DNA of 38,168 nt from a virus, in the IMG/VR virus record IMGVR_UViG_3300010885_004387, positions 1 to 38,168 of that record; one strand, 5' to 3'. The translations under genes and the position numbers were made by a program. The notes beneath the pieces were generated by a model. The model did no database searches. It was given only the letters and a program-made list of their open reading frames with translations, and was not told the origin of the DNA. Position 1 is the first letter of the stretch. Each line of letters begins with the position of its first letter. Shown in pieces: positions 1 through 38,168 of this stretch.

Positions 1-123
1 AATCAACAAACAGTAATTACGGATCTTGCCGTGATAAAAGCCAAGAGTGCGTAAGCTTATAGCTGGAGGCGCTTTATTAACATTACTTCTTTCAGGTTGC
101 GGCTATCAGGGGTGGGTGCGCTA
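1..123. repeat. Direct terminal repeat, left copy
   Basis: The first 123 bases are identical to the last 123 bases of the window (38046-38168). The repeat carries the end of the 37854 gene and the start of the lipoprotein gene, so reading frames run cleanly across the joint. This is the signature of a complete circular assembly or of a short direct terminal repeat. A length just above 120 is also what an assembler leaves as a k-mer overlap, so it need not be a physical end. Confidence 0.97.
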
Positions 124-235
124 TCCCTGCCAAGAGTATGAAAATTGGAAAAAGCCTGAGTGCCAACCTCCGCAATGCGAAGCAATCGGGCAATGCACCA
201 AGGATTTATTGCCGGAAATTGAAACAAATGGCTAG
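47..235 (+). CDS. Small lipoprotein in the lysis cassette, o-spanin-like
   Basis: A 62-residue protein starting at GTG. It has a short basic N-terminus (MRK), a hydrophobic stretch and a lipobox Leu-Ser-Gly-Cys with the lipidated Cys at residue 18, so it should be exported and lipid-anchored. The mature part is short with two Pro-rich, Cys-containing patches (PEC, PPQC). On the circular map its start overlaps the end of the single-TM coiled-coil gene (37854-38099) by 8 bases in another frame, an arrangement like Rz/Rz1 spanin pairs. Spanins classically act on an outer membrane, which most actinobacteria lack, so the role could instead be cell-surface or superinfection related. The lipoprotein call is firm; the spanin call is inference. 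Confidence 0.8.
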   Translation: MRKLIAGGALLTLLLSGCGYQGWVRYPCQEYENWKKPECQPPQCEAIGQCTKDLLPEIETNG

Positions 236-512
236 AAAAAGACTCAGCCCTGAAGAGCTTCACGCTCGCTTGATTGTGACCATAGGAATAATTCTGGCGC
301 TTGTCTTCGCTGGATCTGTATTTTCTATGCTTTACGCGCTTGTATTTGTGACGCAACCGCTGGCTCAGGCTCCGAATGACGCTGCTTTCATAGATCTTGT
401 TTCAACGCTCTGCGTATTCTTAACTGGTACTCTTTCAGGCATTCTCAGCGCAAACGGGTTAAAATCTAAGCCAAAGCCAGCGCAAGAAGAGGCAGGGAAG
501 GAAGAAAAATGA
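228..512 (+). CDS. Holin-like protein with two membrane segments
   Basis: The start was set at ATG 228 (product begins MARKRLSPEE) because the longer frame from 138 lies inside the lipoprotein gene. The 94-residue product has two hydrophobic helices, about residues 15-45 and 53-77, and a Lys/Glu-rich C-terminal tail, the usual plan of a class II holin. It overlaps the lipoprotein gene by 8 bases and its stop overlaps the start of the CHAP endolysin (ATGA). Holins pierce the cytoplasmic membrane so that endolysin reaches peptidoglycan. A second small membrane protein just after the endolysin is also holin-like, so one of the two may be an antiholin. Confidence 0.6.
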   Translation: MARKRLSPEELHARLIVTIGIILALVFAGSVFSMLYALVFVTQPLAQAPNDAAFIDLVSTLCVFLTGTLSGILSANGLKSKPKPAQEEAGKEEK

Positions 513-982
513 TTGACATAACAAAGCTCTTGGCACTATGCGAGGCAGACTTGGGCTATCAAGAAACAGGCAACAACGATACAAAGTTCGGGAAATGGTT
601 TGGGCTTAATAACCAGCCTTGGTGCGCAATGAGCGCGTCAAAAATGTATTTTGACGCTGGAGCAATTTCTTCAGTAGCTAATACAAAAAAGGGCTTTGCA
701 AGTTGCGACGCTTGGCTCAAATACCTGACAAAGAATAACCAAATTGTTCCGCTGGGCCAAGCCCAAGCCGGAGATTTGGTCTTTTTTCAATTTGACGAGG
801 ACGCACAAGCGGATCATGTTGGAATTGTAAAAAGCCACAATAAGACTCTGAAGTATCTTTACACCTATGAGGGAAATACTTCAGGAAGCAAAAAAGGAAG
901 CCAAAGCAACGGCGACGGCTTCTATCTAAAGAAGCGCGATTACAAAACTATTATGGCAATCGCTCGACCAAAGGAGAAGTAA
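509..982 (+). CDS. CHAP-domain endolysin
   Basis: A 157-residue cysteine, histidine-dependent amidohydrolase/peptidase (CHAP/NlpC-P60 superfamily) that cleaves peptidoglycan at lysis. The catalytic Cys is C39 in the motif QPWCAM, the His is H103 in DHVGIV, and a likely third residue lies in YEGN (E121/N123). The CHAP fold fills almost the whole protein, and no separate wall-binding domain or signal peptide is seen, so it should need a holin. It starts at an ATGA overlap with the upstream holin-like gene and is followed by a second membrane protein. Whether it acts as amidase or endopeptidase cannot be read from the sequence. Confidence 0.88.
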   Translation: MIDITKLLALCEADLGYQETGNNDTKFGKWFGLNNQPWCAMSASKMYFDAGAISSVANTKKGFASCDAWLKYLTKNNQIVPLGQAQAGDLVFFQFDEDAQADHVGIVKSHNKTLKYLYTYEGNTSGSKKGSQSNGDGFYLKKRDYKTIMAIARPKEK

Positions 983-1242
983 TGAACGCAAAGAATAAAG
1001 CTATACTCGCGTCATACGGACGCACATTTATTGCAGCGGTAATTGCCGTCTATGCAACTGGAAATCATGACGCAAAAGCAGTCCTTATTGCAGCAGCAGC
1101 GGCAACAATCGGCCCAGCTATTCGAGCAATCAACCCAAAAGATCCAGCCTTCGGTATCGGAGCTGACATACTCACGCTAGAACTCACAAAACTTGCGACC
1201 CCTTCTAAGAGGAAAGCGGTAGCAAAAAAGGCTGCCAAGTAG
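982..1242 (+). CDS. Second holin-like small membrane protein
   Basis: 86 residues with two hydrophobic segments (about 12-27 and 32-48), then a conserved-looking NPKDPAFG turn and a very basic Ala/Lys C-terminus. This pattern is familiar from small holin-like proteins placed next to endolysins in actinophages. It starts on the last base of the endolysin gene (TAATG) with GGAG just before, and is followed by a strong intrinsic terminator, so it closes the lysis cassette. Holin or antiholin are both possible, given the other two-TM protein upstream of the endolysin. Confidence 0.65.
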   Translation: MNAKNKAILASYGRTFIAAVIAVYATGNHDAKAVLIAAAAATIGPAIRAINPKDPAFGIGADILTLELTKLATPSKRKAVAKKAAK

Positions 1243-1260
1243 ATTTACAACTTAATAGCG

Positions 1261-1292
1261 AAAACCCCGACGGCGGAAAAGTCGGGGTTTTT
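1261..1292 (+). terminator. Rho-independent terminator after the lysis cassette
   Basis: An 11-bp perfect stem (1261-1271 pairing with 1281-1291, core CCCCGAC/GTCGGGG) around a 9-base loop, ending in a short T run. The A-tract on the 5' side could also let it work in the other direction. It separates the late lysis genes from the block that starts at 1354. Confidence 0.93.
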
Positions 1293-1353
1293 GCATTTCC
1301 TAACTAGGCGCTTCACGAAATCCTTGTTACAATTCTTGCAAGGAGGCTCACTC

Positions 1354-1590
1354 ATGTCACTAGCGGATCAGCTTGCAAGCATAGAAAAAAATCTCAATAA
1401 CTGCGCCTATGCAAAAATGTATAACGCTCTATCTCCAGCCGATAAAAAAGCACTTGACGAAGCATGGCTCAAAGGGTATTCACAGAATACTGTCCTTATG
1501 GCGCTCAGGGCTGAAGGCATAAAGAGCAGTAATGAGGCAATTCGCCGACATAGGATTGGAGCTTGCCCTTGTCAAAAGAAACCAAGTTAA
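1354..1590 (+). CDS. Small HTH protein, actinophage type
   Basis: The start is ATG 1354, with a strong AAGGAGG 7 bases upstream. The earlier frame start at 1291 lies in the terminator and is ignored. The 78-residue product is helical, with a region (about residues 36-73) reading like a helix-turn-helix: LSPADKKALDEA, then SQNTVLMALRAEGI, then SNEAIRRHRIG, ending CPC. Proteins of this plan are common in actinophages as small DNA-binding proteins; some resemble small-terminase HTH domains. It is the first gene after the terminator and overlaps the DUF6378 gene. The target is unknown. Confidence 0.65.
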   Translation: MSLADQLASIEKNLNNCAYAKMYNALSPADKKALDEAWLKGYSQNTVLMALRAEGIKSSNEAIRRHRIGACPCQKKPS

Positions 1591-1832
1591 AAGGCATTCT
1601 TGAAGAGCGTCAAACAATTTACGGCGACGCAAAAAAGAACTTTGCAATTACAGGGCGAATCTGGGGAGCGCTTCTTGGATCTGAAGACATTCCGGCGTGG
1701 AAGGTTGCTCTCATGCTTGACGCTTACAAATCTGTTCGTTGCATTGCTAATCCAGCGCATGAAGATTCTTGGCAAGACAAACTTGGCTATACCATTCACG
1801 GGCGAGAGATTGTAATTTCTAATGAGTCTTAA
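1569..1832 (+). CDS. DUF6378-family phage protein
   Basis: TTG 1569 is chosen because GGAG sits 7 bases upstream; TTG 1563 is too close to it. The 87-residue product matches the DUF6378 pattern: a YGD motif near residue 18, a central aromatic helix (GRIWGALLG), a Pro-Ala-Trp turn, an ALMLDAYKSVR helix, then a DSWQDKLGY segment. The family is widespread in phages, is all-helical and has no proven role. It overlaps the HTH gene and the following metallophosphoesterase, so the three are probably translated together. Confidence 0.72.
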   Translation: MSKETKLKGILEERQTIYGDAKKNFAITGRIWGALLGSEDIPAWKVALMLDAYKSVRCIANPAHEDSWQDKLGYTIHGREIVISNES

Positions 1833-2859
1833 AGATAAGTTTGAAGAATTGCCAGAAGAAGTTGAATCTACTGACGTGACTGAATTGCGTCGCGCTCTTA
1901 TGCGAACGCAAAAAAAGCTCATGGAAACAAAACAGAAAGTTGATGATCTTGTTGCTGCAACTCACCAAGCAGCCTACGACGCAACTCTTTCTTATGGAAA
2001 AATAAACCCAGTTGCGGAGCCAAAGGTTACAAAAGGGAACCAAAAGAAAGCTGAAGTTGCTCTGTGGCACATGACGGATTGGCAAGGCGCAAAGCGAACA
2101 ACCTCTTATGACTCGGAGATCATGCGCCGCCGAGTCTTAGAGTTTGCAGATAAAGCAATCCACATTACAGAGATCCAACGCGCAGATCACCCTGTGGACG
2201 AGTGCGTAATTATGTTTGGTGGCGACATGATTGAAGGGCTTTTCAATTTTCCGGGTCAAGCCTTTGAGATTGACGCAACTTTATTTGAGCAATACGTCAA
2301 TGTTTCTCGCCTCTGCGTTGATGTTGTGCGCGTAGCTCTGGCTAATTACAAACGCGTAAAAGTGGTGCCGGAATGGGGAAACCATGGGCGTATCGGGTCA
2401 AAGCGCGACAATGTGCCTCGCTCAGATAACTTTGACCGAATGTGTTATGAATTAGCGCGCCAGCTTCTTGCAGGAGAAAAGCGCTTGACTTGGCAAGAAT
2501 GCCCTGAAGACATTCAGCGCGTGGAGATTGGAAATTACCGCGCTCTGCTTATTCATGGAGACGAAGTTGGTAGAAATGGATTCGCTTCGCCCGGTGCCAT
2601 TGTTCAACACGCAAACAAGTGGCGCTCTGGCTCTTATCCTTGGGAGTTTCGCGACGTTTACATAGGGCATTACCATACTCACGCTGAGTGGTCTATGGCG
2701 AACGGCTTGGGATCTATTTATCAAACAGGCTCGACAGAATCAGATAACCGCTACGCAGGAGTTCTTCTTGCTTCAGCGGCAATCCCTTCCCAGCGCCTTC
2801 ATTTTGTAGATCCAGAAAAAGGTAGAGTTACCGCAGGTTACAAAGTCTGGCTTGACTAA
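1822..2859 (+). CDS. Calcineurin-like metallophosphoesterase
   Basis: 345 residues. After about 75 residues of charged, probably coiled-coil N-terminus comes a metallophosphoesterase core with the expected metal-binding blocks in order: HMTDWQG (in place of the usual D-x-H), GGDMIEG, GNHGR, LIHGDE and GHYHTH. This fold uses a two-metal site to hydrolyse phosphodiesters; phage members are candidates for nucleases or nucleotide phosphodiesterases. The first motif is unusual, with Trp-Gln where D-x-H is normally found, so metal binding at that site may differ. It overlaps the DUF6378 gene upstream, and its stop touches the start of the PP-loop gene. Confidence 0.82.
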   Translation: MSLKDKFEELPEEVESTDVTELRRALMRTQKKLMETKQKVDDLVAATHQAAYDATLSYGKINPVAEPKVTKGNQKKAEVALWHMTDWQGAKRTTSYDSEIMRRRVLEFADKAIHITEIQRADHPVDECVIMFGGDMIEGLFNFPGQAFEIDATLFEQYVNVSRLCVDVVRVALANYKRVKVVPEWGNHGRIGSKRDNVPRSDNFDRMCYELARQLLAGEKRLTWQECPEDIQRVEIGNYRALLIHGDEVGRNGFASPGAIVQHANKWRSGSYPWEFRDVYIGHYHTHAEWSMANGLGSIYQTGSTESDNRYAGVLLASAAIPSQRLHFVDPEKGRVTAGYKVWLD

Positions 2860-3680
2860 TGAAGCACGTCGTAATGTTTTCGGGCGGTATTGGATCTTGG
2901 GCAGCAGCAAAACTTGTAGCAAAAGAGCATGGCACTGAGAATCTTTATTTGGTTTTCACTGATGTAAAAGGCAAAGCAGAATCTCCGCACATAGGTGAAG
3001 ACGAAGATACTTACAGATTTATAGAAGACGCAGTAAAAAATGTTGGCGGTCATTACATTTATTTGAATGAAGGGCGCGACATTTGGGAAGTATTCAAGGA
3101 CAAGAAGTTTCTGGGAACAAGCCGTTTAGCTCATTGCTCTTTTCAATTAAAACAAATCCCTGCAAGAAAATGGCTTGAAGCAAACTGCGATCCGGCGGAA
3201 ACAGTAATTTACTTAGGAATTGACTGGACAGAAACTCACCGACTTCCAGCGATTGAACGGAACTACCTGCCATACATAGCCAAAGCGCCTTTAACCAATC
3301 CTCCTTACATGGATAAAGAGGCAATGATTTCATGGGCGCAAAGCGAAGGGTTGAAAACTCCGCGCCTTTATGATCTTGGGTTCAGCCACAACAACTGCGG
3401 AGGAGGTTGCGTCAAAGCAGGTCAAGCGCAATGGAAAAAATTGTATAACCTTATGCCTGAAAGATTTATGGTCTGGGAGCAGAAAGAACAAGAAATGCAA
3501 GAATACCTTGGTCGCCCAGTTGCCATTCTCAAAGAAACGCAAAATGGATTGACTCGCCCTTTGCCGCTTATAGAATTGCGGAGAAGAATAGATAGCGCTC
3601 CACAACTTATAGATGACTCAGACATAGGCGGTTGTGGTTGCTTTGTGGATAGGGAGGACAACAATGGAGAAAACGCTTGA
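2859..3680 (+). CDS. PP-loop ATPase, PAPS-reductase/DndC-like superfamily
   Basis: 273 residues opening with the PP-loop SGGIGSWAAAK at residues 8-18, which binds ATP in adenine-nucleotide alpha hydrolases. Further conserved-looking parts are a Cys in AHCSFQLKQIPARKW, a GIDWTE block, a CGGGC cluster near residues 180-184 and a C-terminal GGCGC. The superfamily includes PAPS reductase, tRNA thiolation enzymes and DndC of DNA phosphorothioation, so the enzyme probably adenylates a substrate, perhaps to add sulfur. The Cys clusters could hold an Fe-S centre or zinc. It follows the phosphoesterase at a 1-base overlap and precedes a small gene and the GP88 gene. The substrate is unknown. Confidence 0.78.
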   Translation: MKHVVMFSGGIGSWAAAKLVAKEHGTENLYLVFTDVKGKAESPHIGEDEDTYRFIEDAVKNVGGHYIYLNEGRDIWEVFKDKKFLGTSRLAHCSFQLKQIPARKWLEANCDPAETVIYLGIDWTETHRLPAIERNYLPYIAKAPLTNPPYMDKEAMISWAQSEGLKTPRLYDLGFSHNNCGGGCVKAGQAQWKKLYNLMPERFMVWEQKEQEMQEYLGRPVAILKETQNGLTRPLPLIELRRRIDSAPQLIDDSDIGGCGCFVDREDNNGENA

Positions 3681-3852
3681 AATACATTTGGTTGAGCAGC
3701 GCGACGCAATCTATGAAGCTATTCTCAACGCTGAAGTTCCTGAGCCTATGAGTTGGACGCATAAGTTATTGTGGGAGCAAGCGCGGATTTATTTTACTCG
3801 AATTGTATTGGAGGCTGGAAATGAGACCAAAAAAATTACTTTCACAGAATAG
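3664..3852 (+). CDS. Small hypothetical protein
   Basis: Starts at ATG 3664 with GGGAGGA just upstream, inside the end of the PP-loop gene. The 62-residue product is acidic and mostly helical, with an MSWTHKLLWEQARIYF segment in the middle. It overlaps the GP88 gene by 32 bases in another frame. I do not recognise a family. Tight coupling on both sides suggests that it works with, or is only co-expressed with, the PP-loop and GP88 proteins. Confidence 0.6.
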   Translation: MEKTLEIHLVEQRDAIYEAILNAEVPEPMSWTHKLLWEQARIYFTRIVLEAGNETKKITFTE

Positions 3853-4555
3853 CGAGCTGAGGCCAGACGGGATCTTTAACTGGTCGCTTCCTGCTTTTGC
3901 TATCAAATTGACCAACGGAGAAAACTTTAACGTCTGCCCTAATGCTGGCGCTTGCTCTTCTTTTTGCTATGCAAGAAACGGCACTTATTTATTCAGCAAC
4001 GTTCGCGGACGCCACATTGCAAACCTTGAATACATTTTGGAAGATCCCCAAGGCTGGTACAAACAAATGTTGGCGGAAGTTCAGCACCCAAAGAAAGCCG
4101 GAAAGTTCATTCGCATTCATGACGCAGGAGATTTCTTCTCAGAAGAGTACCTCAAATTATGGTTGGAAATTGCAAGGAATACTCCAGAGGTGACTTTCTA
4201 TTGCTATACAAAAGAAGTTGCTCTGTTCAAACGCATGGTAGAACCTAATTGCCCAGCTAATTTTCGGTATCTTTATTCTATGGGCGGCAAACAAGACCAC
4301 CTGATAGATCTTGAAAATGATCGCCACGCAGAAGTATTCCCAGACGACGCAGCGATTCTTGACGCTGGCTATGTTAGTCAAGACGCAAGCGATTTACTTG
4401 CGATTACTTTGGATAGCAACAAAATTGGAATCCCTGCCAATAACATTCGCCATTTCAACAAAAAGATAGCTGGAAGAACTTTTGGAGAATTACAAAGCGA
4501 AAGAGATTCTCAAAGAGAAAAAAAGCTTTCTAGTCAAAATACTGGATCTCAATAA
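3821..4555 (+). CDS. GP88-family protein
   Basis: The start is ATG 3821, with GGAGG 6 bases upstream; 244 residues. It contains the hallmark VCPNAGACSSFCYARNGTY (Cys 39, 45 and 49, spacing C-x5-C-x3-C) followed by a region that in the mycobacteriophage GP88 family reads much the same (FSNV, a histidine, then NLE). HDAGDFFSEEYL and FYCYTKEVALF blocks follow. The family has no established function; the three cysteines recall a metal or Fe-S site. Its 3' end runs 26 bases into the convergent proteasome-like gene. It sits in a unit with the PP-loop protein, so a joint redox or modification role is possible but unproven. Confidence 0.8.
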   Translation: MRPKKLLSQNSELRPDGIFNWSLPAFAIKLTNGENFNVCPNAGACSSFCYARNGTYLFSNVRGRHIANLEYILEDPQGWYKQMLAEVQHPKKAGKFIRIHDAGDFFSEEYLKLWLEIARNTPEVTFYCYTKEVALFKRMVEPNCPANFRYLYSMGGKQDHLIDLENDRHAEVFPDDAAILDAGYVSQDASDLLAITLDSNKIGIPANNIRHFNKKIAGRTFGELQSERDSQREKKLSSQNTGSQ

Positions 4556-5117
4556 CAACAGGCGGAGAGCAATAGGCGTTGTATTCGCACGCGTGTTCGA
4601 TTGCCTTTTTGATGATTTGTTTCGCTCGCTTGGGGTCGTCTGCGCATTCTTTGATCCCTTGGGCAAGCATTGAGCCAAGAGTAATGTCGCCTCCGCTTCC
4701 AAAAACATAAACGCCTCGCCTATCTCTATCCCAGCCGTAGTCATTGTGGACGGGATAGATAACGCCCTGAACGGCAACAAGGAACGCAGAATCATTCCAA
4801 GCAGATTCGCCTTCCCATTTTGCGTCAAAGCCGGAGTCAATGAAATGGTCGCGTAATTGAGGAATAAATACCTGCGTCATAAATTGGTCAAGCTTAGAAA
4901 TGTCAAGGAACTCTGGAGGCTGAGGAGGAATCCACCCCTGTTGGATCAGATTTCCGCCTCTTGTTGCGCCAGTTATTGCAAACAAGTAGTCCTTTTGATC
5001 GTCCCACAAAACCTTGGGATTGCTCAGGATAAACATAGAGCCAGAATCGTCCGTAGCGCGAGAATCTGCGCCAATTATGGCGAAGCCGTTCCCTTGAAAT
5101 CCTGCAAGTGTGGTCAT
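4530..5117 (-). CDS. Proteasome/HslV-like Ntn hydrolase
   Basis: 195 residues, the only gene on the minus strand. If the initiator Met is removed the protein starts at Thr, as HslV does, with no propeptide. Counting from that Thr, Asp falls exactly at position 17 in the motif ADSRAT and a Lys at 34 in PKVLW, matching the Thr1/Asp17/Lys33 catalytic set of proteasome beta subunits. A SGGD turn follows at residues 141-144 in VYVFGSGGD, then the long helices and a final VVIEIQYFD strand. Such proteins form peptidase rings; targets here could be host regulators or phage structural proteins. A ribosome site (AGGAG) lies just upstream. Actinobacteria have 20S proteasomes, but the N-terminus is more HslV-like. 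Confidence 0.8.
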   Translation of the reverse strand: MTTLAGFQGNGFAIIGADSRATDDSGSMFILSNPKVLWDDQKDYLFAITGATRGGNLIQQGWIPPQPPEFLDISKLDQFMTQVFIPQLRDHFIDSGFDAKWEGESAWNDSAFLVAVQGVIYPVHNDYGWDRDRRGVYVFGSGGDITLGSMLAQGIKECADDPKRAKQIIKKAIEHACEYNAYCSPPVVIEIQYFD

Positions 5118-5169
5118 GCTCCTATCCTCTCACGCCGAGGCGCGCGGAGAACAATTAGCCTTGAAATGC

Positions 5170-5227
5170 TTGGAAAATTGTAATTTGAGGGCTATTGTCC
5201 TCCCCAACAGGTGTCCAAAAGGTCGCC
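5170..5227 (+). promoter_or_regulatory. Promoter-leader module A with 5' hairpin
   Basis: A sigma70-type pair TTGGAA (5170-5175) and TATTGT (5193-5198), 17 bases apart. The spacer ends with TGAGGGC directly before the -10 box. Eleven bases after the -10 box is a hairpin, 5210-5216 with 5221-5227, with an AAAA loop, five Watson-Crick pairs, one G-U pair and one T-T mismatch. Module B at 11264-11321 has the same order and spacing with a different stem. It lies in the gap between the leftward Ntn-hydrolase gene and the rightward recombination operon, which it should drive. Expression timing is not visible. Confidence 0.65.
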
Positions 5228-5245
5228 CTTAAAGGAAGGTAAACC

Positions 5246-5818
5246 ATGGCAGGAAAGTTTGATCTCGAAAATTACGAAACGGTGGAGTCAAGATTACGCC
5301 GTCTTTATACAAAGTTCCCAGAAGCAAGAGTTCTCACGGATCTTGTTTTTCATGACGAGCGCCGCTTCATAATTAAGGCAGAAGTTTATCTTTCAACAGA
5401 TGATCTCAGCCCAGTAGCAACTGGATACGCAGAAGAAATTGTTGGAGCTTCTCCTGTCAACAGAACCTCAGCCCTTGAAAATGGGGAAACCTCTGCAATC
5501 GGACGCGCCATAAGCAACTCCGTTCTTTGCTTAGAGGCTCCAGAAGGCAAGCGCCCAAGCGCTCAGGAAATGGAAAAAGTTCAGCGCTATGCAAGCGAGC
5601 CACGAAAGCCTGTTGCTTCAGCCAAGCCAGCGCGCGTTTACAACGACCTAGAGATTGCCGACATTACGGCAATTATGGAAACAGTAAAAATCGCAACAAG
5701 TAAGGACGAATTGCGCGCTATTTATGCAGATTACGCAAAGCGAGATCTTCTTGAAGCAACAGTCAATGGAACAACGCTCAAAGATGTATTTTTGGCGCGT
5801 GTTCAAGAAATCTCATGA
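5246..5818 (+). CDS. Putative single-strand annealing/recombination protein
   Basis: 190 residues, with a good ribosome site (AAGGAAGG) 6 bases before the ATG. The N-terminal 100 residues form an alpha-beta domain with a KAEVYL strand and an ENGETSAIGRAISN motif at about residues 77-90. That motif recurs in a widespread phage family found beside SSB and RecB/Cas4-like nucleases. The C-terminus is a Pro/Ala linker followed by a helical tail. It is the first gene after promoter module A. Annealing of single strands during recombination and replication is the most likely role, from the motif and the neighbours only; a general DNA-binding role is also possible. Confidence 0.5.
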   Translation: MAGKFDLENYETVESRLRRLYTKFPEARVLTDLVFHDERRFIIKAEVYLSTDDLSPVATGYAEEIVGASPVNRTSALENGETSAIGRAISNSVLCLEAPEGKRPSAQEMEKVQRYASEPRKPVASAKPARVYNDLEIADITAIMETVKIATSKDELRAIYADYAKRDLLEATVNGTTLKDVFLARVQEIS

Positions 5819-6273
5819 CCGACCAACTTCCATTGCTCCCCTATGCAGGGAGTTCCGGCTGGAGAGGATCAGAAGCCAGCCGAGATCGCGCCTTCATTGA
5901 GGACGCAAACGGAACAACTTCTCTTCGCCAACGCATTGCTTTGAAGCGCGTTTGGGATCAAGAGTTCCGAGGGCTTACTTGGAAAGAATTGGGAGAGATT
6001 GAAAACATTCACGCAGGGCAATCCTCTGGCGTTCTTTCTGTTCTGCATAAGGAGGGCCTAGTGGTTCGGCTGAAAGAGCGCAGAAATCGTTGCTCAATTT
6101 ATGTCGCTCCTATTTATGTCAAAGAGCGAGAAGTTTCTCCTCGCAATTTCAACAGTTCAAAAGATGAAATCTGCCAAGAAATCCTTGCTCTGATAATTAC
6201 GGGGAAATTGCTTGGAACAGACGAAGAAATTGTTGCAGACATTGAATCTCTTTTGGCAAGGGAGGGCTACTAG
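5815..6273 (+). CDS. Winged-helix DNA-binding protein
   Basis: 152 residues, overlapping the previous gene at ATGA. After a Gly/Ser-rich N-terminus with SSGWRGSEASRDRA comes a winged-helix region (about residues 35-100): SLRQRIALKRVW, GLTWKELGEIENIH, SSGVLSVLHKEGLVVRL, then a CSIYV strand. The layout resembles MarR-like domains seen in many actinophages between recombination and replication genes. It could regulate the early operon or help in DNA replication. The C-terminal third is helical and acidic with no recognised domain. Confidence 0.6.
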   Translation: MTDQLPLLPYAGSSGWRGSEASRDRAFIEDANGTTSLRQRIALKRVWDQEFRGLTWKELGEIENIHAGQSSGVLSVLHKEGLVVRLKERRNRCSIYVAPIYVKEREVSPRNFNSSKDEICQEILALIITGKLLGTDEEIVADIESLLAREGY

Positions 6274-7017
6274 GTGGATCAAGAGAGAACTGCCGTATCC
6301 CTTTTTGCAGGGATTGGAGGCTTTGACTTAGCGCTAGAGAGAGCAGGAATCCGAGTTGTAGCTTCTGTCGAAATAGATAAAAAGTGCCAAGCGATCCTCG
6401 CGAGACATTTTCCAAACGCAAAACAATTCAACGATGTAGAGGAGGTAACAGGTGAGCAACTTATTCAAGCAGGATTCAATCCTGCAAACGGAATCATTAC
6501 AGGAGGATTTCCTTGCCAAGATTTGTCCGTCGCTGGTAAGCGAGCAGGATTGGCAGGAAAACGGAGTGGACTTTTTTGGGAAATCTGCCGAATCATTGAC
6601 GAAACAAGACCGGAAACGGTTATCCTCGAAAACGTCTTTGGTTTACTTTCCTCCAATAACGGAAGAGACATGGCAGTTGTCCTTGAAGCGCTGGTCAAGC
6701 GCGGGTATCGCGTGGCATGGAGGGTGCTTGACGCTCAATACTTTGGAGTTCCCCAGCGACGCCGTCGAGTCTTCATTGTCGCAAGTCTTGGAAACGCAGG
6801 GAGATCACCTGAAGAAATACTCGATCTCCGAGAAAGCCGCACAAGGTATCTTGCGCAGAGCAAACAGAAGAGGGAAAACCCTTCCTCCTCGGCTCCAAAA
6901 GGCTCTCGAATCGTTAGTGGAGAAATTGTAGGAACTTTGCAAGCAAGTGATTACAAGTTTCCGCAACAACAACAAGCTCACGAAAATAAAATCGTCATTC
7001 AAGAAACAAAAAGTTAA
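6274..7017 (+). CDS. C5-cytosine DNA methyltransferase, N-terminal half
   Basis: GTG start, 247 residues. It carries the catalytic motifs of Dcm-type enzymes: motif I SLFAGIGGFDLA (SAM binding), PCQ with the nucleophile Cys81, ENV at 119-121 and QRRRRVF at 161-167. It then enters a target-recognition-like module (GEIVGTLQASDYK) and stops at a TAA that overlaps the next ATG (TAATG). Motifs IX and X are missing here and lie in the next gene in the -1 frame. The two products probably associate, as in the two-subunit enzyme M.AquI, or are fused by slippage at an A run before the stop. It would methylate phage or host DNA, perhaps against restriction. Confidence 0.88.
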   Translation: MDQERTAVSLFAGIGGFDLALERAGIRVVASVEIDKKCQAILARHFPNAKQFNDVEEVTGEQLIQAGFNPANGIITGGFPCQDLSVAGKRAGLAGKRSGLFWEICRIIDETRPETVILENVFGLLSSNNGRDMAVVLEALVKRGYRVAWRVLDAQYFGVPQRRRRVFIVASLGNAGRSPEEILDLRESRTRYLAQSKQKRENPSSSAPKGSRIVSGEIVGTLQASDYKFPQQQQAHENKIVIQETKS

Positions 7018-7052
7018 TGTTTTGGTACATAAAAAGCAGGAGGGCGCAAACA

Positions 7053-7559
7053 GTGGACGACGTTGAAACTTGGCTTGAAGGCGGAGTAACTCCCACTCTT
7101 AATCGCATGGATAACAGCGGAGAATCTTTTGCAACAGTCTTAATTATTGACGGCACAAGAGTTGGAGATGTAAGGGTTTATGCAGATCAGATTGCCCCCA
7201 CAGTAATTTCAAGATACGGAACAGGAGGAGGAAACGTGCCAATGATTTTCGACAATTCAGAGCCAACCGCTTACTCTCTTAGAGAGGACGCAAAAGCAAA
7301 CACTTTCAGCGCTACAGAAACAGATACGGCGCTGGCTTTACAGGCTCTCCAGCCCAGCGTTCAATCTCACCACGCACAGTTATTTATTGCAGAGCCACTT
7401 TCGGTTCGGCGATTGACCCCAGTGGAGTGCGAAAGATTGCAGGGCTTCCCTGATAACTGGACAGAAGGTCAAGCAGATTCAAACAGATACAAACAAATTG
7501 GAAACGCAGTCGCGGTTCCTGTCGTAAGTTGGATAATCGAGAGAATGGAAGAGAAATGA
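7053..7559 (+). CDS. C5-cytosine DNA methyltransferase, C-terminal half
   Basis: The chosen start is GTG 7053, which has a strong AGGAGGG nine bases upstream; ATG 7017 in the same frame touches the stop of the first half but has no clear ribosome site. The 168-residue product has two more recognition-like modules (GGVTPTLNR and QIAPTVISRYGTGGGN), then motif IX (RRLTPVECERLQGFPDNW) and motif X (YKQIGNAVAVPV) at the end. It has no catalytic motifs, so it should be inactive alone. Repeated PTL-type modules recall multispecific phage methyltransferases that read several target sites. Its stop overlaps the next start (ATGA). Confidence 0.82.
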   Translation: MDDVETWLEGGVTPTLNRMDNSGESFATVLIIDGTRVGDVRVYADQIAPTVISRYGTGGGNVPMIFDNSEPTAYSLREDAKANTFSATETDTALALQALQPSVQSHHAQLFIAEPLSVRRLTPVECERLQGFPDNWTEGQADSNRYKQIGNAVAVPVVSWIIERMEEK

Positions 7560-7867
7560 GCGACAAAACAAAAAAGTTTAACCCTCCTATGGGCTGGATC
7601 GTTTCAGTCAATCACCAAGAGGTTTCAATTCGCCGTCTAGCTGAGGCGCTTAACGTAAGCCCTTATACGCTTGGAAAAGCGCTGGAGGATAGCGGTTACG
7701 TTCTAGTTCCTGACCAAATGGATCTGGCTGCTGATACTGCAAAAGTGATCCTGCGCCAAGAGCAAGTTGCTCCGACTAATACATTGAAGGTAGTTCCGGA
7801 GCCTTCTATGGCAGATGTAGCCGAAAGTGTTTCTGAATTAGACGAGGAAGAAAAGGAAAATGAGTAA
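7556..7867 (+). CDS. Small HTH-like protein
   Basis: Start ATG 7556 overlaps the methyltransferase stop; GGAAGAG lies just before it. 103 residues: residues 24-46 (VSIRRLAEALNVSPYTLG and on) read as a helix-turn-helix, followed by an extended middle and an acidic tail (SELDEEEKENE). No known family was recognised. Its place beside the methyltransferase and among early genes suggests a small DNA-binding protein. The acidic tail could mimic DNA or contact a partner, but that is speculation. Confidence 0.55.
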   Translation: MSDKTKKFNPPMGWIVSVNHQEVSIRRLAEALNVSPYTLGKALEDSGYVLVPDQMDLAADTAKVILRQEQVAPTNTLKVVPEPSMADVAESVSELDEEEKENE

Positions 7868-7997
7868 TTACAAATCAGAAAGCATTCTTGACGACATAGT
7901 TGATAACTGCGAATGTTGCGCAATGAATCTCGAAGAAATGGACGACTCTGATGTTTATACAGAAAAAGTATCTGAGAATGTGGAGGAAATAAAATGA
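7860..7997 (+). CDS. Very small acidic protein with CxCC
   Basis: 45 residues, found by reading the gap between genes. Start ATG 7860 lies 8 bases inside the upstream gene, with AAGGAAA before it; the stop overlaps the next start. The product is acidic, with a CECC cluster at residues 17-20. No family is recognised. The unbroken overlap chain on both sides is the main support that it is real. Confidence 0.5.
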   Translation: MSNYKSESILDDIVDNCECCAMNLEEMDDSDVYTEKVSENVEEIK

Positions 7998-8095
7998 CAA
8001 AAGAACAAGAGTTAATTCTTCAAATTGAAGAAGCAATCGCTAATCTGAAAGAAATCCGCGCAAACCTAATCAAAGAGGCGCAAGTAAATGACTAG
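7994..8095 (+). CDS. Very small helical protein
   Basis: 33 residues starting at ATG 7994, with GGAGGAA 5 bases upstream, one of the best ribosome sites in this block. The product is a single amphipathic helix (ELILQIEEAIANLKEIRANL), possibly a coiled-coil partner. It overlaps its neighbours on both sides. The function is unknown; it is supported by the ribosome site and spacing only. Confidence 0.5.
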   Translation: MTKEQELILQIEEAIANLKEIRANLIKEAQVND

Positions 8096-8459
8096 CGCAA
8101 TCATTACTCCAGCTCAGGTTGAGCAACGGCTTTACGCTCTTTCTAAGGATCTGGATTCAATTCAGAAAGAATTGGAAGAGCAGGAAGATAATTACTACAT
8201 TACCAAGGCGCATTACGAAGTCGCTTTGGCTAAATCGCGCATGACTTACGCCTCGAAATCTGCGCCCAATGGCAAAAATTACACTTTGCAAGAGCGCGAG
8301 GACTTGGCTCTAATTGAGAATCAAGATCTGCACTTCCGCCTAGCCCAAGCCGAGGCAATGGTTAAAGCAGGGCGAGCGAATGCCTCCAGAATAAAGACGC
8401 AGGTGGACATTACGCGATCTATTGGAACGTCTGTTCGAGTATCTATGGAGGTAGCATGA
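8088..8459 (+). CDS. Helical coiled-coil protein of unknown function
   Basis: 123 residues, almost entirely helical and charged. Residues 8-55 look like a coiled coil (LSKDLDSIQKELEEQED), and a second helix runs from about 65 to 100 (LQEREDLALIENQDLHFRLA). Proteins of this kind occur near RecB/Cas4-like nucleases in actinophages, but I cannot name the family. It is joined by overlaps to tiny genes on each side, inside the recombination-replication block, so a DNA-related or scaffolding role is plausible. Confidence 0.6.
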   Translation: MTSAIITPAQVEQRLYALSKDLDSIQKELEEQEDNYYITKAHYEVALAKSRMTYASKSAPNGKNYTLQEREDLALIENQDLHFRLAQAEAMVKAGRANASRIKTQVDITRSIGTSVRVSMEVA

Positions 8460-8596
8460 TTGAAGAAGATGAAACTTTTTCTTTGACAGAATCAGGAAAA
8501 GCCGTTTATTACGCTTTCATAGAGGCTTACAAGAAAAAGCACCCTGAAGCTTCAGAAGAGCAAGCAGCCAAGGCAATCCGCGAGAGTCTGCAATGA
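8456..8596 (+). CDS. Very small protein
   Basis: 46 residues from ATG 8456, preceded by GGAGG 5 bases upstream, overlapping the previous stop (ATGA) and the next start. The first half is acidic (IEEDETFSLTESG), then a helix with AFIEAYKKKHPEA. The product is not recognised. Overlaps and the ribosome site support it as a real gene. Confidence 0.5.
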   Translation: MIEEDETFSLTESGKAVYYAFIEAYKKKHPEASEEQAAKAIRESLQ

Positions 8597-8847
8597 CAAA
8601 TCCTGTTGCTTTTCACGATCAAGCGCTTCAATACATAAAGAGCGACTCTTTCACAACAGTTGTGGACGGAGCGATCTCCTTTGAGATTCTCGCAAGAGAG
8701 TTTGAAGGCTATTGGAGAGCAGTTATTTCAGACGAAATCCGCTTCAATCTGGGAGTAATTGAGCATGAAGAAAGCCTCAAACTCCCAGACCCATTCAAAA
8801 GAAAAATCCTACTTTCAGTTTGGAGCATAAATGACCGACCTCAATAG
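8593..8847 (+). CDS. Small hypothetical protein
   Basis: 84 residues from ATG 8593 (ATGA overlap). The sequence has an ILAREFEGYWRAVI helix and an acidic middle, and ends in LLSVWSINDRPQ, overlapping the nuclease gene by 17 bases. No domain is recognised. Position and coupling suggest co-expression with the Cas4/RecB-like nuclease that follows. Confidence 0.5.
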   Translation: MTNPVAFHDQALQYIKSDSFTTVVDGAISFEILAREFEGYWRAVISDEIRFNLGVIEHEESLKLPDPFKRKILLSVWSINDRPQ

Positions 8848-9499
8848 CCTTCTCACCAAATCTCTTACGGCATTCGACGCCAATAGAGACAGATCCAAGC
8901 AAGTGGAAATCGGCCCGTCAAGCCTTGGAGGTTGTCGCCGTCAGGTTTATTACAATCTCATTGCCCAGCCAGTGACCAATCCAGAAACAGAATCTCTTGC
9001 TGCCATTCTTGGCACATTCATTCACGCCGGAATCTCTGAAGCTATTGTCCGAGAAGATCCATTCGGCGACAACTTCATAATTGAAGAGCAGGTTGCCTTT
9101 GGAGGGCTGAAAGGTCATGTGGATCTCTTTATCAAAGACTCAGGAATGGTTGTGGATTGGAAAACAACCAAAAAGAAATCTTTGCGCTATTTCCCAAGCC
9201 AGCAACAAATCTGGCAAGTTCAGACCTACGGCTACCTTCTTTCTCAGAATGGGCAGGAGGTGAAACAGGTTGCTCTTGTCGCTATTCCGCGTGACGGAGA
9301 AATGGCAGAGATCCGAGTCCATGTTGAAGATTATGACGAGGCGATTGCTTTACAGGCGATTGCTTGGCTTGATGAAGTCAAAGCTCTTGCCGAAAGCAAG
9401 ACTCCTCCGGCTCCAGAAAAGTGGGCAGGATTCTGCTCCAGTTATTGCAAGTTTTATGACGCGACAGGAGAAGTGGGTTGCCAAGGTACTCAGAAATAA
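8831..9499 (+). CDS. Cas4/RecB-like PD-(D/E)XK exonuclease with Cys cluster
   Basis: 222 residues with the nuclease core: GHVDLF (D98), VVDWKTT (D109 and K111) and QVQTYGYLL (Q131, Y133), which together bind metal and cut DNA in the PD-(D/E)XK superfamily. A lone C35 (GGCRRQVYY) and C202, C206 and C217 at the C-terminus match the four cysteines that hold an Fe-S cluster in Cas4/AddB-type nucleases. It probably resects dsDNA ends to make single strands for the annealing protein encoded upstream. It overlaps the small gene before it and the WhiB gene after it. Confidence 0.85.
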   Translation: MTDLNSLLTKSLTAFDANRDRSKQVEIGPSSLGGCRRQVYYNLIAQPVTNPETESLAAILGTFIHAGISEAIVREDPFGDNFIIEEQVAFGGLKGHVDLFIKDSGMVVDWKTTKKKSLRYFPSQQQIWQVQTYGYLLSQNGQEVKQVALVAIPRDGEMAEIRVHVEDYDEAIALQAIAWLDEVKALAESKTPPAPEKWAGFCSSYCKFYDATGEVGCQGTQK

Positions 9500-9837
9500 A
9501 TTGGGACAAGGCTAATTGCAAAGGCGCTCCCACAAATCTTTTCTACATGGTTGAGGAAAACCGTAAGCACAGCACTTGGATTGACGTAGGGATCTTGCGC
9601 ACAATTTGTGGAGGCTGCCCTATTCAAAAAAAGTGCCTTGCTTATGCCCTAGAGCACGAGATCTACGGCGTTTGGGGAGGCATGACAACGCAAGAGCGAA
9701 ACGCTTTCAATGGGAAAGGCTCTTGGGAGCGCTCGAAAGAGATAATTCTTGAGTTGGCGCAGTATGGTATTTCCATTACCGAGATCAAGGAGGCCGTCGT
9801 TGAGTATCAGAATCATGTCCGAAATCTGGAAAACTAG
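9478..9837 (+). CDS. WhiB-family Fe-S transcription regulator
   Basis: TTG start with CAGGAG 8 bases upstream; 119 residues. Four cysteines (C14, C44, C47, C53; spacing C-x2-C-x5-C for the last three) match the WhiB 4Fe-4S site, and GVWGG at 64-68 is the family turn that binds host sigma factor. WhiB proteins are confined to actinobacteria and their phages, making this strong evidence for the host. Phage copies can act on host WhiB regulons, as WhiB of mycobacteriophage TM4 does on septation and superinfection. The C-terminal 35 residues are a helical extension. It overlaps the nuclease gene and the initiator gene. Confidence 0.93.
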   Translation: MPRYSEINWDKANCKGAPTNLFYMVEENRKHSTWIDVGILRTICGGCPIQKKCLAYALEHEIYGVWGGMTTQERNAFNGKGSWERSKEIILELAQYGISITEIKEAVVEYQNHVRNLEN

Positions 9838-10597
9838 GCTTCCAACAAGCGAAAAAATGGTTTTGCTTGTCATTGCCGACCATGCCAGCGACGACGGCAC
9901 TGAGGCTTGGCCCAGCCAAAGGCTTATCGCGGAGAAAGCAAGTTTGACGATTCGCACTGTTCAAAGGTGTATAAATAATCTGCAAGCTGAAGGCTGGCTC
10001 CACATGGATAAGCGAGCCGGTGGCTCAATAAATTGCAGAGATGATCGCCGTCCGAATAAATACACAATCCACCTTGGAAAGCTCCGAGGCGAAATTGTGT
10101 CGCCTCGCAAGAAACGAGGCGAAATTGAAGCCATGGACGAGGCGAAATTGACGCCAGCCACGGGGCGAAATCCACGCCCTATGAACCATACAAAAGAAAC
10201 ACCCATGGAAACACCAAGCGAGTTTGAAATCTTTTGGAAAATCTATCCTCGAAAAACTGCAAAAGGAGCAGCAAGAAAAGCTTGGGAAAAATTGACGGAA
10301 GAAAATAAAAAAGCTGCAATCGCTGGCGCAGAGAGATTCGCAAAAGATCCAAACCGCGAAGACCTCTGGACTCCTTATCCGGCGACTTGGCTGAATGCGG
10401 AGCAATGGGAGGACGAGCCTCTACCACCTCTTAAACTATCACCAGAGGCGATTAGAGAGGCCGAGAAGGTTAGGGCTAGGGAAAAGGCGCAAAGAGAAAG
10501 AGAAGCGGCTGAAAGCCTTGCAAAGTTGGAAGAGGCAGCAAGAGAGAAGGCGGTTCCTATGCCGGATTACTTGAAGGATCTTCTTCGGCGTGTCTAA
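9800..10597 (+). CDS. Replication initiator-like protein with N-terminal HTH
   Basis: TTG 9800 is preferred: AAGGAGG lies 6 bases before it, and the start MSIRIMSEIW is the usual one for this phage group; ATG 9815 is the alternative. Of 265 residues, the first 90 form a winged-helix domain (WPSQRLIAEKASLTIRTVQR) like DnaD/RepA-type replication proteins. A basic linker follows, then a FWKIYPRKTAKGAARKAW domain with YPATWLNAEQWEDE, typical of phage primosome or helicase-loader proteins, and a long charged helix. It probably binds the origin and recruits host helicase. No origin repeats were seen inside the gene. Confidence 0.75.
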   Translation: MSIRIMSEIWKTRLPTSEKMVLLVIADHASDDGTEAWPSQRLIAEKASLTIRTVQRCINNLQAEGWLHMDKRAGGSINCRDDRRPNKYTIHLGKLRGEIVSPRKKRGEIEAMDEAKLTPATGRNPRPMNHTKETPMETPSEFEIFWKIYPRKTAKGAARKAWEKLTEENKKAAIAGAERFAKDPNREDLWTPYPATWLNAEQWEDEPLPPLKLSPEAIREAEKVRAREKAQREREAAESLAKLEEAAREKAVPMPDYLKDLLRRV

Positions 10598-10667
10598 AAT
10601 CTGGATTTGACTTGCTCGGATTACTCATAAGCCTTACGCTTTTCTTACTCGATTGAAAGGAGAGGCA

Positions 10668-10856
10668 ATGACTCTCGTTCCAACAGAAATTGCACGCGTT
10701 CAAGCTGGCGACCAAATCTTTGTTGAATCAAAGGTTTGGACGATCAAATCCCTAGAAGGGCCAGATCGAATTGGAACCTACGACCTGTATCTTCAGGACG
10801 ATCAAGGAGCGCCAAAAATAGCCATAGCCAACGGCTCGGTTACAATGGTTAGGTGA
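10668..10856 (+). CDS. Small hypothetical protein
   Basis: ATG 10668 with AAAGGAGA upstream; 62 residues. The sequence predicts a small beta-rich domain (VQAGDQIFVESKVWTIKSL, then TYDLYLQDD and a last VTMVR strand) resembling a compact SH3-like barrel. It follows a 70-base gap that has a TTGACT box at 10607 without a matching -10, and it overlaps the RusA gene (GTG) by 4 bases. The function is unknown. Confidence 0.6.
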   Translation: MTLVPTEIARVQAGDQIFVESKVWTIKSLEGPDRIGTYDLYLQDDQGAPKIAIANGSVTMVR

Positions 10857-11230
10857 TTACTTTCCGCGTCAATGGAATCCCCATTCCGCAAGGAAGCATG
10901 AAAGTAATCAACGGGCGCGTCCTGCATTCTCAGGGATCAGCCCTTGCCGTTTGGCGCTCGCTTATTGGCTGGGAAGCCAAGGCTGCCGGAGCCTCTCCTC
11001 ATTCATTGCCTGTCAAAATAACGATCTCCTTTTTCATGCCTCGCCCTAAAACTGTCAAAAGGGCTTATCCCTCCGTTGCTCCTGATCTCGATAAATTGGT
11101 CAGAGCTGTCCTTGACGGGCTTACAGGCGTCGCCTATGAGGACGACGGGCAAGTTGTCCAGATTCACGCTCGGAAACTGTATGGAGCTGAGGTTGGCGCA
11201 GAAATCGAGCTTGAAACGATCAAATACTGA
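10853..11230 (+). CDS. RusA-like Holliday junction resolvase
   Basis: GTG start, 125 residues. The family pattern is clear: an N-terminal strand with IPIPQGSMK, then PDLDKLVRAVLDGLTG with acidic residues D78, D80 and D88, and AYEDDGQVVQI, where further acidic residues complete the metal site. RusA enzymes cut four-way junctions and debranch replicated phage DNA before packaging. It closes the recombination/replication block that began at 5246, and a new promoter-leader follows. Confidence 0.9.
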   Translation: MITFRVNGIPIPQGSMKVINGRVLHSQGSALAVWRSLIGWEAKAAGASPHSLPVKITISFFMPRPKTVKRAYPSVAPDLDKLVRAVLDGLTGVAYEDDGQVVQIHARKLYGAEVGAEIELETIKY

Positions 11231-11263
11231 GGAAAAAAATCTTGAAAAAATGCCCTGTACATG

Positions 11264-11321
11264 TTGGACAACCATAATGTGAGGGCTATAGTTATCCCTA
11301 ACAGAGAGCCAAGAGGCTCTC
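11264..11321 (+). promoter_or_regulatory. Promoter-leader module B with 5' hairpin
   Basis: TTGGAC (11264-11269) and TATAGT (11287-11292) are 17 bases apart, with TGAGGGC at the end of the spacer as in module A. Eleven bases after the -10 box, ending CTAACA, is a perfect 7-bp hairpin (11304-11310 with 11315-11321, loop AAGA). The stem bases differ from those of module A but pairing is kept. It precedes the cluster of small genes starting at 11341. A CATAAT at 11273 could be an alternative -10. Confidence 0.68.
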
Positions 11322-11340
11322 CCAAACAAAGGGAAGCAAA

Positions 11341-11592
11341 ATGAAATCTATTTTTGAAATGCTTGAAGACGCGACAGATACCTATAACGGAAAGACTGGC
11401 TGCGCTTGCGGTTGCGGTGGATCTTATGCAGAAGTTGATTCAGTTGCAGGAAAAAAGCGAATCGCAAAAATCCTGAAGGCAGATCTAGCCAAGGTTATTG
11501 TTACACCTTTTGGCGACGGCACAGGTTGCCTCGAAATTGAGAACGCAGACGGATCTCGCGTGGTGCGCGTTTATGTTAAGGCGGTTGCATAA
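11341..11592 (+). CDS. Small Cys-rich protein
   Basis: 83 residues, the first gene behind promoter module B, with an AAGGGA ribosome site. The N-terminal part has a CACGCGG cluster (residues 21-27); the remainder predicts alternating strands and helices (RIAKILKADLAKVIV, then a VVRVYVKAVA strand). The clustered cysteines suggest a metal site. No family is recognised. It ends in a TAATG overlap with the zinc-finger gene. As the first gene of the operon it is a candidate for high early expression. Confidence 0.6.
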   Translation: MKSIFEMLEDATDTYNGKTGCACGCGGSYAEVDSVAGKKRIAKILKADLAKVIVTPFGDGTGCLEIENADGSRVVRVYVKAVA

Positions 11593-11813
11593 TGGCTAAG
11601 AAAATCTACACTTGCGACGATTGCGGAAAAAAGTTTCCTGCTCTTTATCAGATTATGCTTCACGCAGATTTCCACAAAGGCGAGCCAGTAGTTCGCGAAA
11701 AAGGTTGCTTCTGCGCAAACATGTGGGACATTCGCCGAGGATCTTGCCACCATTGCGGATACATTCACACCAATGGCTGGCGCGTTATTGACGGCGTGGC
11801 GGTGATTGCATAA
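11592..11813 (+). CDS. C2H2 zinc-finger small protein
   Basis: 73 residues. The N-terminus has a nearly perfect classical C2H2 finger: C8, C11, F15, I21, H24 and H28, spacing C-x2-C-x3-F-x5-I-x2-H-x3-H. A second putative metal site follows: C39, C41, C52, C55 with several His. Classical fingers are uncommon in phages; bacterial Ros/MucR proteins have a related but longer version. It may bind DNA, RNA or a host protein. It is linked by TAATG overlaps to both neighbours. Confidence 0.7.
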   Translation: MAKKIYTCDDCGKKFPALYQIMLHADFHKGEPVVREKGCFCANMWDIRRGSCHHCGYIHTNGWRVIDGVAVIA

Positions 11814-11980
11814 TGCAAAACGCAATCACAAAAGAGCAAGCGCTTGAATTATTTGACGCAGGAATCCCGAACGAGATCCAAGACTCTTTTTTCAAAACTA
11901 TGTTGAACGGACACCGCTGGGGCTGGCACCAGGTTTCCTACTCTTATTGCCCAGCCTGTGAAAGAAAGGCGAACTCATAA
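11813..11980 (+). CDS. Very small protein with C-terminal CPAC
   Basis: 55 residues, ATG 11813 at a TAATG junction. It begins with a helix (ITKEQALELFDAGIP), then an aromatic HRWGWHQVSYSYCPACERK tail in which CPAC could be half of a zinc knuckle. No family is recognised. Its place between two coupled genes is the chief support. Confidence 0.5.
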   Translation: MQNAITKEQALELFDAGIPNEIQDSFFKTMLNGHRWGWHQVSYSYCPACERKANS

Positions 11981-12306
11981 TGACTTACCAAATTAAGAAA
12001 ATGAGAACATTTGAAATGAGCAACGGCGTTGCTTTAACTGCAGATCTTTACCGCAATGGAAAACTGATTGCATTCCTTGAAGATAAAGGAGACGGAGGCG
12101 GATTAGCGGTGCGCTGGGCTGAAGGTCATGTCTGGAGCAATCCTGAAGAATCTCAATTTGTTGCAGATTTCTACGGCGCTCATGCTCCGAAAGATCATTG
12201 GACGCAAGAACATGTGGGAGCAGATTACGCCGACTCTCTTGAATTGCAGGTTGAGTGGCTTATTGAAATGCACCAAGCAAAGCAACTTGCAAAGGTAGGT
12301 GCGTAA
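11980..12306 (+). CDS. Small hypothetical protein
   Basis: 108 residues at a TAATG junction. It predicts a beta-rich first half (GVALTADLYRNGKLIAFLED) with a Gly-rich turn (GDGGGLAVRW) and a helical C-terminus. No Cys cluster, membrane segment or known motif is seen. It is co-directional with, and tightly linked to, the small-gene cluster behind promoter B. A host-takeover role is only a guess from context. Confidence 0.55.
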   Translation: MTYQIKKMRTFEMSNGVALTADLYRNGKLIAFLEDKGDGGGLAVRWAEGHVWSNPEESQFVADFYGAHAPKDHWTQEHVGADYADSLELQVEWLIEMHQAKQLAKVGA

Positions 12307-12602
12307 TGGCTACCAAATCACGCAGAGTTCGAATTGTTTTGGAAAATAATCAGTATGTTCTTGCTCCAAAATGGGCAGTTGCAGATTTTGTAGGCGCTGA
12401 CGAGTACGGCAATCTCATAATCCGCGAAACAGAGGCACCTTTCGCTGGGAAATTGGTTGGCTTAACCGCTTGTTGTGGCGCAACCGCCAAGGGTTGTGAC
12501 GGATACATAGGTTGCCGGAATTGCTATCAGGAAGTGGATTCATACCTTGGAGGTTGGATTCCCGAGTCAATGATTTTTCTGAAGAAGAAGGTAGGCGCAT
12601 AA
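12306..12602 (+). CDS. Putative zinc-binding small protein
   Basis: 98 residues at a TAATG junction. Central cysteines LTACCGATAKGCDGYIGC and then RNCY could bind one zinc ion (Cys near 55, 56, 63, 69 and 72). The N-terminus is basic (ATKSRRVRIVL). No known family. It is one of at least six Cys-rich small proteins in this cluster. Confidence 0.55.
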   Translation: MATKSRRVRIVLENNQYVLAPKWAVADFVGADEYGNLIIRETEAPFAGKLVGLTACCGATAKGCDGYIGCRNCYQEVDSYLGGWIPESMIFLKKKVGA

Positions 12603-12728
12603 ATGGAAGGGATTCAGGATTACAAAAAAAGCCTTATTTCAATCGGATACTCCGAGGAAATGGCTCAAAGAATTGCTGAAGGCTTAGTCAAAGCTTTGCA
12701 ACCAACTAACGAAAAGGGAGACAAATAA
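12603..12728 (+). CDS. Very small helical protein
   Basis: 41 residues from ATG 12603, directly after the previous stop. It has two short helices (IQDYKKSLISIG and SEEMAQRIAEGLVKAL), like a UBA or small HTH fold in outline only. AAGAAGG upstream could serve as a ribosome site. The function is unknown. Confidence 0.45.
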   Translation: MEGIQDYKKSLISIGYSEEMAQRIAEGLVKALQPTNEKGDK

Positions 12729-12842
12729 ATGAAATGCCCAAAATGCTCTACAGAAATGCACACAAACACAGTAATAACTAGAAAGCCCTTCAAGCATTAC
12801 CAAGAATGCCCAAAATGTAACTTTAAGACGGAGGCTAAGTAA
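12729..12842 (+). CDS. Zinc-ribbon mini-protein
   Basis: 37 residues, ATG 12729 right after the previous stop, with AAAGGGAG upstream. Two CPKC knuckles (residues 3-6 and 28-31) about 21 residues apart make a complete four-Cys zinc ribbon. Nothing else is encoded, so it is a bare metal-binding module that could touch RNA polymerase, DNA or a partner protein. Confidence 0.6.
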   Translation: MKCPKCSTEMHTNTVITRKPFKHYQECPKCNFKTEAK

Positions 12843-13025
12843 ATGAGAATGGAACGGAAATACATAGCGCGACGCAGAGCAGTCGCGTTAATCATTGGGG
12901 CTTTGCTTTTGAGCCTTTTCACTTATGCAACTCGCGACGTTTGCTATGTCGGGGAAAGCGGAAACGCGCTGGGCTACGGATCTTGCCTTGGAATGATTGA
13001 GAAGGTGGTTGAGAATGGCAACTAG
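12843..13025 (+). CDS. Single-TM small membrane protein
   Basis: 60 residues, ATG 12843 directly after the previous stop; GGAGG lies just upstream. A basic start (MRMERKYIARRR) is followed by one hydrophobic helix (about 14-28), so the C-terminal 30 residues with two Cys should face outside. It may be an exported anchor or an inhibitor of the host envelope. It overlaps the next gene by 11 bases. Confidence 0.55.
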   Translation: MRMERKYIARRRAVALIIGALLLSLFTYATRDVCYVGESGNALGYGSCLGMIEKVVENGN

Positions 13026-13341
13026 AAGCACAATCGCTCTTTCTGTTCCAGAAGGATTCAGAGCAATTTACTGCCATTGGGACGGCTATCCGGAAGGCGT
13101 AGGCGCGACTCTTAAAAACTCTTACTCAACTTTGGAGCAAGCAAAAAGTCTTGTAGAAAAAGGCGATCTTTCAACTCTTGGCGACACTATTGAATCAAGC
13201 GAGTTTTATACAAATCGCGGAGAAGAATTGAAAGTTGAAACATTCAATTCCGAATCGGATTGGTTGGAATGGGCGAGCGCTTGCTCTTGCGAATACGCCT
13301 ACTTGTTTAAGGACAACAAATGGATTGTGGAGGCAATTTGA
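13015..13341 (+). CDS. Conserved phage protein with CHWDGYPEG motif
   Basis: Start ATG 13015 (product MATRSTIALSV). 108 residues with the signature IYCHWDGYPEGVGATL early on, followed by a helix and a YxNRGEEL segment and a late aromatic EYAYLFKDNKWIV stretch. Proteins with the same CHWDGY block and length are common in unrelated phages and plasmids; no function is established. The start lies in the previous gene and the stop overlaps the next (ATGA). Confidence 0.65.
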   Translation: MATRSTIALSVPEGFRAIYCHWDGYPEGVGATLKNSYSTLEQAKSLVEKGDLSTLGDTIESSEFYTNRGEELKVETFNSESDWLEWASACSCEYAYLFKDNKWIVEAI

Positions 13342-13520
13342 TGACAAGAGAAGAGATTGACTTTCGGGAAGCAATCGGGAAAGAAATCGTCGCTTTTGCC
13401 GATAGCCAAAGCCTGAATGAAGACGCTTACTGGGGCTTAATGCGAGCCGTTGGAGTTATTAGGGAGAAAATCTGGCACGGATCTGCTTGCCCTTGCTCCC
13501 TTTGCGAAGGCAAAAAATGA
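13341..13520 (+). CDS. Very small protein ending in CPCSLC
   Basis: 59 residues from ATG 13341 (ATGA overlap) with GGAGGCAA before it. It is mainly helical (EEIDFREAIGKEIVAFAD, LNEDAYWGLMRAVGVI), with a C-terminal CPCSLCEGKK that could bind metal. No family is recognised. It is coupled at both ends. Confidence 0.5.
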   Translation: MTREEIDFREAIGKEIVAFADSQSLNEDAYWGLMRAVGVIREKIWHGSACPCSLCEGKK

Positions 13521-13732
13521 CTTACGGGCGCGGATCAGGAGTGGATTCTCAGTTTTACAGTTTGAACTTAGTTTGCTGGGAATGCTCTGGAGATTATCTC
13601 GCGGAGTTTGACGCTGAAGGCTCTTCTGCCGACATTGACTGGATCTGCGAAGAGCCAGTGAGACGCCCTTTTTGGGCATTCTGGAGATCAAAAACTTGCG
13701 GTTACTCAAATTATCAGGAGGTGGAGCTATGA
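13517..13732 (+). CDS. Small hypothetical protein
   Basis: 71 residues from ATG 13517 (ATGA overlap). A CWEC pair lies near residues 20-23, with further lone Cys near 43 and 61, so a single zinc site is possible. The sequence is rich in Trp and acidic residues (SADIDWICEE). Unrecognised. Confidence 0.5.
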   Translation: MTYGRGSGVDSQFYSLNLVCWECSGDYLAEFDAEGSSADIDWICEEPVRRPFWAFWRSKTCGYSNYQEVEL

Positions 13733-14151
13733 ATTGCGACGAATGTGGGCGCAAAGATCTAAACATGGACGAAGTGGCTTACGGGCATGATTGCGAAGTC
13801 AAATCAACCAAGGAATACAACGGCTGGAAGAATCACGCAACATGGAATTGCGCTTTGTTCCTTGCTAATGACGAAGGAATCTACAACGGCGCGGTTGCAT
13901 TCATGGCAGATTACAAAGGCGAAAGCCCTTACATAGATTTTTGCAAAGAATCGGGCTTGGACAATCAAAAAACGCCCGACAAAATTAAGTGGATCAGTGA
14001 AGAATTAGATTACGCAGCCTTGAATCGCGCAATGTGGGAGTTTGCTCCAGAAACTGCGCCATGCACAAGGTGTGAAACAAAGGTAGAGCCGGATTCTTTG
14101 ACGCGCTTGCTTGATTGGAACCTCTGCTCAGACTGCGTAGATGACCTGTAA
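13729..14151 (+). CDS. DUF7249-like protein with flanking Cys pairs
   Basis: Start ATG 13729 with AGGAGG 7 bases upstream; 140 residues. A short Cys-containing N-terminus (NCDECGRK) precedes a core with YNGWKNHATWNCALFLANDE, a pattern I associate with DUF7249 of phages, and a C-terminal CTRC...CSDC zinc ribbon. The family has no known role. It is the longest protein of the small-gene cluster and ends in a TAATG overlap. Metal binding is likely; the family name is from memory of the motif. Confidence 0.6.
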   Translation: MNCDECGRKDLNMDEVAYGHDCEVKSTKEYNGWKNHATWNCALFLANDEGIYNGAVAFMADYKGESPYIDFCKESGLDNQKTPDKIKWISEELDYAALNRAMWEFAPETAPCTRCETKVEPDSLTRLLDWNLCSDCVDDL

Positions 14152-14345
14152 TGAGCCAATACCAGATCACAGTTTTCATTGACGGCGTCAAGACAAGCGA
14201 TTTTTTCTTCAGCCATGCAATAGAAGCCGTAGAAGCTTGGCAGAAGTTTGAAGATTATGGCGACGCGAAAGAGATCCGAACAATTATTTTCATTCCTCCG
14301 CTTGGAGAAGTAGCAACGAAATCTTTCTACCACCGGTATCCATAG
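14151..14345 (+). CDS. Small hypothetical protein
   Basis: 64 residues from ATG 14151 (TAATG overlap). It predicts a beta-alpha-beta domain: YQITVFIDGV, then AIEAVEAWQKFEDYG, then IRTIIFIPP. No family is recognised. It is the last gene before the non-coding structured stretch at 14345-14464. Confidence 0.55.
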   Translation: MSQYQITVFIDGVKTSDFFFSHAIEAVEAWQKFEDYGDAKEIRTIIFIPPLGEVATKSFYHRYP

Positions 14346-14464
14346 GCGTTAAAGCAGGTTATTCATTTCCTGCCAAGACTGGTCATGAAGGCAACCCTTG
14401 CCGAGCCAGATCTGCGCCACCGATTCGGCTCCTGACTGCCGTTCCAGTTGGGAGCCGAAATCGG
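14345..14464 (+). other. Structured non-coding stretch, possible ncRNA or leader
   Basis: The 169-base gap at 14346-14514 is the longest without a gene. It has nested inverted repeats: an outer GGCG/CGCC pair (14345-14348, 14415-14418) enclosing GCAGG/CCTGC (14354-14358, 14369-14373) and CTGG/CCAG (14379-14382, 14406-14409), the latter topped by GGCAA/TTGCC (14390-14394, 14398-14402). Next to it is a 13-bp stem with one bulged A (14420-14432 with 14451-14464) capped by ACTG/CAGT. AGCCG/CGGCT (14453-14457, 14462-14466) is a competing hairpin. No T run follows, so it is not a simple terminator. It is not a tRNA: no GTTCGA T-loop. Strand and function are unproven. Confidence 0.5.
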
Positions 14465-14514
14465 CTTACGGATACAATAAATGCACCAAACTCTTCTCTG
14501 AAAGGGGAACGAAA

Positions 14515-14613
14515 ATGGAAAGTCAAGACAAAATGATCCAGCGCTGCACAGGTTGTGGCGCTCAAATTTACGGAATTACGATCTGCGCCCATTGTGGCGG
14601 AAAGAAGGGCTGA
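14515..14613 (+). CDS. Zinc-ribbon mini-protein
   Basis: 32 residues from ATG 14515, with GAAAGGGG upstream. CTGC and CAHC knuckles 12 residues apart form a compact zinc ribbon. It follows the structured stretch and is therefore the first gene that this element could control. It overlaps the transglycosylase start in another frame. Confidence 0.55.
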   Translation: MESQDKMIQRCTGCGAQIYGITICAHCGGKKG

Positions 14614-15046
14614 TCCGATACGGTTTCTCGCACGAGTCCTTGTAATTGCCCTAGCGGTTGGACTCTGCACTCCTTTGACTTCTGGAATTGCGCAAGCTCC
14701 CAAGGCGACACCTGCGCAACGCTTGAAAATTATGACTCCCAAAGAGATTGCTCACCTGCGAGTAATGGAGCAATGGGGAAGCAAAAAAGAGTTTGCTTGC
14801 CTCGATCAGCTCGTTCATCACGAAAGCCGTTGGAATCCTTTGTCGCACAATAAATCCTCCGGAGCCTTTGGGCTTTTTCAATTTTTGCCCTCTACTTGGG
14901 CTAACTACAAATACCCTTACAAACCAAAAGACCCAGCGATCCAGATAAAGGCAGGGCTGAGATACATTTTCAAGCGCTACGGATCTCCTTGCAAAGCGTG
15001 GTCTTTTTGGCAACTCCAAGCGCAAAAAGGGAATCCTTGGTATTAA
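14594..15046 (+). CDS. Secreted transglycosylase-like cell-wall hydrolase
   Basis: GTG 14594 is preferred, giving a clean signal peptide (MAERRADPIRFLARV start, hydrophobic core, likely cut after GIAQA); GTG 14555 is the alternative. The roughly 150-residue product has a lysozyme-like transglycosylase domain: a catalytic Glu in LVHHESRWNP, SGAFGLFQFLPSTWANY, GLRYIFKRYG and the closing KAWSFWQLQAQKGNPWY. It would be exported by Sec and cut glycan strands. It is far from the lysis cassette and among early genes, so it may aid lysis, act in entry if packaged, or loosen the wall. Confidence 0.8.
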   Translation: MAERRADPIRFLARVLVIALAVGLCTPLTSGIAQAPKATPAQRLKIMTPKEIAHLRVMEQWGSKKEFACLDQLVHHESRWNPLSHNKSSGAFGLFQFLPSTWANYKYPYKPKDPAIQIKAGLRYIFKRYGSPCKAWSFWQLQAQKGNPWY

Positions 15047-15055
15047 GATCCGTCT

Positions 15056-15388
15056 ATGGACAAAAAGATTGCTCAAAAAGTTATTGAGCGCGCTGGAGGG
15101 TATTGCGAGAAATGCGGAGGCTCTCTTTCTGAGGCTTACAATCTGCACCACCGCAAGCTCAAATCTAGGGGCGGCAAGGATCAAGTTTCTAACTTAATTG
15201 TTGTACATAATTTTTGCCACATTCAGCAAAAAGATTCAATCCACGACAATCCTGAAGAATCTGAGCGTATGGGATTTATGGTCCCTTCATGGGCAAGCCC
15301 TGAAGATCACCCTCTAATTAGACCAGACGGCTCTGTCGTATTACTATTAGAAGACGGAAGCTACAAATTACTAGAGAAGGCGAAGTAA
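15056..15388 (+). CDS. HNH endonuclease
   Basis: 110 residues. The HNH core is visible: CEKC (17-20), HH at 31-32, N46, H51 and C54/H55, giving the beta-beta-alpha-metal fold with a structural zinc. The C-terminal half is shorter and unassigned (EESERMGFMVPSWASPEDHP). It may nick or cut DNA during packaging, recombination or host degradation. HNH proteins next to terminase often help packaging, but here the terminase is over 2 kb downstream. Confidence 0.85.
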   Translation: MDKKIAQKVIERAGGYCEKCGGSLSEAYNLHHRKLKSRGGKDQVSNLIVVHNFCHIQQKDSIHDNPEESERMGFMVPSWASPEDHPLIRPDGSVVLLLEDGSYKLLEKAK

Positions 15389-15757
15389 ATGGCACAAATT
15401 ACAGTTCAAGGCAACATTGGAAAAGATCCAGAAATCAAGTTCTCTGGCGATCTTGCAATTACAAAGTTTTCTCTTGCAGAAACTCCGCGCACAAAAAATA
15501 AAGCGACGGGGCAATGGGAAGACGGCGAAACAATTTGGTTTAACGTTGTGGTTTTTGGATCACAAGCTGAAACTGTTGTTGATAACTATGCCAAGGGAGA
15601 TTCTGTTCTCATAATTGGAAAGTTTCGGCAATCAAATTACAAAGACAAGGCTGGCGAAGAGAAAACCTCGCTTGAAATCAACGCAGAATACATTGGCAAA
15701 GTTGCTCGCTCCGGCAAGAGCAAGCCAGCGCCAAAAGAAGAGGTTGCTCCATGGTAG
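15389..15757 (+). CDS. ssb: Single-stranded DNA-binding protein
   Basis: 122 residues with an OB-fold in the SSB pattern: VQGNIGKDPEIKF at the start, IWFNVVVFGSQAETVVDNY in the middle, then SVLIIGKFRQ and SLEINAEYIGKV. The tail is a short basic/Pro linker ending EEVAPW rather than the usual acidic DDDIPF tip, so binding to host partner proteins may be weak or different. It coats ssDNA in replication and recombination. It starts 1 base after the HNH gene and overlaps the next gene. Confidence 0.92.
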   Translation: MAQITVQGNIGKDPEIKFSGDLAITKFSLAETPRTKNKATGQWEDGETIWFNVVVFGSQAETVVDNYAKGDSVLIIGKFRQSNYKDKAGEEKTSLEINAEYIGKVARSGKSKPAPKEEVAPW

Positions 15758-15936
15758 AGAATGAAATGTCCTCGCAAGAAGTTGCGGATCTTCTTGGCAT
15801 TACTATTAACAACCTTCGCCAGATTCAGCACAGAGGCACTTTGAAATGGAAGAGGCGCGAATGGCGAAATGTTTTCTATTCTACCGAAGAGGTTCTGGCT
15901 TATGCAGCCAAGCGAGAGGCGCGTAAGCACCGCTAG
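15751..15936 (+). CDS. Small MerR/excisionase-like DNA-binding protein
   Basis: 61 residues, overlapping the SSB gene by 7 bases. The region SSQEVADLLGITINNLRQIQHRG is a typical helix-turn-helix_17 (MerR/Xis-type) start, followed by a basic wing (LKWKRREWRNVFYSTEEVLAY). Excisionases share this fold, but no integrase is present, so a regulator or DNA-bending protein is likelier. Confidence 0.7.
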   Translation: MVENEMSSQEVADLLGITINNLRQIQHRGTLKWKRREWRNVFYSTEEVLAYAAKREARKHR

Positions 15937-15945
15937 TCTTTGTGC

Positions 15946-16122
15946 ATGAGCGTTGTAATAACTGAAGAGGTTACAGTCGAAGATCTCGACGAAGCTATGA
16001 AGCACATTCAAGTGCTTCTGGCTGATAACCGCCTGAAGCCACAACGCAGAAATCTTTTACTAGAAACTTTGGACGATCTATTAGACGAGCGCTTGAAACT
16101 GGCGAACATAAAACCTCAGTGA
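15946..16122 (+). CDS. Small helical protein
   Basis: 58 residues from ATG 15946; no clear ribosome site is seen. It is acidic at the N-terminus (VITEEVTVEDLDEAMKHI), then a basic helix pair (NRLKPQRRNLLLETLDDLL). No family is recognised. It sits 9 bases after the HTH gene. Confidence 0.5.
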   Translation: MSVVITEEVTVEDLDEAMKHIQVLLADNRLKPQRRNLLLETLDDLLDERLKLANIKPQ

Positions 16123-16145
16123 TAAAGTAATGTGTGGAGGCAAAC

Positions 16146-17459
16146 ATGGAGATTAAGTCGGTAAAGATTGAAGAAATAAAGCTTGACCCAAATAACGCTC
16201 GCAAGCATTCAGAAAAGAATCTTGCAGCGATCTCCGCAAGCCTTAAACAATTCGGACAAAGAAAGCCAATTGTTGTTCATAACGGAGTGATCCTTGCAGG
16301 TAATGGAACTTATTCAGCGGCTTGCAGTTTAGGCTGGGAAGAGATTTCTATTGTGGAAGTACCAAGCGAATGGGATTCAGACACGGCAAAGGCTTATGCG
16401 CTCGCAGATAATCGCACCGCCGAATTAGCGGAATGGGATACTGAGCACTTAGCAAAGCAACTCTTAGAGCTGGACGAAATGGGTTGGGAAGTCGGCGACC
16501 TTGGATTTGATGTTCCTGATAAGCCAAACGACAAAATAGAAAAGCCTTCGATCTCTCTTGCAGAGAAGTTTCTTGTTCCTCCTTTCAGCGTCTTAGATAC
16601 CAGAGCCGGATACTGGCAGCAGCGCAAAAGAGTTTGGTTGGATTATGGAATCAAAAGCGAAGAGGGCAGAAAAAAGAATCTGCTCAATTTCTCAAAAACA
16701 ATCAACCCTGAAGGTTTGACAAGTATTTTTGACCCTGTGCTTTGCGAGATTGCTTACCGCTGGTTTACAGCTCCAAAGTCGCAGATCCTTGACCCTTTTG
16801 CCGGAGGATCAGTGCGTGGTATTACGGCAGCCTATCTCGGTCATAATTACCTCGGCTTAGAATTAAGCGAAACGCAGGTAAAAGCGAATGAGCAACAGGC
16901 AGACGGACTCTTAGAAGATAAGAGAGGGTTGGTAAATTGGATAATCGGCGACAGTAATGAATCTCTTGACGCTCTCCCAGAGGATTTCAAAGCTGATTTG
17001 ATTATGTCTTGCCCTCCGTATGCTGATCTTGAAGTCTATTCTGACGATCCTGCCGACATTTCCAACATGCCATACCCAGAGTTTCTTGCAATCTACCGCT
17101 CAATCATTGCCAAGGCGGTAAGCAGATTGAAAGAAGATAGATTCGCCTTCTGGGTTGTCACTGAGGTTCGCGACAAAAAGACAGGCTTATACAGAAAGTT
17201 TGTTCCAGATACGATTGCAGCTTTTGAGGACGAAGGAATGAGCTTTTACAATGAGATTATTCTTCTCAGCCCTGTGGGTAATGCTGCTATGCGCGCAGGT
17301 AATTTCTTCACCCATAGCCGGAAGTTAGGCAGGATTCACCAGAATGTTCTTGTCTTTGTCAAGGGAGATCCCAAGAAAGCAACAGAGTTTTGCGGAGAAG
17401 TAGATTTCACCACCGAAAGCACTTTCTTTGTAGAGAATGAAGAAACGCCATGGGCTTAG
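16146..17459 (+). CDS. ParB-like domain fused to DNA methyltransferase
   Basis: ATG 16146 with GGAGG 5 bases upstream; 437 residues. Residues 1-95 are a ParB/Srx-like domain (IKLDPNNARKH, QFGQRKPIVV, LAGNGTYSAACSLGW, ALADNRTAELAEWD). The C-terminal part is an amino-methyltransferase: LDPFAGGSVRG (216-225) binds SAM and CPPY (289-292) is motif IV. Adenine enzymes usually read DPPY and N4-cytosine enzymes SPPY, so CPPY leaves the target base open. The ParB part may find DNA sites or use CTP/ATP as switch or nuclease; related phages carry such fusions. It is a candidate for modifying phage DNA before packaging, as the terminase follows directly. Confidence 0.82.
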   Translation: MEIKSVKIEEIKLDPNNARKHSEKNLAAISASLKQFGQRKPIVVHNGVILAGNGTYSAACSLGWEEISIVEVPSEWDSDTAKAYALADNRTAELAEWDTEHLAKQLLELDEMGWEVGDLGFDVPDKPNDKIEKPSISLAEKFLVPPFSVLDTRAGYWQQRKRVWLDYGIKSEEGRKKNLLNFSKTINPEGLTSIFDPVLCEIAYRWFTAPKSQILDPFAGGSVRGITAAYLGHNYLGLELSETQVKANEQQADGLLEDKRGLVNWIIGDSNESLDALPEDFKADLIMSCPPYADLEVYSDDPADISNMPYPEFLAIYRSIIAKAVSRLKEDRFAFWVVTEVRDKKTGLYRKFVPDTIAAFEDEGMSFYNEIILLSPVGNAAMRAGNFFTHSRKLGRIHQNVLVFVKGDPKKATEFCGEVDFTTESTFFVENEETPWA

Positions 17460-17477
17460 TGAAATTACAATGTAACC

Positions 17478-17975
17478 ATGAGTAAATCGAGTGCAAAAGC
17501 AGCGAGCGAAAAGGCAAAGCTTGAGTTAGAACTATTTGAGAAAGATCGTCAGGTTATCAAGTTCCGCCAAGGCGGATTGACCTTTGACGAGATAGCGCAG
17601 CGAATGGGCTACTCGCACCCTTCTGGCGCTCACATGGCATTCAAACGCGCAATGGAAAGAATTGCAGACGAAGCGATTGCCAGCGAAGGCAGGGCGCTTC
17701 ACCGAATCAGATTAGAAACAGCTCTCTCTGCAATCTGGAATCAAGTGCTGAAAGGTGATCTTCCGGCAATAAATACAATGTTGAAGATTCTGGAGCGCGA
17801 CGCAAAGCTCTATGGCTTGGACGCACCTATGAAGGCAGAGTTGGAGGTGACAAATTATGACGGAAACATTTTACGACAGAGAACACGCGAGATTGTCCAA
17901 GCAATTCGAGAGGTTGCAGGACAGGAGGATTCTCTGGGAGAACGATCTGGCGAGACCGGAGCAGCTCCCGAATGA
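17478..17975 (+). CDS. Terminase small subunit-like protein
   Basis: 165 residues. The N-terminal helices have an HTH (GGLTFDEIAQRMGYSHPSGA) as in DNA-binding small terminases, followed by long helices (FKRAMERIADEAIASEGRA, LSAIWNQVLKGDLPAIN). Its last 119 bases overlap the large terminase gene in another frame, an unusually long overlap. It should recognise packaging sites and feed DNA to the large subunit. Confidence 0.75.
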   Translation: MSKSSAKAASEKAKLELELFEKDRQVIKFRQGGLTFDEIAQRMGYSHPSGAHMAFKRAMERIADEAIASEGRALHRIRLETALSAIWNQVLKGDLPAINTMLKILERDAKLYGLDAPMKAELEVTNYDGNILRQRTREIVQAIREVAGQEDSLGERSGETGAAPE

Positions 17976-19221
17976 GGACGAGGCTTGGACGACATGGCTT
18001 TATCTTGCAGGGCGCGGAGCAGGAAAGACAAGAACTGCTGCTGAATGGATTGCGTGGCAAGCGATCACGCAAAACAATACGCGCTGGGCAGTTATCGCAC
18101 CAACCTTTGGCGACGTTCGAGATACTTGCGCTGAGGGCGAGTCGGGCTTGCTCCCCATTCTTCGCGAGTATGGCGTTCTCGATTATTACAACCGAACTAT
18201 TGGGGAGATCAAACTTGTCAATGGGAGCAGAATCAAGCTCTTCTCAGCCGACGAGCCGGATCGCCTCAGAGGGCCGCAACACCACGGAGCTTGGTGTGAT
18301 GAATTAGCCGCTTGGCGCTATGAAGATACTTACGACCAGCTCCAATTCGGCCTCCGGCTTGGAGATCACCCTAGAACTGTAATTACGACAACGCCAAAGC
18401 CTGTGCCTTTGATCCGAAAGCTAAACTCCAGAGATGACGGCTCCGTTGTGGTTGTCCGAGGCTCGACTTTCGACAATGCAGCCAACCTTGCTCCCCAAGC
18501 CTTGATCGAATTGCAAGCGCGCTATAACAACACGCGCCTTGGCCGGCAGGAGCTATACGGAGAAATCCTTGAAGACGTCGAAGGAGCGCTCTGGACGCGT
18601 GGGCTAATTGAGCGCAATCGCATTACGGAGATCCCTGCTCTTTCTCGGATTACTGTTTCAATAGATCCAGCGGTTACCAATACGCAAGCCTCAGACGAAA
18701 CGGGAATCTTGGTTTGCGGTGCAGACGCTAGAGGCTACGGCTATGTTCTCGGAGATTATTCCTTCAAAGGATCTCCTCTTGAATGGGCGCGCAAAGCGGT
18801 AGAAATCTTCAAGCAATGGAAAGCAGATTCAATCTTGGTGGAAGTCAATCAAGGAGGCGACATGGTTAGCGCAGTTCTCCGGCAGGTGGACGCGACTTTG
18901 CCTATTCGAGAAGTGAGAGTCCATGTTGGAAAGAAGCTCAGAGCAGAGCCAGTTGCTGCAATGTATGAGCAGGGCAGAATCAAGCACGTCGGAGCCTTTG
19001 AGAAATTAGAAGAGCAGATGACTCTCTGGACTCCTGAAAGCTCAGACTCTCCAGATCGCCTTGACGCAATGGTGCAAGGATTCAGCGATCTTCTAGGAAC
19101 TGCAAACATTTCAAATTATTTCAATGCGATTGCAAACTTTTGTTCAAAATGTAATTTGCCAATGCCGAAGTCGCAAAGCCATTGCTCAAAGTGTGGTTCT
19201 GTTATGATTATCGCGCCGTAA
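17857..19221 (+). CDS. Terminase large subunit with C-terminal zinc ribbon
   Basis: 454 residues, ATG 17857 with GGAGGTGA upstream inside the small-subunit gene. The ATPase part has Walker A AGRGAGKT (51-58) and Walker B HGAWCDE (D148, E149). The nuclease part has D270 (SIDPA), E329 (LVEVNQGGD) and D403 (DRLDAMV). After the nuclease comes a 40-residue extension with CxxC pairs at 429/432 and 443/446, a zinc ribbon not standard in terminases. The enzyme powers DNA packaging and cuts the concatemer. The extension might contact the portal or DNA. Confidence 0.95.
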   Translation: MTETFYDREHARLSKQFERLQDRRILWENDLARPEQLPNEDEAWTTWLYLAGRGAGKTRTAAEWIAWQAITQNNTRWAVIAPTFGDVRDTCAEGESGLLPILREYGVLDYYNRTIGEIKLVNGSRIKLFSADEPDRLRGPQHHGAWCDELAAWRYEDTYDQLQFGLRLGDHPRTVITTTPKPVPLIRKLNSRDDGSVVVVRGSTFDNAANLAPQALIELQARYNNTRLGRQELYGEILEDVEGALWTRGLIERNRITEIPALSRITVSIDPAVTNTQASDETGILVCGADARGYGYVLGDYSFKGSPLEWARKAVEIFKQWKADSILVEVNQGGDMVSAVLRQVDATLPIREVRVHVGKKLRAEPVAAMYEQGRIKHVGAFEKLEEQMTLWTPESSDSPDRLDAMVQGFSDLLGTANISNYFNAIANFCSKCNLPMPKSQSHCSKCGSVMIIAP

Positions 19222-19236
19222 CATGAGGGCTAACTA
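19208..19236 (+). promoter_or_regulatory. Partial third copy of the TGAGGGCTA motif before portal
   Basis: TGAGGGCTA at 19224-19232 repeats the core of modules A and B. The boxes at matching positions are weak (TTATCG at 19208, TAACTA at 19231, spacing 17), and no hairpin follows because the portal ribosome site comes almost at once. It could be a weak late promoter or an operator, or chance. Confidence 0.3.
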
Positions 19237-19247
19237 AGGAGATTCAC

Positions 19248-21134
19248 ATGGGTTTAAGAAACCGAATCGCAAAAGCAATCGCAGGAACAGATGTAGAAAA
19301 AGCAGCTCCTAATCTTCCAGCAGGTTCTACAGTTATGACCGAACAACAAATGCGACAAGCGCAAGGCGCTATCGGACAAACTTATGGCAACAATGTTCCA
19401 CTAGAGCGCAACCCTTGGCTCTCAATGGTTCCGTTTGGGCCGGGTAATCCAATAACACCGGGTGCAATCAACCCTCTTCGCGCAGACGGACGCCCAGATC
19501 CGCGACGCTATGAATACCAAGTAGCGCAAAACATAAACATTACAGAAACGCGACTTGTTCCTTTCAAGACTCTTCGAGCAGCGGCAGATCAAATTGACAT
19601 AATTCGCCGTTGCGTTGAAGTTATCAAATCAAAGTTAGTCGGATTAGATTTTGACATTGTGCTAGGAACAGACGCAGGAGAAAAGATTCAAGCAAAGTCA
19701 GGTGGAGATCATGTTCGCGCAATGGTGCAAGCTCGCGAAGAATTAACAGACGAGATTGACCGCATTCGCACATTCTGGGAAAACCCAGACAAAGCCAACG
19801 GATTAACTTTTACAGACTGGCTAATGATTGCGCTCGAAGAAGTTTTGGTTATTGACGCCCTTGCAATCTGGCCGCAAAAGACAGTAGGCGGAGAACTTTA
19901 TGGCTTGCAGATCTTAGACGGCGCAACGATTAAGCCTTTGCTTGATGATCGCGGTATGCGCCCTATGGCTCCGGCTCCGGCATTCCAACAGATTCTCTAC
20001 GGCTTCCCTCGCTCTGAGTTCTCAGCTAATAGCGACGACCCACAGGCAGACGGCGAATTTACTTGCGACGACCTTGCCTATCTTGTGCGCAATCGCAGAA
20101 CAACAAGCGTCTATGGACAAAGCCCAGTAGAGCGCTCGCTTCCGCTTGCAGACATTTATCTTCGACGCCAACAATGGATTCGCGCTGAATACACAGACGG
20201 CGTAATTCCGGCAATGATGTTTGAAACAGACGCGACATGGGGAACAAATCCTGATCTCTTGCGCGCGTATGAAAACATTTTGAATGATGATCTTGCAGGG
20301 CAGACAGAGCAACGCAAGCGCGCTCGCTTATTGCCAACAGGACTCAAAGCGGTAATGGACGAAGGCTATGGCGAGAAGTTCAAAGATACGCTGGATAACT
20401 TTCTCATTGAGTCAATCTGCGGTCACTTCGGAGTTCAGCCAACAGAAATTGGCTACAATCCAAAGGGCGGCTTAGGCGGAGCAGGATTTGAGCAAGGCAA
20501 GGCTGGAAATGCTGAAGCTCTTGGAGCGCAGCCTTTGATTCAATGGCTGAACAAAATGCTTACAAATCTTTCTTACGCTTACCTTGGAATGCCTCGCGAG
20601 CTTGAGTTTAAGCTCATGCCAAGCAAGCGCCAAGACGACGAATCTTCAGCTCGTAAGCACCAAATCGAGATCACCTCGGCTGCTAAGACAGTCAATGAGG
20701 GCAGAGCAGAACTTGGCTTACCTCTCTTGGATACTCCACAGGCTGACATGCCGATTCTTTTGGCTGGGCAATCTGTCCTCCTCTTCAGCCCTGACGGAAT
20801 TATTGACGCAATGGCCGGCGGATCAGCTCCTCAGCTCGAAGCTGACGGCGTAACAGAAATTGAAGGCACAGAAACGGAAGCTGACGGTACGCCAACAGCT
20901 AAGCCGGAAGTTGAGCCTGAAGAAGCGGCTAAAGAGCCGGAAGAGGCCGAGCCAAACAAGGTTGAGGTCGCTGCTGAGGTAAAAGCCTTTATGAAATGGG
21001 CCAACAAAGGCCGAAGAGGCCGAGATTTTGAGTTCAAAACCCTAGATTCTGTGGTAGCTGACGCTCTAAATCGTTGCGCAATGGAGGGAGATCTGGAGAC
21101 AGCTCGCCAATTAGCTAAGGCGTACATTTCCTAA
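19248..21134 (+). CDS. Portal protein
   Basis: 628 residues, ribosome site AAGGAGA. It follows terminase, as portals do. The core shows portal-like parts: a RLVPFKTLRAAADQIDIIRRCVEVIKS region, VYGQSPVERSLPLADIYLRRQQW and the LAGLD-like region around PTEIGYNPKGGLGG. It is longer than usual because of a roughly 100-residue acidic/Ala-Pro-Glu tail (PEVEPEEAAKEPEEAEP). It forms the dodecameric DNA channel in the capsid vertex. It overlaps the next gene at TAATG. Confidence 0.9.
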   Translation: MGLRNRIAKAIAGTDVEKAAPNLPAGSTVMTEQQMRQAQGAIGQTYGNNVPLERNPWLSMVPFGPGNPITPGAINPLRADGRPDPRRYEYQVAQNINITETRLVPFKTLRAAADQIDIIRRCVEVIKSKLVGLDFDIVLGTDAGEKIQAKSGGDHVRAMVQAREELTDEIDRIRTFWENPDKANGLTFTDWLMIALEEVLVIDALAIWPQKTVGGELYGLQILDGATIKPLLDDRGMRPMAPAPAFQQILYGFPRSEFSANSDDPQADGEFTCDDLAYLVRNRRTTSVYGQSPVERSLPLADIYLRRQQWIRAEYTDGVIPAMMFETDATWGTNPDLLRAYENILNDDLAGQTEQRKRARLLPTGLKAVMDEGYGEKFKDTLDNFLIESICGHFGVQPTEIGYNPKGGLGGAGFEQGKAGNAEALGAQPLIQWLNKMLTNLSYAYLGMPRELEFKLMPSKRQDDESSARKHQIEITSAAKTVNEGRAELGLPLLDTPQADMPILLAGQSVLLFSPDGIIDAMAGGSAPQLEADGVTEIEGTETEADGTPTAKPEVEPEEAAKEPEEAEPNKVEVAAEVKAFMKWANKGRRGRDFEFKTLDSVVADALNRCAMEGDLETARQLAKAYIS

Positions 21135-21973
21135 TGTGGGGCGCTCACAAGGCTGACGGGCGCATAGCAGCGAAAAACTCGGTCAAAGTTCGGGCTGCAA
21201 TCCGGCAAAGCATAGATCCACGCGACATTTATGAGGAGTATTCAAGGAGCCAGCCTCATGCAAGCGGCGACATTACGCAGGATCGCGCTCGCGCAAGGGC
21301 TTGGGCCATGCTTAACGTTCAGATAAATCTGGAGCCAATTACCGCCGTAATCTCAAAGCTATACGCTGACGGCTATCTCCTAGGAGAAGCAGCAGCAGCC
21401 GAGGCCGTTGCTAAGGCCGAGCGTAAGGCCGATAAAGCGCTTACCAAGGCCGACGCAAGCATAGATTGGAGCACTTGGAAACCCGGAAATAAGGCAACAG
21501 CTCTATTACTTCGGCCTCGCGGAGCTTTCAAGCGCTTGCTCGATAACGCCGGAATTGTGAGCAAGGCAATCGCTAAAGCCGGATACGAAAAGATTGGAAC
21601 AGCTCTGGCAGATTCAATCGCTTCTGGATCTAGCCCTGCCCAAGCAGCCAAAATCATTGCAGAAAAAATTGGAGATCCGGCGAGAGCGCTAACGATTGCA
21701 ATTACGGAGCAGAATCGCGCAATGTCTGTCGCTGCTATTAACTTCTACCAAGAATCAGGAGTTGAACAAGTTGAATGGAATGCAGTTGAACCTTGCGACA
21801 TTTGTGCGCCCAACGACGGACAAGTTGTAAATCTTGGGCAAGCTTTTGACTCTGGAGATACTGAACCACCTGCTCACCCAAATTGTCGGTGCGCTTTGCT
21901 TCCAGTTATTCTTGGTATGGTTGATGACCCAAGCCTCGGACAAGATTATCTGAACAGTCTGTCGTATGATTAG
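21134..21973 (+). CDS. Minor head protein, Mu gpF-like
   Basis: 279 residues at a TAATG junction. The long helical N-terminus leads to a C-terminal gpF-like domain with PCDICAPNDGQVVNLGQAF and the diagnostic AHPNCRCALLP, with Cys pairs that could bind zinc. This family is made in small numbers and takes part in head assembly next to the portal. The family often carries ADP-ribosyltransferase fusions; none is seen here. Confidence 0.85.
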   Translation: MWGAHKADGRIAAKNSVKVRAAIRQSIDPRDIYEEYSRSQPHASGDITQDRARARAWAMLNVQINLEPITAVISKLYADGYLLGEAAAAEAVAKAERKADKALTKADASIDWSTWKPGNKATALLLRPRGAFKRLLDNAGIVSKAIAKAGYEKIGTALADSIASGSSPAQAAKIIAEKIGDPARALTIAITEQNRAMSVAAINFYQESGVEQVEWNAVEPCDICAPNDGQVVNLGQAFDSGDTEPPAHPNCRCALLPVILGMVDDPSLGQDYLNSLSYD

Positions 21974-21994
21974 CACTAATTCAAGGGAGATCTC

Positions 21995-22276
21995 ATGGCA
22001 TTGCAACACATAAATAGTCAAGTTCAAACAACTGCAACTCTTATTGCAGACTTACCTGTAAGCATGGGGCGCAACATAGCGGTTCAGATTTACAACAATC
22101 ATTCTTCTGCAATTTACATTGGTAATTCAACGATCACTACTTCTGGTGCAACAATCGGACGCCCTATGGCTGCAACAAGTTCATTTCAGTTGTGGCTTAA
22201 CGGAGGAGATCAGATCTACGCAATTTCAGCAGCGCAAACTGCTGCTGGTGCTTGCATTGTGACATTCTCTGCATAA
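21995..22276 (+). CDS. Small beta-rich structural protein
   Basis: 93 residues with GGGAGAT as ribosome site. It is Ala/Thr/Ser-rich and predicted all-beta (IAVQIYNNHSSAIYIGN, SSFQLWLNGGDQIYAI), the look of a capsid-decoration or tail-tip sandwich domain. It sits between the gpF-like gene and the protease-scaffold gene and overlaps the latter at TAATG. A decoration or spike role is inferred from place only. Confidence 0.55.
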   Translation: MALQHINSQVQTTATLIADLPVSMGRNIAVQIYNNHSSAIYIGNSTITTSGATIGRPMAATSSFQLWLNGGDQIYAISAAQTAAGACIVTFSA

Positions 22277-24309
22277 TGGCAGACGGATTTGTTCCTCCAG
22301 CACCCGTTCGCGCTAACGCAAAAAGGGGACTAGAGCTTCGCGAAAAGCATGGTCGCGGAGGAACTGCTATTGGAGTAGCTCGCGCTCGCGACTTATCGAA
22401 TGGCTCTGCTCTATCGTTAGACACAGTAAAAAGAATGACTTCATACTTTGCTCGGCATGAGGTAGATAAAAAAGGCGAGGGCTGGGGAGTAGATAGCGCT
22501 GGCTACATTGCTTGGCTACTATGGGGTGGCGACGCAGGTTGGGCATGGGCAAAAAAGATCGTCCGCGAACAAGAATCTAAGGAGAAAGCCACAGTGAATG
22601 ATTTAACCACCGCCTTTTTTGAAATTGTAAAGGCTGATAAGCGCGAAGACGGAACCCTTATGGTTTACGGAAAGGCGACAGACGATTCTCTTGACATTGA
22701 CCAACAGATTTGTGACCCTGTTTGGCTTGATCGCGCTATGCCGGAGTGGTTTAAAACTGGAGGAAACATTCGCGAGCAGCACTCTTCAATCGCTGCTGGA
22801 GTAGCCAAAGAATACGAGAAGAAGGCAGACGGGCATTACATTCATGCGCTTGTTGTCGATCCTATCTCTGTCAAGAAAGTTGATACAGGCGTTCTCAAAG
22901 GCTTCAGTATTGGAATCAAATCCCCACGCGTTGTGCGCGATACCAAAGCAGTAAACGGGCGAATCATTGACGGCCAGATTGTCGAGGTGTCGCTAGTGGA
23001 TCGCCCAGCGAATCCCAACTGCCAACTTGTCCTTGCCAAGAGCGCAGAGGGCGAAACTGGAATGTGGAAAACTGAAGAGCTGATCGAAAAAGAAGAAACA
23101 AATTACGAAGGTATCAACCAAGGCGGAGAAAGTTCAGAGCCAGCCGATAAGGAACTTTACTCTCGCGTAAAAGCAGACGCAAAAGACAAGTTTGACGTTT
23201 ATCCTTCTGCCGTGGCTAACGCTTGGGTAGTTCGGGAATACAAAAAGCGCGGTGGAACCTATAAGCCAAAGGCTGAAAAATCTGCTGCATTTCGACTACA
23301 ATTACTGACGTTAGAAAACGACGCAGAGAAAAGAGCACTACTTATGAAGAATGCACAAGAACTCATTGAACTTTCTAAGACAATCGCTCCTGCGGACATT
23401 GTTAAGTTTGACCAGAAGCTATACGAAGACGCGCGACGCGCCCTTGCTCAACTTATTGTTGTCGAAGCCGGCGAAATGGACGCAGGTAGCAATGAAGAAA
23501 TGTCTATCGCGCACCTCTTATCAGCCGTTCACCATTTATTCGAGTGGTATCAGGGCGAAGTTGCAGAAGGCGAAGTTGTAGAGGTTGAAGACATTGAATT
23601 AGCAGCAAAGCCAAAAGATTCTGACGAAGAAATAGAAAAAGAATTGTGCGTAGGCTGCGAAAAATCCGAAAAAGAATGTATGTGCAAAGGTGGCTTTAAG
23701 GCTATGGAAAAGAAAGAAAAGAGCGCAGAAGGCAAGTGCCTTGAATGCGGTTGCCACGCCCCAGCCGATTCACACGAACGCGACGACGTATCAACTGCCG
23801 AAATTATTGCGCCAGACGCAACTCCTAAAAGCGCAGAGCCAACAGAAGTTGTTGAAGAGCTAAAGGATCAAGAATTGCCAGAGGCAGAAGAAGCGGCTCC
23901 GGCTGAAGAAGCTCCAGCAGCAGAAGAAGCTCCAGCAATCGAAGAAGAAAAAGTTTCTGAAGAGGCTAACTTTTCAGAAGAAGTAGAAGCAATCGTTGAG
24001 AAAGCAATAAAGAGTGCTACCGAATCTCTCAAAACAGAGATCGCCCAGTTAGCTAATGCAAAAGAGGCAGCAGTTAGCAAGGCGGTAGGTTTGGAGTCGG
24101 AGTTAGCAGTTGCAAAGTCTCTCGCGGTTGCCGGTGGCCCAAAACGGACTATCAAACCAGTAGATCATTCAACGAATGACCTCTTGGTTAAGGCAGCCAC
24201 ATACAAGGCTAAAGCAGACGCGTCAACTGATCCCGATTTAACAAAGGGATACAACCTTCTAGCAAAGAAATACTTTGCCGAAGCTGACGCAATAACTAAA
24301 TCCAACTAA
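22276..24309 (+). CDS. Prohead protease fused to scaffold
   Basis: 677 residues from ATG 22276. An N-terminal helical region (residues 1-100) precedes an HK97-type prohead protease: H169 (REQHSS), S211 (LKGFSIGIK) and E237 (VEVSLVDRPANP). Then comes a KADAKDKFDVYPSAVANAWV segment, a Cys-rich module (ELCVGCEKSEKECMCKG...GKCLECGCH), an acidic Glu/Ala run and a coiled-coil scaffold region up to the end. Fusion of protease to scaffold, removed by self-cleavage during maturation, is known in other phages. The Cys module in the middle is unusual. It is followed by the major capsid protein. Confidence 0.87.
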   Translation: MADGFVPPAPVRANAKRGLELREKHGRGGTAIGVARARDLSNGSALSLDTVKRMTSYFARHEVDKKGEGWGVDSAGYIAWLLWGGDAGWAWAKKIVREQESKEKATVNDLTTAFFEIVKADKREDGTLMVYGKATDDSLDIDQQICDPVWLDRAMPEWFKTGGNIREQHSSIAAGVAKEYEKKADGHYIHALVVDPISVKKVDTGVLKGFSIGIKSPRVVRDTKAVNGRIIDGQIVEVSLVDRPANPNCQLVLAKSAEGETGMWKTEELIEKEETNYEGINQGGESSEPADKELYSRVKADAKDKFDVYPSAVANAWVVREYKKRGGTYKPKAEKSAAFRLQLLTLENDAEKRALLMKNAQELIELSKTIAPADIVKFDQKLYEDARRALAQLIVVEAGEMDAGSNEEMSIAHLLSAVHHLFEWYQGEVAEGEVVEVEDIELAAKPKDSDEEIEKELCVGCEKSEKECMCKGGFKAMEKKEKSAEGKCLECGCHAPADSHERDDVSTAEIIAPDATPKSAEPTEVVEELKDQELPEAEEAAPAEEAPAAEEAPAIEEEKVSEEANFSEEVEAIVEKAIKSATESLKTEIAQLANAKEAAVSKAVGLESELAVAKSLAVAGGPKRTIKPVDHSTNDLLVKAATYKAKADASTDPDLTKGYNLLAKKYFAEADAITKSN

Positions 24310-24327
24310 CCGAAAGGAACCAAACTC

Positions 24328-25995
24328 ATGGCGGAAATGCCACGCGCTAAGGATCTCTTCGGCGACGCTTCACCAATCGAAGCAGCGCAGAGAATGGAAG
24401 AATTTACCGAGGTTCTTGGTAAGTCACTTTCAAACTCTTCATCTGTTCCGGGTCAAGCTCCAGCCGTAGATCCAACAACTCAACTTGAAGCACTTGCTGC
24501 TAACAAGTCACTTTCTCCAGACGCTCTTGCTGGTCTCAACAATGCTCTCGCTTCTCAGCGCTTAGCTATGCAAGAGATCCAGAAAGACATTACCCTTACT
24601 TCACCTTTGAGCACTTCTTTTGCAGCCTTCGATCTTGAAGCACCTGCGAAGTTGCTTACTCCTCGCCCAACACCTCTTCGCAATCGCATTCCGCGCAAGA
24701 AGGGCGTCGGCACTTCACACCGCGTCAAGCGTATTCTCGGATACACAGGTACCGGAACTGGTGGAGTCGGACAGACATGGCCTGGTATTACTGAAACTTC
24801 AACTGCAACTTTTGGTTCAATCAACTACGAGCGCGGTAAGTTAATTTCTTACGCTGCTGACGATTTGGTTCTGCCTTACAACTCTTACTCACTATCTGAT
24901 TCAGTAAGCTTCGACGCTAACTTCTCAGGTCTTGGGTATCAGGATCTTCGCCAGCTTTCTTCAACTTCTACTCTATACGCAACAATGCTTATGGAAGAGC
25001 GCATGATGTTAATGGCTCGCGGAACTGCTTCAGGTTATTCAGGAGCGCTTACTGCACCAACATTCGCACTTGCTTCTCCAGTTGCTTCAGGATCACAAAC
25101 TGCTGTTGCTGCTGCTACTTACTACGTCAACGTAACAGCTGACGCTGGTATTTCAACAACAGGTTTCGGTGAGTCAATTCTCGGAACAGAAGCTTCAACT
25201 GCCGTTGCTGCAGGTGACGTTCTTACCATTACAGTTTCAACTGCAGTATCTGGCGCACTTGGTTACAACATTTATGTTGGAACAACAACAGGTGCAGCAA
25301 ACCTCAAGTATCAGGGAACTCTCCGTGGAACTGGAACATTCACAATCCAAGGAGCAGGAACTCAGGGTCTTACAGGTAATAACGCAGCCCTAACAACAAC
25401 AGGAGCAGCAGCTTCTCGCGCGAGCGCAGATACTTCTGCTTATGCAACAGGTTACGACGGAATCCTTCCAACAGTTCTTGGTGCAAACTCAGGCTTCAAC
25501 AACGCAATCAACTCCACATTCTCAACCTCTAATCCGGGTGCGGAATACCAGACAGTCTTTGCTCGTCTTTACGATTCAGTTAAGGCAGATCCAGATTTGG
25601 TTCTTCTTAACGGAAATGACCGCAAGCAGCTTTCAGACGCAATCAAGTCTGGCTCAAACGCCAACTATCGTTTGACAATTAACGATCCGGGTACAAGTGG
25701 AACCACTTACGGCTCAATCGTTACTGGTCTTCAGAATGAAGTTACAGGCAAGGCAGTAGATCTTGAAGTTCACCCATGGCTTCCACAGGGCGTATCTCCA
25801 GTTCTATCTTTCACATTACCAATTCCTGATACTGAGGTTTCTGACGTTTGGTCAAACTTCTTGGTGCAGGATTACATGGGCATTCAATGGCCGGTAACGC
25901 AGTTTGCGTATGAGTTCTCAACTTACTTCCGTGGAACTTTCTTCTGCACAGCTCCAGCATGGAACGGTGCAGTTTCAGGTATCACAAGCGCATAG
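24328..25995 (+). CDS. Major capsid protein with Ig-like insertion
   Basis: 555 residues, with GAAAGGAA as ribosome site, directly after the protease. The N-terminal 100 residues may be a cleaved delta-domain. The HK97-fold parts (PTPLRNRIPRKKGVG, EERMMLMARG, DYMGIQWPVTQF) flank a 100-residue Thr/Ala-rich insertion (nt about 25050-25430, ATYYVNVTADAG...YNIYVGTTT) that looks like an Ig/FN3-type beta sandwich. Surface domains of this sort decorate capsids and may stick to particles or cells. It should be the most abundant phage protein. Confidence 0.88.
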   Translation: MAEMPRAKDLFGDASPIEAAQRMEEFTEVLGKSLSNSSSVPGQAPAVDPTTQLEALAANKSLSPDALAGLNNALASQRLAMQEIQKDITLTSPLSTSFAAFDLEAPAKLLTPRPTPLRNRIPRKKGVGTSHRVKRILGYTGTGTGGVGQTWPGITETSTATFGSINYERGKLISYAADDLVLPYNSYSLSDSVSFDANFSGLGYQDLRQLSSTSTLYATMLMEERMMLMARGTASGYSGALTAPTFALASPVASGSQTAVAAATYYVNVTADAGISTTGFGESILGTEASTAVAAGDVLTITVSTAVSGALGYNIYVGTTTGAANLKYQGTLRGTGTFTIQGAGTQGLTGNNAALTTTGAAASRASADTSAYATGYDGILPTVLGANSGFNNAINSTFSTSNPGAEYQTVFARLYDSVKADPDLVLLNGNDRKQLSDAIKSGSNANYRLTINDPGTSGTTYGSIVTGLQNEVTGKAVDLEVHPWLPQGVSPVLSFTLPIPDTEVSDVWSNFLVQDYMGIQWPVTQFAYEFSTYFRGTFFCTAPAWNGAVSGITSA

Positions 25996-26084
25996 TTAGA
26001 ACTTTCCTTTCTTCTCTCACCAGAAGGCGAAGGAACGACCTGAGCAAGTCGCTAAAAGGCTCACCTTAAAATTAGGAGGCAAGC

Positions 26085-26360
26085 ATGGCGAAGAGAATGG
26101 TTGCGCCAGATAAGCGCGTAGCTGAAACAACAATCGGCAACAGAAGTTACAAACCCAATCGCTCAGGGATTTATACCGTGAGTGATAGCGACGCAAAGGC
26201 AATGAAGGCAGAGGGATTCTTTGAGGCTTCTCTTATGGGAGCAACGCTGAATACCAACCTCGGTTACACTTGCGTTGAATGCGGTTTCGGTAGCTGGTTC
26301 AAGAAATGTAGCCGGTGCGGAACCGATAACGGCAACGGGATCAAAACAGACGGGGATTAA
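26085..26360 (+). CDS. Small structural-region protein with zinc ribbon
   Basis: 91 residues, strong ribosome site AGGAGG. The N-terminus reads GIYTVSDSDAKAMKAEGFF, and the C-terminus holds CVEC and CSRC pairs 12 residues apart. Placed between capsid and connector genes, it may be a head-completion or decoration protein. The function is not known. Confidence 0.6.
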   Translation: MAKRMVAPDKRVAETTIGNRSYKPNRSGIYTVSDSDAKAMKAEGFFEASLMGATLNTNLGYTCVECGFGSWFKKCSRCGTDNGNGIKTDGD

Positions 26361-26362
26361 AA

Positions 26363-27253
26363 ATGGCAACAGGCGTAACTACTCAACACCCGTTCTTTGA
26401 GAATCCTTACATTACTGTTGCTGAATACAAAAATGCTCCAACCTCTATTGACTACGATAATCTTGTTGTTGGAGGAAATGCTGGAGCGCAAGACGCAGAA
26501 TTAGCGAATGCAATCCTGCGCGCCTCTTCATTCATGGACGAATACCTGAACCAGAATCTAAACGCCTCAACTCAGGTCGAAAACCAGCGCGTTAGAATCA
26601 CAAGTCAAGGAACAATCGCCCTTCACCCTAATAACAACCCAATTATTTCTCTCCAAAGCTTCCAATACGGAGCCAGCCCGAACAGTTTGGTAAGCCTTCC
26701 AGATCCTTCTACTGTTTGGTTTGAAGACCAACAGATAATTATTCCCCTCGCTAACATGGCGACCACCTATTCAAGCCAAGGCCCTCTGGCTTTTGGCCCT
26801 TATGGAGCGCCAAGGCAGCAGGTTTATACGCGCTACCAATACACTTCCGGCTACGTTAACTCCCTTATTGCAAGCGCAACGGCAGCAGCAACTTCCCTTA
26901 CCGTTCAATCGGCAGACGGAATTGTCGCTGGAATGAGCTTGCGGATCTATGACGGAGCCAGCAGCGAGAAAGTTACTGTTGCAAGCTCTTATACCTATGG
27001 ATCTACAACGGTTCCCTTAACCTCTGCGCTGGCCTATACGCACACTTCCGGCGTTGCTTTGGGCAATCTTCCCCAAGCGATCAAAGAGGCTTGCATTCTT
27101 ATTACAACGGCTTTTCTGAAGGTTCGAGGAGATCGCTCCTTGACTATGAACATAACAACGCAAGCCTCCAGCAATGTTTTTGGAGGCGCGCTCTATGGCT
27201 CAGAGATTGAACTCGCCCTGAAAATGCTTTCTCTCTACAAGAGAATGCGCTAA
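26363..27253 (+). CDS. Head-tail connector (adaptor) protein
   Basis: 296 residues. The start (YITVAEYKNAPTSIDY), LANAILRASSFMDEYLNQNL and the end (AIKEACILITTAFLK...IELALKMLSLYKRMR) match head-tail adaptors of the HK97 gp6/SPP1 gp15 type. A 100-residue beta-rich insertion (ATSLTVQSADGIVAGMSL) separates the halves. It binds beneath the portal and seals the filled head. It overlaps the next gene at TAATG. Confidence 0.72.
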   Translation: MATGVTTQHPFFENPYITVAEYKNAPTSIDYDNLVVGGNAGAQDAELANAILRASSFMDEYLNQNLNASTQVENQRVRITSQGTIALHPNNNPIISLQSFQYGASPNSLVSLPDPSTVWFEDQQIIIPLANMATTYSSQGPLAFGPYGAPRQQVYTRYQYTSGYVNSLIASATAAATSLTVQSADGIVAGMSLRIYDGASSEKVTVASSYTYGSTTVPLTSALAYTHTSGVALGNLPQAIKEACILITTAFLKVRGDRSLTMNITTQASSNVFGGALYGSEIELALKMLSLYKRMR

Positions 27254-27744
27254 TGGCAGGGCGCACAGGCGTACGCGCGACGCTTTACAACTGGCTCTTG
27301 GCAGGAAACATTACAAACCTGAACCAAATCTTTACAAGCTTCCCCAAGCGCATTGACTTTCAAGTCAATTCCCAAGCAGGGCAACTTTCTCGCGCTGCCG
27401 TTGTGATCTTTATTCAGAACGAGCGTGAAACGCGTATCGCCATAGGCGGAGCAACAAATGGCTGGAAGCGCGTGGATTATTCAATCATTCTTCAGGTCTA
27501 TCAGCATTCACTCGAACGCAATTCCCAAGACGCAATGGTTTCGTTCGACACTCTTATTGACGCAATTAAAACCAGATTACGCGCCGACCATAATTTTGGC
27601 GACGCAACAGGAACTCTAGTTTGGCAAGGTGCCGAACCAGAAATCAACTGCACATACGGAGAACCCTCTTCGGTAGAAGGAAGCCCTGCAACGGAAACCT
27701 TTGCTGAGATACAATTTGACGTAACAGAAATGATTCAAGCCTAG
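27253..27744 (+). CDS. Putative tail terminator protein
   Basis: 163 residues at a TAATG junction. It predicts an alpha-beta fold with strands VDYSIILQVYQHS and TFAEIQFDVTEMIQA and a helix ALDTLIDAIKTRLRAD-like in the middle, which fits tail terminator/completion proteins that cap the tail tube. The place between connector and tail tube supports this; the sequence alone is not decisive. Confidence 0.6.
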   Translation: MAGRTGVRATLYNWLLAGNITNLNQIFTSFPKRIDFQVNSQAGQLSRAAVVIFIQNERETRIAIGGATNGWKRVDYSIILQVYQHSLERNSQDAMVSFDTLIDAIKTRLRADHNFGDATGTLVWQGAEPEINCTYGEPSSVEGSPATETFAEIQFDVTEMIQA

Positions 27745-27752
27745 GAGAAACC

Positions 27753-27914
27753 ATGAAAATAACTAACGACGGAAACGACGCGCGCGAGTATCCTACGCTT
27801 GGCGTCATTCTTGAAGCAGGAAAGTCTTTTGACGATTCTGTTAAAATCGCACCAGTAAAAGAAACCCCAGCACCGTCAGCCTCGTCTGACTCAACCGTAG
27901 AAGAGGTGAAGTAA
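27753..27914 (+). CDS. Very small protein before the tail tube gene
   Basis: 53 residues from ATG 27753, preceded by AGGAGA. It has a short beta-like N-terminus (YPTLGVILEAGKSFDD) and an acidic Ser/Pro tail, and ends in a TAATG overlap with the tail tube gene. No family is recognised. Similar tiny genes precede tail tube genes in other actinophages. Confidence 0.55.
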   Translation: MKITNDGNDAREYPTLGVILEAGKSFDDSVKIAPVKETPAPSASSDSTVEEVK

Positions 27915-28900
27915 TGTCCGTACAAGCGTCCGTAAGAAGTTACCTTGGCGTAGCTAAAGAAGTAACAAAAGGCACTCCAGTAGCTCCAACAGATTTCATT
28001 CCAGTAATGGCTTCAAGCTTAAAAGCCGTTGACGTTATTGACCCACTCTATGACGAGGGTCTTCGCGGATCTAACGTAAAGAATTACAATTACATTCCGG
28101 GTCGCACTCGCTCAACTATTGACTTTGGCGGATCTGTCTTTGCAGATACTGTCGGTTATGGTCTTGCTGGGCTTCTTGGCGACGTTGCAACAACAGGAGC
28201 TTCTGCTCCATTTACTCACACAATCGCGCTTGAAAATAGCGCAGTTGCAGCAGCAGACGCGCAACCGGGTTCATTCACATTTACAGATTTCTATGCAGCA
28301 GCAGTTCGCACATACTCAGGCGTTCAGATTCATGACTTCACATTGAAGTTTAACGCTGACGGAATGCTTGAATACGACGCAAAAGGAACAGGCTGGGCTT
28401 CAGCAGCAGCAGCAACTCCAACTCCAAGCTTCTCAACAATCCTTCCTACCCCTGTATGGCAAGGCGCGGTAACAGTTGGTGGATCAACAATTACTAACTC
28501 AATCAGCGGTGAGATTTCAATGAAGCGCCCTGTAACTCCTATTTACGGAATCTCAACAACTCAGAATCCTTTCAATGTCTTTGTTGGGCCTCTTGAAGTC
28601 ACAGGAAAGCTTGATTTTGTTATGGAAAACGACACAGAGCTTACTCGCTTCTTAACAAATACTCAGCCAGCGATTGTTCTTAACTGGGCATACGGCGCAG
28701 GTGCAGCAGCAGTTCAAATCCAAGCAACTCTTACAAAGGGTGCTTACGTTGCAGCAGCAAGTGATCGCGGTGGAGATTTTGTAAAGATTTCTGTGGACAT
28801 TAACGGTCAAGGAAATACAACAGACGCAGGTGCAACCGCAGGATACTCACCAATCAAGTGGGTTCTAAAGAACGCAAAGGCTTCTGGTACATACGCATAA
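27914..28900 (+). CDS. Major tail (tube) protein
   Basis: 328 residues. The N-terminal SYLGVAKEVTKGTPVAPTDF, a STIDFGGSVFADTVGYGLAG region and SGEISMKRPVTPIYG strands are typical of siphovirus tail tube proteins, which stack in rings. The gene is followed by a long stem-loop and then the chaperone gene with a -1 frameshift, the standard tail order. Confidence 0.88.
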   Translation: MSVQASVRSYLGVAKEVTKGTPVAPTDFIPVMASSLKAVDVIDPLYDEGLRGSNVKNYNYIPGRTRSTIDFGGSVFADTVGYGLAGLLGDVATTGASAPFTHTIALENSAVAAADAQPGSFTFTDFYAAAVRTYSGVQIHDFTLKFNADGMLEYDAKGTGWASAAAATPTPSFSTILPTPVWQGAVTVGGSTITNSISGEISMKRPVTPIYGISTTQNPFNVFVGPLEVTGKLDFVMENDTELTRFLTNTQPAIVLNWAYGAGAAAVQIQATLTKGAYVAAASDRGGDFVKISVDINGQGNTTDAGATAGYSPIKWVLKNAKASGTYA

Positions 28901-28907
28901 TCTTCAA

Positions 28908-28959
28908 GCAGGTGGGTAGGTAGAGATCGAACGCCTTCCCGGTTTCCCTACCCACTTGC
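28908..28959 (+). terminator. Long stem-loop after tail tube gene, attenuator-like
   Basis: A 13-bp stem (28908-28920 with 28947-28959, one G-U pair; core GGTGGGTAGG) around a 26-base loop. The bases after it are CCTTGATTTGG, not a clean T run, so it may only partly stop transcription or block 3' decay. It would let the tail tube be made in larger amounts than the chaperone and tape measure. Confidence 0.6.
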
Positions 28960-29009
28960 CCTTGATTTGGTAAGATAATTGGAAGGCACTCAAACAGGAA
29001 AGGCACAAC

Positions 29010-29363
29010 ATGTCTAAAGAAGTAAAACTCCCTTCAGGAGCAACAGTAGTTCTCAAAGATCCTTCTCTCTTGCGCGTTAAAGATCGTAAAAATGTAATCA
29101 AGGCAAGCGATAGCACAGAAGGCGATCTCTCTAAGGCTCTTGTTCTTGGCGACGCGCTTATTGCAATGCTTGTGGAATCATGGTCATTCGACCTCATTCC
29201 TCCTTCAATCAAACTCGAATCTCTTGACGAGCTTGAAATTCCAGATTACGACGCTCTTGTTGAGGCAACAAAAGACGCGCAATCAAGGCTCTTCCCAAGC
29301 CTTGCCGCAACTGTCGAAAATGAGAAGAACCCAAAAGCGGATACCGCCAGCTCCAAAGATTAA
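29010..29363 (+). CDS. Tail assembly chaperone, short form (gpG-like)
   Basis: 117 residues, ribosome site CAGGAAAGG. Largely helical (SLLRVKDRKNVIKASD, LVLGDALIAMLVESW). Tail assembly chaperones bind the tape measure and help the tube form. The gene lies just before the tape measure region and carries a slippery CCCAAAA near its end (29330-29336), which shifts some ribosomes into the -1 frame. Confidence 0.85.
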   Translation: MSKEVKLPSGATVVLKDPSLLRVKDRKNVIKASDSTEGDLSKALVLGDALIAMLVESWSFDLIPPSIKLESLDELEIPDYDALVEATKDAQSRLFPSLAATVENEKNPKADTASSKD

Positions 29364-29566
29364 AGTGGTGGCTCAAAGGCGGTGAGCGACTTGCAGACTT
29401 TGAGTATCCGGACGAAGTTTGGTATTACTGGCAGTTCGCTGATCGCTTTGGCTGGACTCCAGAGCAGGTAGATACTCTTTCAGCAACACAAGCAGATTGG
29501 TTTCTAGCCATAAGCAATACGGTGCAGGAAGTTAAAATCGAGAGGGCAGAAGAGGCTGGTGCGTAA
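29010..29566 (+). CDS. Tail assembly chaperone, frameshifted long form (gpGT-like)
   Basis: A -1 shift at C-CCA-AAA (29330-29336) links the short form to a downstream open frame ending at 29566, giving about 185 residues. The extension begins SGYRQLQRLKWWLKGGERL and contains EYPDEVWYYWQFADRFGW and EEAGA at the end. It has no start codon of its own, and the stop overlaps the next ATG, so slippage is its only route. This is the classic conserved organisation of siphovirus chaperones. Confidence 0.88.
29330..29347 (+). promoter_or_regulatory. Programmed -1 frameshift site
   Basis: The heptamer CCCAAAA (29330-29336) is in the right phase (C CCA AAA) for two-tRNA slippage. A small hairpin GCGG-ATA-CCGC (29337-29347) follows immediately; it may be too close to act as the stimulator, since stems usually lie 5-9 bases away. 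Ribosome pausing here would set the ratio of short to long chaperone. Confidence 0.85.
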
Positions 29567-30006
29567 TGGCTGCGATTGTAATAAAAAATCTTTCGCAGGT
29601 TCTCGCTGGTCTTTCTGCTTTTGAGAAACAAATTGAGCAAGCTGGACAATTAGCTTTGACGCAAGCAGCGCTTGGATTAGAACGCCAAGCAAAGCTGAAT
29701 GCTAATACTGGAACGCACCCAAGAGGGCAAGGGCATACTCCGGGTACAGGGCCGGGTCCAAACAAAGTTACGGGAACTTTGCAACGCTCTATTTCAACAG
29801 AAGTTAGATACGGCTTCGGATCTTATGTTGCAACTGTCGGCCCAAGTGTTGAATACGCAAGAGCGGTTGAATTAGGTAGCCCACGCTGGAAGTCTGGGGT
29901 GCGGTATCCTTTTCTCAGTACTGCGGTTGGATACATGGTCAAAAGTGGCACTCTAAACCGTATTTTCACACTTAATTTTGCGCGTTTAATGAAGGGATCG
30001 AAGTGA
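29566..30006 (+). CDS. HK97 gp10-like head-tail/tail completion protein
   Basis: 146 residues at a TAATG junction with the frameshift product. The pattern VTGTLQRSISTEV, VGPSVEYARAVELGSP and WKSGVRYPFLSTAV is typical of the HK97 gp10 family, which usually stands between connector and tail tube genes. Here it sits after the chaperone and before the tape measure, an unusual order. It overlaps the tape measure start by 4 bases. Confidence 0.8.
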   Translation: MAAIVIKNLSQVLAGLSAFEKQIEQAGQLALTQAALGLERQAKLNANTGTHPRGQGHTPGTGPGPNKVTGTLQRSISTEVRYGFGSYVATVGPSVEYARAVELGSPRWKSGVRYPFLSTAVGYMVKSGTLNRIFTLNFARLMKGSK

Positions 30007-33000
30007 GCACAATCCCTCCAGTTCTGGTCGAATTACAACTTGAAACCGCAAACATAAAAAATCAAATGCAACAGCTCAACCAAAAGTTTGAAGATTTTGG
30101 TCAGACGCTTACAAAGCAAACCAGTTTCATGGACAAGTTTAAGGCAGCAGCGGTTGGCGTGTTTGCCGGAAATGTAATGACCCAAGGATTGCAACTCTTA
30201 AAATCTGGAATCCAAGGCGCAATCGCAGACGCGCAAGCTTATGAACAAGCAACTGCGCAGCTTCAAGCAGGTCTTGAATCCACAGGAAATGTTGCTGGAT
30301 TAAGCGTAGAAGGAATAAAGGCTCAGGCAAGCGCTCTTGAAGAACTCTCTGGCGTTGACGAAAATCTGATCCTCCAATCCCAAGCAGTTTTCCAAACATT
30401 CACAAATGTTCGAAATGTTGTTGGAGAAGGAAACGACATTTTCAATCAAGCCTCTGCTGCGGCTTTGGATCTATCTGTCAAAATGAAAGGCGATTTACAG
30501 GGCGCTACTGTGCAATTAGGCAAGGCGCTCAACGATCCAATTAAGGGCATTACTGCCCTCACGCGCGTGGGCGTGGTATTCACAGAAGCGCAGAAGGCGC
30601 AGATCAAAACTCTTGTTGAATCTGGCGACGTTATGGGCGCTCAGAAGATAATCCTTGCGGAAATGAATACAGAGTTTGGCGGAGCAGCTAAAGCAGCAGG
30701 AGATACTTTTGCCGGATCTGTTGCTCGCGCTAAAGATAAAGTTGAAGATTTCACCCGTGATCTTATTACTAACCTTCAGCCAATTCTTTTGTCTATTGGT
30801 AAGACTGTTGGAGATTTATACAATAAGTATTTGAAACCGTTAGTAAAAGTAATTGTAGATAACAAAGAAGCATTACTGGGATTTGTTGGCGCTCTTGCCG
30901 CTGGATACCTTGCATTCAAAACCTATAACGCGATACTTGCAATTAGCAAAACACTTCAGGCTGCTTACGCCGTTGTACAAGTCCTTATGAAAGGTGGGCA
31001 ACTTGCTTCTATTGCTTCCACAAATGGACTTGCTGCTTCTATGCTCAGGCTTAACGCAGCAATGTACGCAAACCCTATTGGTTTAATTGTTGCAGCGATT
31101 GCTCTTCTAGCGGCTGGCTTTGTGCTTGCTTGGAATCATTCTGAAACTTTTCGCAAAGTAATTGTCACTATTGCGAAGGGCGTTATTTCTTACATTGCCT
31201 TTATGATCCGCGCGTGGGGAGGTCTTATTGAAATCATTCTCAAAGTAGTGACTGGGCCTCTTCGCTTATTCCTTGGAGTTCTGCAACACCTTCCGGGTAT
31301 TGGTAAATACGCAAAGTCTGGCTTGGACATGATAAACAACGGAATTGAAGGCGTTGGTGACTTTGCAGAAAAAACTGCGTTGAAAATTGAAGGGTTCAAA
31401 AGCACTCTTGACGGACTAAAAGATAAAAAAATCAAGCTACCTAGTTTTGGTGGCGCAAAAGCAGAAGACGGAACAACAACGGGAGCAGAAGCTCCGGGTG
31501 GCGGTGGCGGTTTAACAGAGGAAGAGTTAAAGAAAATCAAAGCCGACGCAGCAAAGAAAAAAGAAACTTTGAAAAAACTTAACGAAGATGTAAAAAAGTC
31601 TTACGAAGACATGAACAAAGTAATTTCAGAATCGGCAGAAGTGCGCAGTGAGATTGAAAAAGATTACAACGAAACTGTTCTGGGCTTACACGCAAGATAC
31701 GACGAAAGAAAAGCGGAGATAAACGCTGCTTACGAAGAGGACATGGCTGACGCCCTAGCCTCTTACGGCGAGGACAAAATCCAGATAGCCAAGCAATACG
31801 CGCAAGAAACAGAGCGAGCGCTAAAGACGCACAATGACGCAAAAGAGCGCATAAATAAAACTTACGAGGAATCTACCGCGCGCGCTTTACAAACCTACAA
31901 TAAAGCAAAAGAAAAGATCGCCAAGAGCTACCAAGAAACAATCACAAAAGCGCTCGCAGACTTCAATGAACGAAATCAAAAAATAAATGAAGACCACGCT
32001 GACAAGGCGGTCAAATTAGAACAAGACGCAAGCCAGAAGAGGGCTGCAATCATTGAAAAGGGTCGCGCACTATTAACTGCAGCCTTTGAAAGCGGAACAA
32101 AAGTAGATCTTGCAAAAATGTTTGAAGACGGCGACAAGACTGGCGCTGGCTTGGCTGCTACCATGAAAGCTAAGTTAGGCAAAATTGTTGAACTCCAGAA
32201 AAACGCTGGAATGCTGGCAAGCCTTGGCTACTCTCAAACATTCATTCAACAAATTGTTGCCTCTGGAACAGAGACAGGCAACGCAATGGCGCAAGCAATT
32301 TTGGAAGCGACGCCAGAAACTCAGGCTGAACTCAAAGACCTTTACGGCGCAATGGAAGATACAAGCAAGCATGGACTTGACGGCCTAGCAAGTCAAATGA
32401 GCACTTCAATAAGTTTTGCAACAGAAGAGCTTATGAAGGAATACATGCAAGTAGAAACAGATCTGAAAAATGCGCTTGCAGAAAATCAAACAAGCCTTGC
32501 AAAAGCCTTGGCGGATAGTCAAAAAACTTACACCGAAGCGCTCACAAATGCAGCCAAGACTCAACTGGAAGCACTAGCCGACGCCAAAACAAGTTATGAC
32601 GAAGCGCTGGCAGAAGCGGTAAAGACACAAACAGACGCTCTTGCCGAGGCTATGAAAAATTACAACGAGGCAATGGCTGAAGCTGCTAAGAAGCAACAAG
32701 AAGCGCTTGAAGAAGCAAAGAAAAAATACAACGACGCAGTAGCAAAGGCAGCAAAGGCGCAAGCAGACGCGCTTGCAAAGATCAAGAAAGACTTAGATGA
32801 CTCCTTAATTGACGCCGCTAAGACTTTTGACGATCAGATTGACAAGCTGAACAAAGCAACAATAAAGAAATTACAAGAATTACAAGCTGAATTGGCAAAG
32901 ACCGCTGCTCAGATCAAGGCTCTAGGCGACACAAATACGGCAGTAAAGGCAACGGCAAACTCGCCTTTCGCTGGGATTCTTGCAGGAACAGGATCAGCAA

Positions 33001-33254
33001 CTGGCAACGCCGAAGTAAATGCGCTAACGGCTTATCAGAATTACAACCCTGAAATGGCTTACGCAATGTCGGCTGCTGGAATGGCTGCCGCCAAGGCTGC
33101 CCTTGCGACCAATACAGGCGGAAATGTAACGGTGACGCAAAACATTTCTTACCCAACTGCCAGCGCAAGCGAGATCTCAGCTCAAACTTTGAGCGCAATC
33201 AAGTTTGGCACCTCCGGCGGAGGCGTTTATGCAGGAACAACGGTGGGTAGATAA
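30003..33254 (+). CDS. Tape measure protein
   Basis: GTG start; 1083 residues, the longest gene. The N-terminal third has the tape measure pattern (GDLQGATVQLGKALNDPIKG, VFTEAQKAQIKTL), then hydrophobic stretches (ALAAGYLAFKTYNAIL, IGLIVAAIALLAAGFVLAW) and two long blocks of heptad-like Ala/Glu/Lys repeats (nt about 31510-32030 and 32440-32900, such as AEAVKTQTDALAEAMKNYNE). At 0.15 nm per residue the tail would be about 160 nm. It sets tail length and is ejected with DNA. No lytic domain was seen in it. Confidence 0.93.
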   Translation: MSTIPPVLVELQLETANIKNQMQQLNQKFEDFGQTLTKQTSFMDKFKAAAVGVFAGNVMTQGLQLLKSGIQGAIADAQAYEQATAQLQAGLESTGNVAGLSVEGIKAQASALEELSGVDENLILQSQAVFQTFTNVRNVVGEGNDIFNQASAAALDLSVKMKGDLQGATVQLGKALNDPIKGITALTRVGVVFTEAQKAQIKTLVESGDVMGAQKIILAEMNTEFGGAAKAAGDTFAGSVARAKDKVEDFTRDLITNLQPILLSIGKTVGDLYNKYLKPLVKVIVDNKEALLGFVGALAAGYLAFKTYNAILAISKTLQAAYAVVQVLMKGGQLASIASTNGLAASMLRLNAAMYANPIGLIVAAIALLAAGFVLAWNHSETFRKVIVTIAKGVISYIAFMIRAWGGLIEIILKVVTGPLRLFLGVLQHLPGIGKYAKSGLDMINNGIEGVGDFAEKTALKIEGFKSTLDGLKDKKIKLPSFGGAKAEDGTTTGAEAPGGGGGLTEEELKKIKADAAKKKETLKKLNEDVKKSYEDMNKVISESAEVRSEIEKDYNETVLGLHARYDERKAEINAAYEEDMADALASYGEDKIQIAKQYAQETERALKTHNDAKERINKTYEESTARALQTYNKAKEKIAKSYQETITKALADFNERNQKINEDHADKAVKLEQDASQKRAAIIEKGRALLTAAFESGTKVDLAKMFEDGDKTGAGLAATMKAKLGKIVELQKNAGMLASLGYSQTFIQQIVASGTETGNAMAQAILEATPETQAELKDLYGAMEDTSKHGLDGLASQMSTSISFATEELMKEYMQVETDLKNALAENQTSLAKALADSQKTYTEALTNAAKTQLEALADAKTSYDEALAEAVKTQTDALAEAMKNYNEAMAEAAKKQQEALEEAKKKYNDAVAKAAKAQADALAKIKKDLDDSLIDAAKTFDDQIDKLNKATIKKLQELQAELAKTAAQIKALGDTNTAVKATANSPFAGILAGTGSATGNAEVNALTAYQNYNPEMAYAMSAAGMAAAKAALATNTGGNVTVTQNISYPTASASEISAQTLSAIKFGTSGGGVYAGTTVGR

Positions 33255-34105
33255 TGCCTGTTCTAACAAATAGTTATTCATTCTCCTTCGCTGGAATTAC
33301 TTTTGGCGGAGCCGGATCTCCTTATCAAATCCTCTCAGTTGAAGGATTGGAAGGCTTGCCAGCAATTCGCAACCAAGACGATAACCGAGGCTACGCTGAC
33401 GGAATGTTTTCAGGGCGCGACTTTCTGGGTGGGCGCTCAATCTCGATTACTTTTCAAACTTTTGGCTCAGGAGCAAACTCAGCGCAGACCAATTTCAATA
33501 CAATTCAAGCCAAACTTTTGCCTCAAACTTCAGGCACAACGCCTCTTTACTTTATCTTGCCACCTTCAGGAGAGCAGTTTGTCAATGCTCGCGTTCGCGT
33601 ATTGCGCACTGCGGTAGATCCAAACTACACCTATGGAATGATTACCTCACAGGTTGAGTTCTTCTGCCCTGATCCTAATTACTACAATTCAACCCAGCAA
33701 ACGGCTTCATTGACAGTATCGGCGGCTCCGGGTCGTACCTATAACCGCACCTATAATCTGGTTTATGGATTTGGTTCTTACACAAGCTTGACCAATGTGG
33801 TCAATAATGGCTGGGCAACGACTTATCCAACAATTACTATTACTGGGCCAATCACAAATCCGACTCTAGGCAACGTCACCACAGGGCAATACTTAAACCT
33901 TTCGGGAACAATTACAAATACCGATACCCTTGTCATTGACACACAAAACCGACTAATTACGCTCAATGGAGTTTCTGCTCGCAATCTTCTTTCAACTGGC
34001 ACTTGGTTCGACGCACCACCCGGCACTTCACAGTATTATTTGACAGGATCTACGACTTCAGGAATTACCACGGCTACTGTTGCTTGGTATAGCGCATACA
34101 TCTAG
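33254..34105 (+). CDS. Distal tail/minor tail protein
   Basis: 283 residues at a TAATG junction just after the tape measure. The start (YSFSFAGITFGGAGSPYQIL) and the GYADGMFSGRDFLGGRSISITFQTF block match the Dit-like N-terminal domain of siphovirus tail tips; the rest is a beta-rich C-terminal domain. It forms the hub linking the tube to the tip fibres. Confidence 0.75.
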   Translation: MPVLTNSYSFSFAGITFGGAGSPYQILSVEGLEGLPAIRNQDDNRGYADGMFSGRDFLGGRSISITFQTFGSGANSAQTNFNTIQAKLLPQTSGTTPLYFILPPSGEQFVNARVRVLRTAVDPNYTYGMITSQVEFFCPDPNYYNSTQQTASLTVSAAPGRTYNRTYNLVYGFGSYTSLTNVVNNGWATTYPTITITGPITNPTLGNVTTGQYLNLSGTITNTDTLVIDTQNRLITLNGVSARNLLSTGTWFDAPPGTSQYYLTGSTTSGITTATVAWYSAYI

Positions 34106-34114
34106 GAGAGAACA

Positions 34115-34891
34115 ATGACCTTACGCACACCGCCCAGTTGGTTACAAAACGGTTCTCACCCAGCCGAAAATGACCGCTTATCTATGCAAGCGATTTACGC
34201 CACTTCAGGTATTATCGCTTCAGCTTCTCTTGCAGTAACTCAGGCAGCAACACCTGCAATGGCGGTGCAAGTTGCTAGTGGCTGGGGCGCGATTGTTGGA
34301 AGCTTCACAACCAACATGGGCGCATACCAATTCTACAATGACGCAGCGACTCAACTTACAGTTACTACTGCTAATCCTTCAAACCCTAGAATTGACCGCG
34401 TTGTTGTCACAATTCAAGACGCGTATTACACAGGCGCTTCAAATACTGTGACTTTTCAAGTTATTGCAGGAACTCCTGCCGGATCTCCAGTAGCGCCAGC
34501 AACGCCAGTTGACTCTTTATCGCTTGCTACTATTGCGGTTGCTGCTGGAGCAACTTCAATTACAAACGCTAACATTACAGACACGCGCGTAAACATAACA
34601 ACAAATCTTCCTGTTGGAGATCTTACTGAAGTTCAAGCTGGCACAGGAATAACCGTTACAAGTGGCACAGGCCCTATTCCTGTCGTGGCTTTAACAACGC
34701 CCGTTGCAGTATTAAACGGCGGAACAGGTGTGACAACATCTACTGGCACAGGATCAAATGTGCTTTCTATAAGCCCTACTTTGACGGGTACTGTTACACT
34801 TGGCACGGCAGCAAACCTTACGCAAACAGGCACTTTCAGCGTAGGATCTATTACTGACAACGTATTTATCACTTTGATGGGAGCATGGTAA
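34115..34891 (+). CDS. Minor tail/fibre protein
   Basis: 258 residues with AGGAGAG upstream. The N-terminal part (LRTPPSWLQNGSHPAENDRL, GWGAIVGSFTTNMGAYQFYND) resembles fibre attachment domains of freshwater actinophages. The C-terminus is Thr/Gly/Val-rich repeats (GTGITVTSGTGPIPVV, GGTGVTTSTGTGSN), a beta-spiral-like shaft. Receptor contact is possible; it is followed by further tip proteins. Confidence 0.7.
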   Translation: MTLRTPPSWLQNGSHPAENDRLSMQAIYATSGIIASASLAVTQAATPAMAVQVASGWGAIVGSFTTNMGAYQFYNDAATQLTVTTANPSNPRIDRVVVTIQDAYYTGASNTVTFQVIAGTPAGSPVAPATPVDSLSLATIAVAAGATSITNANITDTRVNITTNLPVGDLTEVQAGTGITVTSGTGPIPVVALTTPVAVLNGGTGVTTSTGTGSNVLSISPTLTGTVTLGTAANLTQTGTFSVGSITDNVFITLMGAW

Positions 34892-35208
34892 TGGCAGCAA
34901 CACCAAAACCGTTAGCAAGAACGGCAGCCTCACTTACAACAACTACGGTTTTGTACACTGTTCCTGCTTCAACAACAACAATTGTTAGCAACATTGCAAT
35001 CACAAATACTGCAGCCTCAGCCGGAACGTTCACTTTGGCTTGTGGCCCAGCAGCAGGTCAGATTGCATTGCACACAACAACTGCTATTGCTGCTAACGCA
35101 ACTGTTTACATTGACTTAAAGCAAGCTCTTACCGCTACTCAAACTATTACAGGTGGCGCAAGCGCGGTTACAATTAACTTCCACATCTCTGGCGTAGAAA
35201 TCGTATAA
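34891..35208 (+). CDS. Small beta-rich tail-tip protein
   Basis: ATG 34891 (TAATG) is chosen over 34885. 105 residues, Thr/Ala-rich and all-beta by look (TTTVLYTVPASTTTIVSNIAI, TVYIDLKQALTATQTI), like a small sandwich attached to fibres. It resembles the 21995 protein in style, not in clear homology. The function is unknown. Confidence 0.55.
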   Translation: MAATPKPLARTAASLTTTTVLYTVPASTTTIVSNIAITNTAASAGTFTLACGPAAGQIALHTTTAIAANATVYIDLKQALTATQTITGGASAVTINFHISGVEIV

Positions 35209-35219
35209 GGGGATAAATT

Positions 35220-36260
35220 ATGGCAATAGCAACTGTTCCTTCAAGCACTGGGTTTAATCAAACTACAGTTGCTTTACAACAAACAATTACATCTGGAACT
35301 TCGGTCACAATCCCTGCTGGTATTACAACAGTATGGGCGGTTCTTGTTTCTGGTGGTAATGGTGGTCGCGGTGGTAATGCTTCAACTGCTGGTATTCAAA
35401 GCGCAGGTGGCGGTGCTGGTGGTATGGTAATTGCAGGTTGGACTCCAGTTTCTTCAATTTGTTCAATCGGTGCTGGCGGTGCTGGCGGTACTGCAAATAA
35501 CTATGGTAGTTATGGCGGTCCGACTACTTACGGTATTTTGTCAGCAGATAATAGTGTTTACTACATGTATGACGGAACTAATCAACCCGGAACTCAGCCT
35601 TCTGTTGCGACTTCATTTGGCGGTGGTGGACTTGGTGGTTCTTCTTCTAGTGGCGCCGCTGGTAATGCTGGAAGTCAATCAAAGTTTGGTAGTGCTTGGA
35701 ACTCTTTAGCGTATCGTGGTGAAGGTGGTCTAGCAGCTGGTGGTGCTGCTGGAAATGCTTCTGGTGGGTATTATCCAGCAGGTGGCGGTGGCGGTGGCGG
35801 TACAAATACCGTTGGAGCAGGTGGCGCAGGTGGCATAGGTAGTTTTGGAACTTCTGGCGGTGGCGGTGGTGCTGGTGGAAATGGCGCTGCTGGTCTTGCT
35901 GGTGGTGCTGGTGGTGCTGGTGGTAATGGTTTTGCGGCTGGTGGCGGTGGCGGTGGTGGTCAATCTAACAATGTAAGAAGTGGCTCAGCAGGTGGTGGCG
36001 GTGGCGGTTTATTAGGTGCTGGAACTGCTGGAACTGCTTCTACTGGCGGTACAGGTAACGGCGCAGTTGGTGCTGCTGGGGCTATTGGTACAGGTGGCGG
36101 TGGTGGTGGCGCAGGTGGTGCTGCTGCTACGGCTTATACAACAGGCGGTAATGGTGGAAATGGCGGTTCAGGTGGCGGTGGTGGCGGTGCTGGTGCCGCA
36201 GGAGCTACTGCTGGTACTGGTGGCAATGGTGGCGCTGGTTGCCTTCTTATTTACTATTAA
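35220..36260 (+). CDS. Polyglycine tail adhesin-like protein
   Basis: 346 residues, ribosome site AAGGGGAT. The N-terminal 60 residues form a non-repetitive domain (TSVTIPAGITTVWAVLVSGG), and the rest is made of Gly-rich runs (GGGAGG, GGGGGGG) with Ala/Asn spacers. Such sequences can fold as packed polyglycine-II helices, as in the S16-type gp38 adhesin that sets host range. Base use is strongly GGT/GGC-biased, unlike the neighbours. It is a likely receptor-binding protein. Confidence 0.75.
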   Translation: MAIATVPSSTGFNQTTVALQQTITSGTSVTIPAGITTVWAVLVSGGNGGRGGNASTAGIQSAGGGAGGMVIAGWTPVSSICSIGAGGAGGTANNYGSYGGPTTYGILSADNSVYYMYDGTNQPGTQPSVATSFGGGGLGGSSSSGAAGNAGSQSKFGSAWNSLAYRGEGGLAAGGAAGNASGGYYPAGGGGGGGTNTVGAGGAGGIGSFGTSGGGGGAGGNGAAGLAGGAGGAGGNGFAAGGGGGGGQSNNVRSGSAGGGGGGLLGAGTAGTASTGGTGNGAVGAAGAIGTGGGGGGAGGAAATAYTTGGNGGNGGSGGGGGGAGAAGATAGTGGNGGAGCLLIYY

Positions 36261-36276
36261 GATTTAGGAGCATGAA

Positions 36277-36489
36277 ATGACAGTAAAATACGAATACAAA
36301 TCTGATTGTTGTGGACATAATTACGTTGAACAACGCGCAGCGGAAGAGCCAATGTTCTTTCCAACTTGCAACGTTTGTAAAATTGGCACTTATGAATTAG
36401 TCAATGAAACAGTTATTGCGACGGAAGTTGAAAGAGTTGAAGCACCTATTGTTGCGGCAGAAGAAGCAGAGCCTAAAGTAGTAAAGTAG
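36277..36489 (+). CDS. Small zinc-binding protein in the tail module
   Basis: 70 residues with TTAGGAGC upstream. CC near residue 11 and CNVC near 31-34 form a four-Cys site; the C-terminus is acidic and Val/Ala-rich (VAAEEAEPKVVK). It could be a fibre chaperone or tip component. The neighbours are the adhesin and the large minor tail protein. Confidence 0.5.
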   Translation: MTVKYEYKSDCCGHNYVEQRAAEEPMFFPTCNVCKIGTYELVNETVIATEVERVEAPIVAAEEAEPKVVK

Positions 36490-36493
36490 CGGC

Positions 36494-37615
36494 ATGACTA
36501 CCTCATACCGTTATTTGTTCGCTGATCTTCTTACAAACACAATTATTGCTGAGTTACCCTTGACAGGTGTGTCTTTTGGATCTCAGCTCAATCAAGCAGG
36601 AACATTTCAAGGCCACATTCTTTTGTCGGGAATTGACACAGTAGGCTTTAACATAGCTAACGCAACCATTCCTGCAAAGTGTGCCGTTTATGTAGATCGC
36701 GACGGCGTGTTAGTTTGGGGCGGAGTAATCTGGAATCGCAGTTACCAATCTTCAAGTCAAACTCTGACCTTGAATGCGCGCGAGTTTGAGTCATACTTTG
36801 AACGGCGCAGGATTACCTCGGATCAAGTATTTACTAACGTAGATCAACTCAGCATTGCCCAAAACCTTATCTCGCTGGCGCAGGGCGTTCCATACGGCGA
36901 CATAGGGGTTGCAGTAGGCGTTGAATCTTCCGGCGTATTATTGTCTAGAAATTATTACGAATACGAAAAGAAAACTTATTACTCAGCTTTGCAGGATCTT
37001 TCGCGCGCTGAAAACGGCTTTGACTTCAACATTGACGTGGCTTATGACGGATCGGGAACGCCTACCAAAACACTTTCGCTGGGCTACCCAAGATTAGGCG
37101 AGGTCTATTCAGCGACAAATCCAAGCGCCTTGTTGTTTGAGTTTCCGGCTGGCAATGTGGTCGAGTATGAGTATCCAGAGGACGGATCTCTTGCAGCAAA
37201 CACTTTGTATGCGCTAGGCGCTGGATCTAATGAAGGAAAATTAGAGGCAACCTATCAAGACACAACATACCTAACCTCTGGCTGGCCTTTGCTTGAAGAG
37301 CAAGCAAACTATTCGGACGTGACTGACGCTGCCTATCTTGCGCAATTAGCTGAGGGGCAAGTGATTGCAGTTTCCTATCCGCCGACAATAATTCAGCTTG
37401 TTGTTCCTGCGTATGCAAGCCCTGTTTTTGGATCTTATTCAATAGGAGATGACGCCAGATTACGCATTACAGACGAACGCTTTCCTGCAACGGGTGTAGG
37501 TACTGCGGTTCAAGCTGGCTTGGATCAGGTTTACAGAATTGTCGGCATTCAAGTCCAACCCGGTGAAGCAGGCCCAGAGCGCGTAACATTGACTTTAACT
37601 GAAACTACGAACTGA
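36494..37615 (+). CDS. Minor tail protein, ReqiPepy6 Gp37-like
   Basis: 373 residues. The start (YRYLFADLLTNTIIAELPLTG), the LNQAGTFQGHILLSG block, VYVDRDGVLVWGGVIWNRSY and LNAREFESYFERRRI match the actinophage minor tail family known from ReqiPepy6 Gp37-like proteins. These form the tail-tip hub under the fibres. No catalytic motif was seen. Confidence 0.78.
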   Translation: MTTSYRYLFADLLTNTIIAELPLTGVSFGSQLNQAGTFQGHILLSGIDTVGFNIANATIPAKCAVYVDRDGVLVWGGVIWNRSYQSSSQTLTLNAREFESYFERRRITSDQVFTNVDQLSIAQNLISLAQGVPYGDIGVAVGVESSGVLLSRNYYEYEKKTYYSALQDLSRAENGFDFNIDVAYDGSGTPTKTLSLGYPRLGEVYSATNPSALLFEFPAGNVVEYEYPEDGSLAANTLYALGAGSNEGKLEATYQDTTYLTSGWPLLEEQANYSDVTDAAYLAQLAEGQVIAVSYPPTIIQLVVPAYASPVFGSYSIGDDARLRITDERFPATGVGTAVQAGLDQVYRIVGIQVQPGEAGPERVTLTLTETTN

Positions 37616-37622
37616 GGCATTC

Positions 37623-37838
37623 ATGGCGTACATAAATCAACCACCAGACTTGCGTGTGTTATTTTCCGACTTGGAACGGCGATTGCGCTTGCTTGAAACT
37701 GCTCAAAGATTCACTGTTCCTATTGTTGCAACAGATCCAACTGCGCCTCGAAATGGCGACATGTGGTACAACTCCACAAGCACCACGCTAAAGTTTGTTA
37801 ATAGTGCTGGTATTATTAAGACCATAACTCTTACATAA
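37623..37838 (+). CDS. Small tail-region protein
   Basis: 71 residues. A helical start (PPDLRVLFSDLERRLRLLETA), then a short beta segment (DPTAPRNGDMWYNSTSTTLK) like the C-terminal trimer tags of fibres. It follows the minor tail gene and precedes the lysis cassette. Probably a minor structural protein. Confidence 0.55.
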   Translation: MAYINQPPDLRVLFSDLERRLRLLETAQRFTVPIVATDPTAPRNGDMWYNSTSTTLKFVNSAGIIKTITLT

Positions 37839-37853
37839 CCCGAAAGGGCGCTG

Positions 37854-38099
37854 ATGAATCTTGATACTGCGCTGACTCTTGCTCAACTCATTTCTATTGT
37901 TGTGATCCTTCCAGCCTCGGCGTTTAAGACATGGCGCAGAATTGACAAAAGATTGACGGATCAAGATACAAAACTCTCGCGTATTGAGTATGCCTTGTTC
38001 AATGAAGGGCGCGGAATGGAAGCTCAGCTCAAAGAAGTTTACAAAAATCAACAAACAGTAATTACGGATCTTGCCGTGATAAAAGCCAAGAGTGCGTAA
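37854..38099 (+). CDS. Single-TM coiled-coil protein, i-spanin or holin-like
   Basis: 81 residues with GAAAGGG upstream. One hydrophobic segment near the N-terminus (LAQLISIVVILPASAF) is followed by a charged, coiled-coil helix (KRLTDQDTKLSRIEYALF...VYKNQQTVITDL). The plan resembles Rz-like spanins, and also small mycobacteriophage lysis-region membrane proteins. Its end overlaps the lipoprotein gene start by 8 bases when the circle is closed, another Rz/Rz1-like trait. Membrane topology and partner are inference. Confidence 0.6.
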   Translation: MNLDTALTLAQLISIVVILPASAFKTWRRIDKRLTDQDTKLSRIEYALFNEGRGMEAQLKEVYKNQQTVITDLAVIKAKSA

Positions 38100-38168
38100 G
38101 CTTATAGCTGGAGGCGCTTTATTAACATTACTTCTTTCAGGTTGCGGCTATCAGGGGTGGGTGCGCTA
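38046..38168. repeat. Direct terminal repeat, right copy
   Basis: These 123 bases equal positions 1-123 exactly. They hold the last 54 bases of the 37854 gene and a cut-off second copy of the lipoprotein gene start. See the left copy for meaning. Confidence 0.97.
38092..38168 (+). CDS. Lipoprotein gene, truncated repeat copy
   Basis: GTG 38092 begins the same lipoprotein as at position 47, including the lipobox Leu-Ser-Gly-Cys, but the window ends after about 25 codons. It is not a second gene; it is the same one seen again through the terminal repeat. Confidence 0.9.
   Translation, partial: MRKLIAGGALLTLLLSGCGYQGWVR

Follow-up and report, generated by a model that had tools for sequence, protein, structure and literature searches.

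Proteasome homologues are already known from phages, the described forms being PPH, AAH, and CPH (Fuchs et al. 2021, PMC8665760) and the family collected as PHROG 1040, 'peptidase HslV family'; among openly licensed papers, no report of a tested function for any of them was found. PPH, AAH, and CPH are Group-I-like, small, lack a propeptide, and occur in phages, all of which they share with the gene described here. PPH is about 140 aa long and has lost helix H2, whereas the present protein has 195 aa and retains H2, and no Actinobacteria-specific phages with AAH were found in that survey (PMC8665760), whereas a hydrolase of this kind is commonly carried by the actinophages examined here. The closest fold match is to a cellular protein, the beta-proteobacteria proteasome homologue BPH (5ovs, 5ovt, 5ovu), which has no propeptide and no known unfoldase, and which binds epoxomicin and shows no peptidase or casein-degrading activity in vitro (PMC5777263). 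Identity between BPH and the phage protein is only 18-21%, BPH is not phage-borne, and a tetradecamer has been shown for BPH only. HslV (ClpQ) shares with the phage protein the fold, the Thr-Asp-Lys set, a start with two threonines, and a GSGG motif. In the phage DNA, by contrast, no match to HslU or another AAA or AAA_2 ATPase is present, the protein is unmatched by the HslV family models, and the hosts probably lack HslUV.

The DNA analysed (the window) is a 38,168-nt stretch from IMG/VR virus record IMGVR_UViG_3300010885_004387, and the features discussed below are collected in Table 1. The hydrolase reading frame begins with ATG, and its N-terminal letters read MTTLAGFQGNGFAIIGADSR, the start also being written MTTLAGFQGNGFAIIGADSRATD. 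The frame is unlikely to be a chance occurrence, because 13 relatives at 61-99% identity were found in one scan and about 297 IMG/VR relatives matched two short patterns.

Table 1. Coordinates of the hydrolase gene and its neighbours in the window
Feature	Position	Strand	Remark
Ntn hydrolase, proteasome/HslV/BPH fold, N-terminal threonine	4530..5117	-	195 aa
Putative ribosome-binding site GAGAGG	5126..5131	-	Suggested by upstream sequences
Gene of unknown function, 250 aa	3803..4555	+	Tail-to-tail with hydrolase, overlaps its stop by 26 bp
Gene of unknown function, phrog_11717	5246..5818	+	Divergent from hydrolase
Exonuclease	1822..2859	+	Marker gene for the hydrolase locus of these siphoviruses
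Phosphoadenosine phosphosulfate reductase-like	2859..3680	+	Between exonuclease and hydrolase
WhiB-family transcription factor	9505..9705	+	Marker of an actinobacterial host

A preliminary description of this DNA had assigned the leftward frame to the proteasome/HslV group of Ntn proteases from a threonine after the initiator methionine, an Asp17, a Lys34, and an SGGD turn, and each of these features was recovered. By alignment, the catalytic residues are Thr2 (equivalent to Thr1), Asp18 (Asp17), Lys35 (approximately Lys33), and the oxyanion glycine Gly50 (approximately Gly47), such that Asp18 and Lys35 become 17 and 34 when Thr2 is counted as 1; GSGGD occupies residues 140-144, with Ser141 aligning approximately on proteasome Ser129. 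The assigned fold was also borne out. An AlphaFold2 model, built from an alignment of 33 window or IMG/VR rows, reached a pLDDT of 90.1 and a pTM of 0.88 and contains the alpha-beta-beta-alpha sandwich, including helix 73-94 (H2). Foldseek ranked BPH as the best match (9e-11) with HslV next, and VIA-align returned Z 19.0 for BPH (2.6 A over 175 residues) and Z 18.4 for HslV, pairing residue 2 of the model with residue 1 (Thr1) of both chains. Sequence profiles lead to the same group of proteins: a profile of 16 relatives matched HslV at 1e-16, BPH at 4e-13, and also the beta subunits of proteasomes, aligned Thr2 on the catalytic Thr1 of HslV and the beta subunits, and is less close to PrcB than to HslV and BPH. 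The protein is a divergent member of PHROG 1040, with a whole-length match (residues 1-191, E 2.5e-17) to a phage-borne family with the same catalytic motif, although identity to its relatives among annotated phage records is no more than 21-34%. The NCBIfam HslV models matched 9-10 of the 16 relatives at E <= 0.1, and the window protein was unmatched at that threshold.

Conservation was scored over 200 relatives (157 distinct), each residue being counted where sequence was present. Thr2 and Asp18 are unchanged in all 199 sequences that cover them, so that the nucleophile is retained throughout the close homologues, and Lys35, Gly50, and the two glycines that flank the position of proteasome Ser129 in the alignment (Gly140 and Gly142) are unchanged in 200/200; the distant phage protein pT24 has a serine as nucleophile. 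Beyond the catalytic residues, Pro65 is conserved in 199/200 and lies within a W-x-P-P element that follows a short helix (53-59) in the AlphaFold2 model, where confidence is about 74 for residues 51-60. A remodelled apical surface around W-x-P-P may be read from this model as a lead rather than a result. The dN/dS ratio is 0.034 for the window gene against its counterparts in loci L002 and L003, 0.03-0.07 for other near-identical pairs, and 0.10-0.14 for most of the more distant pairs, and the low values indicate that selection maintains the gene for what it encodes. The product is a real, constrained, and probably active N-terminal-threonine hydrolase. That the protein is instead an inactive relic or pseudoenzyme, as a sub-threshold score against the Pfam Proteasome model (E 0.22) and a partly changed second triad might suggest, is very improbable given a dN/dS of 0.03 and catalytic Thr, Asp, and Lys residues that, like the oxyanion Gly, never vary.

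The change in the second triad is itself a distinguishing feature of the window clade. The Ser129-Asp166-Ser169 network of 20S proteasomes is incomplete here: Ser141 is kept, and in the sequence alignment Asn180 and Cys183 substitute for Asp166 and Ser169, respectively. The two substitutions are perfectly linked, occurring together in 20 of 96 hydrolase sequences, all in the window subclade, and judged by the openly licensed literature this linked Asn/Cys substitution is new. The wider phage family mostly carries Asp and Thr/Ser at these two positions (Asp-x-x-Thr/Ser). In yeast beta5, a D166N mutant retains a reactive active site with activity reduced by about 60% (PMC4792962), and taken with the altered triad this makes catalytic activity of the window hydrolase likely, though not assured. 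The residues affected are ones that position the threonine amine, and one could therefore imagine a non-proteolytic Ntn enzyme, either a small-substrate amidase or a peptide ligase resembling connectase, which is a proteasome homologue turned ligase (PMC8665760); the inertness of BPH on standard peptides (PMC5777263) would fit such an enzyme. The model shows no counterpart of the two-helix insertion found between S3 and S4 of connectase, however, and most of the family retains the proteasome-like Asp-x-x-Thr/Ser, and we regard a ligase or amidase as unlikely.

The protein would be made ready for catalysis without processing of a propeptide. As the preliminary description had it, a propeptide of the 20S beta type is absent: the protein starts Met-Thr, and a GAGAGG element resembling a ribosome-binding site lies 9-14 nt 5' of the ATG (an 8-nt gap) and is conserved in the majority of the close relatives listed. 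The open frame in the window comprises 199 codons, and in loci L002-L004 an in-frame stop is found only four codons before the hydrolase start. Host methionine aminopeptidase would then remove the methionine and expose Thr2, to be activated by Lys35 and Asp18. Very probably the hydrolase is also the sole leftward gene of the window, as had been claimed, because the larger remaining minus-strand frames (177, 135, and 126 aa) share their DNA with rightward ORFs, the majority of which have PHROG matches. The further proposal of separate control fared less well. It can be inferred from the lone leftward position, but that position is specific to some phages, many relatives having the hydrolase in line behind the exonuclease or portal gene, and scans for consensus promoters and terminators near the gene gave no excess over shuffled sequence.

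Catalysis by proteins of this fold raises the matter of an ATPase partner, none of which had been visible in the preliminary description. Within the window neither AAA (PF00004) nor AAA_2 (PF07724) is matched, and because both are absent, hydrolysis would proceed without a dedicated phage ATPase. A hidden partner was considered and rejected: weak nucleotide-binding matches in podovirus relatives fall below the cut-off and do not adjoin the hydrolase. The single AAA match above the cut-off, in the 67.9-kb genome G008, lies about 10 kb from the hydrolase of that genome. Assembly into a ring or double ring may be expected by analogy with BPH, HslV, and the proteasome.

Many Actinobacteria possess a 20S proteasome. 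A beta-subunit fold in a phage with an actinobacterial host could thus interfere with or co-opt the host machine, joining or blocking 20S rings or docking on Mpa/ARC, and Mpa/ARC is a possible partner. Host HslU is an unlikely one, since HslV is listed as absent from Actinobacteria by Fuchs et al. (PMC8665760). On the other side, the sequence profile places PrcB farther away than HslV and BPH, and the catalytic residues are invariant, a constraint that a pure blocker would not need; interference with the host proteasome is accordingly judged improbable.

Assignment of an actinobacterial host is well supported by gene content. A WhiB gene is present in 13 of the 15 phages of the set, the window included, and among 14 control genomes the WhiB signal was found in Corynebacterium only; the minor tail protein encoded at 36494-37615 matched 200 phage records, all 200 of them from actinophages. 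Nanopelagicales are the likely host. For the product of the gene tail-to-tail with the hydrolase, a protein from a Streptomyces phage shows 51% identity, and the other relatives are mainly from mycobacteriophages. Two pattern scans of genome contigs found no cellular homologues of the close hydrolase family. Two other loci of the window deserve mention: a DNA methyltransferase is divided between two ORFs that abut (6274-7017 and 7017-7559), which correspond to consecutive parts of phrog_116 and represent either a real split gene or a frameshift, and at 16134-17459 one ORF encodes a ParB-like N-terminal region fused to a C-terminal region resembling a DNA methyltransferase. At L016:4001-4954, in the 129-kb lake actinophage DSL-LC01 (an Actinomycetia phage), a WhiB gene comes immediately after the hydrolase gene.

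Across relatives, the hydrolase gene is found in two recurrent settings. In 58 of the loci that had been selected by the hydrolase itself, a portal gene (phrog_104) ends just upstream on the same strand, and in the window clade the gene is reversed, with the exonuclease on one side and a divergently oriented gene on the other, a homologue of the 5246..5818 gene (phrog_11717) adjoining it across the clade; several relatives lack such a reductase-like gene between exonuclease and hydrolase. Since these loci had been chosen by the hydrolase, loci were also collected by portal and by exonuclease. Of 80 loci chosen by a podovirus-type portal, 3 were cut too short and 77 were scored, with the hydrolase next to the portal in 55 and clearly missing from 22, in which the following genes close up and the flanks are otherwise intact. 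The exonuclease-first set comprised the best 80 of 511 matches, and is thus biased to kin of the window; after removal of 12 that were too short, 56 of 68 loci in this best-80 set had the hydrolase within about 2.5 kb of the window-type exonuclease (35 antisense, or leftward, and 21 sense, or rightward), and 12 lacked it with at least 3 kb available. All of these numbers count contigs, often near-duplicates in IMG/VR, and not independent events. Ten longer records without the hydrolase at the slot have no copy elsewhere by a profile that finds six positive controls. Because the gene is leftward in 35 of the exonuclease loci and rightward in 21, its orientation is not fixed. It is an accessory gene with two recurrent positions, one after the portal and one next to the exonuclease, and it may occupy either strand.

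The same counts bear on a structural role. Placement immediately behind the portal, on the same strand and among structural genes, recalls the several phages in which a prohead protease follows the portal, and a head-maturation protease or an injected virion protein could be encoded at this position. The slot is optional, however, with the hydrolase missing from 22 of 77 portal loci that have otherwise intact flanks, and also from Streptomyces relatives such as Immanuel3; in the window group the hydrolase lies outside the structural module, and portal, minor head, and capsid genes are all present in the window itself, the product of 22252-24309 being a weak head-protease match. Weakened in this way by the portal-first selection of loci and by the hydrolase-less Streptomyces relatives, a role in head maturation or the virion has a low probability. 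Behind the portal and hydrolase genes of freshwater podovirus-type actinophages there is also a protein of about 1700 aa (L107:12661-17772 and homologues) that has no match among PHROG or PDB sequences.

Comparison of the hydrolase with its neighbouring genes indicates that different versions have been exchanged at these slots. Where the portal is 73-77% identical to that of locus L047, the hydrolases are mostly 80-88% identical, with exceptions at 75-76% portal identity, where the hydrolases are only 37-39% (phages E7 and F5) or 58% (L029) identical to the L047 version. E7 and F5 are the cultured 'Ca. Planktophila' phages LanE43-AprE7 and F5 (OX376640/1, PMC10202952), in which a version of the hydrolase lies directly behind the portal; the main text of the paper describing them mentions host-protein degradation in general terms only (PMC10202952). 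In a tree of 72 hydrolases, 13 changes are needed among four contexts (portal, exonuclease-antisense, exonuclease-sense, and other), and the well-supported branches alone force at least 8 changes for the portal context and at least 4 for exonuclease-antisense. On the portal tree the presence or absence of the hydrolase needs 6 changes, and on the exonuclease tree its three states need 5. Replacement of the gene, or its transfer from one lineage to another, has occurred several times, and the best reading is that it passes between podovirus-like and siphovirus-like phages, with one version substituted for another at the same site. That versions are repeatedly exchanged at fixed slots suggests a useful, host-dependent role. 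Judged by the openly licensed literature, the frequency of the gene in freshwater actinophages and its two recurrent slots with in-place replacement are new.

Taken together, we consider it reasonably likely that the hydrolase is a catalytically competent, propeptide-less protease subunit, probably ring-forming and ATPase-independent, with an accessory role in host takeover or counter-defence in freshwater actinophages. It would be carried as optional cargo at the exonuclease and portal sites, with distant versions repeatedly taking its place. A part in takeover or counter-defence is favoured because an accessory, exchangeable pattern is typical of genes with such functions, and distribution is the evidence from which that role is inferred. 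By analogy with BPH, which is inactive in vitro though it binds epoxomicin, the fold and triad would not in themselves prove general proteolysis, and since BPH cut no tested substrate, a narrow substrate range may be expected. A bolder proposal, offered tentatively, is that siphovirus-like and podovirus-like freshwater actinophages draw on a common pool of swappable proteasome-like proteases, that the version in a given slot is adapted to some defence or regulatory protein of the host, and that the Asn/Cys pair of the window clade marks a distinct specificity or chemistry. If true, this would amount to a large counter-defence family with proteasome-fold rings as the weapon. Phages that infect some of the most abundant bacteria of fresh water commonly carry the gene, and two of these phages (LanE43-AprE7 and F5) are in culture, which makes the question of what a phage does with a proteasome subunit directly testable.

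Relatives of the hydrolase are also carried outside phages, on rhizobial and Paraburkholderia symbiotic plasmids. Four of those examined do not lie beside nif genes, and a further relative, of about 31% identity, is located in the nif cluster of Sinorhizobium americanum plasmid B (L276:4001-4546), where the gene order is nifQ, hydrolase, an Fe-S assembly gene, nifS, and homocitrate synthase.
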